From NCBI GenBank assembly GCA_002255925.1, contig NKIH01000001.1, positions 248,001 to 312,000 on the forward strand: DNA of 64,000 bases, read 5' to 3'. The notes under the pieces were generated by a model. The model did no database searches, was not told the origin of the DNA, and saw only the letters and a list, made by a program, of their open reading frames with translations. Shown here in pieces: positions 1 to 64,000 of the stretch. How positions within the stretch are numbered: position 1 is the first letter of the stretch; each line of letters opens with the position of its first letter. The translations under genes were made by a program, and so were the position numbers. Source of the DNA: Burkholderiales bacterium PBB6 (GTDB lineage Bacteria > Pseudomonadota > Gammaproteobacteria > Burkholderiales > Burkholderiaceae_C).

Positions 1-571
1 CGAGGGCCTTGGTCATCTGCGCGGCGTGGCTGGGGCCGGCTTGCGGGCCGCTCAGGGTACCGGCGGTGGCTGCCATCACCTGTGCGTTCTGCTGCAGGTT
101 CTGGGTGTCCACGGTGATGGTGTCGGTGGGGCCGGGGCCGGCCGGCAAGGGCGTGCTGCCAGCGTCACCGGCCAGCATGGCCTGGCCATTGAACCGGGTG
201 CTGGCCAGGGTGCGTTCCACCTCGGCAGCCATCTGCCGGTACTCGCGGTTCAGGGCTTCGCGGTCGCGGTCGGTGTAGGTGCCATTGCCGGCCTGCTGGG
301 CCAGCTCGCGCATGCGCTGCAGGTGTTCGGTGGTCTGGCTCAGTGCGCCGTCGGCGGTTTCTGCCAGCGACTGGCCGTCTTCCATGGCCTGCACGGCCAC
401 GGTGCTGCTGCGCAGCGCGGCTGCCAGGCGATCGGCAATGGCCGAGCCGGCGGCGTCGTCGGTGGCGGAGTTGATGCGGCGCATCGTGGCGATGCGCTCA
501 ATGGCGGTGCGCTGGTTGGCTGACGACTCACGGTCGGCAGGCAGCGCCGACATGGAGTTGAAAGACAACAT
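1..571 (-). CDS. Flagellin-like protein, N-terminal part (truncated by window edge)
   Basis: About 190 N-terminal residues are visible; the rest lies left of the window. Flagellins polymerise into the flagellar filament after export by the flagellar type III system. The translation from the ATG at 571 carries the classic D0/D1 pattern: INSATDDAAGSAIADRL, then DGQSLAETADGALSQTTEHL, then a segment containing MRELAQQAGNGTYTDRDREA and STRFNGQAML. The extreme N-terminus (MLSFNSMSALPADRE) is less typical than the family's usual start, so it could be a secondary flagellin or an FlgL-like relative. A second ATG lies six codons in. No convincing sigma-28 promoter was found in the upstream 150 bases. 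A nearby chemoreceptor supports a motile organism. Confidence 0.85.
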   Translation of the reverse strand, partial: MLSFNSMSALPADRESSANQRTAIERIATMRRINSATDDAAGSAIADRLAAALRSSTVAVQAMEDGQSLAETADGALSQTTEHLQRMRELAQQAGNGTYTDRDREALNREYRQMAAEVERTLASTRFNGQAMLAGDAGSTPLPAGPGPTDTITVDTQNLQQNAQVMAATAGTLSGPQAGPSHAAQMTKAL

Positions 572-752
572 GGACGGCCCTTTGGCAACCCTGAAAGCAG
601 GCTGCCGTCGGCGTCACTATGGCACGGGCCTTCGGAAATCTGAAGCCCTGGGCATGGCCGCTTGTGCCATGTTGGCGTGACTTCCTTCGCGTCTGGCGCC
701 GTGTTGTGGCGTTGTCTGGTGGTGTCGTGTTCCGGTGCGGGCGGGATGGGCC

Positions 753-2189
753 TCAGACGGGCGCGCGCTGGCTGACGCGCGACATGGCCCCCGCCAGGGT
801 CACCGCCTGGTACTTCAGGCTTTCTGCCGCGGCGGCGCTTTGCTCGACCAGCGCGGCGTTCTGCTGGGTCACCGCATCGAGCTGGCCCACGGCTTGGTTC
901 ACCTGCACCAGGCCGTCGCTCTGCGCGCTGGCGGCGGCGGTGATCTCGCCAATCATGTCGCTGACGCGCTGCACCGAAGCCACGATGTCGTTCATCGTGC
1001 TGCCGGCGTCCTGCACCAGGCGCGTGCCGTTTTCCACCCGTTCGACGCTGGCGCCGATCAGGGTCTTGATTTCGCGGGCGGCACCGGCCGAGCGCTGGGC
1101 GAGCGAACGCACCTCGCCGGCCACCACCGCAAAGCCGCGGCCCTGCTCACCGGCGCGGGCTGCTTCCACGGCTGCATTCAGCGCCAGGATGTTGGTCTGG
1201 AAGGCGATGCCGTCGATCACGCTGATGATGTCGGAGATCTTCCTCGACGCGGTGTTGATGTCGCTCATCGTCTGCACCACTTCAGACACCACCGCGCCGC
1301 CGCGCTGCGCCACTTCCGCGGCGGAGGCGGCCAGCTGGTTCGCTGTGCGGGCGGAGTCGGCGGTCTGGCGCACGGTGCTGGTCAGCTGCACCATCGACGA
1401 CGCGGTTTGCTGCAGGTGGCTGGCGGCCTGTTCGGTGCGCTGGCTCAAGTCCACGCTGCCGGCGGCGATTTCGGACGAGGCGTTCTGGATGTTGTCGATG
1501 CTGCCGCGCACCGAGCCCATCACGGCGTCGAGCTCCATCAGCGTCTGCTTCATGGTGCCGGCGCCCTGGGTGCTGGTGTCCACCGCGGCGACGTCCAGGA
1601 TGATCTGGCCGTCGGTGCTGCGCACCTGGCTGAGCAGCTGGTTCATTTCTTCGCCCTGCGCAGCGTCGCGGCGCATCAGCAGGGCCATCCACACCTCGAA
1701 GGTGGTTTGGGCCACCACGTAGCCGGCATGAATCAGTACGCGGGCGAGATCAGGCTCGGTCAGGCAATACACCCCGACGCCGCTGGCTTGCAGCCGGTCG
1801 GCCGCCACATGGTGCACGGCGATCAAGCCTGCAGCCAGCAGCAAGGGCCGCCAGTCTCGATACAAGAGCAGGAAGGCCAGGGTGACGAACACGCCGAAGT
1901 GCACTTCCAGCAGGCCGCGCGCCAACTGGATGTGCAGGCCCACCATGCCCATCAGGCTGGCGGCGAGCACCAGGCGTGCCGTCAGGCTGCCCGGGGCCAG
2001 CAGGCCGGCGGCTACGCCCACACCAAGCAGCGGCAGGCCCACCGCCAAGGCTGTGCCCAAGCTGCCGTAGTAGTTGCCAATGGCCAGTGCCATCAAGGTC
2101 GACCCCGCCAGGATCAACATCAGCAGCTTGTCGGCCTTGGTCGACAGCCTGACTTGCAACTGGGTATGGGAAAGCAGCGGGGTGGACAT
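753..2189 (-). CDS. Methyl-accepting chemotaxis protein with polytopic membrane domain
   Basis: Chemoreceptor of 478 residues that would signal through CheW/CheA. The N-terminal ~190 residues hold about five to six hydrophobic segments and no large periplasmic loop, so sensing is probably within or near the membrane. Several His residues sit at the end of this region ([10 protein letters not shown]). The C-terminal half is the cytoplasmic signalling coiled coil, with the highly conserved hairpin tip [20 protein letters not shown] followed by [17 protein letters not shown]. The ATG at 2189 ([10 protein letters not shown]) is preferred over a start 62 codons upstream, because the extra segment is not protein-like and would overlap the sigma-28-like promoter. 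The ligand cannot be deduced. Confidence 0.93.
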
Positions 2190-2220
2190 GGAATGGGGGC
2201 CGGTAGTACTTCGTAGGGAG

Positions 2221-2248
2221 TTATCGACATACTGAGGGGGTTTGTTGA
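2221..2248 (-). promoter_or_regulatory. Candidate sigma-28 (FliA) promoter for the chemoreceptor gene
   Basis: On the minus strand, GTCGATAA (2228-2221) matches the FliA -10 consensus GCCGATAA at seven of eight bases. TCAACAAA (2248-2241) is a weaker match to the -35 element TAAAGTTT, with a 12-base gap where 11 is usual. The element ends about 32 bases before the ATG at 2189. Flagellar-class control of a chemoreceptor is common, so the placement is sensible, but the call rests mainly on the -10 element. Confidence 0.5.
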
Positions 2249-2422
2249 GATGGAAGGCGTGAAATGCGCCACCATCACCCGGCTGTTCGGGGGTGTTATC
2301 CGGTGGATGAAGGCTTGTGTGCGCTTCACCAGCGGGCATCACTGGGCAACATGCCAGCAAACTGGCGCCGCTCAAAATCGGTTAACCCGGCCAGTCGGCC
2401 GCGAAGACAGGACCCTCGTCGC

Positions 2423-3706
2423 ATGAAAAAACGTTCCTTGCTCGGCCTGGTGGCCGCAGTGCCTCTCGTGTTTCTGGCTGGCTGCGGTGGCAGCAGCGAG
2501 AAGGAGGCCACCGTCCGTCTGCTGAACGCCAGCGCGGGCTACAGCTCGGTCGACCTGTACGTGGAAGACGAGAAGGAAATCGGGGCCGTCGGCTTCGGCA
2601 CCCTGAGCGATTACGTGGGCGTGACTTCGGGTGACGTGACCGCGGAATTCACCAACGCCGGCTCCACCACCGCGCTGCTGACCAAGAGCCTGTCGCTGGG
2701 CACCGATGACGCCTACACCGTGGTCACCTACGGCTGGGAAGGCGCGATCAAGTCGGTCCTGATCACCGAGAACCAGGACGACGCTGACAGCGGCGAGAGC
2801 AGCGTCAGCGTGCTGAACACCGCGGTAGATGCCGGCGCGCTAGACATCTACCTGACGGGCACCGACGAGTCGCTCGACTCCTCAACCCCGGTGCTGAGCA
2901 ACGTCAGCGGCGGCTCGCGCTCGTCGTTCGCCACGGTCAAGGCCGGCACCTATCGCCTGCGCATCACCGGCTACGGCGACACCAGCGATCTGCGTCTGGA
3001 CATTGCCCAAGCGGTGGTCTCCAGCACTGGCGTCTACACCTTCGTGCTGACCCCGGGCAGCGGCGGCGTGCTGGTCAACAGCCTGATGCTGAAGCAGGGC
3101 GGCGCGCTGACGCAGCAGCTCAATACCAAGGCCCGCGCCCGCGTCGTGGCCGGCATGGCCAGCGGTGGCAAGGTCACCGTGAAGGCGGGCAGCACCACGC
3201 TGGCCACCGCAGCCGCTTCGCCCGCGATCAAGGACTACGCCCTGATCGACGCCGGCACCGTGACGCTGACCACCAGTGTCGACGGCACCGCGCTGACCAG
3301 CACCACCCAGACCATCAAGGCTGGCTCTGACACCACGCTGCTGGTGACGGGCAACAGCGCCGCCGATGCGACGGTGAAGGTGTTGAGCGACGACAACCGC
3401 CTGCCCACGGTGAGCACCAAGTTCAAGATGCGTCTGGTGCATGCCGCGCCCTCGCTGGCCAGCGACGCGCTGACCTTGACGCTGGACCTGGAAGACCTGG
3501 TGACCGACCTGACCTGGGGCACGTCGTCGAGCTTCGTCAGCCGCACGGGCACCTCCAGCAGCAGCCTGGAAGTGAACTCGCTCTCGTCGACCACGCCGGT
3601 GTTCAGCGTGACCGAGCAGGCCTACCTGTCCAACAGCATCTACACCGTGTTCGTCTATGACACGTCGGCCGGTGTGGCCACGGCCAAGGTCAAGAAGGAC
3701 CGTTGA
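2423..3706 (+). CDS. DUF4397 domain lipoprotein
   Basis: Protein of 427 residues starting MKKRS at 2423, with an n-region, hydrophobic stretch and lipobox LAGC, so it should be a lipid-anchored envelope protein. The body consists of repeated beta-rich segments of the DUF4397 type: VRLLNASAGYSSVDLYV near the N-terminus, SVLNTAVDAGALDIYLTG in the middle, and MRLVHAAPSLASD in the C-terminal third. Ser and Thr are abundant. The family has no assigned activity; the repeated Ig-like sheets suggest a structural or binding role. It is divergent from the chemoreceptor and is followed by a clear intrinsic terminator, so it is probably a single-gene unit. An in-frame start 53 codons upstream is rejected because it would bury the signal sequence. 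Confidence 0.88.
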   Translation: MKKRSLLGLVAAVPLVFLAGCGGSSEKEATVRLLNASAGYSSVDLYVEDEKEIGAVGFGTLSDYVGVTSGDVTAEFTNAGSTTALLTKSLSLGTDDAYTVVTYGWEGAIKSVLITENQDDADSGESSVSVLNTAVDAGALDIYLTGTDESLDSSTPVLSNVSGGSRSSFATVKAGTYRLRITGYGDTSDLRLDIAQAVVSSTGVYTFVLTPGSGGVLVNSLMLKQGGALTQQLNTKARARVVAGMASGGKVTVKAGSTTLATAAASPAIKDYALIDAGTVTLTTSVDGTALTSTTQTIKAGSDTTLLVTGNSAADATVKVLSDDNRLPTVSTKFKMRLVHAAPSLASDALTLTLDLEDLVTDLTWGTSSSFVSRTGTSSSSLEVNSLSSTTPVFSVTEQAYLSNSIYTVFVYDTSAGVATAKVKKDR

Positions 3707-3714
3707 TTCCGGCC

Positions 3715-3742
3715 AGCACTGAGCACTGAGCACTGAGCACTG
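3715..3742. repeat. Four tandem copies of a 7-bp unit AGCACTG
   Basis: Positions 3715-3742 are four exact contiguous copies of AGCACTG, just after the DUF4397 stop codon and before its terminator. Such a short perfect tandem repeat is a likely replication-slippage site. It lies outside coding sequence, so copy changes should not affect a protein. Confidence 0.95.
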
Positions 3743-3760
3743 ACAGGTTTCAACCATGAC

Positions 3761-3789
3761 AAAGGGGCTGCATTCGCAGCCCCTTTTTT
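3761..3789 (+). terminator. Intrinsic terminator after the DUF4397 gene
   Basis: An 11-bp perfect stem AAAGGGGCTGC / GCAGCCCCTTT with an ATTC loop, ending in a run of six T residues (3784-3789). It lies 55 bases after the stop at 3706 and just before the convergent pirin gene end at 3801. The T-run is only on the plus strand, so it primarily serves the upstream gene. Confidence 0.9.
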
Positions 3790-3800
3790 GTTGGGTGGCC

Positions 3801-4679
3801 TCAGGCCATCTTGCCGGCCTGGAAGTCTTCCACGGCCTGGTAGATCTGTTCGCGGTTGTTCATCACGAACGGGCCGTACTGCACGATCGGCTCCTTCAGC
3901 GGCTGGCCGGCGATCAGCAGGAAGCGCGCGCCCTCTGGACCGGCCTGCAGCGCCACGCCGTCGCTGCCGGGCGTGTTGGCCAGGATAGCCATGCGCTGCG
4001 TGGGCACCGCCTGCGTGCCGATCTGCACACCGCCGCGGTAGACCTGCACGAACGCGTTGTGGTGCTCGGCCAGCGGGTGGCTGAAGCTGGCGCCTGCGGG
4101 CAGGTGCACGTCCAGGTACAGCGGCTCGGTGACCGGGCGCTGCATGGCGCCGGCCACACCGGCGTGGTGGCCGGCGATCACGCGCACTACGCTGTCGCCG
4201 CTGCGAACTTCGGGAATGGTCTCCGTCTGGATGTCGACATAACCCGGGTCGCAGAGCTTGTCCTTGGCGGGCAGGTTCAGCCAGAGCTGGAAGCCCTCCA
4301 TCACGCCTTCTTCCTGCTCAGGCAGCTCGCTGTGGATGAGGCCGCGGCCGGCGGTCATCCATTGCACGCCGCCGTTGCTCAACAGGCCTTCGTTGCCGGC
4401 TGAATCGCGGTGGCGCATGCGGCCGGCGATCATGTAGGTCACGGTTTCGAAGCCGCGGTGCGGGTGGTCGGGGAAGCCGGCGATGTAGTCATCGGGCTTG
4501 TCCGAGCCGAAGGCGTCGAGCATCAGGTAGGGGTCAAGCCGGCGCTGCAGGTCTTGCGTCAGCACGCGCGTCAGCTTGACGCCGGCGCCGTCGCTGGTGG
4601 CCTGGCCGGTCACCACGCGCTCCACGGTGCGGGGGTGCAGCACGGTGGTGGCGGTGGTGTCAGCTGTGGTCGTGGTCAT
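3801..4679 (-). CDS. Pirin family protein (YhaK/quercetinase-like)
   Basis: Cupin-fold pirin of 292 residues. The N-terminal cupin has the family signature around DDYIAGFPDHPHRGFETVTY, RMRHRDSAGNEGLL and WMTAGRGLIHSELP, which supply the usual His/Glu metal ligands. The C-terminal half is the second cupin. Pirins of this group can have quercetin 2,3-dioxygenase activity or act in redox responses; the real substrate here is unknown. The ATG at 4679 is preceded by AAGGAC at good spacing, so it is chosen over one ten codons upstream. It starts only 22 bases after the azoreductase stop on the same strand, so the two form an operon, divergent from a LysR regulator. The pairing suggests quinone or electrophile stress (inference). 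Confidence 0.9.
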   Translation of the reverse strand: MTTTTADTTATTVLHPRTVERVVTGQATSDGAGVKLTRVLTQDLQRRLDPYLMLDAFGSDKPDDYIAGFPDHPHRGFETVTYMIAGRMRHRDSAGNEGLLSNGGVQWMTAGRGLIHSELPEQEEGVMEGFQLWLNLPAKDKLCDPGYVDIQTETIPEVRSGDSVVRVIAGHHAGVAGAMQRPVTEPLYLDVHLPAGASFSHPLAEHHNAFVQVYRGGVQIGTQAVPTQRMAILANTPGSDGVALQAGPEGARFLLIAGQPLKEPIVQYGPFVMNNREQIYQAVEDFQAGKMA

Positions 4680-4701
4680 GGTGTGTCCTTGGTTCGTTCG
4701 T

Positions 4702-5325
4702 TCAGGCAACAGCGCCGCTCAGCAGCTCATCGATCTGGGCGCGCGCGCTGGCCAGGCCGGCGGCTTCGGCGTCGGGGCCCATGGCCATGCCTTCCGCGTA
4801 GATGAAGTGCACGTCGGTCATGCCCAGGAAGGCGAGGATGCCACGCAGGTAGGGCACCTGGGTGTCGGCCGGCTGGTCACGCCAGATGCCGCCGCGGCTG
4901 AGCACCACGTACACGGTCTTGCCGGTCAGCAGGCCGCGCGGGCCGGTGGCGGTGTATTCGAAGGTGACTCGGGCCCGCGAGATCGCGTCGATCCAGTTCT
5001 TCAGCTGCGCGGTGATGCCCAGGTTGTACATGGGCGAGCCCAGCACCAGCACGTCGGCGGCCTGCACCTGGGCGATCAGCGCGTCGTCCAGCGCCACGCG
5101 GGCGGCCTGTTCAGCACTGCGTTGCTCGGCCGGGGTGAACAGCGCGCCGAGGGTGGCTTCGTCCAGCACCGGGTGCGGCTGGCGAGCCAGGTCACGCACC
5201 GTGTGGGTGGCGCCGGCATGGCGGGCCAGCAGCGCGGCGCTCAGCTCATTGCCGAGGCGGGTGGAATGCGAGCCCTGGCCGTTTTCAAAGGCGCGGGCAC
5301 TGGTGTTGATTTGCAGGATGTTCAT
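4702..5325 (-). CDS. azoR: FMN-dependent NADH:quinone oxidoreductase / azoreductase
   Basis: Flavodoxin-like reductase of 207 residues, close to the ~201 of E. coli AzoR. It reduces quinones and azo compounds with NADH using FMN. Family marks are the start [11 protein letters not shown], the FMN-binding segment [20 protein letters not shown], the segment [16 protein letters not shown], and SRGGIW with a C-terminal [14 protein letters not shown]. The start at 5325 gives the canonical N-terminus; longer in-frame starts are not protein-like. It is first in a two-gene operon with a pirin gene, and the divergent LysR gene starts 127 bases away. Confidence 0.95.
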
Positions 5326-5405
5326 GGTGGGCTCCGAAGGTGGGTGCCACTCCGTGATTCGGGCTGGCATGGGGTGAACTTTATTGGTGGCTGGATGATT
5401 GATAA

Positions 5406-5444
5406 ACCCATTGCATTGGGTGTGAATGTTCCATTGGTGGAACA
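5406..5444. promoter_or_regulatory. Two inverted repeats in the azoR-lysR intergenic region (candidate LysR operator)
   Basis: A perfect inverted repeat TGTTCCA-TTGG-TGGAACA spans 5427-5444 and ends eight bases before the lysR ATG. A second one, ACCCA-TTGCAT-TGGGT, spans 5406-5421. LysR regulators usually bind dyads between themselves and a divergent target. The position against the lysR start also fits autorepression. Which dyad is the primary site is inference. Confidence 0.6.
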
Positions 5445-5452
5445 ATGGCGGC

Positions 5453-6430
5453 ATGGACCCTAACGACCTCGCCCTCTTTGCCCATGTGGCCGACGCCGGC
5501 AGCTTCACCGTGGCCGCAGACCGCCTCGGGCTGCCCAAATCCACCGTGTCGCGCCGTTTGACGGCGCTCGAGGCGCGCCTGGGCGAGCGCCTGATGCAGC
5601 GCACCACCCGCCGGCTGACGCTGACCGACTTCGGCCTGGGCGTGCTGGAACATGCCCGTCAGGTGGTGGCCGAAACCGACAGCGTGCTGGCCCTGGCCCA
5701 GCACCGGCAGGCTGAGCCGAGTGGCGTGCTGCGGGTGTCGATGCCCGGCGACATCGCGCAGCTGGTGCTGGCCGATGCCCTGGCCGCCTTCGTGCGAGAT
5801 CACCCGCGCGTGACGCTGGCGCTCGACCTGTCTCCCCGTCGGGTCGACCTCGTGGCTGAGAGCTTTGATCTGGTGGTGCGCATGGGCTCGTTGCGCGATG
5901 AAGCGCATTTGTCGGCCCGCCGGCTGGCCACGTTCCAGACCGGCCTGTATGCGTCGCCGGGCTGCCTGGCCGCACTGGGCGCGCCGCAGCACCCCGACGA
6001 GTTGCTGGACCCCGAGCGTGGCTGGCGCGCACTGGTGATTGCGCCCGGCGGGGTGGGGCGGCCGCTGCCCTGGGCCTTGCAGCAGCACAGCATCGACGGC
6101 CAGGTGACGGCGCGTTGGGAAGGCCTGCCCGCGCGCGCCACGCAGGCCAACTCACCCGCGCTGCTGCTGCAATTGGCCGAGGCCGGCCAGGGCGTGGCGG
6201 CGGCGGGTGAGTTCTTTGCGCACCGCGCCGTGCGCGACGGCCGCTTGGTGCGGGTGCTGCCCGACTGGCAGCTGCCCGGCGTGGATTGCTGGGCGGTGTT
6301 CCCGGAGCGGCGGCTGATGCCGGCCAAGACCCGCGCGCTGCTCGATGCGATGGTGCAGGCGCTGGCCCCCTGTGAAAACCAGGAAGCCGGCCCCGCGTTC
6401 AACCCGCTGGCGCGTGCGCCCAGGCCCTGA
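5453..6430 (+). CDS. LysR-family transcriptional regulator
   Basis: Regulator of 325 residues. The N-terminal ~60 residues form the winged helix-turn-helix, with [40 protein letters not shown] and [16 protein letters not shown]. The remainder is the periplasmic-binding-protein-like effector domain ([20 protein letters not shown] onward). The ATG at 5453 places MDPNDLALF at the usual distance from the helix-turn-helix. It is divergent from azoR-pirin, with two dyads between them, so it most likely controls that operon in response to a quinone, azo or electrophilic compound. Its 3' end overlaps the convergent GNAT gene by 32 bases. Confidence 0.93.
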
Positions 6431-6965
6431 CCAGCAAACCGTACAGCGCTGAATCAGACACTTCGTCACCGACGATCCAGCGCTCGCGCAGCACGCCTTC
6501 CCGCTCGAACCCCAGCCGCTCCAGGCTGCGCGCGGACGCGGTGTTGCGCGGGTCGATGTCGGCTTCCAGCCGGTGCAGGCTCAGTGCGGGAATCGCCCAG
6601 TTCAGCAGGGCTGTCAGGGCTTCGTGCATCAGGCCTTGTCCGCCGTGCGCGGGGTGCAGGGCATAGCCAATCTCGCCGCGCCGGCACTGCGGCATCAGGT
6701 TGAACAGCGAGCAGGTGCCGATCAAGGCCTCGGGGGCGGTGTGTAGCGCCAGGCCGAGGCGCAATGATTCACCACTGGCCAGGCTGCTGCGGTCGCGCGC
6801 CACCATGGCGTGGGCCGGGGCGTCGTCGGTCCACGGGCCGTGGCTCCAGTAGCGGGTCACATCGGCGTGGCTGTAGAGCGCAAACAGGGCGGGCACGTCG
6901 GCCTCCACCAGCGGGCGCAGGTGCAGGCGGGGCGTGTGGAGCTGGACGGTGGAGAAGTCAGGCAT
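6399..6965 (-). CDS. GNAT-family N-acetyltransferase (RimJ/RimL type)
   Basis: Acetyltransferase of 188 residues using acetyl-CoA. The N-terminus LHTPRLHLRPLVEADVPALF is typical of RimJ/RimL-like enzymes. The later segment EIGYALHPAHGGQGLMHEAL contains the acetyl-CoA pyrophosphate loop, here GGQGLM, and NTASARSLERLGFEREGVLR is the usual C-terminal signature. The substrate could be a protein N-terminus, an amino acid or a small amine; sequence does not decide. The ATG at 6965 is chosen because the 12 codons before it look non-coding. The gene converges on lysR with a 32-base overlap. Confidence 0.9.
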   Translation of the reverse strand: MPDFSTVQLHTPRLHLRPLVEADVPALFALYSHADVTRYWSHGPWTDDAPAHAMVARDRSSLASGESLRLGLALHTAPEALIGTCSLFNLMPQCRRGEIGYALHPAHGGQGLMHEALTALLNWAIPALSLHRLEADIDPRNTASARSLERLGFEREGVLRERWIVGDEVSDSALYGLLVRAWAHAPAG

Positions 6966-7042
6966 GGCGCGAGTATGCCGAGGCGCGCCGGGCTGGCACA
7001 CTGGCGCTTTTCCTGCTCTGCCGCTTGCGGGCGGTTCCTCCC

Positions 7043-7321
7043 ATGAAAGCGATCTGGAACGGCGCCGTGCTGGCCGACAGCGACGACATCGTCGTGGTTG
7101 GTGGCGACCAATATTTCCCCGAGGCCGCGCTGCAGCGCACGCACACCTCGTTCTCCAACCACCGCAGCAGCTCCGAGCGCGGCCAGGCCCACTACCTGAG
7201 CCTGTTCGTGAATGGCGAGTTCAACGCCGACGCGGTCTGGTTCTATCCGGAGCCGGCCGAGGAATACCCGGAGCTCAAGGGCCGCGTGGCCTTCTGGAAG
7301 GGTGTCCAGATCGTCGACTGA
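7043..7321 (+). CDS. DUF427 domain protein
   Basis: Small protein of 92 residues, full length for DUF427 (COG2343). Family features are MKAIWNGAVLADSDD at the N-terminus, the segment YFPEAAL, and the C-terminal GRVAFWKGVQIVD. The fold is a small beta barrel; no activity is established. The ATG at 7043 fits the family start. The next gene overlaps its 3' end in another frame if its GTG start is right. Confidence 0.9.
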   Translation: MKAIWNGAVLADSDDIVVVGGDQYFPEAALQRTHTSFSNHRSSSERGQAHYLSLFVNGEFNADAVWFYPEPAEEYPELKGRVAFWKGVQIVD

Positions 7322-8126
7322 CGGCGCGGCTGCGGCTTGCGTCGTCACCCTGACCACCGCCCACCGCCGCCGGCTGAGGGCGCTGTGGCGCTCGGCCGGC
7401 TGGCCCAGCCACGACGCGCTGGACCTGGAGCTGCTGGTGGCCGGGCTGCTGAGCCGCCACCTGGACGCCGCCGGCCGCGAGAGCCTGCGCCTGACCGATG
7501 CCGGCCTGCATGAGCTGGCGCGCACGGTGCAGGGCCACCGCAGCGCCCGCGATGCGCATGAAGCGCTGGTGGCGCGGGTATCGCTGGAAATGCACCGCGC
7601 TGGTCGGCTGGTGTGGCGGGGCTTGTCGCTGCGTGCCCCGGTGGCCGCCGAGGTGGCTGGCCCGGACGGCAGCACGGCGGCCATCACCCGCTGGGCGATG
7701 GCGATGCCGGATGTCTTTTCGATCCGGCCGAGCACGCTGGAGGCGCATGTCGAGCCGGTGGTGCACGAGATCAAGGTGCGCCGCGCCGACCTGCTGGGCG
7801 ACTTGAAGAAGCCCGCCAAGGGCGAGGCCTACCGCGCCCTGGCCAGCCAGTGCTGGTACGTGCTGGCGGCCGGCATCGGCGATGAGCACGACGTGCCCGA
7901 GGTGTACGGCGTGATGCGCGCCCACCCGGTGGCCGGTGCCGAAGGCCTGCTTCGTTACGGTGCGCTGGAGGTGCTGCGCCCGGCACCCAGGCGGGCCTGC
8001 CGCGTGCCCCATGCCGGCTGGCTGGCGCTCGCGCGGGCCACGCCGGAGCGCTTCGATGATGAGCCGCAGGCGTCGCTGATGCCTGATGACGATGTGCCTG
8101 AACCTGGCCCTGGCGACGCTGCTTGA
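7302..8126 (+). CDS. Uncharacterised protein with possible PD-(D/E)XK nuclease-like core
   Basis: I do not recognise a named family. The reading frame stays open from about 7212 to 8126 with strong codon bias, but the start is uncertain: the GTG at 7302 is chosen because an ATG further up would lie deep in DUF427. The N-terminal part looks like a small winged helix (TAHRRRLRALWRSAG, LRLTDAGLHELARTV). The central segment EPVVHEIKVRRADLLGDLKK, followed by a Tyr-Arg-Ala helix and QCWYVLAAG, resembles the E-x-K half of a PD-(D/E)XK core as in restriction-like or MmcB-like repair nucleases, with a conserved acidic partner possibly upstream in EAHVEP. That assignment is tentative. The C-terminus is acidic and Pro-rich. 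Confidence 0.7.
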   Translation: MSRSSTDGAAAACVVTLTTAHRRRLRALWRSAGWPSHDALDLELLVAGLLSRHLDAAGRESLRLTDAGLHELARTVQGHRSARDAHEALVARVSLEMHRAGRLVWRGLSLRAPVAAEVAGPDGSTAAITRWAMAMPDVFSIRPSTLEAHVEPVVHEIKVRRADLLGDLKKPAKGEAYRALASQCWYVLAAGIGDEHDVPEVYGVMRAHPVAGAEGLLRYGALEVLRPAPRRACRVPHAGWLALARATPERFDDEPQASLMPDDDVPEPGPGDAA

Positions 8127-8295
8127 AGATCACCCGGGAACCATCTGCGGAGATCGTCTATCGGACAAGCCGCGGGTTGGCGCAAAATCTGCTCGCGAGT
8201 TGTTGTCCACCCCCATCCTTCCCCGGTGCGCCTCAGTCGTTGCTGCCACAAGCTGCCGCGTCTGCGCCCCGGTCTGCATCTGGAGTTGAAAACCC

Positions 8296-9876
8296 ATGAG
8301 CCGGTCTGCTGTCCTGTCTTTGCCTGTCTCCGTTTTGCGCGCCACGGCCCTCTGCGCCGTGCTGGCCTTGTCCGGCCCGGCCGTCTCCCTGGCCGCCTAC
8401 AACCCGCCGTCGCACAACGTGGCCTGGCAGCCGGCCGCAGCTGATGCCGACATCGACAAGGCCTTCGCCCAGGGCAAGGCCGAGAAGAAGCCGGTGCTGG
8501 TGTACTGGGGCGCGGCCTGGTGCCCGCCGTGCAACCAGCTCAAGGCCACGCTGTTCAACCGCCAGGATTTCGCCGAGCGCTCGAAGAGCTTCGTGGCGGT
8601 GCACATCGACGGTGATGCCCCCGGCGCCCAGAAGCTGGGCAGCCGCTTCAAGGTGCGCGGCTACCCGACCGTGATCCTGTTCAACCCCGAAGGCCAGGAA
8701 ATCACCCGCCTGCCGGGCGAGGTGGATGCGCCGCAGGTGATGAACGTGCTGCAGATGGGCTTGGCCGGTGGCCGCCCGATCAAGGCCGTGCTGGCCGATG
8801 CCCGTGCCGGCAAGCCGCTGCCGGCGAACGAGTGGCGCCTGCTGGCGTTCTACTCCTGGGACACCGACGAAGCCCAGCTGGTGCCGGCCGCCGAGCGCCC
8901 GGGCCTGCTGGCCCAGCTGGCTGCCGCAGCACCTGCCGCCGAGGTTGAAACCAGCACCCGCCTGCTGCTGAAGTCGCTGGCTGAAACCGACGCTGGCAAG
9001 CCCGCGGCCGTGTCAGCGGCCCAGCGTGAGCGCGTGCTCAAGGTGGTGGCCGATGCCGCCGCCAGCCGCACGCAGATGGACGTCATCGTCAACTACGCGC
9101 CCGACCTCGTCAGCGCGCTGGCGCCGCAGGCCGGCCCCGAGCGCAAGTCCACCGCCGCGGCCGTGGATACCGCGCTGCAGCGCCTGCAGGCCGACACCAC
9201 GCTGTCGCGCAGTGACCGCCTGTCTGCGCTGATGGCGCGGGTGGGGGTGGCTCGCCTGGATCAACCCAAGGAGGCCATGAAGCCGCAGCTGCCCGATGCC
9301 TTGGTCAAGCAGGTGCGCGACATGGCCGCGACGCTGGACCGCGAGATCACCGACGGCTATGAGCGCCAGGCCGTCATCACCTCGGCGGCCTACGCACTGG
9401 GCCAGGCAGGCTTGTGGAAGGAGAGCGACGCGCTGCTCAAGGCCAATCTGGCCAAGAGTCACTCGCCGTACTACCTGATGAGCCAGCTGGGCGGCAACGC
9501 CAAGAAGCAGGGCCGCAAGGACGACGCGCTGGCCTGGTATGCGCAGGCCTTTGCCAAGAGCGAAGGCCCGGCCACGCGCCTGCAGTGGGGCTCAAGCTAC
9601 TTCGCGGCGCTGATCGAGCTGTCGCCGAAGGATGCAGCCACCATCGAGAAGGTGGCTGCGCAGCTGTTCACCGAAGCCGGCAACCAGCAGGGCGCCTTCT
9701 ATGAGCGCAGCGCGCGTTCGCTGCAGAAGGTCGGCACCCAGCTGGGCCAGTGGAACAAGGGTGGCCAGCACCAGGCGGTGGTCGACCGCCTGAAGGCCCA
9801 GCTCGCCCCGGTCTGCGGCAAGCTGCCCGCCGCCGATGGCCAGAAGGCCACCTGCGACGGCTTGATCAAGGCCTGA
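8296..9876 (+). CDS. Exported thioredoxin-fold protein with CPPC active site and helical C-terminal domain
   Basis: Protein of 526 residues with a cleavable signal peptide (hydrophobic core about residues 12-32). Residues ~50-160 are a thioredoxin fold with active site WCPPC at Cys76 and Cys79, and the cis-Pro loop in GYPTVILF. The remaining ~350 residues are Ala-rich and helical, with tetratricopeptide-like pieces such as ALAWYAQAFAKSEGPATRLQ. It probably handles disulfides of periplasmic proteins, as a reductase or isomerase. CPPC lies between thioredoxin (CGPC) and more oxidising variants. No partner gene is next to it; the GST gene converges on it two bases away. Confidence 0.85.
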   Translation: MSRSAVLSLPVSVLRATALCAVLALSGPAVSLAAYNPPSHNVAWQPAAADADIDKAFAQGKAEKKPVLVYWGAAWCPPCNQLKATLFNRQDFAERSKSFVAVHIDGDAPGAQKLGSRFKVRGYPTVILFNPEGQEITRLPGEVDAPQVMNVLQMGLAGGRPIKAVLADARAGKPLPANEWRLLAFYSWDTDEAQLVPAAERPGLLAQLAAAAPAAEVETSTRLLLKSLAETDAGKPAAVSAAQRERVLKVVADAAASRTQMDVIVNYAPDLVSALAPQAGPERKSTAAAVDTALQRLQADTTLSRSDRLSALMARVGVARLDQPKEAMKPQLPDALVKQVRDMAATLDREITDGYERQAVITSAAYALGQAGLWKESDALLKANLAKSHSPYYLMSQLGGNAKKQGRKDDALAWYAQAFAKSEGPATRLQWGSSYFAALIELSPKDAATIEKVAAQLFTEAGNQQGAFYERSARSLQKVGTQLGQWNKGGQHQAVVDRLKAQLAPVCGKLPAADGQKATCDGLIKA

Positions 9877-9877
9877 G

Positions 9878-10486
9878 TTACTTCACCAGGCCTTCGGCTT
9901 TGAGGGCCGCCTGCACCGCGGGCCGCGCAGCGACGCGGCCCATGTAGGCGCTCAGGTTCGCCAGGCCGCTGATGTCCACGCCCACGTACTTGCCCCAGCC
10001 CGCCACGGTGAACAGGTAGCCGTCGGCGACGGTGAAGGTCTCACCGGTCAGCCAGGTCTTGCCGGCCAGCTGGCCGTCCACCCAGCTCAGCTGCTTCATC
10101 AGCGCGGCGCGGGCCTTCACCTGCGTGTCCTCGGCGGTGCCGGGGGTGAACAACGGCGAGAAGCCCTTGTGCAGCTCGCTGGTGATGAAGTTCAGCCACT
10201 CCATCAGGTGGTAGCGCGCCAGGGTGCCGGCGGCCGGGGCCAGGCCGGTGGCAGGCGCCTGATCGGCGATGTACTGGACGATGGCCGGGCCTTCGGTCAG
10301 GCGCTCGCCGCTGTCGAGCTCCAGCAGGGGCACCTGGCCGCGCGGGTTGATGGCCAGGAAGTCGCTGCCGTCAGCCAGCTTCTTGGTCTTCAGGTTGGTG
10401 ATGTGCAGATCAAACGCCAGGCCGGCTTCGCGCAGCGCGATGTGCGGCGAGAGGGAACAGGCGCCGGGGCTGTAATACAACTTCAT
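9878..10486 (-). CDS. Glutathione S-transferase
   Basis: Cytosolic GST of 202 residues, beta-class in type. The N-terminal thioredoxin-like domain begins MKLYYSPGACSLSPHIALRE, with Cys10 at the position of the beta-class catalytic cysteine, followed by INPRGQVPLLELDSGERLTE for glutathione binding. The C-terminal helical domain includes TFTVADGYLF. It conjugates or reduces electrophiles with glutathione. The ATG at 10486 gives the exact family N-terminus. The closely placed divergent gene encodes a glutaredoxin-like protein, so both may be glutathione-related. Confidence 0.95.
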   Translation of the reverse strand: MKLYYSPGACSLSPHIALREAGLAFDLHITNLKTKKLADGSDFLAINPRGQVPLLELDSGERLTEGPAIVQYIADQAPATGLAPAAGTLARYHLMEWLNFITSELHKGFSPLFTPGTAEDTQVKARAALMKQLSWVDGQLAGKTWLTGETFTVADGYLFTVAGWGKYVGVDISGLANLSAYMGRVAARPAVQAALKAEGLVK

Positions 10487-10605
10487 GCGGGTCTCCGTGT
10501 GTTGGAATGCTCGGGCCGCCATGCTGCCAGCCTTTGGGCTGGCTTGCATGCGCCGGTGTTGAACCCTGCTTCCGCTGTTTTTGAATCTCTTCCGAAGGAC
10601 TGCCC

Positions 10606-10971
10606 ATGCCACGCGCCGTGCTGGATGAACAACGTATCCACCCCGCCATCCGCAGCGTGGTGGCCGGCCACCATGCCGACGCCATCGCCGAGGTGGAAGC
10701 GGCCGTCGCAGCCCACCCGGTGGTGGTGCTGGGCATGGCCGGCAACCCGTGGCCGAAGAAGGCCCGGGCGGCGCTTGACCGGCTCGGCATCGCGCACCAC
10801 GACATCAACCACGGCAGCTACGTCAGTGGCTGGCGCCGTCGCAATGCGGTGAAGATGTGGTGCGGCTGGCCGACCTTCCCGATCATCTTCGTGCGCGGCC
10901 AGATGGTCGGCGGTGCGCAAGACCTGCAGCGCCTGATCGACAGCGGTGAGCTGAAGCGCCTGCTGGGCTGA
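10606..10971 (+). CDS. Glutaredoxin-like protein lacking the active-site cysteine
   Basis: Protein of 121 residues with the monothiol glutaredoxin layout: the strand PVVVLGMAGNPWPKKARAAL where CxxC or CGFS would sit, then a helix and strand, then GWPTFPIIFVRGQMVGGAQD with the glutathione-binding cis-Pro and GG turn, and a C-terminal helix ending ELKRLLG. The active-site position reads GNPWPKK, so the catalytic cysteine is absent. The only cysteine in the protein is in MWCGWPTFP. Classical thiol chemistry is therefore unlikely; a binding or regulatory role is possible. It is divergent from the glutathione transferase gene with 119 bases between starts. Confidence 0.82.
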   Translation: MPRAVLDEQRIHPAIRSVVAGHHADAIAEVEAAVAAHPVVVLGMAGNPWPKKARAALDRLGIAHHDINHGSYVSGWRRRNAVKMWCGWPTFPIIFVRGQMVGGAQDLQRLIDSGELKRLLG

Positions 10972-11104
10972 GCCGCACGCAGCGGGCCAGCGGCGGGGCT
11001 GGCATCGGGGCCGCAGTCGCCAGTCATGCGCGTTTTCTGCCGTTCATGCGGTGCGGCCTGCCGTTCGCCCATGGGGTGTGTTGGCAGCGCCCGGCGCCAC
11101 CACA

Positions 11105-12685
11105 ATGGCCGGCATGAGAACCTCATCCCGTTCCAACACCCGCCCCACAGCCTGGTCCGCCAGCTGGGGCCTGAGCCTGGTCATCGTGCTGCTGGCCAAT
11201 CTCTCGCCATCGTCCTCACGGGCCGCAGCAGACACCGTGGGTGCCAGCCCGCCCCGGCTTGAACTCTCGGCCTGTCGCCTCAAGGGCGTGGCGCATGAAG
11301 CCCGCTGCGGCGTGCTCAAGCGCCCGTTGAACCCGGCTGAGCCGGCGGGCGCGCAGATCGATGTGCATGTGGCCGTGCTGCCCGCCCTGGCGCGCAACAA
11401 GCTGCCCGATCCGGTGCTGATGTTTGCCGGCGGCCCGGGGCAAAGCGCCATCGAGCTGGCCGGCCCGGTCAGCCAGCAGCTGGGCCGTTTCCTGAACCGC
11501 CGCGATCTGGTGCTGATCGACCAGCGCGGCACGGGCCAGAGCGCCCCGCTGCGCTGCGAGGACGCCGAATCCACCCGCAGCAGTCGCCTGCAGGACATGC
11601 TCGACCCCAGCGCCGAAGACCGCCGCACCCTGGCCTGCCTGACGCGGCTGAAGGCGCTGCCCTACGGCGACCTGCGCTACTTCACCACCACCATCGCGAT
11701 GCAGGACGTGGAAGCGGTGCGGCTGGCGCTGGGCCTGGGGCCGATCAACGCGATTGGCGGCTCGTACGGTACGCGGGCGGTGCTGGAGTACCAGCGCCAG
11801 TTCCCTGACAGCGTGCGCCGCGCGGTGATCGACGGTGTGGCGCCGCCCGACATGGTGCTGATGCGCTCGATGTCCACCGACGTGCAGGCCGCGTTCGATG
11901 CGCTGCTGGCGAGTTGCGCGCAATCGCCCGACTGCCAGCGACGCTACCCGGACCTGGCCGGCCAATGGCGCAAGCTGCTGGGCAGCCTGCCGCGCGAGGT
12001 GACGCTGGAGCATCCGATCACCGGCCAGCCGGAGCGGGTCACGCTGACGCGCGACGCGGTCATCACGCTGATCCGCACGCCGCTGTATGCGCCGATGCTG
12101 GCGGCCGCACTGCCTCTGGCCATCAGCGAGGCAGCCAACGGCCGCTTCATGCCGCTGCTGGGCCTGGGGCTGGGCAGCATCGGCGGTGGGCGGGGCATGG
12201 GCTTGTCCACCGGCATGCACTTCTCGGTGGTGTGTGCCGAAGACCTGCCGCGCCTTGCCACGGCCACGGATGTGCCCGGCGGTGACGTGGGCCAGGGCAA
12301 TGAAAACATGTACCGGCGCGTGTGCTCGCAGTGGCCGCAGGGCGTGGTGCCGCCGGCGTTCTACAGCGTGCCTGCGGCGCGCCATCCGGTGCTGCTGCTG
12401 AGCGGCAGCCTCGACCCCGTGACGCCCCCGCGCCATGCCCAGCGCGTGGCCGGTTTGCTCGGCCCGCAGGCCGCGCAGGTGGTGGTGCCCAACGTGGGCC
12501 ACGGCGTGATGGGTCTGGGCTGCGTGCGCGATGTGGTGTACCGATTTGTCGACCAGCCGAACCCCGCCAAGGCGCTGGCTGACGTGAAGACCGATGCGGC
12601 CTGTGCCGCCAATCTGCCTCGCCCGCCGGCCTTCGTGCCGGTGGGGGCAGCAACGGCCGTGACCGCCGGGGAGGGCGCCAAGTGA
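11105..12685 (+). CDS. Exported alpha/beta hydrolase (tripeptidyl aminopeptidase-like)
   Basis: Protein of 526 residues with a signal sequence (hydrophobic core WGLSLVIVLLANL). Hydrolase features are LMFAGGPGQSA (oxyanion region), LVLIDQRGTGQSAP, the nucleophile elbow GGSYGTRA with Ser near residue 220, the acid in LLLSGSLDPVTPP, and the catalytic His in PNVGHGVMG. This order matches the secreted proline-iminopeptidase / tripeptidyl aminopeptidase group (S33). A second ATG at 11114 is an equally plausible start. Its stop overlaps the GTG start of the next gene, so translation is coupled with the ABC exporter genes; the hydrolase may act on the exporter's substrate, or the link may be only co-expression. 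Confidence 0.88.
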   Translation: MAGMRTSSRSNTRPTAWSASWGLSLVIVLLANLSPSSSRAAADTVGASPPRLELSACRLKGVAHEARCGVLKRPLNPAEPAGAQIDVHVAVLPALARNKLPDPVLMFAGGPGQSAIELAGPVSQQLGRFLNRRDLVLIDQRGTGQSAPLRCEDAESTRSSRLQDMLDPSAEDRRTLACLTRLKALPYGDLRYFTTTIAMQDVEAVRLALGLGPINAIGGSYGTRAVLEYQRQFPDSVRRAVIDGVAPPDMVLMRSMSTDVQAAFDALLASCAQSPDCQRRYPDLAGQWRKLLGSLPREVTLEHPITGQPERVTLTRDAVITLIRTPLYAPMLAAALPLAISEAANGRFMPLLGLGLGSIGGGRGMGLSTGMHFSVVCAEDLPRLATATDVPGGDVGQGNENMYRRVCSQWPQGVVPPAFYSVPAARHPVLLLSGSLDPVTPPRHAQRVAGLLGPQAAQVVVPNVGHGVMGLGCVRDVVYRFVDQPNPAKALADVKTDAACAANLPRPPAFVPVGAATAVTAGEGAK

Positions 12686-13512
12686 TTGATGTTCAGGATC
12701 TGCGCAAGCGCTTTGTTCAAGGCAGCGGGCGCCGCAAGCAGACGGTGCTGGCCGTGGACGGTGTGAACTGGCGTGCCGAGGACGGTCGCATCACCGGCTT
12801 GCTGGGGCCGAACGGCGCCGGCAAGACCACCACGCTGCGCATGGTGGCCGGCTTGATCGAGCCCGATGGCGGCACGGTGGTGGTCGACGGCATCGATGTG
12901 GCCAGCCAGCCGCGCGCGGCGCTGGCCCGCATGGGCGTGCTGTCTGATGCCCGAGGCCTCTACCCCCGGCTGACCGCACGCGAGAACGTGGTTTATTACG
13001 GCCGCCTGCACGGCATGAGCGGTGCTGATGCCAACCGGCGTTGCATTGAGCTGGCCGGTCTGCTCGACATGCAGGGCCTGCTGGACCGCCGCACCGACGG
13101 CTTCAGCCAGGGCGAACGCATGAAGACCGCGCTGGCGCGGGCGCTGGTGCACAACCCGCCGAACATCGTGCTTGACGAGCCCACCAACGGGCTGGACGTG
13201 CTGGCCACCCGCGCCCTGCGCGACACCCTGCGCCGGCTGCGTGACGAGACCGGCAAGTGCATCGTTTTTTCGAGCCACATCATGCAGGAGGTGGAACGCC
13301 TGTGTGACCACGTCGTGGTGGTTGCCCATGGCCGCACGGTAGCGAGCGGCACGGTGCCGGGCCTGCTGGCGCAGACCGGGCAGACGGATTTTGAAGAGGC
13401 CTTTGTCAGCCTGGCTTTCGGGGCTGGGGCGGCTTCGAGCCATGGTGTGGCCAACAGCACGGACAACAGCATGGGCACGCACGCCGCGTCGGCCCCGAAG
13501 GAGCAGGCATGA
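12682..13512 (+). CDS. natA: ABC exporter ATP-binding protein (NatA-like)
   Basis: ATPase of 276 residues. The Walker A motif is GPNGAGKTTT, the signature region is FSQGERMKTALARAL (a variant of LSGGQ), and Walker B is NIVLDEPTNGLD; the switch His is in IVFSSHIMQEVERLC. It starts with GTG at 12682, overlapping the previous stop, and ends overlapping the permease ATG at 13509. The pairing with a NatB-type permease suggests a Na+ or drug-type exporter, but the true substrate is not evident. The last ~35 residues are a low-complexity tail. Confidence 0.9.
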   Translation: MIDVQDLRKRFVQGSGRRKQTVLAVDGVNWRAEDGRITGLLGPNGAGKTTTLRMVAGLIEPDGGTVVVDGIDVASQPRAALARMGVLSDARGLYPRLTARENVVYYGRLHGMSGADANRRCIELAGLLDMQGLLDRRTDGFSQGERMKTALARALVHNPPNIVLDEPTNGLDVLATRALRDTLRRLRDETGKCIVFSSHIMQEVERLCDHVVVVAHGRTVASGTVPGLLAQTGQTDFEEAFVSLAFGAGAASSHGVANSTDNSMGTHAASAPKEQA

Positions 13513-14672
13513 ACATCGGATGGCAAGTGTTCCTGAAGGAGCTCAAGGACGCCCTGCGTGACCGGCGCACCCTGATGGCCGTGCTGATGAGCTCGGTGAT
13601 GATGGGCCCGCTTATGCTGTTCGCGTTGTCGACGCTGGTCGAAGGCATGGAGAAGCGGGCCGAGGCGCGCGAGGTGTTCGTGGCGGGCATCGACAACGCA
13701 CCGGGCCTGCGCAACTACCTGGAGCGCCAGACCTGGAAGGTGCTGCCCGCGCCGGCCGACTACGAGCGGGCGCTGGAGCGCAGCCAGCTGGGCGATCCGG
13801 TGCTGGTGGTGGCCAAGAATTTCGAGGCGGACCTGGTGGCCGGCGAGCGGCCGCTGCTGGAGATCGTCACTTCGAGTGCCAATCAGCGGGCTGACGGTGC
13901 GGCGGGCCGGCTGGAGGACCTGGTGCAGGGTTATGCCCGCGAGCAGGCTGGCTTGCGCCTGATGGTGCGCGGCGTGGCGCCGATGCTGCTGCAGCCGATG
14001 CAGGTGGAGCGGCGTGACCTGGCCAACCCGGCGGCCCGCGCTGCCCGCCTGACCGGCATGCTGCCCTTCTTCGTGCTGATGGCGGTGCTGTATGGCGCGC
14101 TCAATGCGGCGCTCGACACGACGGCCGGTGAGCGCGAGCGAGGCTCGCTGGAGCCGCTGTTGATGAATCCGGCCACACGCCTGTCGCTGGTGGTGGGCAA
14201 GTGGGGTGCGGTGGCGGCGGTGGGCATGCTGGTGGCCATCCTGTCGTCACTCAGCTTTCTGCCCAGCCAGATGCTGTTCAAGAGCGAGCAGCTGGCGGCG
14301 CTGTTCCGCTACGACTGGCCGGAGGCGCTGGCCTTCCTGGGTCTGCTGCTGCCGCTGGCCGGGGCCCTGGCCGCGGTGCTGATGGCCATCGCCATCCGCT
14401 GCAAGACCTTCAAGGAAGCCCAGGCCAGCAGCACGGTGGTGGTGCTCGTGGTGTCGCTGTTGCCCATGCTCACGCTGTTCAACCAGGACGGCGAAAAGCC
14501 GTGGCACCTGTGGGTGCCGGCGCTGGCGCAATCGACGCTGATGTCGCGCGTGTTGAAGGGCGAGTTCATCAGCACCACCGACATGCTGGTGCCCGCCGCG
14601 GCCTGCGCGGTGCTGGCCACGGTGTGCGTGGTCTACATCGCACGGCAGTTCCAGACAACGGCCGTGCGTTGA
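13509..14672 (+). CDS. natB: ABC exporter permease (NatB-like)
   Basis: Membrane protein of 387 residues, ABC-2 type. One N-terminal transmembrane helix (TLMAVLMSSVMMGPLMLFAL) is followed by a ~140-residue extracytoplasmic domain. Then come five or so C-terminal helices, including GMLPFFVLMAVLYGALNAAL and GMLVAILSSLSFL. The segment ERERGSLEPLLMNPATR is the hallmark coupling motif of this permease family. Its ATG overlaps the stop of the ATPase gene, so they form one complex. NatAB of Bacillus exports Na+; here the substrate is inferred only by family. Confidence 0.88.
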   Translation: MNIGWQVFLKELKDALRDRRTLMAVLMSSVMMGPLMLFALSTLVEGMEKRAEAREVFVAGIDNAPGLRNYLERQTWKVLPAPADYERALERSQLGDPVLVVAKNFEADLVAGERPLLEIVTSSANQRADGAAGRLEDLVQGYAREQAGLRLMVRGVAPMLLQPMQVERRDLANPAARAARLTGMLPFFVLMAVLYGALNAALDTTAGERERGSLEPLLMNPATRLSLVVGKWGAVAAVGMLVAILSSLSFLPSQMLFKSEQLAALFRYDWPEALAFLGLLLPLAGALAAVLMAIAIRCKTFKEAQASSTVVVLVVSLLPMLTLFNQDGEKPWHLWVPALAQSTLMSRVLKGEFISTTDMLVPAAACAVLATVCVVYIARQFQTTAVR

Positions 14673-14738
14673 TGGTGGCGCGGGGCGCCCGGGAGGGCGG
14701 CCCCGTGTTGCTGAGTGGTGGCCTGACGCCGTGCGCGT

Positions 14739-15155
14739 TCAGGCCCGTTTCAAGGCTTGCCAGACGGCGTCCTGCCAGGGCAGTGCGCGTACCAGCCGGC
14801 TGAAGTGCAGCGCGGATTCGCGCGGTGTCAGCACCTCGCCCTGGTCGCTCACCAGCCGCAGATTGGTGACCACGCACATGGGGTCGGCCATGGCCAGCAC
14901 CCCTTGGTCAATCTGCACCCAATCCCAGGCCAGGCCGGCATCGGTGTGGCCGCTGCATTCGCCCCAGATCGTCTGCCCGGTGGAGGGGCGCGAGCGGTCG
15001 CCGAAGGTGGTGATGCGCGTACCCAGATGCACAAACCGTAATTGTTCTCGCGCGTTTGCCTGACAGAATACGGCAGGCCACGAATACAAGGACCAGGGAG
15101 GTGGCATGGTCATGTCCTGGACGTGCTGCAAGATGGAGTTCTTTGTCGTCTGCAT
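14739..15155 (-). CDS. Uncharacterised protein divergent from the LuxR-type regulator
   Basis: Protein of 138 residues if started at 15155, or 124 from the ATG at 15113. Codon use is typical and the frame is clean. It is Trp-rich (WSLYSWPAVF, TIWGECSGH, GLAWDWVQI) and has no signal peptide or membrane helix. I recognise no family. A lux-box-like palindrome centred at 15200 lies just upstream. If used as a class II site it would place transcription start near 15158, which favours the 15113 start. It may therefore belong to the quorum-type regulon next door (inference). Confidence 0.7.
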   Translation of the reverse strand: MQTTKNSILQHVQDMTMPPPWSLYSWPAVFCQANAREQLRFVHLGTRITTFGDRSRPSTGQTIWGECSGHTDAGLAWDWVQIDQGVLAMADPMCVVTNLRLVSDQGEVLTPRESALHFSRLVRALPWQDAVWQALKRA

Positions 15156-15190
15156 GACCTGAAGTCTGGAGAGTGCAACTTGCGTCTGCT

Positions 15191-15210
15191 AGCTGTAAGA
15201 CCTGTCAGGG
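15191..15210. promoter_or_regulatory. lux-box-like palindrome upstream of the LuxR-type gene
   Basis: The core CTGTAAGACCTGTCAG (15193-15208) has CTG/CAG ends and the conserved TGTAAGA half of the lux box. It is identical at 13 of 16 positions to the second box at 15979-15994. It sits between two divergent genes, 55 bases before the luxR-type ATG and about 40 bases before the divergent gene's first ATG, so it could serve either or both. Confidence 0.65.
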
Positions 15211-15262
15211 CGCCTCGTCGGGCGCCGGCAGGGGTGCGGGTGTTGAGACCTTGGGGGTGTGC

Positions 15263-15976
15263 ATGCTGAGCGGCAGTTATCTGTCGGTCATGGAAGCGCA
15301 GACCCAGGAGCAGTTCCGTGACCGCATCGTGCGGTTCGCCCAGGAGCTGGGCTTCGACTATGTCTCTGCCATGACGGTGGTGGACCACTCCCTGTCGCAC
15401 TCGGAGTTCATCAACGTCGACAACATGCCACAGGCGATGGTGGACGCTGCGGCATCGGCCACCACCTACCGGCGTGACCCCGTGATGCAGCACTGCAAGC
15501 GCGGCACCGTGCCCATCATCTGGGACCAGACCACCTACGTGAACCGTGGCGTGCCTGAGCTTTGGGAAAACCTCGCCGAGCATGGTTACCGCACCGGCAT
15601 TGCCCTGGCCATGCACTTCCCGGAAGGGCGGCATTTCACGATGGGTGTGGACCGCTCCGAAAACCTCCCCGGGAATGCTGGCGATCTCACCCGGATGGTG
15701 GCTGACTTGCAGTTGTTTGCCGTGCACGCGCAAGATGCAGCGATGCGACTTTTTGTGCCGGCAGAGCTGCAGCTGGAACGCCCGAAATTGACGCCCCGCG
15801 AGCTGGAAGCGCTGCGCTGGACCATGGAAGGCAAGACGGCCTGGGAGGTTGGCAGCATCCTCGGCATCAGTGAGCGCACGGCGGTGCTGCACATCCAGAA
15901 TGCCATGCACAAGCTGGACGCCATCAACAAGCACCAGGCGGTGCTGAAGGCCCTGCGGCTGGGGCTGATCCACTGA
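15263..15976 (+). CDS. LuxR-type regulator with autoinducer-binding domain (solo)
   Basis: Regulator of 237 residues. Residues ~10-165 resemble the acyl-homoserine-lactone binding domain: Asp72-Pro73 in YRRDPVM, Trp87 in PIIWDQ and Gly112 in YRTGIAL are at family positions. The residues expected to be Trp and Tyr upstream of Asp72 (13 and nine positions back) are Met59 and Ala63. The C-terminal helix-turn-helix is canonical: LTPRELEALRWTMEGKTAWE, VGSILGISERTAVLHIQNAM, KLDAINKHQAV. No luxI-type synthase gene is present in the window. The gene ends at a lux-box-like palindrome and is followed by a leader-bearing peptide and its exporter genes, which it probably activates. The ATG at 15263 is preferred over one 30 codons upstream, which would read through the first box. 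Confidence 0.9.
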   Translation: MLSGSYLSVMEAQTQEQFRDRIVRFAQELGFDYVSAMTVVDHSLSHSEFINVDNMPQAMVDAAASATTYRRDPVMQHCKRGTVPIIWDQTTYVNRGVPELWENLAEHGYRTGIALAMHFPEGRHFTMGVDRSENLPGNAGDLTRMVADLQLFAVHAQDAAMRLFVPAELQLERPKLTPRELEALRWTMEGKTAWEVGSILGISERTAVLHIQNAMHKLDAINKHQAVLKALRLGLIH

Positions 15977-16023
15977 CCCTGTAAGAGTTGACAGTGTCGT
16001 GATCGGGAGTGGCTTGGTTCAAT
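15977..16023 (+). promoter_or_regulatory. lux box and extended -10 promoter for the peptide/exporter genes
   Basis: The palindrome CTGTAAGAGTTGACAG (15979-15994) has perfect CTGT/ACAG arms and matches the 20-bp lux-box consensus at most positions. TGGTTCAAT at 16015-16023 is an extended -10 (TTCAAT, four of six). This predicts a start near 16030 and puts the box centre at about -43, the class II activator position. A perfect hairpin GCGCTG-GAA-CAGCGC (16032-16046) follows at the predicted 5' end. The peptide ATG is at 16069. Confidence 0.7.
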
Positions 16024-16068
16024 GACGCCATGCGCTGGAACAGCGCTTCAACGTTTCGGAGAACCACC

Positions 16069-16227
16069 ATGACCCAGTCCCTGATTGCCCTGATCCGCCG
16101 TGTTTTTGTCGCTTCGTCGCAGCCGGCTGCCGTGCCTGCCGGCAAGGTGCACCGCGAGCTGAGCGCCGAGGAACTCCGCAGCGTGTCTGGCGCTGGTGAA
16201 GTGAGCCTGCCGGGCCGCGGCTGGTAA
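16069..16227 (+). CDS. Small peptide precursor with double-glycine-type leader
   Basis: Precursor of 52 residues; ATG at 16069 with GGAG seven bases upstream. Residues 31-42 (LSAEELRSVSGA) match the C39 leader consensus position by position: Leu -12, Ser -11, Glu -8, Leu -7, Val -4, Gly -2, Ala -1. Cleavage after Ala42 would release GEVSLPGRGW, only ten residues with Pro, two Gly, one Arg and a C-terminal Trp. Such a short product is more like a signal peptide or modified peptide than a classical bacteriocin. The following genes encode an HlyD adaptor and a C39-peptidase exporter, which would cleave and export it. In-frame ATGs at 16009 and 16027 exist but precede the predicted transcription start. 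Confidence 0.8.
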   Translation: MTQSLIALIRRVFVASSQPAAVPAGKVHRELSAEELRSVSGAGEVSLPGRGW

Positions 16228-16254
16228 GTCGTCCGAGCTGTTGTCGACAAGCGC

Positions 16255-17535
16255 GTGCCGCTGTTTCGACCTGAATCCCTCCACAACCGGCAACAGGCCT
16301 GGCTTGGCAGCATCCATGTGATGCAGCCGGTCGGCCTGCGCAGGTTGATGTTCGGGGTGCTCGCTGCGCTGGTCGCGGTCAGCACCCTGCTTTTTTTGGG
16401 CGAAGCCAGCCGCAAGTCGCGCCTGAGCGGCGTGCTGGTGCCGGACCGCGGCTTGATGCGCGTGGTGTCGCCGCAGGCGGGCACCGTGCTGGCTGCCGCC
16501 GTGCAGGAAGGGCAGCTGGTGCGGGCCGGTGATGTGCTGTTCACCGTGCAGCTGGCGGCCGCGCAGTTGAGCCAGCAGGCCCAGGCCGGCTTGCAGCAAA
16601 CCTTCGACCACCGCAGTGACAGCCTGGCGCTGGCGGCTCGCCATGCGGCGGCCCTGAGTGCCGAGCGCCTGCGTGGGCTGGGGGAGCGCGTGGAGGCGCT
16701 CAAGCGCGAGTTGCAGCAGACGGACGCGCAGGCGGCACTGCAGCAGCAGCGCCTGGTGCTGGCTGAAAAAGCCCAGTCCCGGCTCGAAGCGCTGAACAGC
16801 GAGCAGTTCATTTCGTCCGCCCAGGTGCAAGCCAAGGCCGAGGAGGTGCTGGCGCTGCGCGCAGAAGCCGCGGCCGTGGCCCGCCAGCGGCAGACGCTGA
16901 TGCGTGAGCTGGGCGCGCTGGAAGCGGAGCGTCGGGAGGCGCCGCTGGAGACCGCCCAGAAGCAGGGCGAGCTGGCCCGTGAGCAGGCCGAGATCGCCGA
17001 AGCGGCGGCCCGTGCCGACGCGGCCAGTGCACAAACCCAGATCGTGCTGCGTGCGCCGGTGGACGGCACGGTGACCGCCGTGCATGTGCTGCCCGGCCAG
17101 GCGGTGGGCACCGACGTGGCGCTGGCGAGCGTGGTGCCGCAGGGCGCCGTGTTGCAGGCGCACCTCTACGCACCCAGCAGCGCGCTGGGTTTTTTGCAGG
17201 TGTCGCAGGCGGTGCAGATGCGTCTGCAGGCCTATCCGTACCAGCAGTTTGGTTTGCAGCCGGGGCGGGTGGTCAGCGTGGCGCAGGCGCCGGTGCAGGC
17301 CGCTGAGCTGGCCACCGTGCCGCTGGCGGTTCGGCCTGCGGCGCAGGAGCCGGTGTACCGGGTGACGGTGGCGCTGGAGCCGGGTGAGCTGGTGGTGCGC
17401 CAGGCGGCAGGCCCGCAGCCCATGCCCCGGCGCCTGCTGCCCGGCATGCAGCTGGAGGCCGACGTGGTGCTGGAGTCGCGTCGCCTGGGTGCCTGGTTGT
17501 TTGAGCCTCTGCTGGGTTTGGCGCGCCGTGGTTAG
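16255..17535 (+). CDS. HlyD-family periplasmic adaptor of a peptide exporter
   Basis: Membrane fusion protein of 426 residues, starting with GTG at 16255, 27 bases after the peptide stop. Order: short cytoplasmic N-terminus (PLFRPESLHNRQQAWLG, typical of bacteriocin-export adaptors), one transmembrane helix near residues 32-48, a first lipoyl half (VSPQAGTVLAAAVQEGQLVR), a long coiled coil (residues ~105-250, rich in Ala, Glu, Gln, Arg), the second lipoyl half (LRAPVDGTVTAVHVLPGQ), and a beta-barrel region. It links the inner-membrane exporter encoded next to an outer-membrane TolC-type channel, which is not in this window. Confidence 0.92.
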   Translation: MPLFRPESLHNRQQAWLGSIHVMQPVGLRRLMFGVLAALVAVSTLLFLGEASRKSRLSGVLVPDRGLMRVVSPQAGTVLAAAVQEGQLVRAGDVLFTVQLAAAQLSQQAQAGLQQTFDHRSDSLALAARHAAALSAERLRGLGERVEALKRELQQTDAQAALQQQRLVLAEKAQSRLEALNSEQFISSAQVQAKAEEVLALRAEAAAVARQRQTLMRELGALEAERREAPLETAQKQGELAREQAEIAEAAARADAASAQTQIVLRAPVDGTVTAVHVLPGQAVGTDVALASVVPQGAVLQAHLYAPSSALGFLQVSQAVQMRLQAYPYQQFGLQPGRVVSVAQAPVQAAELATVPLAVRPAAQEPVYRVTVALEPGELVVRQAAGPQPMPRRLLPGMQLEADVVLESRRLGAWLFEPLLGLARRG

Positions 17536-17560
17536 TGGGTTGAACGAGCGGGGCTCAGAC

Positions 17561-19786
17561 GTGGACGGCGACAGCATGCGTGACGCCGCCGCCTCGTCGC
17601 CCGGTTGGCTGCAGCGGCTGGGGCAGCGGCGTGGCCGCGTGCCGCTGGTGCTGCAGTCGGAAGCCGCCGAGTGCGGCCTGGCTTGCCTGGCGATGGTGGC
17701 CGGCGCGCACGGCCTGGACACCGATCTGCAGACCCTGCGCCAGCGCTTCCAGTTGTCGCTGAAAGGCGCCACGGCGGCGGATGTGTCGGAGATGGGCTCT
17801 GCGCTGGGCCTGGCGCCGCGCGCCTTGCGCTGCGAACTGGCTGACCTCGACAAGCTGCATCTGCCCTGCGTGCTGCACTGGAACCTCAACCACTTCGTGG
17901 TGCTGGTGGCGGTACGGCGCGGCGTGCTGACGCTGCACGACCCCGCGCGCGGTGTGCGCCACATGTCGGTGGCGGCGGCCTCGCCGCACTTCACCGGCGT
18001 GGTGCTGGAGTTCACCCCGACAGCGTCCTTCCAGCCCCGCCGCGACCGCCAGCCGGTGCGCCTGCGGCAACTGCTCGGGCCGGTGCACGGCCTCAAGCGG
18101 GCCTTGGGGCAGGTGCTGCTCCTGGCGCTGGCGCTGGAGTTTTTCGTGATGCTGTCGCCCCTGCTGCTGCAGCAGGTGGTGGACGGCGTCCTGGTGACGG
18201 GTCAACGTGAGTTTATGCTCACTCTCGGTATCGGCTTTGGTGGGCTGGTGCTGTTCCAGGTGCTGGCCGCGGGTGCGCGCTCATGGGCGCTGATGTATCT
18301 GTCGTCCAGCCTGAAGCTGCAGTGGCTGGGCCAGGTGTTTTCTCACCTGCTGAAATTGCCGCTGGCCTGGTTCGAGCGGCGCCAGACGGGCGATGTGTGG
18401 TCGCGGTTTGCGGCGGTGCATGAGATTCAGGACAAGCTCACCACGCAGTTCGCCGAAGGACTGATCGACGGCGTGATGGTGCTGTTCTGCCTCGGTCTGA
18501 TGTGGCTGATCAGCCCGCTGCTGAGCGCCGTGGCCCTGGCCGCCGTGCTGCTGTATGCGCTGGTGCGTTGGGCCTTGGCGGGGCCGATGCGCGAGGCCAC
18601 CGAAGAAGCGCTGGTGCATGACGCGAAAAAGTCGACACACTTCCTGGAGAGCCTGCGCGGTGTGTCGGCCATCAAATTGTTCAATGCCCAGGCGCAGCGC
18701 CAGTCGCGCTTCATGAACCTGGTGGTGGACGCCATGAACGCCGACCTGACGCTGCGACGGCTGGAGTTGCGCCTGGCGCTGGCGCACCGCGGCCTGTTCG
18801 GGCTGGAGCGGGTGGCAGTGGTGTGGCTGGGCGCGCTGGCGGTGCTCGACGGCGGTTTGTCCACCGGCTTGCTGTTCGCCTTCCTGGCGTACCAGGAGCA
18901 GTTCGCCACTCGCACCAGTGCCTTGATCGACAAGCTGGGTGAGCTGCGTTTGCTGAAGGTGCAGGCCGATCGCCTGGCCGACATCGTGCTCACCGCGCCC
19001 GAGCACGATGGCAGCGTGCTGGCGCGCTCGCCAAAGGCGGCTGATTGCGAAGGGCGGCTGGAGCTGCGCGACGTGCACTTCGCCTACAGCGATCTGGAGC
19101 CTGAGGTGCTGCGCGGCGTGAGCCTGTGCATCGAGCCCGGTGACAGCGTGGCGATCGTCGGGCCGTCGGGCTGCGGCAAGACCACCTTGCTCAAGCTGCT
19201 GCTGGGCGTGCATGTGCCCACGGCGGGGGAGGTGTGCATGGACGGCCGGCCACTGGCGCATTGGGGCCTGCGGCCTTGGCGCGAGGCGTTGGGCGCCGTG
19301 CTGCAGGAGGAGCCGCTGTTCGCCGGTTCCATCGCCGACAACATCGCCTTTTTCACCCCCGAGACCGACATGGACTGGGTGCGCACCTGTGCCCGGATGG
19401 CGTCGGTGCTCGACGACATCGAGGCGATGCCGATGGGCTTTCACACCCTGGTGGGCGACATGGGTGCTGCACTGTCAGGTGGGCAGAAGCAGCGCATCCT
19501 GCTGGCGCGGGCCTTGTACCGGCGCCCGCGTGTGTTGCTGCTGGATGAGGCCACCAGCGCGCTGGATGTGGACCGTGAACGGCTGGTGAACCGCGCTGTG
19601 CAGCAACTGCAGCTGACGCGGATCATCGTCGCTCACCGGCCCGACACCGTGGCCAGCGCTGACCGCGTCATCGTGCTCAGCGAAGGGCGGGTGGTGCAGG
19701 ACTTCCGGCGCGTGCCGGGTGTGGGCGCGGAGGCGGGTTCCGAGGCGGGCGCTGGGTCAGGCGCTGTGTCCGGCGCTGCGGCTTGA
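17561..19786 (+). CDS. Peptidase-containing ABC transporter (C39 type, bacteriocin/peptide exporter)
   Basis: Protein of 741 residues from the GTG at 17561; an ATG at 17576 is also possible. Order: N-terminal C39 peptidase with Gln32 and catalytic Cys38 in LQSEAAECGLACL, His111 in LNHFVVL and Asp127 in LHDPARG, so the protease looks intact. Then a six-helix ABC transmembrane domain (~residues 165-460). Then the ATPase with Walker A GPSGCGKTTLL, signature LSGGQKQR, Walker B VLLLDEATSALD and the switch His in IIVAHRPD. It would cleave double-glycine-type leaders on the cytoplasmic side and export the mature peptide. Its likely cargo is the peptide encoded at 16069, and it works with the HlyD adaptor directly upstream. 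The C-terminus ends in a low-complexity Gly/Ala/Ser tail. Confidence 0.95.
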   Translation: MDGDSMRDAAASSPGWLQRLGQRRGRVPLVLQSEAAECGLACLAMVAGAHGLDTDLQTLRQRFQLSLKGATAADVSEMGSALGLAPRALRCELADLDKLHLPCVLHWNLNHFVVLVAVRRGVLTLHDPARGVRHMSVAAASPHFTGVVLEFTPTASFQPRRDRQPVRLRQLLGPVHGLKRALGQVLLLALALEFFVMLSPLLLQQVVDGVLVTGQREFMLTLGIGFGGLVLFQVLAAGARSWALMYLSSSLKLQWLGQVFSHLLKLPLAWFERRQTGDVWSRFAAVHEIQDKLTTQFAEGLIDGVMVLFCLGLMWLISPLLSAVALAAVLLYALVRWALAGPMREATEEALVHDAKKSTHFLESLRGVSAIKLFNAQAQRQSRFMNLVVDAMNADLTLRRLELRLALAHRGLFGLERVAVVWLGALAVLDGGLSTGLLFAFLAYQEQFATRTSALIDKLGELRLLKVQADRLADIVLTAPEHDGSVLARSPKAADCEGRLELRDVHFAYSDLEPEVLRGVSLCIEPGDSVAIVGPSGCGKTTLLKLLLGVHVPTAGEVCMDGRPLAHWGLRPWREALGAVLQEEPLFAGSIADNIAFFTPETDMDWVRTCARMASVLDDIEAMPMGFHTLVGDMGAALSGGQKQRILLARALYRRPRVLLLDEATSALDVDRERLVNRAVQQLQLTRIIVAHRPDTVASADRVIVLSEGRVVQDFRRVPGVGAEAGSEAGAGSGAVSGAAA

Positions 19787-19798
19787 GTTGAGCCCCGC

Positions 19799-19993
19799 TC
19801 AGTCCCTGGTGATGGGGCAACTGGAGTAGCCCAGCATCGGGTACAGCGGGCAGAAGCGGGTCAGGCCGGTGGCCAGTGGCACGAGGCCGATCCAGCCCCA
19901 AGCGCCGATCGTGCCGGTGACGGCGAGGACGATCAGCACCAGGCCGAGGGTGATGCGGGCGATGCGGTCGATGCCGCCAACGTTGGAAGTCAT
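19799..19993 (-). CDS. DUF2892 small membrane protein (YgaP-like membrane part)
   Basis: Protein of 64 residues: MTSNVGGIDRIARI, then two hydrophobic segments (LGLVLIVLAVTGTIGAWGWI and GLVPLATGL), then FCPLYPMLGYSSC, which is the standard DUF2892 ending. The family is found alone or fused to rhodanese domains, as in E. coli YgaP; a role in sulfur or cyanide chemistry has been suggested for such fusions. The Crp/Fnr regulator upstream on the same strand, with a Crp-type dyad between them, suggests direct control. The long in-frame extension upstream is not protein-like. Confidence 0.9.
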   Translation of the reverse strand: MTSNVGGIDRIARITLGLVLIVLAVTGTIGAWGWIGLVPLATGLTRFCPLYPMLGYSSCPITRD

Positions 19994-20082
19994 GCTGGGC
20001 TCCTGGGTGTTTGCGTGTTCGGTTGAGAAGGCGCCACGGGGTGACGCTTGACCCCACTGTGCGCCCGGCGCACGGCCTTGTC

Positions 20083-20098
20083 TGTGACCGGGGTCACT
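20083..20098. promoter_or_regulatory. Crp/Fnr-type dyad upstream of the DUF2892 gene
   Basis: TGTGA-CCGGGG-TCACT matches the Crp-family pattern TGTGA-N6-TCACA with one mismatch. It overlaps the last codons of the Crp/Fnr-type regulator and lies about 90 bases upstream of the DUF2892 ATG on the minus strand. It is a sensible target for the regulator encoded next to it, though no strong -10 is visible downstream. Confidence 0.5.
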
Positions 20099-20753
20099 CA
20101 GTCGATTCGCCGGCCGCCACGCGCCGCAGGGCGCCGGGCTCCAGCACCTCGATCTGTTCGCGGCCCAGGCGCAGCCAGCCGGCGCGCTCGAACCGGCGCA
20201 GCAGACGGGTGATGATTTCGCGCACCGTTCCCAGCTCATCCGCCAGGACCTGGTGGGTGTGGTGCAGCGTGCTGCCATGGCCGAGCAGGGCGGCAGCCAG
20301 CCGCTGATCGAGGCGCTGGAAGGCGACGGCTTCGGCGAGCGCCATCAGGTCGGTCAGGCGCTCGGCGAACACACCCAGCGCAAACTGGCGGAAGGTCGCA
20401 TCGGCCAGCCAGCGCTCGAAGCCGGTGGGGGAGAGCACCAGCATGCGGGTGTCGCAGGTGGTGTGGCCGTGCGCTGCCAGCGGGGCATGGCCGAACAGGC
20501 TGGCGGTGGAGGCCACGCAGATTTCGCCGGGCACCACGCGGTAGAGCTCCAGCTGCCGCCCGCCCGGTGCCCCGCGTGCCACCCGCACTTCACCGCTGAG
20601 CAGCAGCGGAAAGCCCTGGCAAGGCTGGTGGGCCTCGAACAGGCTGGTGTGCGCAGGCACGTCCATGGGTGTGGCGTGATGGGCCAGCACCTCGTCGCGG
20701 AGCTGAGCGGGCAGGGCGGCGATGCTGGGGTAGAGCTGGTGGAGTTCGGTCAT
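20094..20753 (-). CDS. Crp/Fnr-family transcriptional regulator
   Basis: Regulator of 219 residues. Residues ~10-130 are the cyclic-nucleotide-binding-like beta barrel (SLFEAHQPCQGFPLLLSGEV, RQLELYRVVPGEICVAS). A long dimerisation helix follows. The C-terminal winged helix includes HQVLADELGTVREIITRLLR with RRFERAGWLRLG. There is no Fnr-type N-terminal cysteine cluster, so oxygen sensing by an iron-sulfur centre is unlikely. It is followed on the same strand by a DUF2892 gene, a frequent pairing; a Crp-type dyad overlaps its 3' end. Confidence 0.92.
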   Translation of the reverse strand: MTELHQLYPSIAALPAQLRDEVLAHHATPMDVPAHTSLFEAHQPCQGFPLLLSGEVRVARGAPGGRQLELYRVVPGEICVASTASLFGHAPLAAHGHTTCDTRMLVLSPTGFERWLADATFRQFALGVFAERLTDLMALAEAVAFQRLDQRLAAALLGHGSTLHHTHQVLADELGTVREIITRLLRRFERAGWLRLGREQIEVLEPGALRRVAAGESTE

Positions 20754-20874
20754 CGGGTGTGCGGGAAAGGGCTATGGCCACGATGCATCGAAATGATGCC
20801 GGGCGAATGCGCCCTCCGGGACAATTCTGCCCATGCCCGCTTCCACGCGGGGTTTGATTCAAGCGAGGTGTGAG

Positions 20875-21156
20875 ATGGCCAAGTCAGCAGCGTTCGGCGT
20901 GATGCACGTAGGCATCGCCTTTGGTGTGGGTTACGCGCCGACGGGCAGTTTCGCGATCGCAGGCGCCCTGACCATCGTCGAGCCGCTGTGCAACACCGTG
21001 GCGCACTACTTCTTCGACCGCTGGTGGAGCCGGCGGGAGCAGGCGGCTGCGCTGATGGCGGCGGGTGATGGTCGTCAGGTGGCGCCGGTCGGCGAAGCTG
21101 ATGAGGCAGACGCTGAGGTCCAGTCTTCCAGCTGGGTCAACCACGCGATGGCCTGA
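20875..21156 (+). CDS. DUF2061-like small membrane protein
   Basis: Protein of 93 residues starting [16 protein letters not shown] at 20875, with GCGAGGTG upstream as a ribosome binding site. It has two hydrophobic segments, about residues 5-20 and 24-40, and the segment [16 protein letters not shown], which resembles the DUF2061 core; function is unknown. The polar C-terminal ~25 residues overlap the 3' end of the convergent YkgJ-type gene by 82 bases, so one of the two C-termini may be longer than usual. Confidence 0.75.
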
Positions 21157-21362
21157 TCGCGGCTGTTGCCGCACATATCGGGGGCGGGCTGCAGGGAGCC
21201 GCACACGGCGGGGCGCCGGGGGTCACCAAACAGCTGGCAGCCATCGTTGGCGTCCAGCTGAATGCAGCGAACGCCGGCCGGTTTGCCCTGGGGCATGCCA
21301 GGGATCGGGCTGCTGATCGACGGGGCAATGCAGCAGGCGGCGCAGTGAGGGCGACAGTCCAT
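21075..21362 (-). CDS. YkgJ-family cysteine-cluster protein
   Basis: Protein of 95 residues with the YkgJ pattern: [20 protein letters not shown], later [16 protein letters not shown], and [10 protein letters not shown] with MCGN. The spaced cysteines (CxxxCxxCC, then further Cys) are thought to bind metal or an iron-sulfur centre (Fe-S or zinc; family knowledge, activity unknown). The ATG at 21362 gives the usual YkgJ start; a GTG five codons earlier overlaps a parS-like site. It converges on the DUF2061-like gene with an 82-base overlap. Confidence 0.88.
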
Positions 21363-21369
21363 CGCCCAT

Positions 21370-21385
21370 TGTTTCACGTGGAACA
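21370..21385. promoter_or_regulatory. Near-perfect parS site
   Basis: TGTTTCACGTGGAACA differs from the exact parS palindrome TGTTTCACGTGAAACA at one base. It lies just upstream of the YkgJ-type gene and 2.1 kb before the two exact sites in mnmG. It is probably a third, weaker ParB nucleation site of the same centromere region. Confidence 0.75.
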
Positions 21386-21422
21386 GGTGCCGGCCGCCAC
21401 CGGCGCGGCACCTTCGTCGTGA

Positions 21423-21833
21423 TCAGTTCACGCCGTTGCGGCCGTTGGTGCTCGGGGTGAGCGACGGCTGCACGGGGCTGGAGCAGGCGACCCAGGTGGC
21501 GGCCTGGCCACCGTTGTTGCCGCTGTAGAACCACTGGAAGTTGGGGTACTCGCCCATCAGCATGTACAGGGTGTTGGAGTCGGCTGAGTCGGCCATGGTG
21601 ACTTGCTGGTAGCCCTTGTGCGGCTTCTTGCCCGAGTAGTTGCCGCTGATCGTCCAGGTTTCATTGCTGCGCTGCACGACCAGCGCGGTGCCGCTGATGG
21701 ACTTGCTGTCGGTGTCGTAGCTCAGCGTGTACTGGTTGCCGTACTGGTCTTGCAGGCACTCGGCGGCCATGGTGGCCGGGGCGGCCACGGTGGCGATGGC
21801 GAACAGGGCGATGCTGGTGAACTTGGTGGTCAT
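21423..21833 (-). CDS. Exported protein of unknown function
   Basis: Protein of 136 residues with a clear signal peptide (FTSIALFAIATVAAPATMAA) and likely cleavage just before ECLQDQ. The mature part is beta-rich and polar, with Tyr/Ser/Thr/Asn abundance and two cysteines (ECL and VACSS) that could form a disulfide. I recognise no family. It stands alone, with an 8-bp inverted repeat 22 bases upstream of its ATG. Confidence 0.8.
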   Translation of the reverse strand: MTTKFTSIALFAIATVAAPATMAAECLQDQYGNQYTLSYDTDSKSISGTALVVQRSNETWTISGNYSGKKPHKGYQQVTMADSADSNTLYMLMGEYPNFQWFYSGNNGGQAATWVACSSPVQPSLTPSTNGRNGVN

Positions 21834-21854
21834 GTTGAACTCCTCGTTGGTTAC

Positions 21855-21876
21855 CGGACATCAATCTCGATGTCCG
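21855..21876. repeat. Perfect 8-bp inverted repeat upstream of the exported protein gene
   Basis: CGGACATC (21855-21862) and GATGTCCG (21869-21876) are separated by six bases. The repeat ends 22 bases before the ATG at 21833 on the minus strand. It could be an operator or a 5' leader hairpin; nothing in the sequence decides. Confidence 0.7.
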
Positions 21877-22086
21877 TGGCGCACTGTGCTTGGCCGGCGG
21901 TTCTCAAAACATCCCTACGCGGGCCCCGCGGAGCCCCTAAACCTCAGGCCCCTAGAAGCGGAAATAGCCCGTAGACCGGCGGCGAGTTCTGTGCTGGAGG
22001 CCCCGCTCATCGGGCATGTCCTTTAAAATCAAGGGTTTGCGCTTGCCGCCTTTTGCCGGTGCACGCCTTCCTCCAGGACCGGATCC

Positions 22087-24084
22087 ATGCTTTATCCCCA
22101 AGAATTTGACGTCATCGTGGTTGGTGGCGGCCATGCCGGCACCGAAGCCGCGCTGGCTGCGGCCCGCATGGGGTGTGCCACGCTCCTGTTGACGCACAAC
22201 ATCGAGACCCTGGGTCAGATGAGCTGCAACCCGTCGATTGGCGGCATCGGCAAGGGCCACCTCGTGAGAGAGGTGGACGCGCTGGGTGGCGCGATGGGCC
22301 TGGCCACCGACGAGGCGGGCATCCAGTTCCGCATCCTGAATTCCAGCAAGGGCCCGGCCGTGCGGGCGACGCGCGCGCAGGCCGACCGCATTCTCTACAA
22401 GGCCGCCATCCGCCAGCGCCTCGAAAATCAGCCGAACCTGTGGCTGTTCCAGCAGGCGGTGGACGACCTGATGGTCGAGGGCGACCGGGTGGTGGGGGCG
22501 GTCACGCAGGTGGGCATCCGGTTCCGGGCGCGCACCGTGGTGCTGACGGCCGGTACCTTCCTGGACGGCAAGATCCACGTCGGCTTGCAGAACCACAGCG
22601 GCGGCCGCGCGGGCGACCCGCCGGCCATCAGCCTGTCGGCGCGCCTGAAAGAGCTCAAGCTGCCGCAGGGCCGCCTGAAGACCGGCACGCCGCCGCGCAT
22701 TGACGGCCGTTCGATCGACTTCAGCCAGCTGGAAGAGCAGCCCGGTGACCTGGACCCGGTGCCCGTGTTCAGCTTCATGGGGAACGCCGCGATGCACCCG
22801 CGCCAGGTGCCGTGCTGGATCACCCACACGAACACGCAAACCCACGACGTCATCCGCTCCGGCTTTGATCGCAGTCCGATGTTCACCGGGGTGATCGAAG
22901 GGGTGGGGCCGCGTTATTGCCCGAGCATCGAAGACAAGATCAACCGCTTCGCCGACAAGGATTCGCACCAGATCTTTCTGGAGCCCGAAGGCCTGGCGAC
23001 GAACGAGTTCTACCCGAACGGCATCAGCACCTCGCTGCCGTTTGATATCCAGCTCAACGCGCTGCGCACGATGCCAGGCCTGGCGAATGCGTACATCCTG
23101 CGCCCGGGCTACGCCATCGAGTACGACTATTTCGACCCGCGCGAGCTGAAGAATACGTTCGAGACCCGGCAGATCCAGGGTCTGTTCTTCGCCGGCCAGA
23201 TCAATGGCACCACCGGCTATGAAGAGGCGGCGGCGCAAGGCCTGTATGCGGGCGCCAATGCGGCCCTGCAGGCCCAGGGCAAGCCACCGCTGGTGCTGCG
23301 CCGTGATCAGGCTTATCTCGGTGTGCTGGTGGATGACCTGATCACCAAGGGCGTGACCGAGCCGTACCGCATGTTCACCAGCCGGGCCGAGTTCCGGCTG
23401 CAGCTGCGTGAAGACAATGCCGACGCCCGCCTGACGGCGCTGGGCCGTGAGCTCGGGTTGGTGGACGATGCCCGCTGGGATGCATTCAACCGCAAGCGCG
23501 ACGCTGTTTCACGTGAAACAGAGCGGCTCAAGTCGACCTGGGTGCGCCCGGCGACGCTGCCGGCCGAGGCGGGCGAGCGCTTGCTGGGTAAGGCCATTGA
23601 GCGCGAGTACAACTTCGCCGACCTGCTGCGCCGCCCGGGCGTAACCTACGACACCCTCGCGGAAGTGGCGGCCATCGCCCACCCGAATGCCGGTGTTTCA
23701 CGTGAAACACGCGTGGCTGAGCTGGGTGCCACGCTGGCCGATGCGGTCATCGAGCAGGTGGAGATCGCGATCAAGTACGCCGGCTACATCGACAAACAGG
23801 TGGAAGAGGTGGGTCGTGCCCTGGCGTATGAAAACCTCGCGCTGCCGGAAGACCTCGACTACGGCCAGGTCTCGGCCTTGAGCTTCGAGGTGCGCCAAAC
23901 CTTGAACCGCCACCGCCCGGCCACGCTGGGGCAGGCGGCGCGCATGTCGGGTGTCACGCCGGCGGCGGTGTCGCTGCTGCTGGTGCATTTGAAGAAGAAG
24001 CGCTTCAAGGGCTTTGACAGTGACGCGCCTGCGGCGCCCACCATGCCCGACGCCGACAAATCTGAAGCCGGCGCGCCGGCCTGA
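22087..24084 (+). CDS. mnmG: tRNA uridine-5-carboxymethylaminomethyl(34) synthesis enzyme MnmG
   Basis: FAD enzyme of 665 residues that with MnmE installs the cmnm5 group on U34 of certain tRNAs. The N-terminal dinucleotide motif is [39 protein letters not shown] is the family signature, and [10 protein letters not shown] and the C-terminal [20 protein letters not shown] are also conserved. It is slightly longer than E. coli MnmG because of a short insertion and a C-terminal tail. Both exact parS sites lie in its 3' third and encode VSRET in the same frame; the first aligns without a gap to E. coli, the second is in the insertion. It is followed by rsmG, as is usual near bacterial origins. 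Confidence 0.98.
23505..23520. promoter_or_regulatory. parS site 1 (exact) inside mnmG
   Basis: Exact 16-bp ParB nucleation palindrome TGTTTCACGTGAAACA within the mnmG reading frame, encoding the residues VSRET. ParB, encoded at 28241, should load here and spread as a CTP-dependent clamp. ParA is at 25829. Confidence 0.95.
23694..23709. promoter_or_regulatory. parS site 2 (exact) inside mnmG
   Basis: Second exact TGTTTCACGTGAAACA, 189 bases after the first and in the same codon phase (also VSRET). It lies in a short stretch of MnmG that is extra relative to E. coli, as judged by eye. Confidence 0.95.
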
Positions 24085-24091
24085 ACTGACG

Positions 24092-24157
24092 GCCCCGGTT
24101 TTCACCTGCAAAATCCGGGGCAGGGTGTTCAGGCCGAACGACAGGCGCCTGTCGTTC
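24092..24157. repeat. Hairpin and 22-bp perfect palindrome between mnmG and rsmG
   Basis: The first element is GCCCCGGTTTT / AAAA-T-CCGGGGC (24092-24121), an 11-bp stem with one bulge, eight bases after the mnmG stop. It looks like an mnmG 3' hairpin but lacks a T-run. The second element is a perfect palindrome at 24136-24157, GAACGACAGGC followed by its exact reverse complement. As RNA the latter is a 9-bp stem with a GCGC loop; as DNA it could be a dimer-bound operator for rsmG. Confidence 0.8.
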
Positions 24158-24219
24158 CGAGCCCGCCTCGCTCCGAACTCTTGACCCCGGTGGCAGCGGC
24201 CACCCTTTCCACGCCAGCC

Positions 24220-24882
24220 ATGACCCATCCTCAATACGACGCCCTGGTGGCCGGCCTCCGTGCGCTGGGCCTGCCTGATGATGACGCGCTGGCGCAGCCG
24301 CTGCTGGCCTACATGGACCTGATCGGCCGATGGAACAAGGTCTACAACCTGACGGCCATCCGCAACCCGGACGACATGCTCTCGCAGCACCTGCTGGATT
24401 GCCTGGCCGTGGTGGTCCCGCTGTCGGAGGTGGCTGACGCCCGTGCGGCGGATGCGCCGGCGTTCCGGGTGCTGGATGTGGGCAGCGGGGCAGGGCTGCC
24501 CGGTGTGGTGCTCGCCATCTGCCGCTCGCAGTGGCAGGTGACCTGTGTGGACACCGTCGGCAAGAAAGCCAGCTTTATCCGCCAGGTGGGCGCCGAACTG
24601 GGCCTGCGCAACCTCACGGCGGTGCACCAGCGCGTCGAAGCCATGACCGATGCGCCGCACCACCTCATCACCTCGCGCGCCTTCGCGTCGCTGGTCGACT
24701 TCATCAGTCTGACGCGGGAGCGCCTCGCCCCCGGTGGCGTGTGGGCGGCGATGAAGGCCCGGCCGACCGAGGAAGAGCGCGCAGCGGTGCCGGCAGACGT
24801 GCGTATCGATCACGTGGCTTCGGTGCAGGTGCCGGGCCTGGACGCCGAGCGCTGCATCGTCTGGATGTCGAAGCAGGCCTGA
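24220..24882 (+). CDS. rsmG: 16S rRNA (guanine(527)-N7)-methyltransferase RsmG
   Basis: SAM-dependent methyltransferase of 220 residues that modifies G527 of 16S rRNA. Family features are MDLIGRWNKVYNLTAIRNPD near the N-terminus, the SAM motif VLDVGSGAGLPGVVLAI, DTVGKKASFIRQVGAELGL, and TSRAFASL in the C-terminal half. The ATG at 24220 (MTHPQYD) is chosen; an in-frame TTG at 24181 would also work and would then start 23 bases after the palindrome. The mnmG-rsmG order is the standard origin-proximal arrangement. Confidence 0.96.
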   Translation: MTHPQYDALVAGLRALGLPDDDALAQPLLAYMDLIGRWNKVYNLTAIRNPDDMLSQHLLDCLAVVVPLSEVADARAADAPAFRVLDVGSGAGLPGVVLAICRSQWQVTCVDTVGKKASFIRQVGAELGLRNLTAVHQRVEAMTDAPHHLITSRAFASLVDFISLTRERLAPGGVWAAMKARPTEEERAAVPADVRIDHVASVQVPGLDAERCIVWMSKQA

Positions 24883-25013
24883 TCGGCTGACGCGCCAGCG
24901 CCTTGATGGCGGGCAGGCCGCCGGCCGGTCGCTGCTGGATGGTGTCGATTGGGTGGTGTCGATTCGGTGGTGATGGCGCCACAGGCCCGTGCAGGCCATC
25001 GGTTGCGCACGGC

Positions 25014-25113
25014 TTGTCCACGCGGTTGCCCACTGGCTGGGTGCGGGTCATGCACACATAATCCCCAACTCATCCACCACTTGTTCCGGGCGCCATCCAC
25101 AGACTTGTCCACA
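25014..25113 (+). promoter_or_regulatory. Cluster of DnaA-box-like nonamers
   Basis: Five near-matches to the DnaA box TTATNCACA lie in the same orientation within 100 bases: TTGTCCACG (25014), TCATGCACA (25048), TCATCCACC (25070), CCATCCACA (25093) and TTGTCCACA (25105). The second and the last differ from the consensus by one base. They occupy most of the 264-base gap between rsmG and the LysE-type gene. No strongly AT-rich unwinding element and no dnaA gene are visible, so an origin is not claimed; a DnaA-binding locus is possible. Confidence 0.4.
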
Positions 25114-25146
25114 AGCTGCGGCAGGGCCCCCGAAAGGCCCGCAGCG

Positions 25147-25788
25147 ATGACCTTCCCCAGCTTCTTCGGCCCGTTCATGGGCATTGCCGACTACGGCACC
25201 TACTGCGCCGCCATCCTGCTGTTTCTGGCGCTGCCGGGGCCGGGCACCTTTGCCTTGCTCACCTCCACCGCCAAGGGCGGCTTCAAGGCGGGTGCTGCCG
25301 CCACGCTGGGGGTCATCCTGGGCGACCAGGTGCTGCTCTGGCTGGCCGTGGCGGGCGTGGCTGCGCTGCTGGCGTCCTACCCGTCGGTGTTCAACATCGT
25401 GCGCTGGGCCGGCGCAGCGTACCTGGCCTGGATCGGCCTGAAGCTCTTGTTCGCCCGTGAGGGGGAGGACGCCAGCCCGGTGCGCATCGAGCCGCACCAC
25501 TATGCCCGCCAGGCGTTTCTGATCACCTTGCTGAACCCCAAGGCCATCGTGTTCTACATGGCCTTCTTTCCGCTGTTCATCGACCCCGCGCACCACCTCG
25601 GCGGCCCCACGTTCGTGGTCATGGCGCTGACCATCGCGGTGATCACCGCGGCCTATTGCCTGACACTTTGCGCCTTCGCACAGGCCGTGGCTGCCAAGGT
25701 GCGTGCGCACCAGCGCGTGGCCAAGCTGCTGGAGCGCCTGGCCGGCGTGTTCCTGATCGGTTTTGGCTGGCGATTGTTGCGTGACTGA
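25147..25788 (+). CDS. LysE/RhtB-family amino acid exporter
   Basis: Inner-membrane protein of 213 residues with about six hydrophobic segments. Family marks are LFLALPGPGTFALLTSTAKG near the N-terminus, GAAATLGVILGD, and ITLLNPKAIVFYMAFFPLFI in the middle. These transporters export amino acids or related metabolites such as lysine, threonine or homoserine lactone; the substrate is not determined. The ATG at 25147 is the first that gives a full first helix. It sits between rsmG and parA, which are often adjacent, so it may be an inserted gene. Confidence 0.9.
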   Translation: MTFPSFFGPFMGIADYGTYCAAILLFLALPGPGTFALLTSTAKGGFKAGAAATLGVILGDQVLLWLAVAGVAALLASYPSVFNIVRWAGAAYLAWIGLKLLFAREGEDASPVRIEPHHYARQAFLITLLNPKAIVFYMAFFPLFIDPAHHLGGPTFVVMALTIAVITAAYCLTLCAFAQAVAAKVRAHQRVAKLLERLAGVFLIGFGWRLLRD

Positions 25789-25828
25789 CGCGGCAGGCGA
25801 GCCCGGCTCAGGCGACAATCCGCCCCCT

Positions 25829-26617
25829 ATGTCCCGGATCTTCTGCATTGCCAACCAGAAGGGTGGCGTCGGCAAGACGACCACCTGCGTCAACCTCGCC
25901 GCCGGCCTTGCCCGCATCGGCCAGCGTGTCTTGCTGGTCGATCTCGATCCGCAGGGCAACGCCACGATGGGCAGCGGTGTGGACAAGCGCACCTTACCCA
26001 CCACCGTCTACGACGTGCTGCTGGAAACCGCCAGCGTGGCGGAGGCGCGTGCCCGGGCCGAGAAGGCCGGCTACGACGTGCTGGGCGCCAACCGGGAGCT
26101 GGCTGGTGCCGAGGTGGAGCTGGTGGCCCTGGAGCACCGCCATGAGCGTCTGCGCCGCGCCCTGCGGGCCGCCGACGCCGACTACGACTTCGTGCTGATC
26201 GACTGCCCGCCGTCGCTCAGCATGCTCACGCTGAACGGCCTGTGCAGCGCGCACGGCGTGATCGTGCCGATGCAGTGCGAGTACTTTGCGCTCGAAGGCC
26301 TGACCGACCTCGTCAACACCGTCAAGCAGGTCCACGCCAACCTGAACAAGGATCTGCAGCTGATCGGCCTGCTGCGCGTGATGTTCGATCCGCGCATCAC
26401 CTTGCAGACGCAGGTGAGTGACCAGCTCAAGGCGCACTTCGGCGAGAAGGTGTTCAACACCGTGATCCCGCGCAACGTGCGGCTGGCCGAGGCGCCGAGC
26501 TACGGCCTGCCCGGCGTGGTGTTCGACCCGTCATCGAAAGGCGCACAAGCCTTCATCGAGTTCGCGCGCGAGATGGTCGAGCGCGTCACCGCAGAAACCG
26601 CTGCCGCCTCGTCCTGA
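25829..26617 (+). CDS. parA: Chromosome partitioning ATPase ParA
   Basis: Deviant Walker ATPase of 262 residues that positions ParB-parS complexes. The N-terminus MSRIFCIANQKGGVGKTTTC contains the deviant Walker A (KGGVGKTT), followed by VLLVDLDPQGNATMGSG (Walker A') and FVLIDCPPSLSMLT (Walker B). No N-terminal helix-turn-helix is present, so this is the chromosomal (Soj) type. Its gene is separated from parB by argC on the opposite strand and a small hydrolase gene, an unusual split. Confidence 0.97.
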   Translation: MSRIFCIANQKGGVGKTTTCVNLAAGLARIGQRVLLVDLDPQGNATMGSGVDKRTLPTTVYDVLLETASVAEARARAEKAGYDVLGANRELAGAEVELVALEHRHERLRRALRAADADYDFVLIDCPPSLSMLTLNGLCSAHGVIVPMQCEYFALEGLTDLVNTVKQVHANLNKDLQLIGLLRVMFDPRITLQTQVSDQLKAHFGEKVFNTVIPRNVRLAEAPSYGLPGVVFDPSSKGAQAFIEFAREMVERVTAETAAASS

Positions 26618-26633
26618 GGCGGCAGGTGCCTCA
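26615..26633. repeat. Inverted repeat holding both stop codons of convergent parA and argC
   Basis: TGAGGC-GGCAGGT-GCCTCA: the left arm begins with the parA TGA and the right arm ends with the argC stop on the other strand. The 6-bp arms could form a weak bidirectional hairpin; there is no T-run, so it would not be a strong intrinsic terminator. Confidence 0.6.
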
Positions 26634-27575
26634 CAGGCCGAGACCTTCGGCTACGCCCAGGTGCACGTTCATGGCCTGCACGGCGGCGCCGCTGGCGCCC
26701 TTGCCCAGGTTGTCCAGGCGGGCGATGAGCACCACTTGCTCGTCATTGCCGAACACGCCGATGTCGACCCGGTTGGTGTCGTTGCAGGCCTGCACGTCGA
26801 AGAAGCCACCGTCGAGGTTGGCCGCGTCGCCCAGCGGCAGCACGTGCACGAAGGCCTCGTCGGCATAACGCTCAGCCAGGCATTGCTGCAGCATGGCGGC
26901 GGTGGTGCCGGCCTTCAGCTGCGACAGATGCAAGGGCACACTCACCGCCAAACCCTTGTAGAAGTTGCCGACGATGGGCATGAACACCGGCGTGGTGGTC
27001 AGGCCGGTGTGGGCCTTCATCTCGGGCAGGTGCTTGTGCGCCAGGCCCAGCGAGTAGGGGCGGGGGGATTGCAGGCGGGCGTTGCCGCCGGCTTCGAACT
27101 CGGCAATCATCGATTTGCCGCCGCCCGAATAGCCCGTCAGCGACGTGGCGCTCACCGGCAGGCCCGCAGGCACCAGGCCGGCGTCCACCAGCGGCCGCAG
27201 GGCCAGGATGAAGGCGCTGGCATGGCAGCCCGGGTTGGCGATGCGCTTGGAGGCGCGGATGGCCTCGCGCTGGCCGGCGCACAGCTCGGGCATGCCGAAG
27301 GTCCAGCCTGGCACGGTGCGGTGCGCGGTGCTGGCGTCGATCAGGCAGGTGTTCGGGTTGTCGATCATCGCCGCGGCTTCGCGCGAGGCGGCGTCGGGCA
27401 GGCACAGGAAGGCCACGTCGGCGGCGTTCAGCAGACGGGCGCGCTCGGCGCTGTCCTTGCGCTTGTCGCTGTCGATGCGCAGCACTTCGATGTCGCTGCG
27501 GCCGGCCAGAACCTCGTGAATGCGCAGACCGGTGGTGCCTTCCTGGCCGTCCACAAAAACCTTGTAAGTCATCAT
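26631..27575 (-). CDS. argC: N-acetyl-gamma-glutamyl-phosphate reductase, type 2
   Basis: NADPH enzyme of arginine biosynthesis, 314 residues, reducing N-acetylglutamyl phosphate to the semialdehyde. The length and the N-terminus [20 protein letters not shown] are those of the shorter type 2 group. The catalytic cysteine is in [12 protein letters not shown], and [12 protein letters not shown] is also conserved. Two adjacent ATGs (27575 and 27572) could start it. It lies on the opposite strand between parA and parB, an unexpected place for a biosynthetic gene, and is divergent from the hydrolase gene by 84 bases. Confidence 0.95.
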
Positions 27576-27659
27576 CGTCCTCGTTCGGGTGTGCCGGGCG
27601 CAGCTTGCGCCAGAATCAGGGTCAACCCGAAAGCATAAGCCAAAGGCTGCGACACCCGC

Positions 27660-28223
27660 ATGACCAACGCCACCACACCGCGATTTCTGCTCCTTCCGGG
27701 CTGGATGGACTCCGGCCCGACCCATTGGCAAAGCCGCTGGGAAGCCCTGCATGGCGACGAGCGCGTGCAGCAGGACGACTGGGTCTGGCCGCGCCGTGGC
27801 GACTGGATGGCGCGCCTCGACGAGGTGCTGCTGGCCGACCCGCGCCCGGCGGTGCTGATTGCCCACAGCCTGGGTTGCCAGCTGGTCGCCTCGTGGGCCG
27901 CGCACTCGAAACACACCCACCGCGTGCTCGCCGCGCTGCTGGTGGCGCCGCCCGACACCGAGGCCGCCGACATGCCGCCGCAGCTGCACAATTGGCGGCC
28001 CATCGTGCGCCAGCCGCTGCCGTTCCCGGCGGTGGCGCTGTTCAGCACCGACGACCCCTACTGCACGCTGCCGCGCGCCAACGACATGGCCGACGACTGG
28101 GGTGTGCCGGGGCTGGAGATCGGCGCCCTGGGGCACATCAATGGCGACTCCGGGCTGGGCGACTGGCCCGAGGGACGTCAATTGCTGATGCGCCTCGTCG
28201 AACCCGTGGCTGACGACGACTGA
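27660..28223 (+). CDS. RBBP9/YdeN-family alpha/beta hydrolase
   Basis: Serine hydrolase of 187 residues. Features are [20 protein letters not shown] at the N-terminus, the nucleophile elbow [10 protein letters not shown], the acid in [10 protein letters not shown], and the catalytic His in [13 protein letters not shown]. The family is widespread, but the physiological substrate is unknown. It ends 17 bases before parB on the same strand and so is probably co-transcribed with it; such a hydrolase next to parB is seen in other betaproteobacteria (recollection, not checked). Confidence 0.92.
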
Positions 28224-28240
28224 TAGCGGACAATCCCCCC

Positions 28241-29152
28241 ATGGCAACGAAGAAACCCAAAGGCCTCGGGATGGGGCTGGAAGCCCTGCTGGGCCCGAAA
28301 GTCACCGACGCGTCCGCGCCGGCTGAAATGCGCGACGGTGCACCGGCCGTGCTGAAGATCGCGCAGATGCAGGCGGGCAAGTACCAGCCTCGCACGCGCA
28401 TGGACGAGGGCTCCTTGTACGAGCTGGCCGAGAGCATCAAGAGCCAGGGCATCATGCAGCCCATCCTGGTGCGCCCGGTGGGCGAGCCGGCTGAGCGCCG
28501 CTACGAGATCATCGCCGGTGAGCGTCGCTTCCGCGCGGCGCAACTGGCGGGCCTCGATGAAGTGCCGGTGCTGGTCAAGCACGTGGCCGACGAAGCAGCC
28601 GCCGTGATGGCGCTGATCGAGAACATCCAGCGCGAAGACCTGAATCCGCTGGAAGAGGCGCAAGGCCTGAAGCGCCTGATCGATGAGTTCGGCCTGACGC
28701 ATGAGCAGGCCGCACAGAGCGTGGGCCGCTCACGCTCGGCGGCCAGCAACCTGCTGCGCCTGCTGAACCTGGCTGAGCCGGTGCAGAAGATGCTGATGGC
28801 CGGTGATGTGGACATGGGCCATGCCCGTGCGCTGCTGCCGCTGCCGGCGGCGCAGCAGATCCTCACCGCCAATGAAGTGGTGGCGCGCAAGCTGTCGGTG
28901 CGTGAAGCCGAGAAGCTGGCCACGCAGGCCCTGAACCCGGGCCGCCAGACGCCGCTGCTGCGCGTCGAGAAGGAAAAGTCGCGCGACATCGTCCGGCTGG
29001 AAGAGCAGCTCGCCGACATCCTGACGGCGGACGTTGAAATCCGCGTGCAGCGCAAGACGCGCCGCGGTGAGCAGGGCGAAGTGGCGATCCGCTTCAGCTC
29101 GCTCGACGAGCTCAACGGCCTGCTCGACAAGCTCGGCATCACCGAGCGCTGA
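28241..29152 (+). CDS. parB: Chromosome partitioning protein ParB
   Basis: ParB of 303 residues. The N-terminus [15 protein letters not shown] is the ParA-interacting segment. The CTP-binding region has [20 protein letters not shown] followed by [12 protein letters not shown], and [20 protein letters not shown] is also conserved. The helix-turn-helix that reads parS is in [20 protein letters not shown]. The C-terminal ~45 residues form the dimerisation domain. Its target is TGTTTCACGTGAAACA, present twice in mnmG, 4.5-4.7 kb upstream. It is preceded closely by a small hydrolase gene. Confidence 0.97.
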
Positions 29153-29507
29153 CACCGCCGCATCAAGGGGCGTGCGCCGGGAGGCGCGCCCCCGCGGAAC
29201 CAACGTGCACCGCACATGTCCAAGCTGCATGCCCATTCAAGGTGCGCAGCATGTCGGCATGAAAGTCGCTAGCAACGTTGAAACCCTGAGCGGTCTGTTG
29301 GATTGCGAACCAACAACACCCTTTTTCCTGCTTTAGGCACACTCGACATCGTCGCAAGCTGAAGGCATCGCAACGAGACTTCTTTCACGTCACTGACCGG
29401 AACGCTCTGATGGCGCCCGGGCCGGGTCAAGCCGGGACGCCATCAAAACTTTCCAGGCGCTTCGCAGGCTAGCCATGGCCTGCAGCGTCATCCACTCAGG
29501 AGGTCCC
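29153..29507. other. Intergenic region between parB and prkA with several hairpins
   Basis: No gene is seen in these 355 bases. A GC-rich hairpin (GGGGCGTGCGCC with GGCGCGCCCC, 29167-29193) is probably the parB 3' end. A strong stem GATGGCGCCCGG / CCGGGACGCCATC spans 29409-29444 with one bulge and an 11-base loop. GCAGGC / GCCTGC (29464-29469 and 29478-29483) lies close to the prkA start. The last two could be operators or 5' leader structures of the prkA operon. No sigma-54 site (TGGCAC-N5-TTGC) was found. Confidence 0.6.
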
Positions 29508-31430
29508 ATGGACGTGATCAGCAGCTTTGCCGCCCGCTTCGAGCGCACCCGTGAGGAGGAGATGTCCCTCGAGGACTACCTCAACGAGTGCAAACGCAAC
29601 CCGCTGGCGTATGCCACCGCCGCCGAGCGCATGCTCCGCGCCATCGGTGAGCCGCAGATGGTGGACACCCGGCACGACACCCGCCTGTCGCGCCTGTTCG
29701 CCAACAAGGTCATCAAGATCTACCCGGCCTTCGCCGAGTTCTACGGCATGGAAGACGCCATCGAGCAGGTGGTGTCCTACTTCCGGCATGCAGCGCAGGG
29801 CCTGGAAGAGAAGAAGCAGATCCTCTACCTGCTGGGCCCGGTGGGCGGCGGCAAGAGCTCCATCGCCGAGCGTCTGAAGGCGCTGATGCAGGAGGTGCCG
29901 TTCTACGCGATCAAGGGCTCGCCGGTGAATGAATCACCGCTCGGCCTGTTTGATGTGAATGAGGACGGCCCGATCCTGGAGAGCGAGTACGGCATCCCGC
30001 GTCGCTACCTCAACCGCATCATGTCGCCGTGGGCGGTGAAGCGCCTTGAGGAGTTCGGTGGCGACATCCGCCAGTTCAAGGTCGTCAAGCGCCACCCGAG
30101 CATCCTCAAGCAGGTGGGCATTGCCAAGACCGAGCCGGGCGACGAGAACAACCAGGACATTTCCAGCCTGGTGGGCAAGGTCGACATCCGAAAGCTGGAG
30201 AGTTTTGCCCAAGATGACCCCGACGCCTACAGCTACAGCGGTGGCCTGTGCCTGGCCAACCAGGGCCTGCTGGAGTTCGTGGAAATGTTCAAGGCGCCGA
30301 TCAAGGTGCTGCACCCGCTGCTGACCGCCACCCAGGAAGGCAACTTCAAGGGCACGGAAGGTTTTGGTGCCATTCCCTTCGACGGCGTGGTGCTGGCCCA
30401 CAGCAATGAAAGCGAGTGGAAGGCCTTCCGCAACAACAAGAACAACGAGGCCTTCCTCGACCGCATCTACATCGTCAAGGTGCCGTACTGCCTGCGGGTG
30501 AGTGAAGAGGTGAAGATCTACGAGAAGCTGCTCAAGGGCAGCTCGCTGGCCGGTGCCACCTGCGCACCGGGCACGCTGAAGATGATGAGCCAGTTCGCCA
30601 TCCTCACGCGCCTGAAGGAGCCGGAGAACTCGTCGCTGTTCAGCAAGATGCAGGTCTACGACGGCGAGAACCTGAAGGACACCGACCCGCGCGCCAAGAG
30701 CTACCAGGAGTACCGCGACTACGCTGGTGTGGACGAAGGCATGAGCGGCATCTCCACGCGCTTCGCCTACAAGATCATCTCCAAGGTCTTCAACTTCGAC
30801 TCCACCGAAGTGGCGGCCAACCCGGTGCACCTGATGTATGTGCTGGAGCAGCAGATCGAGCGCGAGCAGTTCCCGGCGGAGGTCGAGCAGAAGTACGTGG
30901 CCTACATCAAGGAGCAGCTCTCGCCGCGCTACGCGGAGTTCATCGGCAAGGAAATCCAGACGGCCTACCTCGAGAGCTACAGCGAGTACGGGCAGAACAT
31001 CTTTGACCGCTATGTCACCTACGCCGACTACTGGATCCAGGACCAGGAGTACCGCGACACCGACACCGGCGAGGTGTTCGACCGCGTCTCGTTGAATGGT
31101 GAACTCGAGAAGATCGAGAAGCCGGCCGGCATTGCCAACCCGAAGGACTTCCGCAACGAGATCGTGAACTTCGTGCTGCGGGCGCGAGCCAACAACGCCG
31201 GCAAGAACCCGGTGTGGACGAGCTACGAAAAGCTGCGGTCGGTGATCGAGAAGAAGATGTTCTCGAACACCGAGGAGTTGCTGCCGGTGATCAGCTTCAA
31301 CGCCAAGGCCAGTGCCGACGAAGCCAAGAAGCACGAGGATTTCGTCGACCGCATGGTGGCCAAGGGCTACACGCCCAAGCAGGTGCGGCTGCTCTGCGAG
31401 TGGTACCTGCGGGTGCGCAAGAGCAGTTGA
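29508..31430 (+). CDS. prkA: PrkA-type serine protein kinase
   Basis: Protein of 640 residues, full length for the PrkA/YeaG family. The N-terminal AAA-like domain carries the P-loop LLGPVGGGKSSIAERLK near residue 110, after SRLFANKVIKIYPAFAEFYG. The C-terminal PrkA domain is related to protein kinases. In enterobacteria YeaG acts with YeaH in nitrogen starvation and general stress adaptation. The ATG at 29508 has AGGAGG at good spacing, so it is chosen over one 11 codons upstream. It begins a three-gene set, prkA-yeaH-spoVR, which is widely conserved in proteobacteria. Confidence 0.97.
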   Translation: MDVISSFAARFERTREEEMSLEDYLNECKRNPLAYATAAERMLRAIGEPQMVDTRHDTRLSRLFANKVIKIYPAFAEFYGMEDAIEQVVSYFRHAAQGLEEKKQILYLLGPVGGGKSSIAERLKALMQEVPFYAIKGSPVNESPLGLFDVNEDGPILESEYGIPRRYLNRIMSPWAVKRLEEFGGDIRQFKVVKRHPSILKQVGIAKTEPGDENNQDISSLVGKVDIRKLESFAQDDPDAYSYSGGLCLANQGLLEFVEMFKAPIKVLHPLLTATQEGNFKGTEGFGAIPFDGVVLAHSNESEWKAFRNNKNNEAFLDRIYIVKVPYCLRVSEEVKIYEKLLKGSSLAGATCAPGTLKMMSQFAILTRLKEPENSSLFSKMQVYDGENLKDTDPRAKSYQEYRDYAGVDEGMSGISTRFAYKIISKVFNFDSTEVAANPVHLMYVLEQQIEREQFPAEVEQKYVAYIKEQLSPRYAEFIGKEIQTAYLESYSEYGQNIFDRYVTYADYWIQDQEYRDTDTGEVFDRVSLNGELEKIEKPAGIANPKDFRNEIVNFVLRARANNAGKNPVWTSYEKLRSVIEKKMFSNTEELLPVISFNAKASADEAKKHEDFVDRMVAKGYTPKQVRLLCEWYLRVRKSS

Positions 31431-31500
31431 TGTTGACGGGGCTGGCTCATGGGTTGAGCCAGCCACTCCCTGATCGCGAACCCTTCAAAAAAGGTCGTTC

Positions 31501-32787
31501 ATGTTGCAGCAAGTCATCGACCGCAGGCTGGCCGGCAAGAACAAGTCGATCGGCAACCGCGAGCGCTTCCTGCGGCGCTACAAAGGGCAGATCCGCGACG
31601 CCGTGCGGCGTGCGGTGGACGGCCGCGGCATCCGCGATCTCGAGCGCGGCGAAGAGATCACGATTCCGAAGAAGGACATGTCGGAGCCGGTGTTTCACCA
31701 CGGCCAGGGTGGCCAGCGCGAGATGGTGCACCCGGGCAACCAGGAGTATGTGGCCGGTGACCGCATCCAGCGCCCCAAGGGCGGCGGCAGCGGGCAGGGC
31801 AGTGGCAAGGGCCAGGCCAGCGACTCCGGTGATGGCGAAGACGACTTCACCTTTGCGCTGAGCAAGGAAGAGTTCATGCAGGTCTTCTTCGAGGACCTGG
31901 CCCTGCCGCACCTGGTGCGCACGCAGCTGGCTGAAACGCCGGAGTGGAAAAGCCACCGCGCGGGGTTTTCGAGTGACGGCACGCCGAGCAACCTGCACAT
32001 CGTGCGTTCGATGCGCGGCGCGCTTGGCCGGCGCATTGCCCTCGGTGGTGAGTCGCGCCGTGAGCTGCACCAGCTGGAAGAGCGGGTGGCTCACCTGATG
32101 CGCCACCACGGCAGCGAGCCGGTGGCGCTGAAGGAATTGCAGGAGGCCCAGGAGCGCATCGCCGCGCTGAAAGCTCGACTGGGCCTGATCCCGTTCCTTG
32201 ATCCGATCGACCTGCGTTTTCGCAGCCGGGTGCGCACGCCGGTGCCCACCAGCAAGGCGGTGATGTTCTGCCTGATGGATGTCTCGGGCTCGATGGACGA
32301 GCAGCGCAAGGAGTTGTCCAAGCGCTTCTTCATCCTGCTCTACCTGTTCCTCACGCGGCACTACGAGAAGATCGAGCTGGTCTTCATCCGCCACCACACG
32401 CAGGCCCAGGAAGTGAGCGAGGAAGACTTTTTCCATGCGCGGGAAACCGGCGGCACGGTGGTGTCGTCAGCGCTGGAATTGATGAGCAAGATCATCACCG
32501 AGCGCTACAGCCCGGAGGAATGGAACATCTACGGCGCCCAGGCCAGTGACGGCGACAACTGGCACCACGATTCAGGCCGCTGCCGCGAATTGCTGACCCA
32601 GAAGCTGCTGCCCGCCTGCCGCTACTTTGCCTATGTGCAGGTGGCCGAGGAAGAGCAGAACCTGTGGGAGGAATACACCAAGCTGGTGGATGCCGAGCCG
32701 CACTTCGCGATGCGCAAGGCGGTCGATCCGTCGCACATCTACCCGGTCTTCCGGGACCTGTTCAAGAAGGAAGGGGTGAACGCATGA
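31501..32787 (+). CDS. yeaH: YeaH/YhbH family protein (DUF444)
   Basis: Protein of 428 residues. The N-terminal half is charged (VIDRRLAGKNKSIGNRERFL, then RRYKGQIRDAVRRA). A low-complexity Gly/Ser/Lys stretch lies near residues 95-115. The C-terminal half is a von Willebrand A-like domain with the metal-site motif CLMDVSGSMDE. The family partners PrkA in stress responses. Its stop overlaps the spoVR start as ATGA, so the two are translationally coupled, and prkA is 70 bases upstream. Confidence 0.95.
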   Translation: MLQQVIDRRLAGKNKSIGNRERFLRRYKGQIRDAVRRAVDGRGIRDLERGEEITIPKKDMSEPVFHHGQGGQREMVHPGNQEYVAGDRIQRPKGGGSGQGSGKGQASDSGDGEDDFTFALSKEEFMQVFFEDLALPHLVRTQLAETPEWKSHRAGFSSDGTPSNLHIVRSMRGALGRRIALGGESRRELHQLEERVAHLMRHHGSEPVALKELQEAQERIAALKARLGLIPFLDPIDLRFRSRVRTPVPTSKAVMFCLMDVSGSMDEQRKELSKRFFILLYLFLTRHYEKIELVFIRHHTQAQEVSEEDFFHARETGGTVVSSALELMSKIITERYSPEEWNIYGAQASDGDNWHHDSGRCRELLTQKLLPACRYFAYVQVAEEEQNLWEEYTKLVDAEPHFAMRKAVDPSHIYPVFRDLFKKEGVNA

Positions 32788-34406
32788 GCGAGCACTTTTC
32801 CCAGGAACGCCGCTGGCACGACGACCGCGGGCGTGTGGCTGCCGAGGGGGATCGGCGGCATGTGCGCGAGGTGCAGCAGCACCCCTTGCCGGCACCGCTG
32901 CGTGCCGAGCGGCCGCTGCCTGACCCGAGCGACTGGACCTTTGATCTGATCGAGCAGTACCACGACGCGATTCGCCGCACAGCGCAGCGCTACGGGCTCG
33001 ACACCTATCCGAACCAGCTCGAGATCATCACCGCCGAGCAGATGATGGATGCCTACGCCAGCGTAGGCATGCCGGTGAACTACCGCCACTGGAGCTACGG
33101 CAAGGAGTTCATCAGCACCGAGAAGAACTACCGGCGCGGCCACATGGGCCTGGCCTACGAGATCGTCATCAATGCCAACCCCTGCATCAGCTACCTGATG
33201 GAGGAGAACACCATGGCCATGCAGGCCCTGGTGATTGCCCACGCGGCCTATGGCCACAACAGCTTCTTCAAGGGCAACTACCTGTTCCGCATGTGGACGG
33301 ATGCCGCGTCGATCATCGACTACCTCGTCTACGCCAAGAACTACATCGCCGAGTGCGAGGAGCGGCATGGCGTGGACACGGTCGAGCTGTTCCTCGACTC
33401 CTGCCACGCGCTGCAGAACCACGGCGTTGACCGCTACCGGCGGCCGAGCAAGAAGTCGCTCGCCGAAGAGCTGGCGCAGCGCAAGGACCGCGAGACCTAT
33501 GCGCAGTCGCAAGTGAATGAGCTCTGGCGCACCTTGCCCCGCAAGGCCGATGCGGTGGAAGACGCGCCCACCAGCCGCCGCTTTCCTGAAGAGCCGGAAG
33601 AGAACCTGCTGTACTTCATCGAAAAGAACGCGCCGCTGCTGGAGCCCTGGCAGCGCGAGGTGGTGCGCATCGTCCGCAAGGTGGCGCAGTACTTCTATCC
33701 GCAACGGCAAACCCAGGTCATGAACGAAGGCTGGGCCACGTTCTGGCACCACAAGCTGCTCAACACGCTTTACGACGACGGCCTGCTGACCGATGGCGTG
33801 ATGATCGAATGGCTGAAGTCGCACACCAACGTGGTCTACCAGCCGCGTGTGGGTGACCGCGGCTACAACGGCCTGAATCCGTACGCGCTGGGCTTTGCGA
33901 TGTACACCGACATCAAGCGCATCTGCGAAGCGCCCACCGACGAAGACCGCGCCTGGTTTCCTGACATCGCCGGTCAGCCCTGGCTGCCCGTGCTGGACCA
34001 GGCCATGCGCAACTTCAAGGACGAAAGCTTTGTAGGCCAGTACCTCAGCCCCAAGCTGATGCGCGACTTCCGGCTGTTCGCCATCGTCGACGACGACAAG
34101 CAGACCGAACTGGCCGTCAGCGCCATCCACGACGAGGGCGGTTACCGGCGGGTGCGTGAAGCGTTGTCGCGCCAATACGACCTCGGCGCGCGCGAGCCGA
34201 ACATCCAGGTGTGGAACGTGAACCTGCGCGGCGACCGGTCGCTGACGCTGCGCCACACCCAGCACAACAACCGCCCGCTTGATGACAGTGCGGCCGAGGT
34301 GCTCAAGCATGTGTCCCGGCTCTGGGGCTTCGGCGTGCAGCTGGAAAGCGTCAATGGCCAGGGGGAGACCACCCGGCGATGGAGCGTGGCGGCCCCCCTG
34401 ACTTGA
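32784..34406 (+). CDS. SpoVR family protein
   Basis: Protein of 540 residues. Conserved segments include GMPVNYRHWSYGKEFISTEK, GLAYEIVINANPCISYLMEE, NTMAMQALVIAHAAYGHNSF and NEGWATFWHHKLLN, all typical of SpoVR/YcgB. The His/Glu-rich clusters look like a metal site, but no reaction is established. It was named for a Bacillus cortex-formation gene, yet is common in non-sporulating proteobacteria as the third gene after prkA and yeaH, as here. Start ATG at 32784 overlaps the previous stop. Confidence 0.97.
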   Translation: MSEHFSQERRWHDDRGRVAAEGDRRHVREVQQHPLPAPLRAERPLPDPSDWTFDLIEQYHDAIRRTAQRYGLDTYPNQLEIITAEQMMDAYASVGMPVNYRHWSYGKEFISTEKNYRRGHMGLAYEIVINANPCISYLMEENTMAMQALVIAHAAYGHNSFFKGNYLFRMWTDAASIIDYLVYAKNYIAECEERHGVDTVELFLDSCHALQNHGVDRYRRPSKKSLAEELAQRKDRETYAQSQVNELWRTLPRKADAVEDAPTSRRFPEEPEENLLYFIEKNAPLLEPWQREVVRIVRKVAQYFYPQRQTQVMNEGWATFWHHKLLNTLYDDGLLTDGVMIEWLKSHTNVVYQPRVGDRGYNGLNPYALGFAMYTDIKRICEAPTDEDRAWFPDIAGQPWLPVLDQAMRNFKDESFVGQYLSPKLMRDFRLFAIVDDDKQTELAVSAIHDEGGYRRVREALSRQYDLGAREPNIQVWNVNLRGDRSLTLRHTQHNNRPLDDSAAEVLKHVSRLWGFGVQLESVNGQGETTRRWSVAAPLT

Positions 34407-34494
34407 TGTAGATCACGCTGGCTGCAAGAATGGCAGCGATTGAGGCGTTGAACGCCCTGTCGAGTGCAACACCTGTTGCACCCCCGATCGCTGC
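34403..34494 (+). promoter_or_regulatory. Promoter and nested palindromes upstream of rsbQ-like gene
   Basis: TTGATG (34403-34408), a 17-base spacer and AAGAAT (34426-34431) with TG one base before form a plausible sigma-70 promoter, start near 34438. Downstream are three nested dyads: outer arms GCAGCGAT (34433-34440) and ATCGCTGC (34487-34494); GGCGTT-G-AACGCC (34444-34456); and GTGCAACACCTGTTGCAC (34464-34481), an 18-bp perfect dyad. As RNA these could fold as a three-way junction, although the predicted start would cut off part of the outer stem. As DNA they could be operators. Confidence 0.6.
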
Positions 34495-34511
34495 ACGCGA
34501 GGAGTCGTTGG

Positions 34512-35333
34512 ATGAGCGAGCCACTGTCAGTCTGGACGCACCGCCATGCCGTGGTGCGACGTGGAAATGGGCCGCGCACCTTGTTGTTCGCTCACGGCTT
34601 CGGCTGTGACCAGGGCATGTGGCGCCACCTGGTGCCCGCTTTCGAGAACGATTATTCGCTGGTGCTGTTCGACTACATCGGGTCGGGCCGCTCCGATGCC
34701 TCGGCCTACGACCCCGTCCGGCACGCCACCCTGGCGGGTTATGCCGAGGACGTGGTGGGCCTGGTCAATGCGCTGGAGCTGAAGGACGTGGTGTTTGTCG
34801 GCCATTCGGCCAGCGCCATGGTGGGCGTGCTGGCATCACAGATGCAGCCGGGTCTGTTTTCGCACATGGTGATGATCGGCCCGTCGCCCTGCTACATCAA
34901 CCACCCGCCTGACTACGTCGGCGGCTTCGAGCGCAGCGACATCGACGCCATGCTCGACATGATGGAGCACAACTTCGAGGCCTGGGCCGACGCGCTGGCG
35001 CCGGTGGTGATGAAGCATGCCGACCGGCCCGAGCTGGCCGAAGAGCTGGATGCCAGCTTCTGTGCGCTGGACCCTTCTATCGCCCGCCGCTGGGCGCGGG
35101 CCATCTTCCTGGCCGACAACCGCGCTGATCTGCCCAAGATGCAGATTCCTTCGCTGGTGCTGCAATGCAGCGAAGACGCACTTGCGCCGCTGGCAGTTGG
35201 TGACTACATCGCCCGCCACATGCCGCAGAGCACCGTGCAGGTGCTGCGCGCTACCGGTCATTGCCCCCACATGAGCGAGCCCGATGAGGCCGTTGCCGTC
35301 ATGCGCGACTACTTCCGCAACCAAGGCATTTGA
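34512..35333 (+). CDS. RsbQ-like alpha/beta hydrolase
   Basis: Protein of 273 residues closely following the RsbQ pattern: LLFAHGFGCDQGMWRHLVPA, VLFDYIGSGRSD, nucleophile elbow FVGHSASAMVG with Ser near residue 99, HMVMIGPSPCYIN, the acid in LVLQCSEDALAP and the catalytic His in TGHCPHMSEPDE. In Bacillus, RsbQ works with the PAS-containing phosphatase RsbP to signal energy stress to sigma-B. Here the partner encoded next, overlapping by one base, is a PAS hybrid histidine kinase, so the hydrolase likely makes or handles a ligand sensed by that PAS domain (inference). The gene has its own promoter and palindromes upstream. Confidence 0.93.
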   Translation: MSEPLSVWTHRHAVVRRGNGPRTLLFAHGFGCDQGMWRHLVPAFENDYSLVLFDYIGSGRSDASAYDPVRHATLAGYAEDVVGLVNALELKDVVFVGHSASAMVGVLASQMQPGLFSHMVMIGPSPCYINHPPDYVGGFERSDIDAMLDMMEHNFEAWADALAPVVMKHADRPELAEELDASFCALDPSIARRWARAIFLADNRADLPKMQIPSLVLQCSEDALAPLAVGDYIARHMPQSTVQVLRATGHCPHMSEPDEAVAVMRDYFRNQGI

Positions 35334-37330
35334 TGTTCGCCTCTGGCGCCGGCTCTTCCATTCAGCAGCTGCATTCGGCGCCCCCCACCGGACTTGTGCA
35401 CGACGGCCTGCCTTGCGCGGTGATCCGCTTCTTTGACAGTGGTCGGATCTACAACTGGAACTCGGGCTACCTGCAGATGCTGGGGCTGGGGCTGGAGGTG
35501 GGGGCGGCCCCGCCGGCGCTGTTCGCCGATGCGCTCACACCGGCCTCGCGCATCCTGTACCTGACGGGCCTGTGGCCCAAGCTGCAATTGCAGCAATGGG
35601 TGGAAGAGAGTTACCTGACGCTGCGCGCCTCGGCGGGCGGCGATGTGCCGGTGCTGGTCAACATCCGCCGCGAAGCGATGCCGGATGGCTTGGTTCACAA
35701 CGTGGCCGTGCTGGTGCACATCCGTGATCGCAAGCGGATGGAAGAGGGGTTGCTGCGGGCGCGCCGAGCCACCGAACAGGTGCCGGGCCTGGTCTGCCAG
35801 TTCATGCTGGAGCCTGACGGCGCCGCCTGCTTCCCATTCGCCAGCGATGCCATCCAGACCCTGTTCGACGTGACGCCCGCGCAGGCGCGGCTCAGCGCCA
35901 CGCCGATGCGCAGTCGCATCAGCCCGCCCGATTGGCGTTCGCTGCGGCGCAGCCTGCTGGTGTCCGCACGCCGGCTCTTGCCCTGGCACCACGAGTTCCG
36001 CGTCAAGGTGCGTGGCGAAGAGCGCTGGGTCGAAGGCCGGGCCTCGCCGCAACGCCTGGCCGACGGCACGGTGCTGTGGCATGCCTACCTGTGTGACGCC
36101 ACCGAGCGCCGCGCCACCGACGCCCTGGTGCGTGACAAGGAAGTGGCCGAGCAGGCCAGCCGCGCCAAGAGTGAATTCCTCGCCCGCATCAGCCACGAGC
36201 TGCGCACCCCGCTGAATGCCGTGATGGGCTTTTCGCAGCTGCTGGCGGCCGATTCGGCGCAGCGCCTCGATGCTGCCCAACGCGACTACCTGGGCCACAT
36301 CGAGGCCGCGGGTCGGGGCCTGCTGGAGCTGGTCAACGAGGTGCTCGACCTCACCCGCATCGAAACCGGCGCGGTCGATCTGCACCTGCAGCCCTGCGAT
36401 GTTCGCCAGGCCCTGCTGGCCGGCATGGGCATGGTGACGCTGCAGGCCGCGCAGGCGGGTGTCGAGCTGCACTGCGAGGTGCCTGCGGGCTTGGCGGTGA
36501 TGGCTGATCCGCAGAAGCTGTCGCAGTGCCTGCTCAACCTGCTGACCAACGCCGTGAAATACAACCGGCCGCAAGGCCAAGTGCGGCTGACGGCTCGCCC
36601 GCAGGGGGCCTGGGTGGCGCTGGAGTTGCATGACACCGGGCCGGGCCTGGACGCCCGGCAATGCGCCCACCTGTTCGAGCCCTTCAACCGCCTGGGCGCC
36701 GAGCGCACCACGGTGGAAGGCAGCGGCCTGGGCCTGGTCATCACCCGTGGCCTGGCCCGGCGCATGGGCGGCGATGTGCTGGTGCACAGCGTGCCGGGGC
36801 AGGGCAGCTGCTTCACGCTGCAGTTGCCGGCCGTGGAGCGCGCGGGCATTGAGGCCCAGCGCCCGCTTGAATCAACCCGTCCGCCTGACGTGCCGGCCGC
36901 TCAGTCCACGGCGGGTCAGCAGGTGCGCCATGCGCTGTATGTGGACGACAACCCCGTCAACGTGATGCTGATGCAGGCCATCGCCCAGCGCTGCCCGGCG
37001 ATGCGGCTGCATGTGGCCGCCACCGGTGCCGAATGCCTGGCCCAGGCCGGGCGGCATGCGCCCGAGCTGCTGCTGGTGGACATCGGCCTGCCCGACATCA
37101 ACGGCCTGGAGTTGCTGGGCCGCCTGCGCGCCTTGCCCGGCCTGCAGGCGGTGCCTGCGGTGGCGGTGTCGGCCGATGCCTTGCCCGCCGATGTGGACCG
37201 TGCGCTGGCCGCAGGCTTTGCTGATTACTGGACCAAGCCGCTCGACCTCGGCGCCACGCTTGCTGCCTTCGAGGCCTGGCTAGACCGCGGCGCCGTCGCA
37301 CTCACAGCTGGAAGATCTTTCCCGGGTTGA
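35333..37330 (+). CDS. PAS-domain hybrid histidine kinase coupled to RsbQ-like hydrolase
   Basis: Protein of 665 residues with no membrane segments. Residues ~20-140 form a PAS-like sensor (FFDSGRIYNWNSGYLQMLGL), and a second PAS-like region spans ~145-265. The kinase core has the phosphoacceptor His in EFLARISHELRTPLNAVMGF, the N box NLLTNAVKYN, and DTGPGLD and GSGLGLVITRGLAR in the ATP domain. The C-terminal ~120 residues are a receiver with the phosphoacceptor Asp in LLLVDIGLPD. The ATG overlaps the hydrolase stop (TGATG), so the two are co-translated. The output pathway is not visible. Its 3' end overlaps the convergent oxidase gene by 29 bases. Confidence 0.93.
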   Translation: MFASGAGSSIQQLHSAPPTGLVHDGLPCAVIRFFDSGRIYNWNSGYLQMLGLGLEVGAAPPALFADALTPASRILYLTGLWPKLQLQQWVEESYLTLRASAGGDVPVLVNIRREAMPDGLVHNVAVLVHIRDRKRMEEGLLRARRATEQVPGLVCQFMLEPDGAACFPFASDAIQTLFDVTPAQARLSATPMRSRISPPDWRSLRRSLLVSARRLLPWHHEFRVKVRGEERWVEGRASPQRLADGTVLWHAYLCDATERRATDALVRDKEVAEQASRAKSEFLARISHELRTPLNAVMGFSQLLAADSAQRLDAAQRDYLGHIEAAGRGLLELVNEVLDLTRIETGAVDLHLQPCDVRQALLAGMGMVTLQAAQAGVELHCEVPAGLAVMADPQKLSQCLLNLLTNAVKYNRPQGQVRLTARPQGAWVALELHDTGPGLDARQCAHLFEPFNRLGAERTTVEGSGLGLVITRGLARRMGGDVLVHSVPGQGSCFTLQLPAVERAGIEAQRPLESTRPPDVPAAQSTAGQQVRHALYVDDNPVNVMLMQAIAQRCPAMRLHVAATGAECLAQAGRHAPELLLVDIGLPDINGLELLGRLRALPGLQAVPAVAVSADALPADVDRALAAGFADYWTKPLDLGATLAAFEAWLDRGAVALTAGRSFPG

Positions 37331-38720
37331 GGATGTTGTGCGGGTCAAGCGCCAGCTTGATCGCCCGCATCATCGCCACGCTGCCAGCCCCGGTTTCCTC
37401 GACCAGGAAACCCTGCTTGTGCAGGCCGATGCCGTGCTCACCCGTGCAGGTGCCTTCCACCGCGATGGCGCGCTGTACCACCCGGTCGTTCAGGGCCTCG
37501 GCGCGCTCGCGCTCTTCGGGCAGCGCCGGGTCGATCAGGTAGGCGATGTGGAAGTTGCCGTCGCCCACATGGCCCACCACGAAGTGCGGCAGGCCGGCGG
37601 CCTCGGCGTCGTCGAGCGCGGCCGTCACCATGCCGGCCAGCTGCGAGATCGGCACGCAGGTGTCGGTGGTGATGGCGCGGCAGCCCGGCTTCATCTGCAG
37701 GCCTGACAGGTAGGCGTGGTGGCGCGCCGTCCACAGGCGGGTGCGCTCTTCCGGCGTGGTGGCCCACTGGAAATCATTGCCACCCAGATCGCGGGCAATT
37801 TCCTGCACCGTGGCGGCCTGCTCGGCCACGCTGGCGGCGCTGCCGTGGAACTCCATCAGCAGCATCGGCGCTTCGGTCAGCCCGAGCTTGTCGTGCAGGT
37901 TCACGGCGCGCACGGCATGGCGGTCGAGGAACTCGCAGCGGGCGATCGGCACGCCCATCTGGATCAGCTGGATGGTGGTGTTGACGGCCCCTTCCACGTC
38001 CGGGAAGAAGCAGATCGCGGCGGCCACGCTTTCGGGCAGCGGATGCAGCTTCAGCGTGATCTCGGTGATGACGCCCAGCGTGCCTTCGCTGCCCACCATC
38101 AGGCGCGTCAGGTCGTAGCCGGCACTTGATTTGCGAGCGCGCGTGCCGGTGCGGATGACCTCGCCGCTGGCGGTCACCACCGTCAGGCCGAGCACGTTCT
38201 CGCGCATCGTGCCGTAACGCACGGCGTTCGTGCCGGAGGCGCGCGTGGCCGTCATGCCGCCGATGGACGCGTCTGCGCCCGGATCGATCGGGAAGAACAG
38301 GCCCATGTCCTTGACCTCGCGGTTCAGCTGGGTGCGCAGCACGCCGGCTTCCACGGTGCAGGTCAGGTCATCGGCATGCACCTGCACCACGCGGTTCATG
38401 CGCGACAGGTCGATGCTCAGGCCGCCTTGCACGGCCAGCAAATGGCCTTCCAGCGACGAGCCCGCGCCGTAGGGAATGACTGGCACCTGGTGCTGCGCGG
38501 CCTGGCTGACGGCGAAGGCCACCTCCTCGGTACTTTCGCAGAACACCACGGCGTCGGGCGGCGGCACGTCGAAGGGCGATTCATCGCGGCCATGCTGCTC
38601 GCGCACGGCCAGCGCCGTGGACAGGCGATGCCCGAAACGGGCGCTCAACGCGCTGAGCATCTGGGCGGGCAGCGGACGGGCGAGCAGGCGCTCGGCGGGG
38701 TGCGGCATCGGAGCGTTCAT
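37302..38720 (-). CDS. FAD-linked oxidase, D-lactate/glycolate dehydrogenase type
   Basis: Protein of 472 residues. The N-terminal FAD domain includes PVIPYGAGSSLEGHLLAVQG, then DPGADASIGGMTATRASGTN and SSAGYDLTRLMVGSEGTLGV. The C-terminal domain includes HVGDGNFH, which contributes substrate/metal ligands, and GTCTGEHGIGLHKQ. This layout fits D-lactate dehydrogenase (cytochrome) or GlcD-like enzymes that oxidise 2-hydroxy acids and pass electrons to the respiratory chain. No glcE/glcF partners are adjacent, so a single-subunit D-lactate dehydrogenase is more likely. Confidence 0.92.
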   Translation of the reverse strand: MNAPMPHPAERLLARPLPAQMLSALSARFGHRLSTALAVREQHGRDESPFDVPPPDAVVFCESTEEVAFAVSQAAQHQVPVIPYGAGSSLEGHLLAVQGGLSIDLSRMNRVVQVHADDLTCTVEAGVLRTQLNREVKDMGLFFPIDPGADASIGGMTATRASGTNAVRYGTMRENVLGLTVVTASGEVIRTGTRARKSSAGYDLTRLMVGSEGTLGVITEITLKLHPLPESVAAAICFFPDVEGAVNTTIQLIQMGVPIARCEFLDRHAVRAVNLHDKLGLTEAPMLLMEFHGSAASVAEQAATVQEIARDLGGNDFQWATTPEERTRLWTARHHAYLSGLQMKPGCRAITTDTCVPISQLAGMVTAALDDAEAAGLPHFVVGHVGDGNFHIAYLIDPALPEERERAEALNDRVVQRAIAVEGTCTGEHGIGLHKQGFLVEETGAGSVAMMRAIKLALDPHNILNPGKIFQL

Positions 38721-38785
38721 GGCCTCACTGTACTGCCGATGGGCCCGTGCGTCGCGGGGCTGCTGCGGTGCCTCTACACTGCCGC

Positions 38786-39412
38786 ATGGCCAATCGACTC
38801 ACTCAAATCGCGACCCGCACCGGGGATGACGGCACCACCGGGCTGGGCGACGGACAACGTGTCCCCAAAGACCACCTGCGCGTGGCCGCCATGGGCGATG
38901 TGGACGAACTCAACTCGCAACTCGGCGTGCTGCTGGCCGAGCCGCTGCCCGCCGATGTGCGCGAGCTGCTGGTGGTGATCCAGCACGAGCTGTTCAACCT
39001 GGGCGGCGAGCTGTCGATCCCGGGATACGAGCTGCTCAAGCCCGACGCCGTGATCCGCCTGGACGAAGCCCTGGCGCACTACAACGCCCAACTGCCGCGC
39101 CTGGCCGAGTTCATCCTGCCGGCCGGCACGCGCAGCGCCGCGCTGGCGCATGTGGCGCGCACCATCGCCCGGCGTGCCGAGCGGGCCGTGGTGGGCCTGA
39201 CGGCGATCGAGCCGGTGAACGACGCGCCGCGCCAGTACCTCAACCGTCTGTCCGATCTGCTGTTCGTGCTGGCGCGTGTGCTCAACCGGGCCAATCTGGA
39301 CGGCCTGGGTGGCGACGATGTCTACTGGCGCAGCGAGCGCCTGCAGCGCGCGCAGGCTGAAGGTGCTGATGACCAGCCTGCTGAGGGCGCCGCCGACAAC
39401 ACCGGCGGCTGA
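38786..39412 (+). CDS. Cob(I)alamin adenosyltransferase, PduO type
   Basis: ATP:cob(I)alamin adenosyltransferase of 208 residues. Family features are the start ANRLTQIATRTGDDGTTGLG, VDELNSQLGVLL, IQHELFNLGGELSIPG, and the C-terminal RTIARRAERAVVGL followed by YLNRLSDLLFVLARVLNR. It makes adenosylcobalamin. The Arg-Thr-Gly-Asp near the N-terminus contacts ATP. The last ~20 residues are a polar tail. The gene is divergent from the FAD-linked oxidase; no other cobalamin genes are nearby. Confidence 0.95.
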   Translation: MANRLTQIATRTGDDGTTGLGDGQRVPKDHLRVAAMGDVDELNSQLGVLLAEPLPADVRELLVVIQHELFNLGGELSIPGYELLKPDAVIRLDEALAHYNAQLPRLAEFILPAGTRSAALAHVARTIARRAERAVVGLTAIEPVNDAPRQYLNRLSDLLFVLARVLNRANLDGLGGDDVYWRSERLQRAQAEGADDQPAEGAADNTGG

Positions 39413-39425
39413 ACCTGCCGCGGTG

Positions 39426-39737
39426 TCAGCTGCGCACCGTCATCTGAGACAGATCTACCCGCACCACGGGCCGGCCCAATGCGGCGCAGGTGGCGCGGCC
39501 GAAGGTTTGCTGCCAGTGCACATCGTCAAAGGCCAGCGGGCCGGCGGCGTCCGCCACGGCCAGCAGCTTGTCGGCCGTCAGCACCTTGCCGCTGGCGCGC
39601 AGCGGGCTGCAATCAAGCCGCGTGAATTCGCCATCCAGCCATCGCCGGGCCTCGTCGGCGGGCGGCAGCTCATTGGCGTCCACGGGGATGTCCAGGCTCT
39701 GGCGGGTATCGAAGACAACGGTCACCATGTGGCGCAT
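39426..39737 (-). CDS. Uncharacterised small protein
   Basis: Protein of 103 residues (start 39737, or three codons later at 39728). Codon use is normal. It contains MVTVVFDTRQSLDIPVDANE, GEFTRLDCSPLRASGKVLTA and DDVHWQQTFGRATCAALGRP. It looks cytosolic and has no membrane segment. I recognise no family. It lies between the adenosyltransferase gene (convergent) and aroG, whose stop is 62 bases upstream on the same strand, so it could be co-transcribed with aroG. Confidence 0.7.
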   Translation of the reverse strand: MRHMVTVVFDTRQSLDIPVDANELPPADEARRWLDGEFTRLDCSPLRASGKVLTADKLLAVADAAGPLAFDDVHWQQTFGRATCAALGRPVVRVDLSQMTVRS

Positions 39738-39799
39738 CGGCAAACCTCGGCGGGGTGTGTGCGGGGGTGTGTCGAGTCTGGCACGCCCCCGCGCGCTTG

Positions 39800-40927
39800 T
39801 CACCCGCGGCGAGCCCTGACAGCGTCGCTCAGCGTTTCCAGCACGCCCACCGAATCGTCCCAGTCGATGCAGGCGTCGGTGATGCTCTGACCGTGGCACA
39901 GCTTGGCCGGGTCGTCCTTGCCCGGCGTGAACTTCTGGGCGCCGCCCACCAGGTGGCTTTCCACCATCACGCCGAAGATGCTGCGGCTGCCGGCCTTCAG
40001 CTGCTCGCCGATGTCACGGGCCACGTCGATCTGGCGCTGGTGCTGCTTGCTGGAGTTGGCATGGCTGCAGTCCACCATCAAGGTGGCAGGCAGCTTGGCG
40101 GCTTCGAGTTCGCTGCAGGCCGCGGCCACGCTGACGGCGTCGTAGTTCGGGGCCTTGCCGCCGCGCAGGATGACGTGGCAATCCTTGTTGCCCTTGGTCT
40201 CGACGATGGCGACCTGGCCGTTCTTGTGCACCGACAGGAAATGGTGCGGGCGGGCGGCGGCCTGGATGGCGTCGGTCGCGATCTTGATGTTGCCGTCGGT
40301 GCCGTTCTTGAAGCCGATCGGTGCCGACAGGCCTGACGACAGTTCGCGGTGCACCTGGCTCTCGGTGGTGCGCGCGCCGATGGCGCCCCAGCTGATCAGA
40401 TCACCGATGTACTGCGGGCTGATGGTGTCGAGGAACTCGCTGCCGGCCGGCACGCCCAGGCGGTTGATCTCCACCAGCAGCTGGCGGGCGATGCGCAGGC
40501 CTTCGTCGATGCGGTAGCTCTCATCGAGGTACGGGTCGTTGATCAGGCCCTTCCAGCCCACGGTGGTGCGCGGCTTTTCGAAGTACACCCGCATCACGAT
40601 TTCCAGGGTGTCGGCATAACGCTCGCGCACGTCCTTCAGGCGGCGGGCGTATTCCACCGCGGCGGCCGGATCATGGATGGAGCACGGGCCGATGATGACC
40701 AGCAGGCGGTCATCCTTGCCGTTCATGATGCGGCGCACCGTGTGGCGGGTCTGCTTGATCAGCGCCTCGATGGGCGTGCCGGCGATCGGGAAGAAGCGGA
40801 TCAGGTGCTCCGGCGGCGGCAGCGGCGTGACTTCCTGGATGCGCTGGTCGTCGGTTTCGCTGGTGCGCTCGCTCAGGATCAGGCCGGTGCGGCTGTCGCT
40901 GCTGGAGGCGGTGGATTTCGCGTTCAT
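39800..40927 (-). CDS. aroG: 3-deoxy-7-phosphoheptulonate synthase (DAHP synthase, class I)
   Basis: First enzyme of the aromatic pathway, condensing phosphoenolpyruvate and erythrose 4-phosphate. At 375 residues it has the AroG/AroF length. Conserved segments include LLVIIGPCSIHDPAAAVEYA, RVYFEKPRTTVGWKGLINDP, GARTTESQVHRELSSGLS, GFKNGTDGN and LMVDCSHANSSKQ, covering the substrate and metal sites (Cys, His, Glu, Asp). The Phe-rich leader peptide and terminator upstream point to attenuation control by aromatic amino acid supply, in addition to the allosteric control common to the family. Confidence 0.97.
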   Translation of the reverse strand: MNAKSTASSSDSRTGLILSERTSETDDQRIQEVTPLPPPEHLIRFFPIAGTPIEALIKQTRHTVRRIMNGKDDRLLVIIGPCSIHDPAAAVEYARRLKDVRERYADTLEIVMRVYFEKPRTTVGWKGLINDPYLDESYRIDEGLRIARQLLVEINRLGVPAGSEFLDTISPQYIGDLISWGAIGARTTESQVHRELSSGLSAPIGFKNGTDGNIKIATDAIQAAARPHHFLSVHKNGQVAIVETKGNKDCHVILRGGKAPNYDAVSVAAACSELEAAKLPATLMVDCSHANSSKQHQRQIDVARDIGEQLKAGSRSIFGVMVESHLVGGAQKFTPGKDDPAKLCHGQSITDACIDWDDSVGVLETLSDAVRARRG

Positions 40928-40965
40928 CGTGTATCTCCTGGGTGGGTGCCTGATGCAGACCGGCG

Positions 40966-40997
40966 AAAAAAAACCGCCGGGGGTTGCCGGCGGTTTT
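40966..40997 (-). terminator. Attenuator terminator before aroG
   Basis: On the minus strand, AAAACCGCCGG - CAACCC - CCGGCGGTTTT is an 11-bp perfect stem, with a run of eight T residues completing it, and it ends only 39 bases before the aroG ATG. A terminator between a leader peptide and its gene is the hallmark of attenuation. The upstream segment CTGGCGG (41050-41044) can pair with CCGCCGG in the terminator's 5' arm, giving the alternative antiterminator. Confidence 0.85.
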
Positions 40998-41017
40998 CTG
41001 GGGGTGTTCGCGTTGCT

Positions 41018-41098
41018 TCAGGTGCGCGCGTTTGCCTCTCCAGCCGCCAGACGGGGCGAGAACCAAAAGTAGGCAAAAAAGAAGCGGGATGCGGTCAT
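41018..41098 (-). CDS. Aromatic-amino-acid leader peptide for aroG
   Basis: A 26-residue reading frame (ATG at 41098, TGA at 41020-41018) that contains the run FFFAYFWF: five Phe, one Tyr and one Trp in eight codons. It ends 21 bases before the 5' arm of the attenuator terminator. Stalling at Phe (or Tyr/Trp) codons would free the antiterminator pairing and allow transcription of aroG. No strong ribosome binding site is visible; a GTG lies immediately upstream in frame. It was not seen as a family match, only by composition and position. Confidence 0.82.
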   Translation of the reverse strand: MTASRFFFAYFWFSPRLAAGEANART

Positions 41099-41150
41099 CA
41101 CGAAATCAATGTAGCACACAAATGTGGCAACAGCGGGCGTGGGCAGGGCC

Positions 41151-42614
41151 TCAGGCCGTGCCGCCCACGGTCAGGCCGTCGATGCGCAGGGTGGGCTGGC
41201 CCACGCCCACAGGCACGCTCTGGCCTTCCTTGCCGCAGGTGCCCACGCCGCTGTCGAGCTGCATGTCATTGCCGATCATGCTGACGCGCGCCATGGCTTC
41301 CGGGCCACTGCCGATCAGCGTGGCGCCCTTCACCGGGTAGAGGATCTTGCCGTTCTCGACCCAGTAGGCTTCCGAGGCCGAGAACACGAACTTGCCGCTG
41401 GTGATGTCGACCTGCCCGCCGCCGAAGTTGGTGGCGTAGACGCCGCGCTTGATGCTGGCGACGATCTCTTCCTTGGTCTTGTCACCCGGCAGCATGTAGG
41501 TGTTGGTCATGCGCGGCATCGGGATGTGGGCGTAGCTTTCGCGACGGCCGTTGCCGGTCGGCTTCACGCCGGTCAGGCGGGCGTTCATGCTGTCTTGCAT
41601 GTAGCCGCGCAGGATGCCGTCCTCGATCAGCACATTGCGCTGGCTCGGGTTGCCTTCATCGTCGATGTTGAGCGAACCGCGGCGGTCGGCCAGCGTGCCG
41701 TCGTCCAGCACCGTCACGCCCTTGGCGGCCACGCGCTGGCCGATGCGGCCGGTGAAGGTGGACGAGCCCTTGCGGTTGAAGTCGCCTTCCAGGCCGTGGC
41801 CCACCGCCTCGTGCAGCATGATGCCGGGCCAGCCCGAACCCAGCACCACCGTCATCATGCCGGCGGGCACCGGGCGCGATTCGAGGTTGGTCAGGGCGGC
41901 GTTCACGGCTTGATCGACGTAGTCGGTGATCTGCGCGTCCTGGAAGTAGCCCAGGCCGAAGCGGCCACCGCCACCGCCGGAGCCCACTTCGCGGCGGCCG
42001 TTTTGCTCGGCAATCACGGTGACCGACAGGCGCACCAGCGGGCGCACGTCGGCGGCGCGGGTGCCGTCAGCGCGGGCCACCATCACCACGTCGTATTCGG
42101 CGGCCAGGCCGGCCATCACCTGCACGATGCGCGGGTCACGGGCGCGGGCCATCTTCTCGACGCGCTCCAGCAGGGCGACCTTCTGGGTGCTGTCGAGTGT
42201 GGCGATGGGGTCGAGCGGTGCGTACAGCAGGCGGCTCTTGGCAACAGTGGTGGGTTTGCCCACCTTCACGCGACGACTCTGGCCGGCGGCGGCGATGGTG
42301 CGCACGGTGCGGGCCGCGTCGAGCAGCGAGGCTTCCGACAGATCGTCTGAATACGCGAAGGCGGTCTTTTCACCCGCCACGGCGCGCACGCCCACGCCCT
42401 GGTCGATCGAGAAGCTGCCGCTCTTGACGATGCCTTCCTCCAGGCTCCAGCCCTCGCTGCGGGTGTACTGGAAGTACAGGTCCGCATCGTCGACCTTGTG
42501 TTCGCCGATGGTGGCCAAGGCGCGCCCGAGGGTGGCCTCGGACAGCTGGTACGGATCCAGCAACAGGCTTTGGGCAACGGCGAGGCGTTCGAGGGTGGGT
42601 TCGCGGGAGATCAT
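41151..42614 (-). CDS. tldD: Metalloprotease TldD
   Basis: Protein of 487 residues, full length for TldD, the catalytic subunit of the TldD-TldE complex that trims peptides such as microcin B17 precursors and CcdA. The zinc motif HEAVGHGLEGDFNRKG follows VVLGSGWPGIML. LTGVKPTGNGRRESYAHIPM and TNTYMLPGDKT are also conserved. The ATG at 42614 is preferred over one 14 codons upstream. The tldE (pmbA) partner is not in this window. It lies upstream of the aroG leader on the same strand, about 50 bases before the leader peptide start. Confidence 0.97.
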   Translation of the reverse strand: MISREPTLERLAVAQSLLLDPYQLSEATLGRALATIGEHKVDDADLYFQYTRSEGWSLEEGIVKSGSFSIDQGVGVRAVAGEKTAFAYSDDLSEASLLDAARTVRTIAAAGQSRRVKVGKPTTVAKSRLLYAPLDPIATLDSTQKVALLERVEKMARARDPRIVQVMAGLAAEYDVVMVARADGTRAADVRPLVRLSVTVIAEQNGRREVGSGGGGGRFGLGYFQDAQITDYVDQAVNAALTNLESRPVPAGMMTVVLGSGWPGIMLHEAVGHGLEGDFNRKGSSTFTGRIGQRVAAKGVTVLDDGTLADRRGSLNIDDEGNPSQRNVLIEDGILRGYMQDSMNARLTGVKPTGNGRRESYAHIPMPRMTNTYMLPGDKTKEEIVASIKRGVYATNFGGGQVDITSGKFVFSASEAYWVENGKILYPVKGATLIGSGPEAMARVSMIGNDMQLDSGVGTCGKEGQSVPVGVGQPTLRIDGLTVGGTA

Positions 42615-42731
42615 CGGCCGATTGTAGGAGGGGGCGAAAAACACCGTTGGTGACAAACCCCCTAAGTCATCTGTCTTCTTCGGGTGCTGGGTCTGCGTTG
42701 AACAGGGGTCAACTCACTCTGGAGCACTTCC

Positions 42732-43103
42732 ATGACCCTGAATACCCGCCTGAAGTCTGTCTGCGCCGTTCTGATGCTGGCCGCTGCCGCCGCCACGCAA
42801 GCCCAGACGCCCGTGCCGTCCGTGCCGGCTGCGTCCGCCACCGCGGGTGGCAAGCTGGACAACCGCCAGGCCCGTCAGCAAGACCGCATCGCAGCCGGTG
42901 CTGCCGGCGGCCAGCTCACGGCCAAGGAAACCCAGCGCCTTGAGAAGGAGCAGGCCCGCGTCGACAAGAAGCAGGAAAAGGTGATGGCCGACGGGCAAGT
43001 CACCAACGAAGAACGCAAGAAGATGCGCAAGGCCCAGCGCGCAGCCAACCACGACATCAGCCGCAAGCTGGAAAACAAGGCTGGCGACGCGCCCAAGCCT
43101 TGA
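42732..43103 (+). CDS. Exported small charged protein
   Basis: Protein of 123 residues with a signal peptide (VCAVLMLAAAAATQAQ) and likely cleavage after AQA or near it. The mature part is Lys/Glu/Gln/Arg-rich and helical (ETQRLEKEQARVDKKQEKVM, RKKMRKAQRAANHDISRKLE), with one EF-hand-like loop (ADGQVTNEERKK). It resembles periplasmic EF-hand-like proteins of the Burkholderiales in composition only; function unknown. It stands alone between divergent tldD and convergent rsmI. Confidence 0.85.
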   Translation: MTLNTRLKSVCAVLMLAAAAATQAQTPVPSVPAASATAGGKLDNRQARQQDRIAAGAAGGQLTAKETQRLEKEQARVDKKQEKVMADGQVTNEERKKMRKAQRAANHDISRKLENKAGDAPKP

Positions 43104-43145
43104 TGCGTTGACCTTGATGCGGTGAGCCGGCCTGCTGCGTCAGGC

Positions 43146-44090
43146 TCAGTCGGGCTCGTTCTGCGCACGCAGGGCGAGCGCACGCTGGTACAGCGCGTTG
43201 CGCGGTGAGCCACTGAGCTCCGCCGCCAGCGCCACCGCCTGCTTCAGCGGCAGCTCACGCATCAGGATCACCAGCTGCCGCTCCACGGCCGCAGGCAGGC
43301 CGTCAGTGTCTGCCTCGACCTTGGGCTGCGCATGCAGCACCACCGCAAACTCGCCACGCAGGCGCTGCGCGTCGGCCGCCAGCCAGGCCGGGGCGTCGAC
43401 CGCCGGCAGGGTGTGGATCTGCTCGAACTGCTTGGTCAACTCGCGGCACAGCGTGATGAGCCGCGCGGGCGCATGCTCCGCCAGCTCGGCCACCAGGGCT
43501 TCGATGCGGTGCGGGGCCTCGAACAGCACCGTGCTCAAGGGCTGCTGCAGCGCGGCCTGGAGGGCCTGCGCGCGGTCTTGCCCCTTGGCAGGCAGAAAGC
43601 CCAGGAACACGAAACCGGCGCCCTGGCCGGGCTGGTCATGCTGGCCGGCATCACCGGCAGCGCTCAGTGCCGTCACGACGCTGGAGGCGCCCGGCAGCGG
43701 CATCACCCGGTAACCGGCGGCGCGAGCACGGGCCACCAGCACGGCGCCGGGGTCAGAAATGGCCGGCGTGCCCGCATCGCTGACATACGCCACACGCTCG
43801 CCGGCCGCAAGACGCGCCAGCACCTTGTCGGATGCGCTGTGCTCGTTGTGTTCATGCAGCGCAATCAATGGCTTGTCCAGGCCGAGGTGGCGCATCAGGC
43901 CACCACTGACGCGCGTATCCTCACAAGCCACGGCATCGGCCAGGGCCAGCACGTGGATGGCGCGCAGGCTGAAGTCGGCGAGGTTGCCGATGGGCGTGGC
44001 CACCACATACAGCGTGGCGCCCGGATAGGTCTGTCCGCCGGCAGCGGCGGCCGCGGCCGACAACAAGGACGAGGAGGGGAGTGCACTCAT
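43146..44090 (-). CDS. rsmI: 16S rRNA (cytidine(1402)-2'-O)-methyltransferase RsmI
   Basis: SAM-dependent enzyme of 314 residues that methylates the ribose of C1402 in 16S rRNA. It has the tetrapyrrole-methylase fold: [69 protein letters not shown], and [16 protein letters not shown]. The start codon overlaps the divergent yraN start codon as CATG. The cluster rsmI/yraN/diaA/dolP is the same set found together in E. coli. Confidence 0.97.
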
Positions 44091-44496
44091 GGTCAGCGAT
44101 CCTGGGCCCCATCACAGGGCCGGACAAGGCACGGAGCGTGCCGAAGCCGGTGCGCAGGCCGAAGCGCGCGCACTGGCTTTTTTGCAGCGGCAGGGATTGC
44201 GGCTGGTCGAGCGCAATTATCGGGTGGCGCGCGGTCCCTCGCGCCGGGGCGGCGAGATTGATCTCATCGTGCGCGATACCGACGGCACGCTGGTCTTCGT
44301 CGAGGTGCGCGCCCGCCAGCGCACGGACCATGGCGGCGCGGCGGCCAGCGTCACGTTTGGCAAGCAGCGCAAGCTGATCTACGCCGCCCAGGTGTACCTG
44401 CAGGCGCTGCACACCCTGCCGCCGTGTCGCTTTGATGTGGTGGCGGTGGATGGCGATGAGATCGAGTGGTTGCTGGCGGCGTTTGATGCGGGCTGA
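44089..44496 (+). CDS. yraN: UPF0102 family nuclease-like protein YraN
   Basis: Protein of 135 residues of the YraN family. Core features are [30 protein letters not shown], and FVEVRARQR, matching the restriction-endonuclease-like fold (E-x-D and E-V-R). Physiological role is unsettled. The start at 44089 shares two bases with the rsmI start on the other strand; GGAGGGG lies ten bases upstream in this direction. The first ~25 residues are not conserved-looking, so a later start is possible. It is the first of the yraN-diaA-dolP set, interrupted here by an opposite-strand pirin-osmC pair. Confidence 0.9.
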
Positions 44497-44502
44497 GCCT
44501 TC

Positions 44503-45384
44503 TTATCCCCGCCAGGGCGGGCCGTCGATGCGGTCCGTCTCACCCGGGATGGGCTCGAAGCCCCCGGCCGCCCAGCGCGCCGCCGCCTCGCCCAGCACCT
44601 CGCGGCTGTAGCCCACGAAGTTCCACCACATGCGCACGGGCTGAGGCAGCGCCTCGCCGCCCACCACCACCAGCCGCGCGCCGGTGGCACCGCTGGCCAG
44701 CTGTGCGCCTTCGCCGTCTGGCAGCACAGCCATGTGGGCGGCGGGCAGGGGCAGGCCGTTCACTTGCAGCTCATCACAGGGGGCGTACAGGGCCAGCTCG
44801 GGCGCCAGCGCCGGCAATGTCCAGCGGGTGTGGGGCGGCAGGGTGATGTCGAGGTAGAGCGTGGGTGAGGCCGTTTTCACCAGGCTGCGCTGGCCAAACG
44901 CCTCGCCGACCAGCAGGCGCAACTGCACGCCGCCCGGCTCGTCGATTTCCGGAATCTCTTCAGCGCCTGCGTGCTGGAAGGAGGGCGCCACATCAGACAG
45001 CCCGGGCGGCAGGGCCACCCACAGCTGCAGACCGTGCGCCGGGCGATCGCGGCCGCGGTCGTCGTCGTGGGTGCGCTCGCTATGCACGATGCCGCGGCCG
45101 GCCGTCATCCAGTTCACGGCGCCGGGCTCGATGGGCTGCACCGTGCCCAGGCTGTCGCGGTGCACCTGGCGGCCGTCGAACAGGTAAGTCACCGTGGCCA
45201 GGCCGATGTGCGGATGGCCACCGACGTCGCTGTCCACATCGGCGGGCAGGGTGACGGGGCCGAAGTGGTCGAAGAACACGAACGGGCCGACCGCGCGCCG
45301 CGCGGCTGCGGGCAGCAGGCGCCGCACCTGCAGGCCCGTGGCCAGCGCTGTTTCATGCCCTTGCAGGATCAGCGGTGCTGACAT
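44503..45384 (-). CDS. Pirin family protein (second copy type)
   Basis: Cupin-fold protein of 293 residues. The signature region FVFFDHFGPVTLP, GGHPHIGLATVTYLFDGRQV, HRDSLGTVQPIEPG and WMTAGRGIVHSE contains the metal-binding His and Glu. It differs clearly from the pirin at 3801 and belongs to the more widespread branch. Function may be quercetinase-like or redox-regulatory. It follows osmC on the same strand by ten bases, so they form an operon, and together they sit between yraN and diaA, on the opposite strand. Confidence 0.92.
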   Translation of the reverse strand: MSAPLILQGHETALATGLQVRRLLPAAARRAVGPFVFFDHFGPVTLPADVDSDVGGHPHIGLATVTYLFDGRQVHRDSLGTVQPIEPGAVNWMTAGRGIVHSERTHDDDRGRDRPAHGLQLWVALPPGLSDVAPSFQHAGAEEIPEIDEPGGVQLRLLVGEAFGQRSLVKTASPTLYLDITLPPHTRWTLPALAPELALYAPCDELQVNGLPLPAAHMAVLPDGEGAQLASGATGARLVVVGGEALPQPVRMWWNFVGYSREVLGEAAARWAAGGFEPIPGETDRIDGPPWRG

Positions 45385-45394
45385 GGTCACCCCC

Positions 45395-45796
45395 TCAACC
45401 CAGCTGGGTGTGGACGTGGATCTCGCCTTCGAGCAGGCGGTGGATCGGGCATTTGCCGGCTATCTCCAGCAGCTTGTTTCGCTCATCGTCGGTCAGCGCG
45501 CCGTCGATGAACACCTGCCGTTGCAGCGTGTACAGCGTGCGGCCGTCGGCGGCCTTGCCCTCGGTGCGCTCCACGGTGACGCGCAGGCTGGTCACGGCCA
45601 GCTGGCGGCGGCGGATGTAGAGCTCCAGCGTCAGCGTGGTGCAGGCGGCCAGGGCGGAGTCGAGCAGGTCATGCGGGTCGGGCGCACGGTCGCCCGAGCC
45701 CAGCTCGCGGCTCACATCGGCGCTCCAGACATGCCGGCCGTTGCTCAGGGTGGTGAGGGCGCCGGCATCACGGTGCAGGCGAGCTTCGATGGTCAT
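45395..45796 (-). CDS. OsmC family protein
   Basis: Protein of 133 residues with the two cysteines of the OsmC/Ohr family: one in ALAACTTLTLELY and one in IAGKCPIHRLLEG, spaced as needed for a peroxidatic pair. Family members reduce organic hydroperoxides or have related thiol chemistry. It starts an operon with the pirin gene downstream. The pairing suggests protection against oxidative or electrophilic compounds. Confidence 0.92.
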   Translation of the reverse strand: MTIEARLHRDAGALTTLSNGRHVWSADVSRELGSGDRAPDPHDLLDSALAACTTLTLELYIRRRQLAVTSLRVTVERTEGKAADGRTLYTLQRQVFIDGALTDDERNKLLEIAGKCPIHRLLEGEIHVHTQLG

Positions 45797-45933
45797 GCGG
45801 TGTCCTTCGGTGATGCAGTGAGGTGATGCGGTGAGATGGCCGGGCCCGGTGAACAGCCCGCAGGCCAGCAGTTTGCCGGGAACTTCGTGCCTTGGTGCAA
45901 GTCAGACACAGCGCCCGCTTATGATCGGCGCCC

Positions 45934-46533
45934 ATGCTTGAACCCCGCATCCAGCAACATTTCTTCGAGAGCGCCGACCTGATGTACCAGGTCAGCGAGC
46001 ACTTGTCCCGAGCCATCCTGGATGGCGCCAACGCGGCCGTCGGCTGCCTGACCTCCGGCAACAAGCTGCTGGTGGGCGGGCAGGGTGCTGGTCAGCAGCT
46101 GGCCAACCTGATGTGCGCCGCCCTGCTGCAGGGCTTCGAGCGTGAGCGTCCGGCCCTGTCGGCACTGCCGCTCAACGCCAGCCTGATTTCGCCCCTCGCC
46201 ACCGATGCCGCCAACCCGGCCGCGGTGCATGGCGTCGTCACCCAGATCCGCGCGCTCGGCCACCCGGGTGATTTGCTGGTGGTGTTCTGCCCCGCCGGTG
46301 CCGACGTGGCCTGGCAGGCGGCCATTGATGAAGCCCATGCCAAGGACATGACGGTGCTGCTGCTCAGCGGCCCCGCGCCGGGTGATCTGCCCGGCCGCCT
46401 GCTGGACACCGACGTCTGGATTGGCGTGCCCCATGAGCGGCCCGCCCGTGTGCTGGAGCTGCAGCTGCTGGCGCTGCACGCGCTCTGCGACGCCATCGAC
46501 ATGCAACTGATGGGCGAGGCCGACCCGGCCTGA
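45934..46533 (+). CDS. diaA: SIS-domain protein DiaA (phosphoheptose isomerase-like)
   Basis: SIS protein of 199 residues. Features include IQQHFFESADLMYQVSEHLS, GNKLLVGGQGAGQQLANLMC and LVVFCPAGAD. In E. coli DiaA binds DnaA and helps time initiation; related GmhA isomerises sedoheptulose 7-phosphate. The neighbourhood yraN-[x]-diaA-dolP supports DiaA over GmhA. It is followed 34 bases later by dolP. Confidence 0.88.
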   Translation: MLEPRIQQHFFESADLMYQVSEHLSRAILDGANAAVGCLTSGNKLLVGGQGAGQQLANLMCAALLQGFERERPALSALPLNASLISPLATDAANPAAVHGVVTQIRALGHPGDLLVVFCPAGADVAWQAAIDEAHAKDMTVLLLSGPAPGDLPGRLLDTDVWIGVPHERPARVLELQLLALHALCDAIDMQLMGEADPA

Positions 46534-46567
46534 TGCGCCCGTCGCTCACCCTCTTCAAGGACTCCTG

Positions 46568-47173
46568 ATGAATTTCCGCCGATCGACCCTGCTGGCTCTG
46601 CTGGCTGCCTCTGCCACCCTGAGCGCGTGCGCGCCTTTGCTGGTGGGCAGCGCTGCCGTGAGCGGCGCCATGCTGTTCACCGACCGCCGCACCTCAGGCG
46701 CGCAACTGGAAGACCAGAGCATCGAGATCAAGGGCCTGGCGCGTGCCAAGTCGGCCGCCGGTGACCGTGGCCATTTGAACGTGACGAGCTACAACCGCGT
46801 GGCGCTGATCACCGGTGAAGTGCCGACCGATGCTGACCGCGCTGCGGTGGAGCAGGCCCTCACGGCCGTCGACAACGTGCGTTCGGTGGTGAATGAAGTG
46901 GGCGTGATGCCCAACTCGGCGCTCACCACGCGCTCGAACGACAGCCTGATCACCGGCAAGGTCAAGGCCACGCTGGTGGATGCCAAGGACGTGCAGGCCA
47001 ACGCCTTCAAGGTGGTGACCGAGCGTGGCACCGTGTACCTGCTGGGCCGTGTCACCGAGCGCGAGGCATCGCGGGCGGTTGAGCTGACGCGCACCATCGC
47101 CGGTGTGCAGAAGGTCGTTCGTGTGTTCGAGACCTTGACGGAAGACGAGCTCAAGGCGCTGACGCCGAAGTGA
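46568..47173 (+). CDS. dolP: BON-domain lipoprotein DolP (YraP)
   Basis: Lipoprotein of 201 residues with lipobox LSAC (Cys21) and two BON domains: LNVTSYNRVALITGEVPTDA in the first and FKVVTERGTVYLLGRVTERE in the second. DolP supports outer-membrane integrity and BAM complex function in enterobacteria. The start MNFRRSTLLALLAASATLSA gives a textbook signal peptide. It is the last gene of the yraN-diaA-dolP group. Its stop overlaps the A-run of a terminator that serves the convergent gene. Confidence 0.95.
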   Translation: MNFRRSTLLALLAASATLSACAPLLVGSAAVSGAMLFTDRRTSGAQLEDQSIEIKGLARAKSAAGDRGHLNVTSYNRVALITGEVPTDADRAAVEQALTAVDNVRSVVNEVGVMPNSALTTRSNDSLITGKVKATLVDAKDVQANAFKVVTERGTVYLLGRVTEREASRAVELTRTIAGVQKVVRVFETLTEDELKALTPK

Positions 47174-47197
47174 AAAAAAGGGGCCGCGAGGCCCCTT
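47173..47197 (-). terminator. Intrinsic terminator of the pilT-pilU-dehydrogenase unit
   Basis: AAGGGGCC - TCGC - GGCCCCTT on the minus strand, followed by TTTTT. The 8-bp GC-rich stem and T-run sit four bases after the dehydrogenase stop at 47201. Read on the plus strand the same stem follows dolP but has no T-run there. Confidence 0.9.
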
Positions 47198-47200
47198 CGT

Positions 47201-48094
47201 TCATTTCAGCCGGCGAATCAGGCTGGAGGTGTCCCAGCGGTGGCCGCCCATCGTCTGCACGTCGGCGTAGAACTGATCGACCAGCGCCGTGACGGGCAGC
47301 TTGGCGCCGTTGCGGCGCGCCTCGTCGAGCACCAGCCCCAGGTCCTTGCGCATCCAGTCGACCGCAAAACCGAAGTCGAACTTGTCGTCGACCATGGTCT
47401 TGCCGCGGTTGTCGAGCTGCCAGCTTTGTGCGGCGCCCTTGCCGATGACTTCCAGCACCTGGTGCATGTCGAGACCGGCCTTCTGGCCAAACGCCACGGC
47501 CTCCGACAGGCCTTGCACCAGCCCGGCGATGCAGATCTGGTTGACCATCTTGGCCAGCTGACCCGCGCCGCTGTCGCCCACGCGGGTCACGGCTTTCGAA
47601 AACGCCATGGCCACCGGATGCATCGCGGCAAACGGGGCGGCGTCGCCACCGCACATCACCGTCAGCGCGCCATTCACGGCGCCGGCCTGGCCACCAGATA
47701 CCGGCGCATCGATGAAGTGCAGGCCCAGGCCTTGCGCCACGGCGTGCAGCTCACGGGCGACTTCGGCCGAGGCGGTGGTGTGGTCAGCAAGGATGGCGCC
47801 CGGCTGCATGCCGGCGAACGCGCCGTCGGCACCCAGCACCACCGCACGCAGGTCATCGTCGTTGCCCACGCAGGCAAACACGATCTGTGCGCCCGCGGCC
47901 GCCTCACGCGGCGTGGATGCATGGCGCCCGCCGTATTGCGCGGCCCACTCGGCGGCTTTGGTGGCGGTGCGGTTGTAGACGCACACGTCGTGACCTGCAC
48001 GTTGCAGGTGGCCGGCCATCGGGCCGCCCATCACGCCCAGGCCGATGAAGGCGACACGGTGCGACTGGATGGGCTCGTAACTGCGGTTGCTCAT
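47201..48094 (-). CDS. NAD(P)-dependent beta-hydroxyacid dehydrogenase (3-hydroxyisobutyrate dehydrogenase family)
   Basis: Oxidoreductase of 297 residues. The dinucleotide motif is VAFIGLGVMGGPMAGHLQRA; the substrate loop is DAPVSGGQAGA with LTVMCGGD; and the catalytic Lys is in GQLAKMVNQICIAG. The family covers 3-hydroxyisobutyrate, tartronate semialdehyde and glyoxylate/succinic semialdehyde reductases; the segment around the substrate loop is the common one, so the exact substrate is not assigned. It starts 16 bases after pilU and may be co-transcribed with the pilus genes, though no functional link is evident. Confidence 0.92.
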   Translation of the reverse strand: MSNRSYEPIQSHRVAFIGLGVMGGPMAGHLQRAGHDVCVYNRTATKAAEWAAQYGGRHASTPREAAAGAQIVFACVGNDDDLRAVVLGADGAFAGMQPGAILADHTTASAEVARELHAVAQGLGLHFIDAPVSGGQAGAVNGALTVMCGGDAAPFAAMHPVAMAFSKAVTRVGDSGAGQLAKMVNQICIAGLVQGLSEAVAFGQKAGLDMHQVLEVIGKGAAQSWQLDNRGKTMVDDKFDFGFAVDWMRKDLGLVLDEARRNGAKLPVTALVDQFYADVQTMGGHRWDTSSLIRRLK

Positions 48095-48110
48095 GGGGTG
48101 CTTCGGTTCT

Positions 48111-49247
48111 TCAGATGATGGACAGGTGCTCGGTGCCGGCGGACAGGTCAGAGACCCGCGCGCGCTTGCTGTTGAGCTTGATGTTCAGGCGCAGGTCGTT
48201 CACCGAATCGGCGTTGCGCAGCGCGTCTTCGTAGGTGACGGAGTGCGCTTCGTACAGGTCGAAGATGGCCTGGTCGAAGGTCTGCATGCCGAGCTCGCGT
48301 GAGCGCTTCATCAGCTCCTTCAGCTCGCCCACCTGGCCCTTGAAGATCAGGTCGGCCATCAGCGGCGTGTTCAGCATGATTTCCACGGCGGCGGCGCGGC
48401 CCTTGCCTTCCTGGCGCGGCAGCAGGCGCTGGGAAATCATCGCCTTCAGGTTCAGCGACACGTCCATCAGCAGCTGGTCGCGGCGTTCTTCCGGGAAGAA
48501 GTTGATGATCCGGTCGAGCGCCTGGTTGGCGCTGTTGGCGTGCAGCGTGGCCATGCACAAGTGGCCGGTTTCAGCGAAGGCCACGGCCAGCTCCATCGTC
48601 TGACGGTCGCGGATTTCGCCCATCAGGATGACGTCGGGCGCCTGACGCAGCGAGTTCTTCAGCGCGATTTCCCAGTCGTCGGTGTCGATGCCGATTTCGC
48701 GCTGGGTGATCACGCAGTTCTTGTGCGGGTGCACGAACTCCACCGGGTCTTCCACGGTGATGATGTGGTCGTAGGCGTTTTCATTGCGCCAGTCCACCAT
48801 CGACGCCAGCGAGGTGCTCTTGCCCGAGCCCGTGGCGCCCACCATGATGACCAGACCGCGCTTGGTCATGGCCACGTCCTTCAGGATGCCGGGCAGGCCC
48901 AGGCCGTCGATGGTCGGCAGGGTGGCCGGAATGGTACGAAGCACCATGCCCACGTGGCCCTGCTGCATGAAGGCGCTGACCCGGAAACGGCCGATGCCCT
49001 GCGGCGAGATCGCGAAGTTGCATTCCTTCGTGCGCTCGAAGTCAGCGGCCTGCTTGTCGTTCATGATGGCCCGCGCCAGCGCCACGGTGTGCGCACCCGT
49101 CAGCGGCTGCGGCGACACCTTCGAGACCTTGCCGTCGACCTTGATGGCCGGCGGAAAATCGGCCGTGAGGAAGAGGTCGGAGCCATTGCGGGTGACCATC
49201 AAGCGCAGCAGGTCGCTGACGAACTTGGATGCCTGATCGCGTTCCAT
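48111..49247 (-). CDS. pilU: Type IV pilus retraction ATPase PilU
   Basis: Hexameric secretion-type ATPase of 378 residues, an accessory of PilT in pilus retraction. Walker A is GATGSGKSTSLASM, Walker B region is LMGEIRDRQTMELAVAFAET, with the His box GHLCMATLHANSANQ. The start MERDQASKFVSDLLRLMV and longer C-terminus distinguish it from PilT. It is the third gene of a pilT / cyclic-nucleotide-domain / pilU cluster. Confidence 0.97.
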   Translation of the reverse strand: MERDQASKFVSDLLRLMVTRNGSDLFLTADFPPAIKVDGKVSKVSPQPLTGAHTVALARAIMNDKQAADFERTKECNFAISPQGIGRFRVSAFMQQGHVGMVLRTIPATLPTIDGLGLPGILKDVAMTKRGLVIMVGATGSGKSTSLASMVDWRNENAYDHIITVEDPVEFVHPHKNCVITQREIGIDTDDWEIALKNSLRQAPDVILMGEIRDRQTMELAVAFAETGHLCMATLHANSANQALDRIINFFPEERRDQLLMDVSLNLKAMISQRLLPRQEGKGRAAAVEIMLNTPLMADLIFKGQVGELKELMKRSRELGMQTFDQAIFDLYEAHSVTYEDALRNADSVNDLRLNIKLNSKRARVSDLSAGTEHLSII

Positions 49248-49272
49248 TCGGACGTTTCCTTGACGGGGCGGA

Positions 49273-49920
49273 TCAATCCGCCGTGGTTCGGGTGAGTTGC
49301 ACGGACAAGCGGGCGCTGACCTGACGCAGGCGCAGCGACAGCCGCTTGGCGATCCAGGCCAGCACCGTGCCGGCCAGGCGAGGCTCTTCTTGCATCATGC
49401 GTTCCAGGGCGGAGCTCGACAGCACGGCCAGCGTGACCGGCGACAGCGCCACGCACGACGAGAACCGCCCGCCGCCGTCGAACAGCGACATCTCGCCGAG
49501 CAGATCACCCGGGCGCGCTTCGCCGATGCGCACTTGCGACTTGTTGTGCAGACGGCGCTCTTCGGCCACGCTGCCCTGCAGCACGATCAGCAGGAAATCG
49601 CCCTGCTCATCCTGGCCAATCACCTGCTTGCCGTTGTCGAGCTGCACGTAGTCGAGGTAGCCGCCGAGGATGGCCAGCTGCTCGGCGCCGAGCTTGCCCA
49701 GCGCCTGATCCTGGCTCAGCAGCTTCACCAGGCTGAGCACGCCCAGGCTGTTGTCATACGGGCGGGCCTTCAGGTCGGGCGCACGGTTGGCCCACGGCAC
49801 GAAGAGCTGGGTGTCTTCGTGGCGGTCGGCGAACTGGGTGGCGAAATAGCCCGAGTCGTCTGGCACCGAAGCCGGCTTGGCGGGAGGGCCGAACCAGCGG
49901 GAAAGGATCTGCTTGAACAT
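49273..49920 (-). CDS. Cyclic-nucleotide-binding-domain protein between pilT and pilU
   Basis: Protein of 215 residues. Residues ~75-185 form a cNMP-binding-type barrel: GDFLLIVLQGSVAEERRLHN, GEARPGDLLGEMSLFDGGGR and SSCVALSPVTLAVLSS. The position expected for the phosphate-binding Arg reads GGRFSSCVALS, so the pocket may be competent. There is no helix-turn-helix, so it is not a Crp-like regulator. Its place between the two retraction ATPase genes, 15 and 25 bases from them, suggests a role in coupling twitching motility to a nucleotide second messenger (inference). Confidence 0.85.
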   Translation of the reverse strand: MFKQILSRWFGPPAKPASVPDDSGYFATQFADRHEDTQLFVPWANRAPDLKARPYDNSLGVLSLVKLLSQDQALGKLGAEQLAILGGYLDYVQLDNGKQVIGQDEQGDFLLIVLQGSVAEERRLHNKSQVRIGEARPGDLLGEMSLFDGGGRFSSCVALSPVTLAVLSSSALERMMQEEPRLAGTVLAWIAKRLSLRLRQVSARLSVQLTRTTAD

Positions 49921-49935
49921 GAGGAGGATCAGGGA

Positions 49936-50979
49936 TCAGCCTGGGAAGTTTTCCGGGAACTTGGCCTTGACGCGGGCTTCCGCGGCAGACACCAGGTTGC
50001 GCCGGACGAGATCGGCCAGACATTGGTCGAGCGTTTGCATGCCCATGTTCTGGCCCGTCTGGATCGACGAGTACATCTGGGCAATCTTGTTTTCGCGGAT
50101 CAGGTTGCGGATGGCGGCGGTGCCCAGCATGATTTCGTGGGCCGCAACCCGGCCCTGGCCGTCCTTGGTCTTGCACAGCGTCTGCGAAATGATGGCTACC
50201 ATCGACTCCGACATCATCGCTCGGACCATGTCTTTTTCAGCGGCCGGGAAGACGTCGACGATACGGTCGATGGTCTTGGCGGCGCTGGAGGTGTGCAGCG
50301 TGCCGAAGACCAAGTGGCCGGTTTCAGCGGCGGTCAGTGCCAGGCGAATGGTTTCCAGGTCACGCAATTCGCCCACCAGGATGGCGTCCGGGTCTTCACG
50401 CAGGGCGGCGCGCAGGGCGTTCGAGAAGCTCAGCGTGTGCGGACCGACTTCGCGCTGGTTGACCAGGCACTTCTTCGATTCATGCACGAATTCGATCGGG
50501 TCTTCCAGCGTCAGGATGTGGCCGTAATGGCTTTCATTCAGGTGGTCGATGATGGCGGCCAGCGTGGTCGACTTGCCCGAGCCGGTCGGGCCGGTCACCA
50601 GGATCAGCCCGCGCGGCTTGACCGCCAGTTCGGTGAAGATCGGCGGGCAGTTGAGCTGCTGCAGCGTCAGGATCTTCGACGGAATCGTCCGGAACACGGC
50701 GCCGGCGCCGCGGTTCTGGTGGAAGGCATTCACGCGGAAACGGGCCAGGCCCTGCACCTCGAAGCTGAAGTCGCACTCCAGCGTGTCTTCGTACACCTTG
50801 CGCTGGGTGTCGTTCATGATGTCGTACACCATGGCGTGCACCTGCTTGTGCTGCAGGGGGTCGATGTTGATGCGCCGCACATCCCCGTGCACACGGATCA
50901 TCGGCGGCAAGCCCGCGGAGAGGTGCAAGTCAGACGCCTTGTTCTTGACGGAAAAGGCCAGCAGTTGGGTGATGTCCAT
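49936..50979 (-). CDS. pilT: Type IV pilus retraction ATPase PilT
   Basis: ATPase of 347 residues powering pilus retraction. Features: N-terminus MDITQLLAFSVKNKASDLHL with SAGLPPMIRVHGDV, Walker A TGPTGSGKSTTLAAI, the Asp box HILTLEDPIEFVH, Walker B DPDAILVGELRDLETIRLAL, the His box GHLVFGTLHTSSAAKTIDRI, and the AIRNLIRE motif essential for retraction, in ILGTAAIRNLIRENK-type context. Divergent from the yggS-type gene, the usual neighbour in proteobacteria. Confidence 0.98.
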   Translation of the reverse strand: MDITQLLAFSVKNKASDLHLSAGLPPMIRVHGDVRRINIDPLQHKQVHAMVYDIMNDTQRKVYEDTLECDFSFEVQGLARFRVNAFHQNRGAGAVFRTIPSKILTLQQLNCPPIFTELAVKPRGLILVTGPTGSGKSTTLAAIIDHLNESHYGHILTLEDPIEFVHESKKCLVNQREVGPHTLSFSNALRAALREDPDAILVGELRDLETIRLALTAAETGHLVFGTLHTSSAAKTIDRIVDVFPAAEKDMVRAMMSESMVAIISQTLCKTKDGQGRVAAHEIMLGTAAIRNLIRENKIAQMYSSIQTGQNMGMQTLDQCLADLVRRNLVSAAEARVKAKFPENFPG

Positions 50980-51068
50980 GGGGGGTCTCGTGCGGAAGGG
51001 CGACCTGTGCGGGCCCGTTTCAAGGGGCGTGAACCGGTAAGCCGGCGAGTGTGGCTTATGCTCCGGCC

Positions 51069-51776
51069 ATGAAGGTCGGCATCTCCGAGAACATACTACA
51101 AGTCAGGGCCCGTCTGGCGGCGGCTTGTGCCGCTGCGCAACGCCCCGTGAACGACGTCGCGCTGCTCGCGGTCAGCAAGTTCCAGCCCGTCAGCGCGGTG
51201 CTGGAAGCGCACCAGGCCGGCCAGCGCGAGTTCGGCGAAAACTACGTGCAGGAAGCGCTCGACAAGATCGCCGCCACCTCTGAATGGCGCGCCGAGCTGG
51301 TGTGGCACCTGATCGGCCCCTTGCAGTCGAACAAGACGCGTGTGGTGGCAGAAAACTTCGACTGGGTGCATTCGGTGGACCGCCTGAAGATCGCCCAGCG
51401 GCTGTCCGAGCAACGCCCGGGCCACCTGCCGCCCTTGAACATTTGCTTGCAAGTCAATGTGAGCGGCGAGGCCAGCAAGAGCGGCATCTGCCCCGACGAG
51501 CTGCCTGCGCTGGCCCAGGCGGTGAGCGCGCTGCCAGGGGTGCGCCTGCGCGGCCTGATGTCGATTCCGGAGCCGCTGGAGGGCCTGGACGCCCAGCGCG
51601 CACCGCATGCGCTGCTGCGACGCTGGATGACCGAGCTGCAGGCGCAGGGCCTGGCGCTCGACACCTTGTCGATGGGCATGAGTGCCGACCTCGAGGCCGC
51701 CGTGCTGGAAGGCGCCACCTTGGTGCGTGTGGGCACGGCGCTGTTCGGCGCGCGGCCTGCGCCGCAGGCACACTGA
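51069..51776 (+). CDS. yggS: YggS-family pyridoxal phosphate homeostasis protein
   Basis: PLP-binding protein of 235 residues. The PLP Lys is in LLAVSKFQPVSAVLEAHQAG; other conserved segments are REFGENYVQEALDKI, WHLIGPLQSNKTR, SVDRLKIAQRLSEQ, NVSGEASKSG and LSMGMSADLEAAVLEGATLV. These proteins control vitamin B6 and amino acid homeostasis with no known reaction. The ATG at 51069 is chosen over a GTG six codons upstream. It is divergent from pilT, as in many proteobacteria. Confidence 0.96.
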   Translation: MKVGISENILQVRARLAAACAAAQRPVNDVALLAVSKFQPVSAVLEAHQAGQREFGENYVQEALDKIAATSEWRAELVWHLIGPLQSNKTRVVAENFDWVHSVDRLKIAQRLSEQRPGHLPPLNICLQVNVSGEASKSGICPDELPALAQAVSALPGVRLRGLMSIPEPLEGLDAQRAPHALLRRWMTELQAQGLALDTLSMGMSADLEAAVLEGATLVRVGTALFGARPAPQAH

Positions 51777-51831
51777 GGCGGCTCGCTGCGTACCCGACGC
51801 TGTTGCGAGGCGCGGCGCCAACGCCAACACC

Positions 51832-52080
51832 TCAGGACGCTGGCGCCTGGCCCGGCACCACCTCGCGCAGCTCGCCGGTGACCGGGTCGATCTCCATCTC
51901 GCTGGTGTAGCAACCCACGCGCAAGTCGAGGCTGGATTCGGCGCAGAAGCCTTGCTGCAGGAGACCGGGCACCAGCAGCACCGCTGCAGAGGTGGCCGGC
52001 GGAGTGCTGGCCGCACCCGTCAGGGTGTCAGCCGGGTACTCGGGGGTGTACTGCGCGACGGACAGCGACGATTCGAACAT
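51832..52080 (-). CDS. Uncharacterised small protein
   Basis: Protein of 82 residues from the ATG at 52080 (MFESSLSVAQYTPEYPAD). It has two cysteines (GFCAESS and VGCYTS) and ends GELREVVPGQAPAS. A run of small residues in the middle (ATSAAVLLVPGL) is not long enough for a membrane helix. I recognise no family. It lies alone between yggS (convergent) and putR. Confidence 0.55.
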   Translation of the reverse strand: MFESSLSVAQYTPEYPADTLTGAASTPPATSAAVLLVPGLLQQGFCAESSLDLRVGCYTSEMEIDPVTGELREVVPGQAPAS

Positions 52081-52205
52081 CGTGGGCTCCTCGGCCAGGT
52101 GGGCGGACAGCACAGCGAGGTGCGATCGTCCGGCCACGGCTCAAGCCCTGCCATCGCCCCGTTGGGGGCCTGCCGCGCAGCAGCGGCGCCTTGAAGCCCC
52201 GGGCC

Positions 52206-52697
52206 TCAGAAGCTCAGCGCCGTCGTGTTCTTGACTTCTTCCATCACGGCGTAGGTGCGGGTTTCACGCACGCCGGGCAGCGACCAGATCACGTCACCCA
52301 CGAACGAGCGGTAGGCGCCCATGTCGGACACGCGGGTCTTCAGCAGGTAATCAAAACCACCGGCCACCAGGTGGCACTCCAGGATTTCGGAGCGCACCTG
52401 CACGGCGGCGCGGAAGCTGTCCATCACGTCGTGCACCGTGCGGTCGAGCAGCACTTCCACGAACACCATCAGCCCGGCGCCCAGCTTGGCGGGGTTGAGT
52501 CGGGCCTCGTAGCCCAGGATGTAGTTTTCCCGCGTCAGGCGCTTCACCCGCTCCAGCACGGCGGTGGGTGACAGGTGCACCTCCTCGGCCAGTTTGAGGT
52601 TGGAAATGCGCCCGTCCTTTTGCAGGACGCGCAGGATGCGCAGGTCGATCTTGTCGAGGCCTCGCTCTTGGTCAGTCAACTCAACTGCGGGTTTCAT
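52206..52697 (-). CDS. putR: Lrp/AsnC-family regulator, likely proline-responsive (PutR-like)
   Basis: Regulator of 163 residues. The helix-turn-helix is in LDKIDLRILRVLQKDGRISN with LAEEVHLSPTAVLERVKRLT; the C-terminal part is the RAM/Lrp effector domain (ECHLVAGGFDYLLKTRVSDM). It is divergent from putA with 95 bases between starts, the classic arrangement of PutR activating putA in response to proline. The ATG at 52697 gives the usual short N-terminus; an in-frame ATG at 52772 would run into the putA promoter region. Confidence 0.93.
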   Translation of the reverse strand: MKPAVELTDQERGLDKIDLRILRVLQKDGRISNLKLAEEVHLSPTAVLERVKRLTRENYILGYEARLNPAKLGAGLMVFVEVLLDRTVHDVMDSFRAAVQVRSEILECHLVAGGFDYLLKTRVSDMGAYRSFVGDVIWSLPGVRETRTYAVMEEVKNTTALSF

Positions 52698-52792
52698 GCT
52701 TGCGAAAACTCCGTCATGGACAGAAAACTCCGAATCTTTTTCAGGAATTGTCCGCTTAAGCTGCGCATCCATCCAGTCAGGTTTCTACTGTC

Positions 52793-55700
52793 ATGACCAC
52801 ACCCCACATGTTCCAACTGCCAGCCCAGCGCCAGCGCCTGCCCTTCCCCTACCAACGCGAGGCGGGCACCCTGGCGGCTGCGCGATTGCGCCTGGGCACC
52901 GAGCTGGATTGGGCCGGTGTGATCGAGAAGGCGTCGCCGTGGGTCGAGTCGGTTCGGCAGCACCCGGCGCCGTTCTGGGCGATGGAGTCGCTGCTCAAGG
53001 AGTACCCGATCTCCAGCGCCGAAGGCCTGGCCCTGATGCGCCTGGCCGAAGCACTGCTGCGCGTGCCGGATGTGGAAACCGCCATCGCCCTGACGGCTGA
53101 CCAGCTCGGCCGCGCTGAGTTTGACGGCAACGACGGCAGCCAGGGCATGCTCGCCGGCCTGTCGGCCAGCGCCATTGCGCTGTCGAAGAAGTTCCTGCCC
53201 GGCGCCGAGGAAGAAGCCGGCCTGCTGAAGCGGCTGGGTGCCCGCACGGTGGTGGGCGCCACGGTGCGCGCCATCCAGCTGCTGGGCCGCCAGTTCGTGC
53301 TCGGCCGCAACATCGGCGAAGCCATGGGGGAAGCCGCGTCGCAGCGCAAGGCGCAGAACAACCTGCGCTTCTCGTACGACATGCTGGGCGAAGGCGCCCG
53401 CACCGAGCGCGACGCGGAGCGCTATCTCGCCTCGTATGCCAATGCGATTGACGCCATCGCCGGCTCGAACAACGGCGCCGTGGCGATCGCCAAGGGCCCG
53501 GAGGCCGCCGACGGCATCTCCATCAAGCTCTCGGCGCTGTTCTCGCGTTATGAAGACGCCCAGCGCGCCCGGGTGTTCGCCGAACTGCTGCCGCGCGTGT
53601 GGACGCTGATCGAGCGCGCCGCCAAGGCCAACCTCAACCTGACCATCGACGCCGAAGAGGTGGACCGCCTGGAGCTGTCGCTGGACGTGTTCGAGGCACT
53701 GGCCCAGCGCATCGCCACCGAATTCCCGGGTTGGCGCGGCTTCGGCCTGGCCGTGCAGGCCTATCAGAACCGCGCCCCGTGGGTGCTGGAAGAGGTGGCC
53801 CGCATCGCCCGCGAGCTGGGACTGCGCTTCATGGTTCGTCTGGTCAAGGGCGCGTACTGGGACGGTGAGGTCAAGCGCGCCCAGGAACAGGGCCTGCCGG
53901 CCTACCCGGTCTTCACGCGCAAGGCGCACACGGATGTGTCTTACCTGGCCTGCGCGCAGGTGATGTTCAGGAACCGCAGCGTGCTGTACGCGCAGTTCGC
54001 CACCCACAACGCCGGCACCATCGCCGCGCTGCAGCTGATGGCGCAACAGGCCGGCTCGGTGCCGGACGTCGACTATGAAATGCAGCGCCTGCATGGCATG
54101 GGCGACGGCGTCTACCGCGAGGTGCTGAAGGAAGCCGGCATGGCCTGCCGCGTGTACGCCCCGGTGGGTGAGCACCGCGACCTGCTCGCCTACCTTGTGC
54201 GCCGCCTGCTGGAAAACGGCGCCAACTCTTCGTTCGTTCACCAGCTGGCCGACCCGTCGGTGGCGCCGCCGGAACTGCTGGCCTCGCCCCTGAGCCTGGC
54301 CGTGCTGGACGATACCGACAGCCAGACCGTGGAAGGCCTGCCGCTGCCGATGGACCTCTACGGCGCCCAGCGCCGGAATTCCACCGGCGCCGACCTGACC
54401 AGCCTGAGCCAGCGCGCCCCGCTGGACGCCGCCGTGGCCAGCACCCGCGTGCTGCCGGTGCCGCTGGCCGATGCGGCCCAGATCGACGTTGCCATGCAGA
54501 CGCTGTCCCAAGGCTTCGTGGCCTGGAACGCCCGCCCGGTGAGCGAGCGCGCCGCCATCATCCGCAAGGCCGGTGACCTGCTCGACGCCCGACTGCCCGA
54601 GTACTGCGGCCTGCTGGTGCGCGAAGCCCACAAGACGCTGGGTGACTGCGTGGCCGAAGTGCGCGAGGCGGTGGATTTCTGCCGCTACTACGCCGACCAG
54701 GCCGAGGCGCGCCTGGCTGAGCAGACCCTGCCCGGCCCGACCGGTGAGAGCAATACCCTGCGCCTGCATGGCCGTGGCGTGTTCGTCTGCATCAGCCCGT
54801 GGAACTTCCCGCTGGCGATTTTCGCCGGCCAGGTGGTGGCGGCCCTGGTGGCGGGCAACACGGTGGCGGCCAAGCCCGCCGAGCAAACCCCGGCCGTGGC
54901 CCTGCGCATGGTGATGCTGCTGCGCGAGGCCGGTGTGCCCGAAGACGCGCTGCAACTGCTGCACGGCGCTGGTGAAACCGTGGGCGCCGGCCTGGTGGCC
55001 CACCCGGCCACCGCCGGCGTGTGCTTCACGGGTTCCACGCAAGTGGCCCGCATCATCAACCGCACTCTGGCCGCCAAGGACAGCGCCATCGTCCCGCTGA
55101 TCGCCGAAACCGGCGGCCTGAACGCGATGGTCGTCGACTCCACGGCGCTGCCCGAGCAGGTGGTGGACGCCGTGGTGCAAAGCGCCTTCCGCTCGGCCGG
55201 CCAGCGCTGCTCGGCGCTGCGCCTGCTGTGCGTGCATGAGTCGATTGCCGACGGCGTGATCGAGATGATCCACGGCGCGATGATCGAGCTGCAGGTGGGC
55301 GATCCGTCAGACCTGGCCACCGACGTCGGCCCGGTGATCGACGACGAGGCCTTCGACGGCATTCGCGGGCATGTCCAGCGCCTCAAGCGCGAAGCCCGCC
55401 TGCTGGGCGAAACCCCGGTGGCGTCCAGCTTCCCGCGGCTGGTGGCGCCGGTGGCAGTCGAGCTCAAGGCCATTGCCGACCTGAAGCAGGAAATCTTCGG
55501 CCCGGTGCTGCATGTGGTGCGCTGGGGCGGTGACGTGGACGACGTGGTGCGCCAGATCAACGCCCTGGGTTACGGCCTGACCTTCGGCATCCAGACCCGC
55601 ATCGACAGCCGTGCCCAGCGCCTGGCGCGCCTGGCCCACATCGGCAACGTCTACGTGAACCGCAACATGATCGGCGCGGTGGTGGGTGTGCAGCCTTTCG

Positions 55701-55837
55701 GCGGCGAGGGCCTGTCAGGCACCGGCCCGAAGGCGGGCGGCCCGCACTACCTGTACCGCTTCTGCGCCGAGCAGACGGTGACCATCAACACCGCGGCCGC
55801 CGGTGGCAATGCCGCGCTGCTGGCGGGCATGCACTGA
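52793..55837 (+). CDS. putA: Bifunctional proline dehydrogenase / L-glutamate gamma-semialdehyde dehydrogenase
   Basis: Protein of 1014 residues oxidising proline to glutamate. The N-terminal half is the FAD proline dehydrogenase barrel (GISIKLSALFSRYEDAQRAR, VRLVKGAYWDGEVKRAQEQG, ATHNAGTIAALQ). The C-terminal half is the aldehyde dehydrogenase with VFVCISPWNFPLAIFAGQVV, FTGSTQVARIINR, the Glu in AETGGLNAMVV and catalytic Cys806 in SAGQRCSALRLLCV. It lacks the N-terminal ribbon-helix-helix domain of trifunctional E. coli PutA (1320 residues), so it cannot repress itself; the adjacent Lrp-type gene fills the regulatory role. Length matches minimal bifunctional PutA such as that of Bradyrhizobium. 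A second ATG at 52808 is possible. Confidence 0.97.
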   Translation: MTTPHMFQLPAQRQRLPFPYQREAGTLAAARLRLGTELDWAGVIEKASPWVESVRQHPAPFWAMESLLKEYPISSAEGLALMRLAEALLRVPDVETAIALTADQLGRAEFDGNDGSQGMLAGLSASAIALSKKFLPGAEEEAGLLKRLGARTVVGATVRAIQLLGRQFVLGRNIGEAMGEAASQRKAQNNLRFSYDMLGEGARTERDAERYLASYANAIDAIAGSNNGAVAIAKGPEAADGISIKLSALFSRYEDAQRARVFAELLPRVWTLIERAAKANLNLTIDAEEVDRLELSLDVFEALAQRIATEFPGWRGFGLAVQAYQNRAPWVLEEVARIARELGLRFMVRLVKGAYWDGEVKRAQEQGLPAYPVFTRKAHTDVSYLACAQVMFRNRSVLYAQFATHNAGTIAALQLMAQQAGSVPDVDYEMQRLHGMGDGVYREVLKEAGMACRVYAPVGEHRDLLAYLVRRLLENGANSSFVHQLADPSVAPPELLASPLSLAVLDDTDSQTVEGLPLPMDLYGAQRRNSTGADLTSLSQRAPLDAAVASTRVLPVPLADAAQIDVAMQTLSQGFVAWNARPVSERAAIIRKAGDLLDARLPEYCGLLVREAHKTLGDCVAEVREAVDFCRYYADQAEARLAEQTLPGPTGESNTLRLHGRGVFVCISPWNFPLAIFAGQVVAALVAGNTVAAKPAEQTPAVALRMVMLLREAGVPEDALQLLHGAGETVGAGLVAHPATAGVCFTGSTQVARIINRTLAAKDSAIVPLIAETGGLNAMVVDSTALPEQVVDAVVQSAFRSAGQRCSALRLLCVHESIADGVIEMIHGAMIELQVGDPSDLATDVGPVIDDEAFDGIRGHVQRLKREARLLGETPVASSFPRLVAPVAVELKAIADLKQEIFGPVLHVVRWGGDVDDVVRQINALGYGLTFGIQTRIDSRAQRLARLAHIGNVYVNRNMIGAVVGVQPFGGEGLSGTGPKAGGPHYLYRFCAEQTVTINTAAAGGNAALLAGMH

Positions 55838-55872
55838 GCGCTCAGGTTTGACAAGCTGAAAGGCTGAAAACC

Positions 55873-55908
55873 AAAGGGGGCTCGCAGCGATGGCTGCGAG
55901 CCCCTTTT
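55873..55908. terminator. Bidirectional terminator between putA and ssb
   Basis: A 16-bp stem (AAAGGGGGCTCGCAGC with GCTGCGAGCCCCTTTT, one G-T pair) and a GATG loop. T-rich 3' ends appear on both strands, so it can stop transcription from putA (36 bases upstream) and from the convergent ssb gene. Confidence 0.88.
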
Positions 55909-55958
55909 CATTGGGCTGCCGGCGCCGTCAGGCGGGCCGGCAGATCAGAACACCCGCT

Positions 55959-56519
55959 TCAGAACGGAATGTCGTCATCCATGTCGTCGAAGCCGGTCGA
56001 GGACTTCGGGGCCGGACGCGGTGCCGGGGCCGGCGCGCGCGGGGCTGCAGCCGGGCGAGCTGGCGGGCGGCTGTAGCCACCACCGCCGCCGTTGCCGCCA
56101 CCACCGCCACCGCCCATGCTGGCGCGGTCGTCGTCCATGCCGCCACCCATGCCGCCGCCGCCCATGCCACCACCGTCGCCGCCATCACGGCCGCCCAGCA
56201 GTTGCATGCTGTCAGCCACGATTTCGGTGGTGTAGCGGTCCTGGCCTTCCTTGTCCTGCCACTTGCGGGTCTTCAGGCGGCCTTCGATGTAGACCGGGCG
56301 GCCCTTTTTCAGGTACTCACCGGCCACTTCAGCCTGGCGGTCATACAGCACCACCGAGTGCCACTCGGTTTCTTCCTGGCGCTCGCCGCTGTCGCGGTTC
56401 TTCCAGTTCCGGGTGGTGGCAATGCGCAGGTTGCACACCGCAGCGCCGCTGGGCGTGTAGCGCACTTCGGGGTCACGGCCCAGGTTGCCGATGATGATGA
56501 CTTTGTTGATCGAGGCCAT
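55959..56519 (-). CDS. ssb: Single-stranded DNA-binding protein
   Basis: SSB of 186 residues. The OB-fold (residues ~1-110) includes [40 protein letters not shown] and [21 protein letters not shown] Gly-rich linker with several GGG runs follows, then a Pro/Ala stretch, and the acidic tip DDDIPF that binds partner proteins such as RecQ, PriA and exonuclease I. The ATG at 56519 gives the conserved start. recQ is the second gene downstream of it in the other direction. Confidence 0.98.
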
Positions 56520-56624
56520 GGGCGCTCCTGCGCAAGAAACTGTTCGGAATGACCCTCCATTGTGCCGCATCACGCCTGCGAGCAGGGGCGGGCTTAGACT
56601 GAGGACCATGCCCGGGAGCCACTC

Positions 56625-57116
56625 ATGCGCTTGTTGAAACCACTGCGATCCATCCGCGGCGTGGCCGCTTCGGGCCTGTTCACGCTGCTGGCGGCCTGCA
56701 GCACCGGCGATGCGGCGCCCCCGGCCCCGGCGGCACCCGCCGCGGTGGCATCTGTGGCGCCAGTTTCATCCGTGGCCGCAGGGCCTGATGCCCTCTGGCA
56801 GCAGGTGCAGGCCGAGGTGGGTAAAGCCCGGTGCGCGCAGGACGCGCAGTGCCGCAGCATCGGCGCGGGGCACAAGGCCTGCGGCGGCCCGGCGTTTTAT
56901 CTGGCCTGGTCGGTGCTGGACAGCCGGCCGGATGCGCTGCAGCAGAAGGTGGACGCCCATGCCCGTGCGCAGGCGGACGCGCAGGCCCGCGCCGGCATGG
57001 TGTCCAACTGCATGGCCGAGGCGGATCCGGGTGCGCGTTGCGACGCCGCCGCAGGCCGCTGCGTGTTGAACGCCCGCCGCAGCGGCGTGCCTTTGACAGG
57101 CACCACCGCCCGCTGA
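56625..57116 (+). CDS. Cysteine-rich lipoprotein of unknown function
   Basis: Protein of 163 residues with signal and lipobox LLAAC (Cys25). An Ala/Pro linker of ~25 residues follows, then a domain with Cys in [40 protein letters not shown] and GRCVLN, so several disulfides are likely in the periplasm. I do not recognise the family with certainty; the cysteine spacing with KACGGP is seen in small secreted proteins of proteobacteria. It lies between ssb (divergent) and recQ. Confidence 0.85.
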
Positions 57117-57168
57117 TCGCGCGGGGTATCGGCTGGCCGGGGTGGTCGACAGGTACCATTCGCCCCCA

Positions 57169-59055
57169 ATGCCCACTGTTCCCGAATCCGTCGACACCTC
57201 CGCCATCCTGCATGAGGTGTTTGGCTACACCGCCTTCCGCGGCCACCAGGCTGCCATCGTCGAGCATGTCACGCAGGGCGGTGATGCGCTGGTGCTGATG
57301 CCTACCGGCGGCGGCAAGAGCCTGTGCTACCAGGTGCCCGCCATTGCCCGCCACCGCGCCGGCCAGGGCGTGACCGTGGTGGTGAGCCCGCTGATCGCGC
57401 TGATGCACGACCAGGTGGGCGCGCTGGACGAAGCCGGTGTGCCGGCCGCTTTCCTGAATTCCACCCTCGACATCGCCGGCGTGCAGGCGGTCGAGCGCGA
57501 TCTGCTGGCGGGCCGCTTGGTGCTGCTGTATGCGGCGCCCGAGCGCATCACCCACCCGCGCTTTCTGGCGATGCTCGACTCGCTGCATGAGCGCGGCAAG
57601 CTCAGCCTGATCGCGATCGACGAGGCGCATTGCGTCAGCCAGTGGGGCCATGATTTCCGCGAGGAATACCTGCAGCTCGACATGCTGGCCGAGCGCTATG
57701 CCGGCGTGCCGCGCATCGCGCTCACGGCCACGGCCGACGACCACACCCGCGCCGACATCGTCCACCGCCTGTCGCTGGAGGGCGCGCAGCCCTTCATCAG
57801 CAGTTTCGACCGGCCGAACATCCGCTATTCGATCGTCGAGAAGGACAACGCCCGCACCCAGCTGCTGCGCTTCATCCGCGACGAACACGACGGCGATGCC
57901 GGCATCGTCTACTGCCAGAGCCGCAAGAAGGTGGAAGACACGGCCGACTGGCTCCGGGCCGAGGGCTTCTCCGCGCTGCCTTACCACGCGGGCCTGGACG
58001 CCGACGTGCGCCGCCTGCATCAAGACCGCTTCCTGCGCGAAGAGGGCATCGTGATGGTGGCCACCGTGGCGTTTGGCATGGGCATCGACAAGCCCGACGT
58101 GCGTTTCGTGGCCCACCTGGACCTGCCCAAGAACATCGAAGGCTATTACCAGGAAACCGGCCGTGGCGGCCGTGATGGCGAGCCCGCCGACGCCTGGATG
58201 ACCTACGGCCTGGCCGACGTGGTGAACCAGCGGAGAATGATCGACGAAAGCACCGCGGGCGATGATTTCAAGCGCCTGCAGCGGGCCAAGCTCGATGCGC
58301 TGCTGGCCATGGCCGAAAGCCTGGATTGCCGCCGCGTGCGCCTGCTCAGCTACTTCGGCGAAGACAGCCAGCCTTGCGGCAACTGCGACAACTGCCTGCA
58401 CCCGCCGGCGCGCTGGGACGCCACCGAAGCGGCCCGCATGGCGCTGTCGTGCATCTACCGCTGTCACCAGCACTCGGGTTTCGGCTTTGGCGCCGGCCAC
58501 CTGATCGACGTGCTGCGCGGCGTGTCCACCGACAAGACCCGCCAGCGCGGGCATGAAGGCCTGTCGACCTTCGGCATCGGCAAGCAGCTGGGTGAGCCGC
58601 AGTGGCGCGGCGTGATCCGCCAGCTGATTGCGCTGGGGCATGTGGTGAGCGAAGGCGAATACAACACGCTGGCGCTGGCCGACAGCGCGCGCGCCGTGCT
58701 CAAGGGCGAGGTGGTGATCGAGCTGCGTGAACCGCGCGAGCCGACGCCCCGCGGCCGTGGCCGCACCAAGACCAGCAGCGGCACCGGTAGCGCCAGCCGC
58801 GTGCCCGGCATCGTGGCCACGCTCGATGTGGACGGCCAGGCGCGCTTCGCGGCGCTCAAGAGCTGGCGCGCCGAGGTGGCCAAGGAGCACAACCTGCCGG
58901 CCTACATCGTCTTCAATGACGCCACGCTGGCGCAGATGGCCGCCGAGGCGCCGTCGTCACTCGACGAGCTGGCGGGCATCAGCGGCGTGGGCACCAAGAA
59001 GCTCGACGCCTACGGGCGCGACATCCTGCGGGTGCTGGACAACGTGGGCTTCTGA
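57169..59055 (+). CDS. recQ: ATP-dependent DNA helicase RecQ
   Basis: Helicase of 628 residues. Order: superfamily 2 helicase with Walker [17 protein letters not shown] and the DEAH box in [20 protein letters not shown]; motif VI in [15 protein letters not shown]; the RecQ zinc site with Cys in [12 protein letters not shown]; a winged helix; and a C-terminal HRDC domain ([15 protein letters not shown]), joined by a linker rich in Arg/Gly/Ser near residue 530. The ATG at 57169 is the family start. SSB, its physical partner in other bacteria, is encoded just upstream in the opposite direction. Confidence 0.97.
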
Positions 59056-59086
59056 GCCGGGGCCTGAGCCCGGTTCACTCCAGCGC

Positions 59087-59827
59087 TCACGTACTCAGAC
59101 TGTCGCTGCGCAAGGCGGCCATCAGCGCGTCGTTGTGGATGACGGCATGGCGCTGGTCGGGTGTGTCGAGCACGCCTTCGCGCTTGAGCTGAGACACCAG
59201 CCGGCTGGCGGTTTCGATGGTCATGTCCAGCATCGCGCTCATTTCCTGGCGGCTGGGCAGCCACACGCGGTCGCCTTCGGCGTATTCGGTGAGCTTCAGC
59301 AGCAGCCGCAACATCCGGTGGCGGGCCGCACCGGCGCACAGCTCGGTCATCCACTCGTCGGCGTCGTCGAGCGCGCTTTGCCAGCGCTTCATCAGGTTCA
59401 GCGGCAACTCGGGCTGCTGGCGCGCCAGCTCTTCGATCAGGCTGCGGGGCAGGCGGCACACCTCGACATCGGTGCAGGCCACCGCGTCGGCGGCGTAGGT
59501 CTGGCCCAGCATGGCTTCCATGCCGACCAGGTCGCTGGCGCCCGCCAGACGCAGGATGCGGCGCTCACCACGCTCGCTGGTGCGTTCCAGCCGAACGATG
59601 CCCGACCGAAGGGTGAACGCCGCCAGCCCCGGGGCCTGTGCGCTGTAGAGCGACTGGCCGGGGCTGAGCTTGATGCTGGAGATGTGGGTGTGGACCCGGT
59701 CCAGATCGGCCAGATCCACGACACCGAGCAGGGCGAACTTCCGGACCCCGCATTCCGCGCAGATGCGGGTTTGGGGGTTGAAGAGCGCGGGCTCGGCGTG
59801 CAGGGGGATGACTTGGGCGGGAGGCAT
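59087..59827 (-). CDS. FNR-like Crp/Fnr-family regulator with an incomplete cysteine set
   Basis: Regulator of 246 residues. The N-terminal segment ICAECGVRKFALLGVVDLAD resembles the FNR iron-sulfur loop but has only two cysteines (CxxC); the third (x5 later in E. coli FNR) is Ala. The fourth-type Cys is present in CTDVEVCRLPRSL. The cNMP-like barrel (LRSGIVRLERTSERGERRIL) and winged helix (LPSRQEMSAMLDMTIETASR) are clear; the DNA helix M-T-I-E-T-A-S-R resembles FNR/Anr. It may bind a TTGAT-N4-ATCAA-type site. Whether it can bind a cluster with three cysteines is uncertain. Confidence 0.92.
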   Translation of the reverse strand: MPPAQVIPLHAEPALFNPQTRICAECGVRKFALLGVVDLADLDRVHTHISSIKLSPGQSLYSAQAPGLAAFTLRSGIVRLERTSERGERRILRLAGASDLVGMEAMLGQTYAADAVACTDVEVCRLPRSLIEELARQQPELPLNLMKRWQSALDDADEWMTELCAGAARHRMLRLLLKLTEYAEGDRVWLPSRQEMSAMLDMTIETASRLVSQLKREGVLDTPDQRHAVIHNDALMAALRSDSLST

Positions 59828-59916
59828 ACGTCAGGGAGTATGCACGGCCGCGGCAACTGAGGACGAGACTTCCTCGCTGCAAACAGGGTGGCCCGCGCCA
59901 GGCGGGCACACCGGGT

Positions 59917-60093
59917 TCAACGCTTCTGGTCGGCCTTCATCAGGCGGGCCAGGGTGCGGCGGTCGCAGCCGACCATGGCCGACCAGAACGGTTCAAACTT
60001 CTGGCCCTTGTCCGAAAAAGGTTCGCTGCGGAAGCGTTCCTGGCGGGTGGAGGGCTGGTTGGCGAGCGATGACTTTTGCATGTTCGTATCCAT
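59917..60093 (-). CDS. Small uncharacterised protein of 58 residues
   Basis: A short frame from ATG 60093 (or 60081) to TGA at 59917, with typical codon bias. It reads ...NQPSTRQERFRSEPFSDKGQ, then FEPFWSAMVGCDRRTLARLM and ends KADQKR. It is basic, has one Cys and no membrane segment. It is not part of a neighbouring gene. Function unknown; the tail of charged helix after CDRRTLARL could bind a nucleic acid or protein. Confidence 0.6.
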   Translation of the reverse strand: MDTNMQKSSLANQPSTRQERFRSEPFSDKGQKFEPFWSAMVGCDRRTLARLMKADQKR

Positions 60094-60354
60094 TCAACGA
60101 CCGGCCCCGTCTTGTTGATGGCGGGCTGCCGTACGATCACAACGCAGCCTCTGGCCGGCTGGATGACAGCGGATGCAAAAAAATATGAAAAAAACTGGAA
60201 CTCTGTGAAGCGCCGGCCGAACCGGGGTTGAAGGCATCCGTGAATGTGAGCGCATGCTCTGTCTGCGTGGCTTATGAAATATGGGATTTCCTGATTTCGA
60301 TGGATCCTGCCCGGCCCGCGCTGACCACCTTCGGCGACGGGCATACTTCACCGC

Positions 60355-61935
60355 ATGAACGTGTTGACCCCGGCGCAGGCAGCGCAATTGATCCAGAACG
60401 GCCAGACCGTGGCCTGTGCCGGCTTCGTTGGCGTGGGCCATGCCGAGGCGGTGACCCGGGCGCTGGAAACCCGTTTTCTGGCCACCGGCTTCCCTCAAGA
60501 CCTGACCCTGTATTACGGCGCAGGGCAGGGCGACCGGGCTCACCGCGGCGTCAATCATTTCGGCCATGCGGGCATGGTGAAACGCATCATTGGCGGACAC
60601 TGGATCTCGGCGCCCAAGCTTGGTGCGCTGGTGAATGCTGACGCCGTGGAAGCCTGGAACCTGCCGCAAGGGGTGATCTGCCAGCTCTTCCGCGCCACGG
60701 CTGGTGGCAAGCCTGGCGTGCTGACGCCGGTGGGCCTGCACACCTTCGTCGACCCGCGCAGGGACGGCGGGCGGCTGACGCCGCGCACGGCAACGTCGGC
60801 GCTGGAGCCGCGCGTCACGCTGATGCCCGTCAATGGCCAGGAGATGCTGTTCTACCCGGCCTTGCCCGTGGACGTGGCGCTGATCCGCGGTGGCACCTGC
60901 GATGAAAACGGCAACCTGTGCACCGACGGCGAGCCGTTTCACCAAGATTTGCTGACGCTGGCCCAGGCGGCCCACAACAGCGGCGGCATCGTCATCGCCC
61001 AGGTGCGTCGGGTGGTGCCCGCCGGCACGCTCGACCCCAACGCCGTGAAGGTGCCCGGCATCCTGATCGACCACCTGGTGATCGCTGAGGACCCGGACGA
61101 CCACTGGATGACTTACGGTGAGCGCCACAACCCGGCCTACTGGCAGCGGCCGGTGGATGCGCCGATGCCTGCGCAAGACCCGGCCGGGGCCACGCTGCTG
61201 CCGCTGGACGTGCGCAAGGTCATCCAGCGCCGCGCCTTGCTGGAGTTGCAGCGGCTGGAGGCGCCGGTGGTCAACCTGGGCGTGGGCATGCCGGCGGGCC
61301 TCGGCGCCATCGCCCGCGAGGAAGGCCACACCGGCTTCACCCTGACCGTGGAGGCCGGCCCGGTGGGCGGCACCCCGGCAGACAAGCTCAGCTTCGGCGC
61401 CAGCGCCTACCCGGAAGCCATCATCGACCAGGCCGCGATGTTCGACTTCTACGACGGCGGCGGGCTGGACATCGCCTTCCTCGGCATGGCCGAATTCGAT
61501 GCACTCGGCAACGTGAACGTCAGCCGCTTCGGCGACCGCGTGGCCGGGGTCGGGGGCTTCATCAACATCACCCAGAGCACCCGGCGGCTGGTGTTCATGG
61601 GCACGCTGACGGCGGGCGGGCTGCAGGTCGAGATCGGCGACGGCCGGCTGCGCATCGTGCGCGAAGGCCAGACGACCAAGCTGGTGCCCGCGCTGCAGCA
61701 CCTCAGCTTCAACGGCCCGTACGTGGCCAGCCTGGGCCGCAGCGTGATGGTGATCACCGAGCGTGCCGTGTTCGAGCTGCTGGACGGCCGGCTGACGCTG
61801 ACCGAAGTGGCGCCAGGCATCGACGTGCAGCGCGACGTGCTGGCCGTGTGTGGCGCGCCGGTGGCGGTGGCTGAGCCCCTGCGGTTGATGGATGAGCGGC
61901 TGTTCCGCGAACAGCGCCTGCGCGACGCGGGCTGA
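60355..61935 (+). CDS. Acyl-CoA:carboxylate CoA-transferase, YdiF type
   Basis: Class I CoA-transferase of 526 residues with both domains fused. The N-terminal domain has QTVACAGFVGVGHAEAVTRA and YYGAGQGDRAHRGVNHFGH; the C-terminal domain has NLGVGMPAGLGAIAREEG and the catalytic Glu333 in LTVEAGPVGGTPA, the same position as in E. coli YdiF. It moves CoA between acyl-CoAs and short carboxylates such as acetate or acetoacetate. A 261-base upstream gap is AT-rich near 60175-60200. It precedes the GntR gene on the same strand by 119 bases. Confidence 0.93.
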   Translation: MNVLTPAQAAQLIQNGQTVACAGFVGVGHAEAVTRALETRFLATGFPQDLTLYYGAGQGDRAHRGVNHFGHAGMVKRIIGGHWISAPKLGALVNADAVEAWNLPQGVICQLFRATAGGKPGVLTPVGLHTFVDPRRDGGRLTPRTATSALEPRVTLMPVNGQEMLFYPALPVDVALIRGGTCDENGNLCTDGEPFHQDLLTLAQAAHNSGGIVIAQVRRVVPAGTLDPNAVKVPGILIDHLVIAEDPDDHWMTYGERHNPAYWQRPVDAPMPAQDPAGATLLPLDVRKVIQRRALLELQRLEAPVVNLGVGMPAGLGAIAREEGHTGFTLTVEAGPVGGTPADKLSFGASAYPEAIIDQAAMFDFYDGGGLDIAFLGMAEFDALGNVNVSRFGDRVAGVGGFINITQSTRRLVFMGTLTAGGLQVEIGDGRLRIVREGQTTKLVPALQHLSFNGPYVASLGRSVMVITERAVFELLDGRLTLTEVAPGIDVQRDVLAVCGAPVAVAEPLRLMDERLFREQRLRDAG

Positions 61936-61982
61936 GCCGCCACATTGAGCCGAGCTGAGGTGCCACGCCAGGTTGGCACCGA

Positions 61983-62019
61983 GCTTGCATACAAGCCTTG
62001 CGTACAGGTTTTGCACACA
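61983..62019 (+). promoter_or_regulatory. Three phased TTGC-type repeats upstream of the GntR gene
   Basis: TTGCATACA, TTGCGTACA and TTGCACACA start at 61985, 61998 and 62011, an exact 13-base period. The first is also part of a palindrome GCTTG-CATA-CAAGC (61983-61996). TTGTATACAA-like sites are typical for FadR-type GntR regulators, so these are a likely autoregulatory operator 36 bases before the ATG. Confidence 0.6.
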
Positions 62020-62054
62020 GCCAATCGGCCCATGTGCACCAGCGTGAGGACACC

Positions 62055-62834
62055 ATGGCACCAGAGCCGGGCGACGTGCCCCGCCCCGAATTCATCGCCG
62101 ACAGCATCGTCGACGCCATCCTGGCCGGGCGCCTGTCGCCGGGCGATCGCCTGGGCGAGCAGGCCCTGGCCGATGTGTATGGCGTCAGCCGCACGCTGAT
62201 CCGTGAGGCCCTCGGCCGCCTGGCGGCGCGCGGCATGGTCGAGGTGTCGGCCCGCCGTGGCTGGTTCGTGGTGCAGCCTTCGCCGGTGGAAGCGCGTGAG
62301 GCCTTCGAGGCACGCCTGGCCATCGAGACCGGGCTGCTGCAAAGCCGCCGTGGTGCACTCACTGCAGTGGACGTGGACCGCCTGCGCAGCCATGTGGCGG
62401 ACGAGCAGGCCGCCATCGCCGAGGGGGATGCCGGCCGCCGCAGCTGGCTGCTGGGCGACTTCCATGTGTGCCTGGCCGAGACCTTGGGCAATGCGCTGCT
62501 GGCCGAGATCCTGAAAGACCTCACGGCGCGCACCACGCTGATCGCCACGCTTTACCAATCCACCCACGCCGCGTCGCAGTCGTGCAGCGAGCACGCCGCC
62601 ATCGTTGACGCACTGGCTGCAGGTGATTTGCCACTCGCCGCGCAGCGCCTGCGTGAGCACATCGGCGAGGTGGCCGATCACCTGGGCGCCCCACGCCACC
62701 ACGATGCCTCGCTGCGCCAGGCCCTGGCGCCGGTGCCACAAGCCCAGGCACCACGCCGCCGGCTGTTCACCGATCTCTTGTCCCCCGCTTCTGTTGTTCC
62801 ACCCGTCCCCCACCCTGAGGAGCTTTTGCCATGA
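62055..62834 (+). CDS. GntR-family regulator (FadR/FCD subfamily)
   Basis: Regulator of 259 residues. The N-terminal winged helix-turn-helix is SIVDAILAGRLSPGDRLGEQ with DVYGVSRTLIREALGRLAAR and GMVEVSARRGWFVVQPS. The C-terminal FCD domain is all-helical with metal-site His residues (HVCLAET, SEHAAIVDALA, LREHIGEV). The last 30 residues are Pro/Arg-rich. Its stop overlaps the ATG of the amino acid binding-protein gene by four bases, so it probably controls that transporter and itself, and perhaps the CoA-transferase gene just upstream. Confidence 0.93.
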   Translation: MAPEPGDVPRPEFIADSIVDAILAGRLSPGDRLGEQALADVYGVSRTLIREALGRLAARGMVEVSARRGWFVVQPSPVEAREAFEARLAIETGLLQSRRGALTAVDVDRLRSHVADEQAAIAEGDAGRRSWLLGDFHVCLAETLGNALLAEILKDLTARTTLIATLYQSTHAASQSCSEHAAIVDALAAGDLPLAAQRLREHIGEVADHLGAPRHHDASLRQALAPVPQAQAPRRRLFTDLLSPASVVPPVPHPEELLP

Positions 62835-63631
62835 TCCGTTTCTCCGCCCGTGGCCGCCTGGCTGCCCTGTCGCTGCTGGCCGTGTGCAGCGTGTTCCCCC
62901 TGAGTGCCGCCGCGCAGTCTGCGCTGGACGAGGTGCTGGCTCGCAAGGAAATCCGCATCGCCATCCCGACGGACTTTCCGCCCTACGGCTATGTGGGCAC
63001 CGACATGAAGCCGCAAGGCCTGGACATTGACATGGCGGGCTACATCGCCGGCAAGCTCGGCGTGAAGCTGGAGCTGGTGCCGGTGACCAGCGCGAACCGC
63101 ATCCCCTACCTGCAGACCAAGAAGGCCGATCTGGTGATCTCGACGCTGGGCAAGAACCCGGAGCGCGAGAAGGTGATCGACTTCACCGCGGCGTACTCGC
63201 CGTTTTTCCAGGCGGTGTTCGCCACCAAGTCGCTGCCGGTGAAGGGCGCGGCCGATCTGGCGGGCAAGTCGGTGGGCGTGACGCGCGGCGCCATCGAAGA
63301 CATGGAGCTGTCGAAGATCGCCCCGGCCACGGCCGACATCAAGCGCTTCGAAGACAACAACGCCACCGTGTCGGCGTTTGTCTCGGGCCAGGTGCAGGTG
63401 ATTGCCACCGGCGCCTCGGTGGCCGGCAACATGATCGCCCGCAACCCGCAGCTGGGCACCGAGTTCAAGTTCGTGTTGAAGGAATCGCCCAACCACATCG
63501 GCGTGGCCAAGGGCGAGGACAAGCTGCGCGAGAAGGTGAACGAGATCATCGCCGGCGCCAAGGCCAGCGGTGACCTCGACAAGATGGCCACCCGCTGGCT
63601 GGGCCGTCCGGCCGGCAACCTGCCGAACTGA
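62831..63631 (+). CDS. Polar amino acid ABC transporter substrate-binding protein
   Basis: Periplasmic binding protein of 266 residues with a signal peptide (LAALSLLAVCSVFPLSAAAQ). The PAAT family pattern is present: EIRIAIPTDFPPYGYVGTDM, QGLDIDMAGYIAGKLGVKLE, IPYLQTKKADLVISTLGKNP and VIDFTAAYSPFFQAVF. Such proteins bind amino acids such as glutamate, cystine or arginine-like ligands; the exact ligand is not clear. It follows the GntR gene with a 4-base overlap and precedes its permease by ten bases. Confidence 0.95.
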   Translation: MIRFSARGRLAALSLLAVCSVFPLSAAAQSALDEVLARKEIRIAIPTDFPPYGYVGTDMKPQGLDIDMAGYIAGKLGVKLELVPVTSANRIPYLQTKKADLVISTLGKNPEREKVIDFTAAYSPFFQAVFATKSLPVKGAADLAGKSVGVTRGAIEDMELSKIAPATADIKRFEDNNATVSAFVSGQVQVIATGASVAGNMIARNPQLGTEFKFVLKESPNHIGVAKGEDKLREKVNEIIAGAKASGDLDKMATRWLGRPAGNLPN

Positions 63632-63641
63632 GGCCCCCGCC

Positions 63642-64000
63642 GTGATCACGCTTGATTTCGCGGCGGTGCTGGTGGAGTGGCGCGCCCTGCTGCAGGGCGT
63701 TGCCATGACGCTGGGGCTGACGGCGGTGGCCACGCTGTTGGGGCTGGCGCTGGGCGTGGCCTGCGCCTGGTCTCGGCTGCAGGGGCCGGCTGCCTTGCGC
63801 TGGCTGGCGGCGACGTACGTGGAGCTCATCCGCAACACGCCGTTCATCGTCCAGCTGTTCTTCATCTTCTTCGGGTTGCCCGGCCTGGGCGTTCGGCTCA
63901 GCCCCGAGCAAGCGTCGGTGCTGGCCATGGTGATCAACCTTGGCGCCTACGCCGCGGAAATCATGCGCTCGGGCATCGAGGCCACGCCGCGCGGGCAATT
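63642..64000 (+). CDS. Polar amino acid ABC transporter permease (truncated by window end)
   Basis: Starts with GTG at 63642 and runs off the right edge after ~119 residues. The N-terminal part has the HisM/GlnP pattern: VAMTLGLTAVATLLGLALGV (first helix), YVELIRNTPFIVQLFFIFFG (conserved before the second helix) and NLGAYAAEIMRSGIEATPRG. It forms the membrane channel for the binding protein encoded just upstream. The rest, and probably a second permease and the ATPase, lie beyond the window. Confidence 0.93.
   Translation, partial: MITLDFAAVLVEWRALLQGVAMTLGLTAVATLLGLALGVACAWSRLQGPAALRWLAATYVELIRNTPFIVQLFFIFFGLPGLGVRLSPEQASVLAMVINLGAYAAEIMRSGIEATPRGQ

Follow-up and report, generated by a model that had tools for sequence, protein, structure and literature searches.

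The locus and its lux boxes

We analysed a 64,000-nucleotide stretch of DNA from Burkholderiales bacterium PBB6 (the window), in which genes for a LuxR-type solo, a 52-residue peptide precursor, an HlyD-type membrane fusion protein and a C39-peptidase ABC exporter lie consecutively on the plus strand. An earlier sequence-only reading had proposed this order and all of its elements were present, though it missed two lux boxes, a divergent RsaM-like gene and the hexapeptide that is the conserved unit. Relatives in the window's family share this layout, in which a LuxR solo with the RsaM-like gene divergent and no linked luxI precedes a precursor with a GG/GA leader, HlyD and the C39 exporter.

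The regulator (15263..15976, plus strand) satisfies the two-domain criterion for LuxR-type proteins, with Pfam matches to Autoind_bind (1.9e-23) and GerE (6.1e-15). It probably starts at ATG 15263, from which 41 distinct sequences, the window's included, align with an invariant L2. Its ligand domain is without the LasR-type Y56/W60/Y64, and the AHL-contact set of LuxR-type receptors is not conserved across these 41 LuxRs. The TraR residues named as AHL contacts are W57, Y61, D70 and W85 (PMC10134790), which we placed via LasR numbering. The W57 position holds Y in 22 sequences, F in 11, W in 4, M in 3 and L in 1, the Y61 position is mostly F or A (27/41), and the D70 and W85 positions are kept in all 41; the LasR Y56 position is never Y, and LasR D73 and W88 are invariant. 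The luxI profile PF00765 had no match in 16 genomes of the genus, and a strong LuxI was present in 7 of the 87 family genomes having the LuxR orthologue, none closer than ~190 kb to it where both lay on one contig.

Divergent from luxR is a gene for an RsaM-like (DUF4902) regulator (14739..15155, minus strand), assigned from a sub-threshold Pfam match together with a fold match. The window protein matched DUF4902 at E 0.0041 (17.5 bits, below the gathering cut-off of 25), and all 16 aligned RsaM-like sequences gave matches at E up to 1, the best at 5.1e-6. A PDB sequence search with the single protein returned chance matches only, so the assignment needed both profile and fold: the RsaM-like profile found PDB 4o2h, an RsaM homologue, at E 0.04, and an AF2 model (pLDDT 84) gave the same entry as its top Foldseek match (E 1.5e-4, prob 1.00). 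The protein therefore resembles BcRsaM in fold, and its gene lies next to luxR as expected of an RsaM.

The precursor (16069..16227, plus strand) starts at an ATG preceded by GGAG and carries a GA-type C39 leader, reading MTQSLIALIRRVFVASSQPAAVPAGKVHRELSAEELRSVSGA up to the predicted cut and GEVSLPGRGW after it. The cut site was read off the leader motif and cleavage is inferred, which would release a core at 16195..16224 whose last six residues, LPGRGW (16207..16224), belong to a family hexapeptide xPxxxW (both plus strand). The HlyD-type gene (16255..17535, plus strand) matched HlyD_3 (6.4e-15) and HlyD_D23 (9.1e-10), and the exporter gene (17576..19786, plus strand), for which ATG 17576 is a likely start although the frame stays open further 5', matched Peptidase_C39 (1.8e-30), ABC_membrane (4.6e-37) and ABC_tran (7.9e-31). 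All C39 catalytic residues had been reported as seen, but the Cys, His and Asp motifs have been read by eye only. No gene beyond the precursor and HlyD lies between luxR and the exporter in the window, and no TolC-type outer-membrane channel was found among the genes of that stretch, outside which the genome was not covered.

Using the strict pattern CTG-N10-CAG, we detected one lux box 5' of the precursor (CTGTAAGAGTTGACAG, 15979..15994) and another 5' of luxR (CTGTAAGACCTGTCAG, 15193..15208), neither assigned a strand; the second predicts autoregulation. A box lies between luxR and precursor in all 42 precursor-bearing loci (1.67 expected from base shuffles), 83-99 nt ahead of the precursor start in 40 of them, and a box occurs 5' of luxR in 36/41 loci (1.6 expected). 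Because the first box lies between luxR and the precursor, control of the precursor by LuxR is very likely, though inferred from sequence alone. The window's genome contains the strict box only twice, both times at this locus, and with up to two mismatches there were 35 matches against 8 for the reversed pattern. We set aside a wider LuxR regulon in this genome, the strict box being confined to this locus, and no downstream target there is known beyond the module itself.

A hexapeptide kept with and without an exporter

Among 43 untruncated luxR-hlyD gaps (the window and 42 relatives), 42 contain a precursor; the exception, L055, has the box, HlyD and C39 genes, and one deletion of this kind weighs little against the reading below. 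The locus is also present in Ideonella paludis KCTC 32238 (L061). The leader is conserved in all 42 precursors, with G at -2, L or M at -12 and -7, V or I at -4 and G or A at -1, so that the double-glycine criterion is satisfied and the claim of a position-perfect leader of this type held. The sequence-only reading had offered two ways to be refuted, homologues without a small ORF between luxR and hlyD or a leader not conserved in relatives, and neither was met, L055 aside.

The core of all 42 precursors shows the motif [LSGA]-P-[K/R/N]-x-[G/T]-W, or one very like it, between one and five times. It has six residues in 41 of them and one additional residue in L049, P and W are invariant among 43 hexapeptides, and W is the last residue before the stop codon in 39/42 precursors. 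Ten precursors contain repeats, with five copies in L074, and the spacer ranges from 0 to 10 residues; single-copy cores (32/42 loci) span 6-14 aa, and reach 25 elsewhere. A ten-residue product, GEVSLPGRGW, had been proposed, possibly modified; this is corrected in that only the hexapeptide is the conserved element, and secretion of the ten-residue form and any modification are hypothetical.

These ORFs occur more often than chance would give. An SD-like site precedes the precursor in 40/42 loci, and a pattern for an ATG-started ORF with the motif at its end matched in 42/42 loci compared with 0.7 expected from dinucleotide shuffles, 1/42 on the antisense strand and 0/20 at LuxI-linked luxR genes. 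This pattern, and that for the micro-ORFs below, were composed with the sequences already in view, and the identical patterns were applied to the shuffles and controls. Between repeat copies, with all copy pairs pooled, there are 20 synonymous codon differences and 3 nonsynonymous ones, and in five close precursor pairs, three of them from one trio, the counts were 12 and 3 in hexapeptide codons versus 57 and 56 in the remaining precursor. When a precursor profile was searched against 399 family genomes, 57 matched with one match each, 55 of them directly 3' of the LuxR orthologue. The cores of G208 and G400 (L257 and L273) are exceptions without W, and no precursor was seen at L262, L288 or L289.

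The hexapeptide also occurs without leader or exporter. In the related genus g12, 13 of 15 loci of this LuxR type have the LuxR, the box and ORFs of 10-62 codons that lack a leader and have the hexapeptide at their end, with up to seven copies (L290). No exporter gene lies inside the 1.5 kb read at those 13 loci, and an exporter match at E 1e-120 was absent from 13 of the 15 g12 genomes searched. Of 15 loci read in a second LuxR/RsaM clade, 14 contain a related micro-ORF, without leader, of the form [LFI]-P-x-x-G (0.06 expected); none of 20 LuxI-linked luxR controls does. It is the hexapeptide xPxxxW that is conserved, from a single copy up to seven, and some relatives have it with neither leader nor exporter. 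In the LuxR phylogeny, 14 exporterless LuxRs sit with 8 exporter-bearing ones in a 22-member clade (support 0.66), forming two groups of 11 (0.85) and 3 (0.95), so that the exporter was likely lost in that clade. The tree did not recover the second LuxR/RsaM clade as one group and does not settle the ancestral state.

Covariation of peptide core and ligand pocket

Core residues covary with the columns of the LuxR ligand pocket, taken as those of the LasR pocket, across 69 loci (p 0.0002) and after thinning to 46 (p 0.0006). In 41 loci the core again covaried with the pocket (p 0.0007), while the leader residues of the identical precursors did not (p 0.69). Among 1063 variable columns of four proteins the pocket group ranked highest for the core, and exporter columns were not raised. 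The LuxR columns that covary with the core are 55, 59, 63, 69, 100, 114 and 126. Other ligand-domain columns were slightly raised against the core (p 0.036), RsaM columns were raised for core and leader alike, and with 41 loci core position 5, taken alone, showed no link with pocket columns (p 0.74); shared ancestry therefore contributes to the signal. A whole-matrix, partial Mantel test did not favour the ligand domain (p 0.061 for LBD given DBD, p 0.006 for DBD given LBD). The column-wise test, with its entropy matching and leader control, followed that unfavourable result and so re-examines data already tested once.

A proposed peptide ligand and its rivals

We suggest that the hexapeptide is likely the cognate ligand of this LuxR, which would control its production, and that it substitutes for a LuxI product; it would be secreted in the C39 variant and intracellular in exporterless variants. 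Binding, secretion and uptake are inferred, and there are no expression data. Retention of the hexapeptide without leader or exporter is more readily explained by a LuxR ligand than by a weapon for export. A hexapeptide is bigger than an AHL, which is a point against a ligand. In the proposed loop, the LuxR with its altered pocket is predicted to bind the box 5' of the precursor and the second box 5' of itself. The GA-type leader would bring the precursor to the C39 exporter for cutting after Gly-Ala, and GEVSLPGRGW, by inference from the protein families, would leave via HlyD and a TolC encoded elsewhere. Trimming by peptidases may then yield LPGRGW, whose second-position proline would block ordinary aminopeptidases, and the peptide may re-enter cells, perhaps by a general oligopeptide permease, and complete the feedback by occupying the pocket of LuxR, a step backed by the covariation. 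The RsaM-like protein may tune this loop as RsaM does in AHL systems, and relatives lacking leader and exporter would make and use the hexapeptide intracellularly. The earlier suggestion that LuxR controls a short signal destined for secretion is thus supported as far as sequence can show, with secretion inferred, and is extended in that LuxR, named only as regulator, is probably also the receptor.

The best surviving rival, which we consider unlikely, is that the peptide inhibits LuxR (or RsaM) inside the cell as a negative-feedback micropeptide, with export in the window's lineage relieving inhibition. Leaderless hexapeptides exist, pocket covariation indicates recognition and not its sign, and the first report on RsaM, by its 2011 title as cited in PMC10710839, presents it as negatively regulating an AHL system. 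However, we infer that a dedicated cleaving exporter and many-copy precursors suit a released signal better than waste removal. Without binding, export, uptake or expression data, activation and inhibition of LuxR are both compatible with the evidence.

It is very unlikely that LuxR senses an outside molecule and the secreted peptide is an output to neighbours or hosts: solos sensing exogenous molecules are known (PMC10134790), but exporterless, leaderless hexapeptides still adjoin LuxR under its box, and the core covaries with the pocket while the leader control is null. A short bacteriocin or microcin exported under LuxR control is also very unlikely. C39/HlyD exporters commonly carry bacteriocins, and at 48 loci of exporter relatives not included in the table, a GG precursor was detected 18 times, with an ordinary, longer core. 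Single-copy cores here are far shorter, however, and we rejected this reading since the hexapeptide persists without leader or exporter and no immunity-like gene was seen from luxR to exporter. A modified RiPP was also set aside, as no modifying-enzyme gene lies in that stretch; lantibiotic-type matches to the precursor were weak (Pfam Mersacidin 0.032, NCBIfam 0.028-0.085), mainly over the leader and below cut-off. An attenuator or ribosome-arrest leader peptide with Pro and Trp as sensing codons, which the motif proline and the C-terminal Trp beside the stop codon might recall, is very unlikely and was rejected because of the tandem copies, which, like a C39 leader, would serve no purpose in arrest; in g12, moreover, no exporter gene lies 3' of the ORF.

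The preferred reading, of a peptide ligand for LuxR, has partial parallels. Type 6a RsaM-LuxR solo pairs, reported in Pelomonas, Kinneretia, Albitalea, Thauera and Xenophilus (PMC10710839), share the divergent rsaM adjoining luxR without luxI, but that text lacks the words peptide, ABC, transporter and secretion and so describes no precursor, micro-ORFs or exporter. PipR, of the plant-associated PipR/OryR solos, is likewise a LuxR homologue that answers a peptide (Ser-His-Ser) and not AHLs, and depends on a peptide transporter (PMC4981722); there, however, the peptide is exogenous, pip genes flank the regulator and no cognate peptide gene is described. The W57M and Y61W marks of that subclass (PMC10134790) are not matched (M and A in the window, mostly Y/F and F/A in the family). 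The solos PluR and PauR resemble this LuxR in answering a self-made non-AHL molecule (PMC10134790). RRNPP receptors of Firmicutes (PMC10075063) have another fold, the TPR fold, and that criterion is not satisfied by a LuxR candidate in a Gram-negative with C39 instead of Sec export. Pheromones and microcins with GG leaders share the leader, C39 ABC exporter and HlyD; here there are xPxxxW cores, a LuxR regulator and exporterless versions. Class II microcins and bacteriocins have cores of tens of residues and an immunity gene, and this criterion also fails, given the core lengths and the absence of an extra gene in the window's module. We found no description of a LuxR-hexapeptide module in the literature searched.

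In textbook systems LuxR proteins sense small diffusible lactones, and the ligand is unknown for many LuxR solos. A bolder reading, which we consider more likely than not, is that this is a peptide branch of LuxR quorum sensing, with a genome-encoded xPxxxW autoinducer whose micro-ORF replaces LuxI, one receptor-peptide pair acting between cells (C39) or within them (leaderless), and tandem repeats raising the dose. If true, the LuxR fold would have been turned into a peptide receptor with a gene-encoded signal of many sequences and an RRNPP-like logic. Testable ligands would then be readable from DNA for dozens of LuxR solos, RsaM-LuxR solo pairs would gain a role, and a single receptor family would span, as a natural series, signalling by secretion and signalling that is apparently intracellular.

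Conservation of the LuxR–RsaM–micropeptide module

The + strand of the window (contig 24 of genome G000) encodes, in order from 15263, luxR, a 52-codon precursor, hlyD and a C39-ABC exporter; an RsaM-like gene is divergent from luxR, and two 16-bp lux boxes (CTG-N10-CAG; 15193-15208 and 15979-15994) flank luxR. We scanned genome contigs with the exporter as query, taking the best 80 of 260 loci, and searched the window's genus (16 genomes) entire. The order rsaM (divergent), luxR, gap, hlyD, C39 was seen in records of Ideonella, Methylibium, Rhizobacter, Piscinibacter, Roseateles, Aquincola, Azohydromonas and Rivibacter, among others. Of 45 luxR–hlyD gaps read in relatives, 3 were duplicates, leaving 42 distinct relatives and, with the window, 43 gaps; a precursor was found in 42, the sole exception being locus L055, where hlyD immediately follows the box. 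The sequence-only reading had described the locus as luxR, precursor, hlyD and C39 exporter; this held, and is enlarged here to a LuxR–RsaM–micropeptide module, present in the window in its exported form. In L055 (1-520), hlyD comes straight after the box CTGTAAGACCTTGCAG and no precursor is encoded between them; an ATG there reads MLPRNAF and then runs on, possibly as a remnant.

Neither Pfam nor NCBIfam gave the window's precursor a match above cut-off. The leaders follow the C39 rule (L/M at -12 and -7, V/I at -4), with G at -2 in all 42; residue -1 is G in 35 and A in 7. Between the predicted cleavage point and a conserved x-P-x-x-x-W hexapeptide (LPGRGW in the window) lie 0–10 unconserved residues, and cleavage in locus L084 is predicted to leave exactly six. 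P and W are present in all 43 hexapeptide entries from 41 loci, with L (18), S (10), G (8) or A (7) at position 1 and K (17), N (10) and R (9) at position 3; locus L049 has LPRVGGW, one residue longer than the six-residue form. W is the last residue of 39/42 precursors, and a Shine-Dalgarno-like site precedes 40/42 starts, against about 6 when the same test is applied further upstream. At least two hexapeptide copies occur in 10/42 precursors (five of GPNGGW in L074), and all pairs of repeat copies together show 20 synonymous versus 3 nonsynonymous codon differences. Five close-relative pairs, three of them drawn from one trio, gave 12 versus 3 in the hexapeptide and 57 versus 56 in the remaining precursor.

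A profile built from 19 precursors matched 57/399 family genomes, once per genome and directly downstream of a LuxR orthologue in 55; the other two matches lay at a contig break (G185) and elsewhere (G249:C18). LuxR orthologues (at least 56% identity) were counted in 87 genomes, leaving out a partial match in G157, and 30 of these gave no profile match, though three (G009, G225, G355) have precursors from the earlier reading. We read 29 luxR stretches, namely those of the remaining 27 genomes, the G249 luxR locus and G185; three were cut by contig ends, and three of the 26 uncut stretches duplicate first-set loci (the same contigs as L051, L071 and L089). In 19 of the uncut stretches there is a precursor with a leader and a core that ends in W or contains it; 4 hold a leaderless hexapeptide ORF, 2 a leader without W (L257, L273) and one, L262, no precursor of any kind. 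The two loci without W (in G208 and G400) are natural variants with the core LPRVGGLGG..., retaining box and HlyD, and C39 as well in L257, where it was checked.

Outside the clade, 48 other exporter-bearing loci were scanned for leaders only, so leaderless ORFs would escape; 18 of them showed a GG precursor, in every case with a longer, ordinary core. Three loci of the window's genus (L044, L045 and L046; G001, G013 and G002) carry a 51% identical C39 exporter beside a long GG precursor rich in Gly/Trp/Cys/His, and no LuxR was found within the stretch examined. Upstream of its RsaM-like gene, at 11051-14672, the window encodes a TAP-like alpha/beta hydrolase together with a two-gene ABC-2 transporter, an arrangement shared by many relatives; the hydrolase could be a peptide-trimming or clearing enzyme, or this may be plain synteny.

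Lux boxes and LuxR control

A box lies between luxR and the precursor in 42/42 loci with a precursor (1.67 boxes expected from base shuffling), 83–99 nt before the precursor start in 40, and a further box lies upstream of luxR in 36/41. Across the 16 genus genomes the strict pattern CTGTMAGANYTGWCAG occurs 19 times, against 1 for a reversed-pattern control, and both sites in G000 fall within the window's locus. LuxR therefore very probably drives the precursor gene and itself, an inference from sequence; the previously suggested LuxR control of the peptide gene is nearly certain at that level.

Strict boxes also precede a 2-oxoglutarate-dehydrogenase-E1-like gene in three loci of the window's genus (L147, L149 and L151; G004, G008 and G010; Pfam run for two of the three), and in L148 (G004, ~4376-4445) a thermolysin-type (M4) protease gene, which may be a LuxR target, has a strict, palindromic box upstream. 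In five cases (L229, L230, L231, L232 and L233; G110, G225, G081, G210 and G355) the locus holds an array with three to five LuxR paralogues; the additional copies share a recognition-helix change (209 R/K in place of L) and may therefore recognise different DNA sites.

Exporterless forms and a second clade

All four leaderless cases belong to one related genus, g12, where a search of 21 genomes detected LuxR at E 1e-60 in 16 genomes (20 loci). A LuxR of the window's type is present at 15 g12 loci; in 13 of them a box is followed by a leaderless ORF of 10–62 codons with no GG leader and xPxxxW at its end, such as MQVLLPRNAW and MQATHQTQTTTLLPRNGW; some repeat the unit (LPKSGW three times in G422, GPRGTW seven times in G417). 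The ORF of L284 has no detectable ATG, so its start is uncertain, and L288 and L289 have no hexapeptide ORF. Neither hlyD nor C39 was matched inside the 1.5 kb read, and 13/15 g12 genomes searched had no exporter match at E 1e-120, the other two (G417 and G157) having matches at about 51%. The hexapeptide therefore persists where leader and exporter are absent.

A second clade of LuxR/RsaM pairs, at roughly 40–50% identity, occurs elsewhere in the family, and its loci lack the CTG box and exporter. An ATG micro-ORF with [LFI]-P-[RKTY]-x-G follows luxR by 92–175 nt in 14 of 15 loci read (0.06 expected; 0/20 LuxI-linked luxR genes), encoding peptides such as FPRTGGW, LPRGGGW, LPKTGGWA and FPRTGW; in L245, the only locus without it, rsaM was also not seen. 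Five LuxR loci from other subgroups lacked a micro-ORF of this form. A CTA-N10-TAG palindrome lies between luxR and micro-ORF in 9/15 (0.15 expected; controls 3/20), and recognition-helix residues are not alike between the two clades (e.g., 209 L versus F). In G002, of the window's genus, a second-clade pair with its micro-ORF and no exporter beside it occupies the window's chromosomal place, adjoining CRP-like and gidA-like genes. Behind more distant LuxR/RsaM pairs in L244 and L248 (G168 and G249) stand precursors that have a GG leader and a long Pro-rich core with W at its end; no exporter was detected beside them.

The hexapeptide as a candidate LuxR ligand

LuxI was not found in the 16 genomes of the window's genus; 14 control genomes were also without a match, and the same family search does detect LuxI in other family genomes, with a strong LuxI elsewhere in the genome in 7/87 carrying LuxR. 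For the RsaM-like protein, 16/16 aligned sequences match DUF4902 with E no higher than 1 (5.1e-6 for the best; below the gathering score for the window's protein), and an AF2 model of the window's protein (pLDDT 84) had the RsaM homologue 4o2h as its top match (E 1.5e-4, TM 0.62). Across 41 distinct LuxR sequences, AHL-contact positions are changed: the residue at LasR Y56 is never Y (T, A, M or other), W60 is mostly Y/F and Y64 mostly F/A, while D73 and W88 are invariant.

Divergent rsaM–luxR solo pairs resembling the window's have been recorded (PMC10710839), in a text where the words peptide and transporter are absent, as has PipR, a LuxR homologue that, as in the reading proposed here, answers a peptide, in its case a tripeptide (PMC4981722). 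HlyD, Ideonella, Rubrivivax and Methylibium are not present in a 2023 LuxR-solo survey (PMC10134790), neither peptide nor RsaM occurs as a word in a 2026 review of LuxR protein partners (PMC13043044), and RsaM and PipR are not mentioned in a 2026 quorum-sensing review (PMC13220807). We found no account of the module in the open-licence PMC literature searched, with most subscription papers and preprints outside scope.

A matrix-level Mantel test gave a LuxR–peptide signal not specific to the ligand domain. We also compared, column by column and matched for entropy, other ligand-domain columns with pocket columns, which we take to be the LasR pocket positions. Pocket columns covaried with the core above the others (p 0.0002, 69 loci; p 0.0006, thinned to 46). 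In 41 loci with a leader and six-residue core, p was 0.0007 for the core and 0.69 and 0.70 for leader residues taken from these precursors; the core signal comes from positions 1, 3 and 4 and not from position 5. Among 1063 variable columns of LuxR, RsaM, HlyD and C39 (37 loci), the pocket excess with the core was highest, equalled by 0/5000 random sets; other LuxR ligand-domain columns were slightly raised (p 0.036), and HlyD and C39 columns were not. RsaM columns were raised equally for core and leader, and this signal thus probably reflects shared ancestry. Though indirect, the pocket–core covariation is specific evidence for the LuxR pocket reading the hexapeptide. We infer that the hexapeptide is likely LuxR's ligand, the best explanation of these sequences, and propose that the peptide would be secreted, trimmed and taken up.
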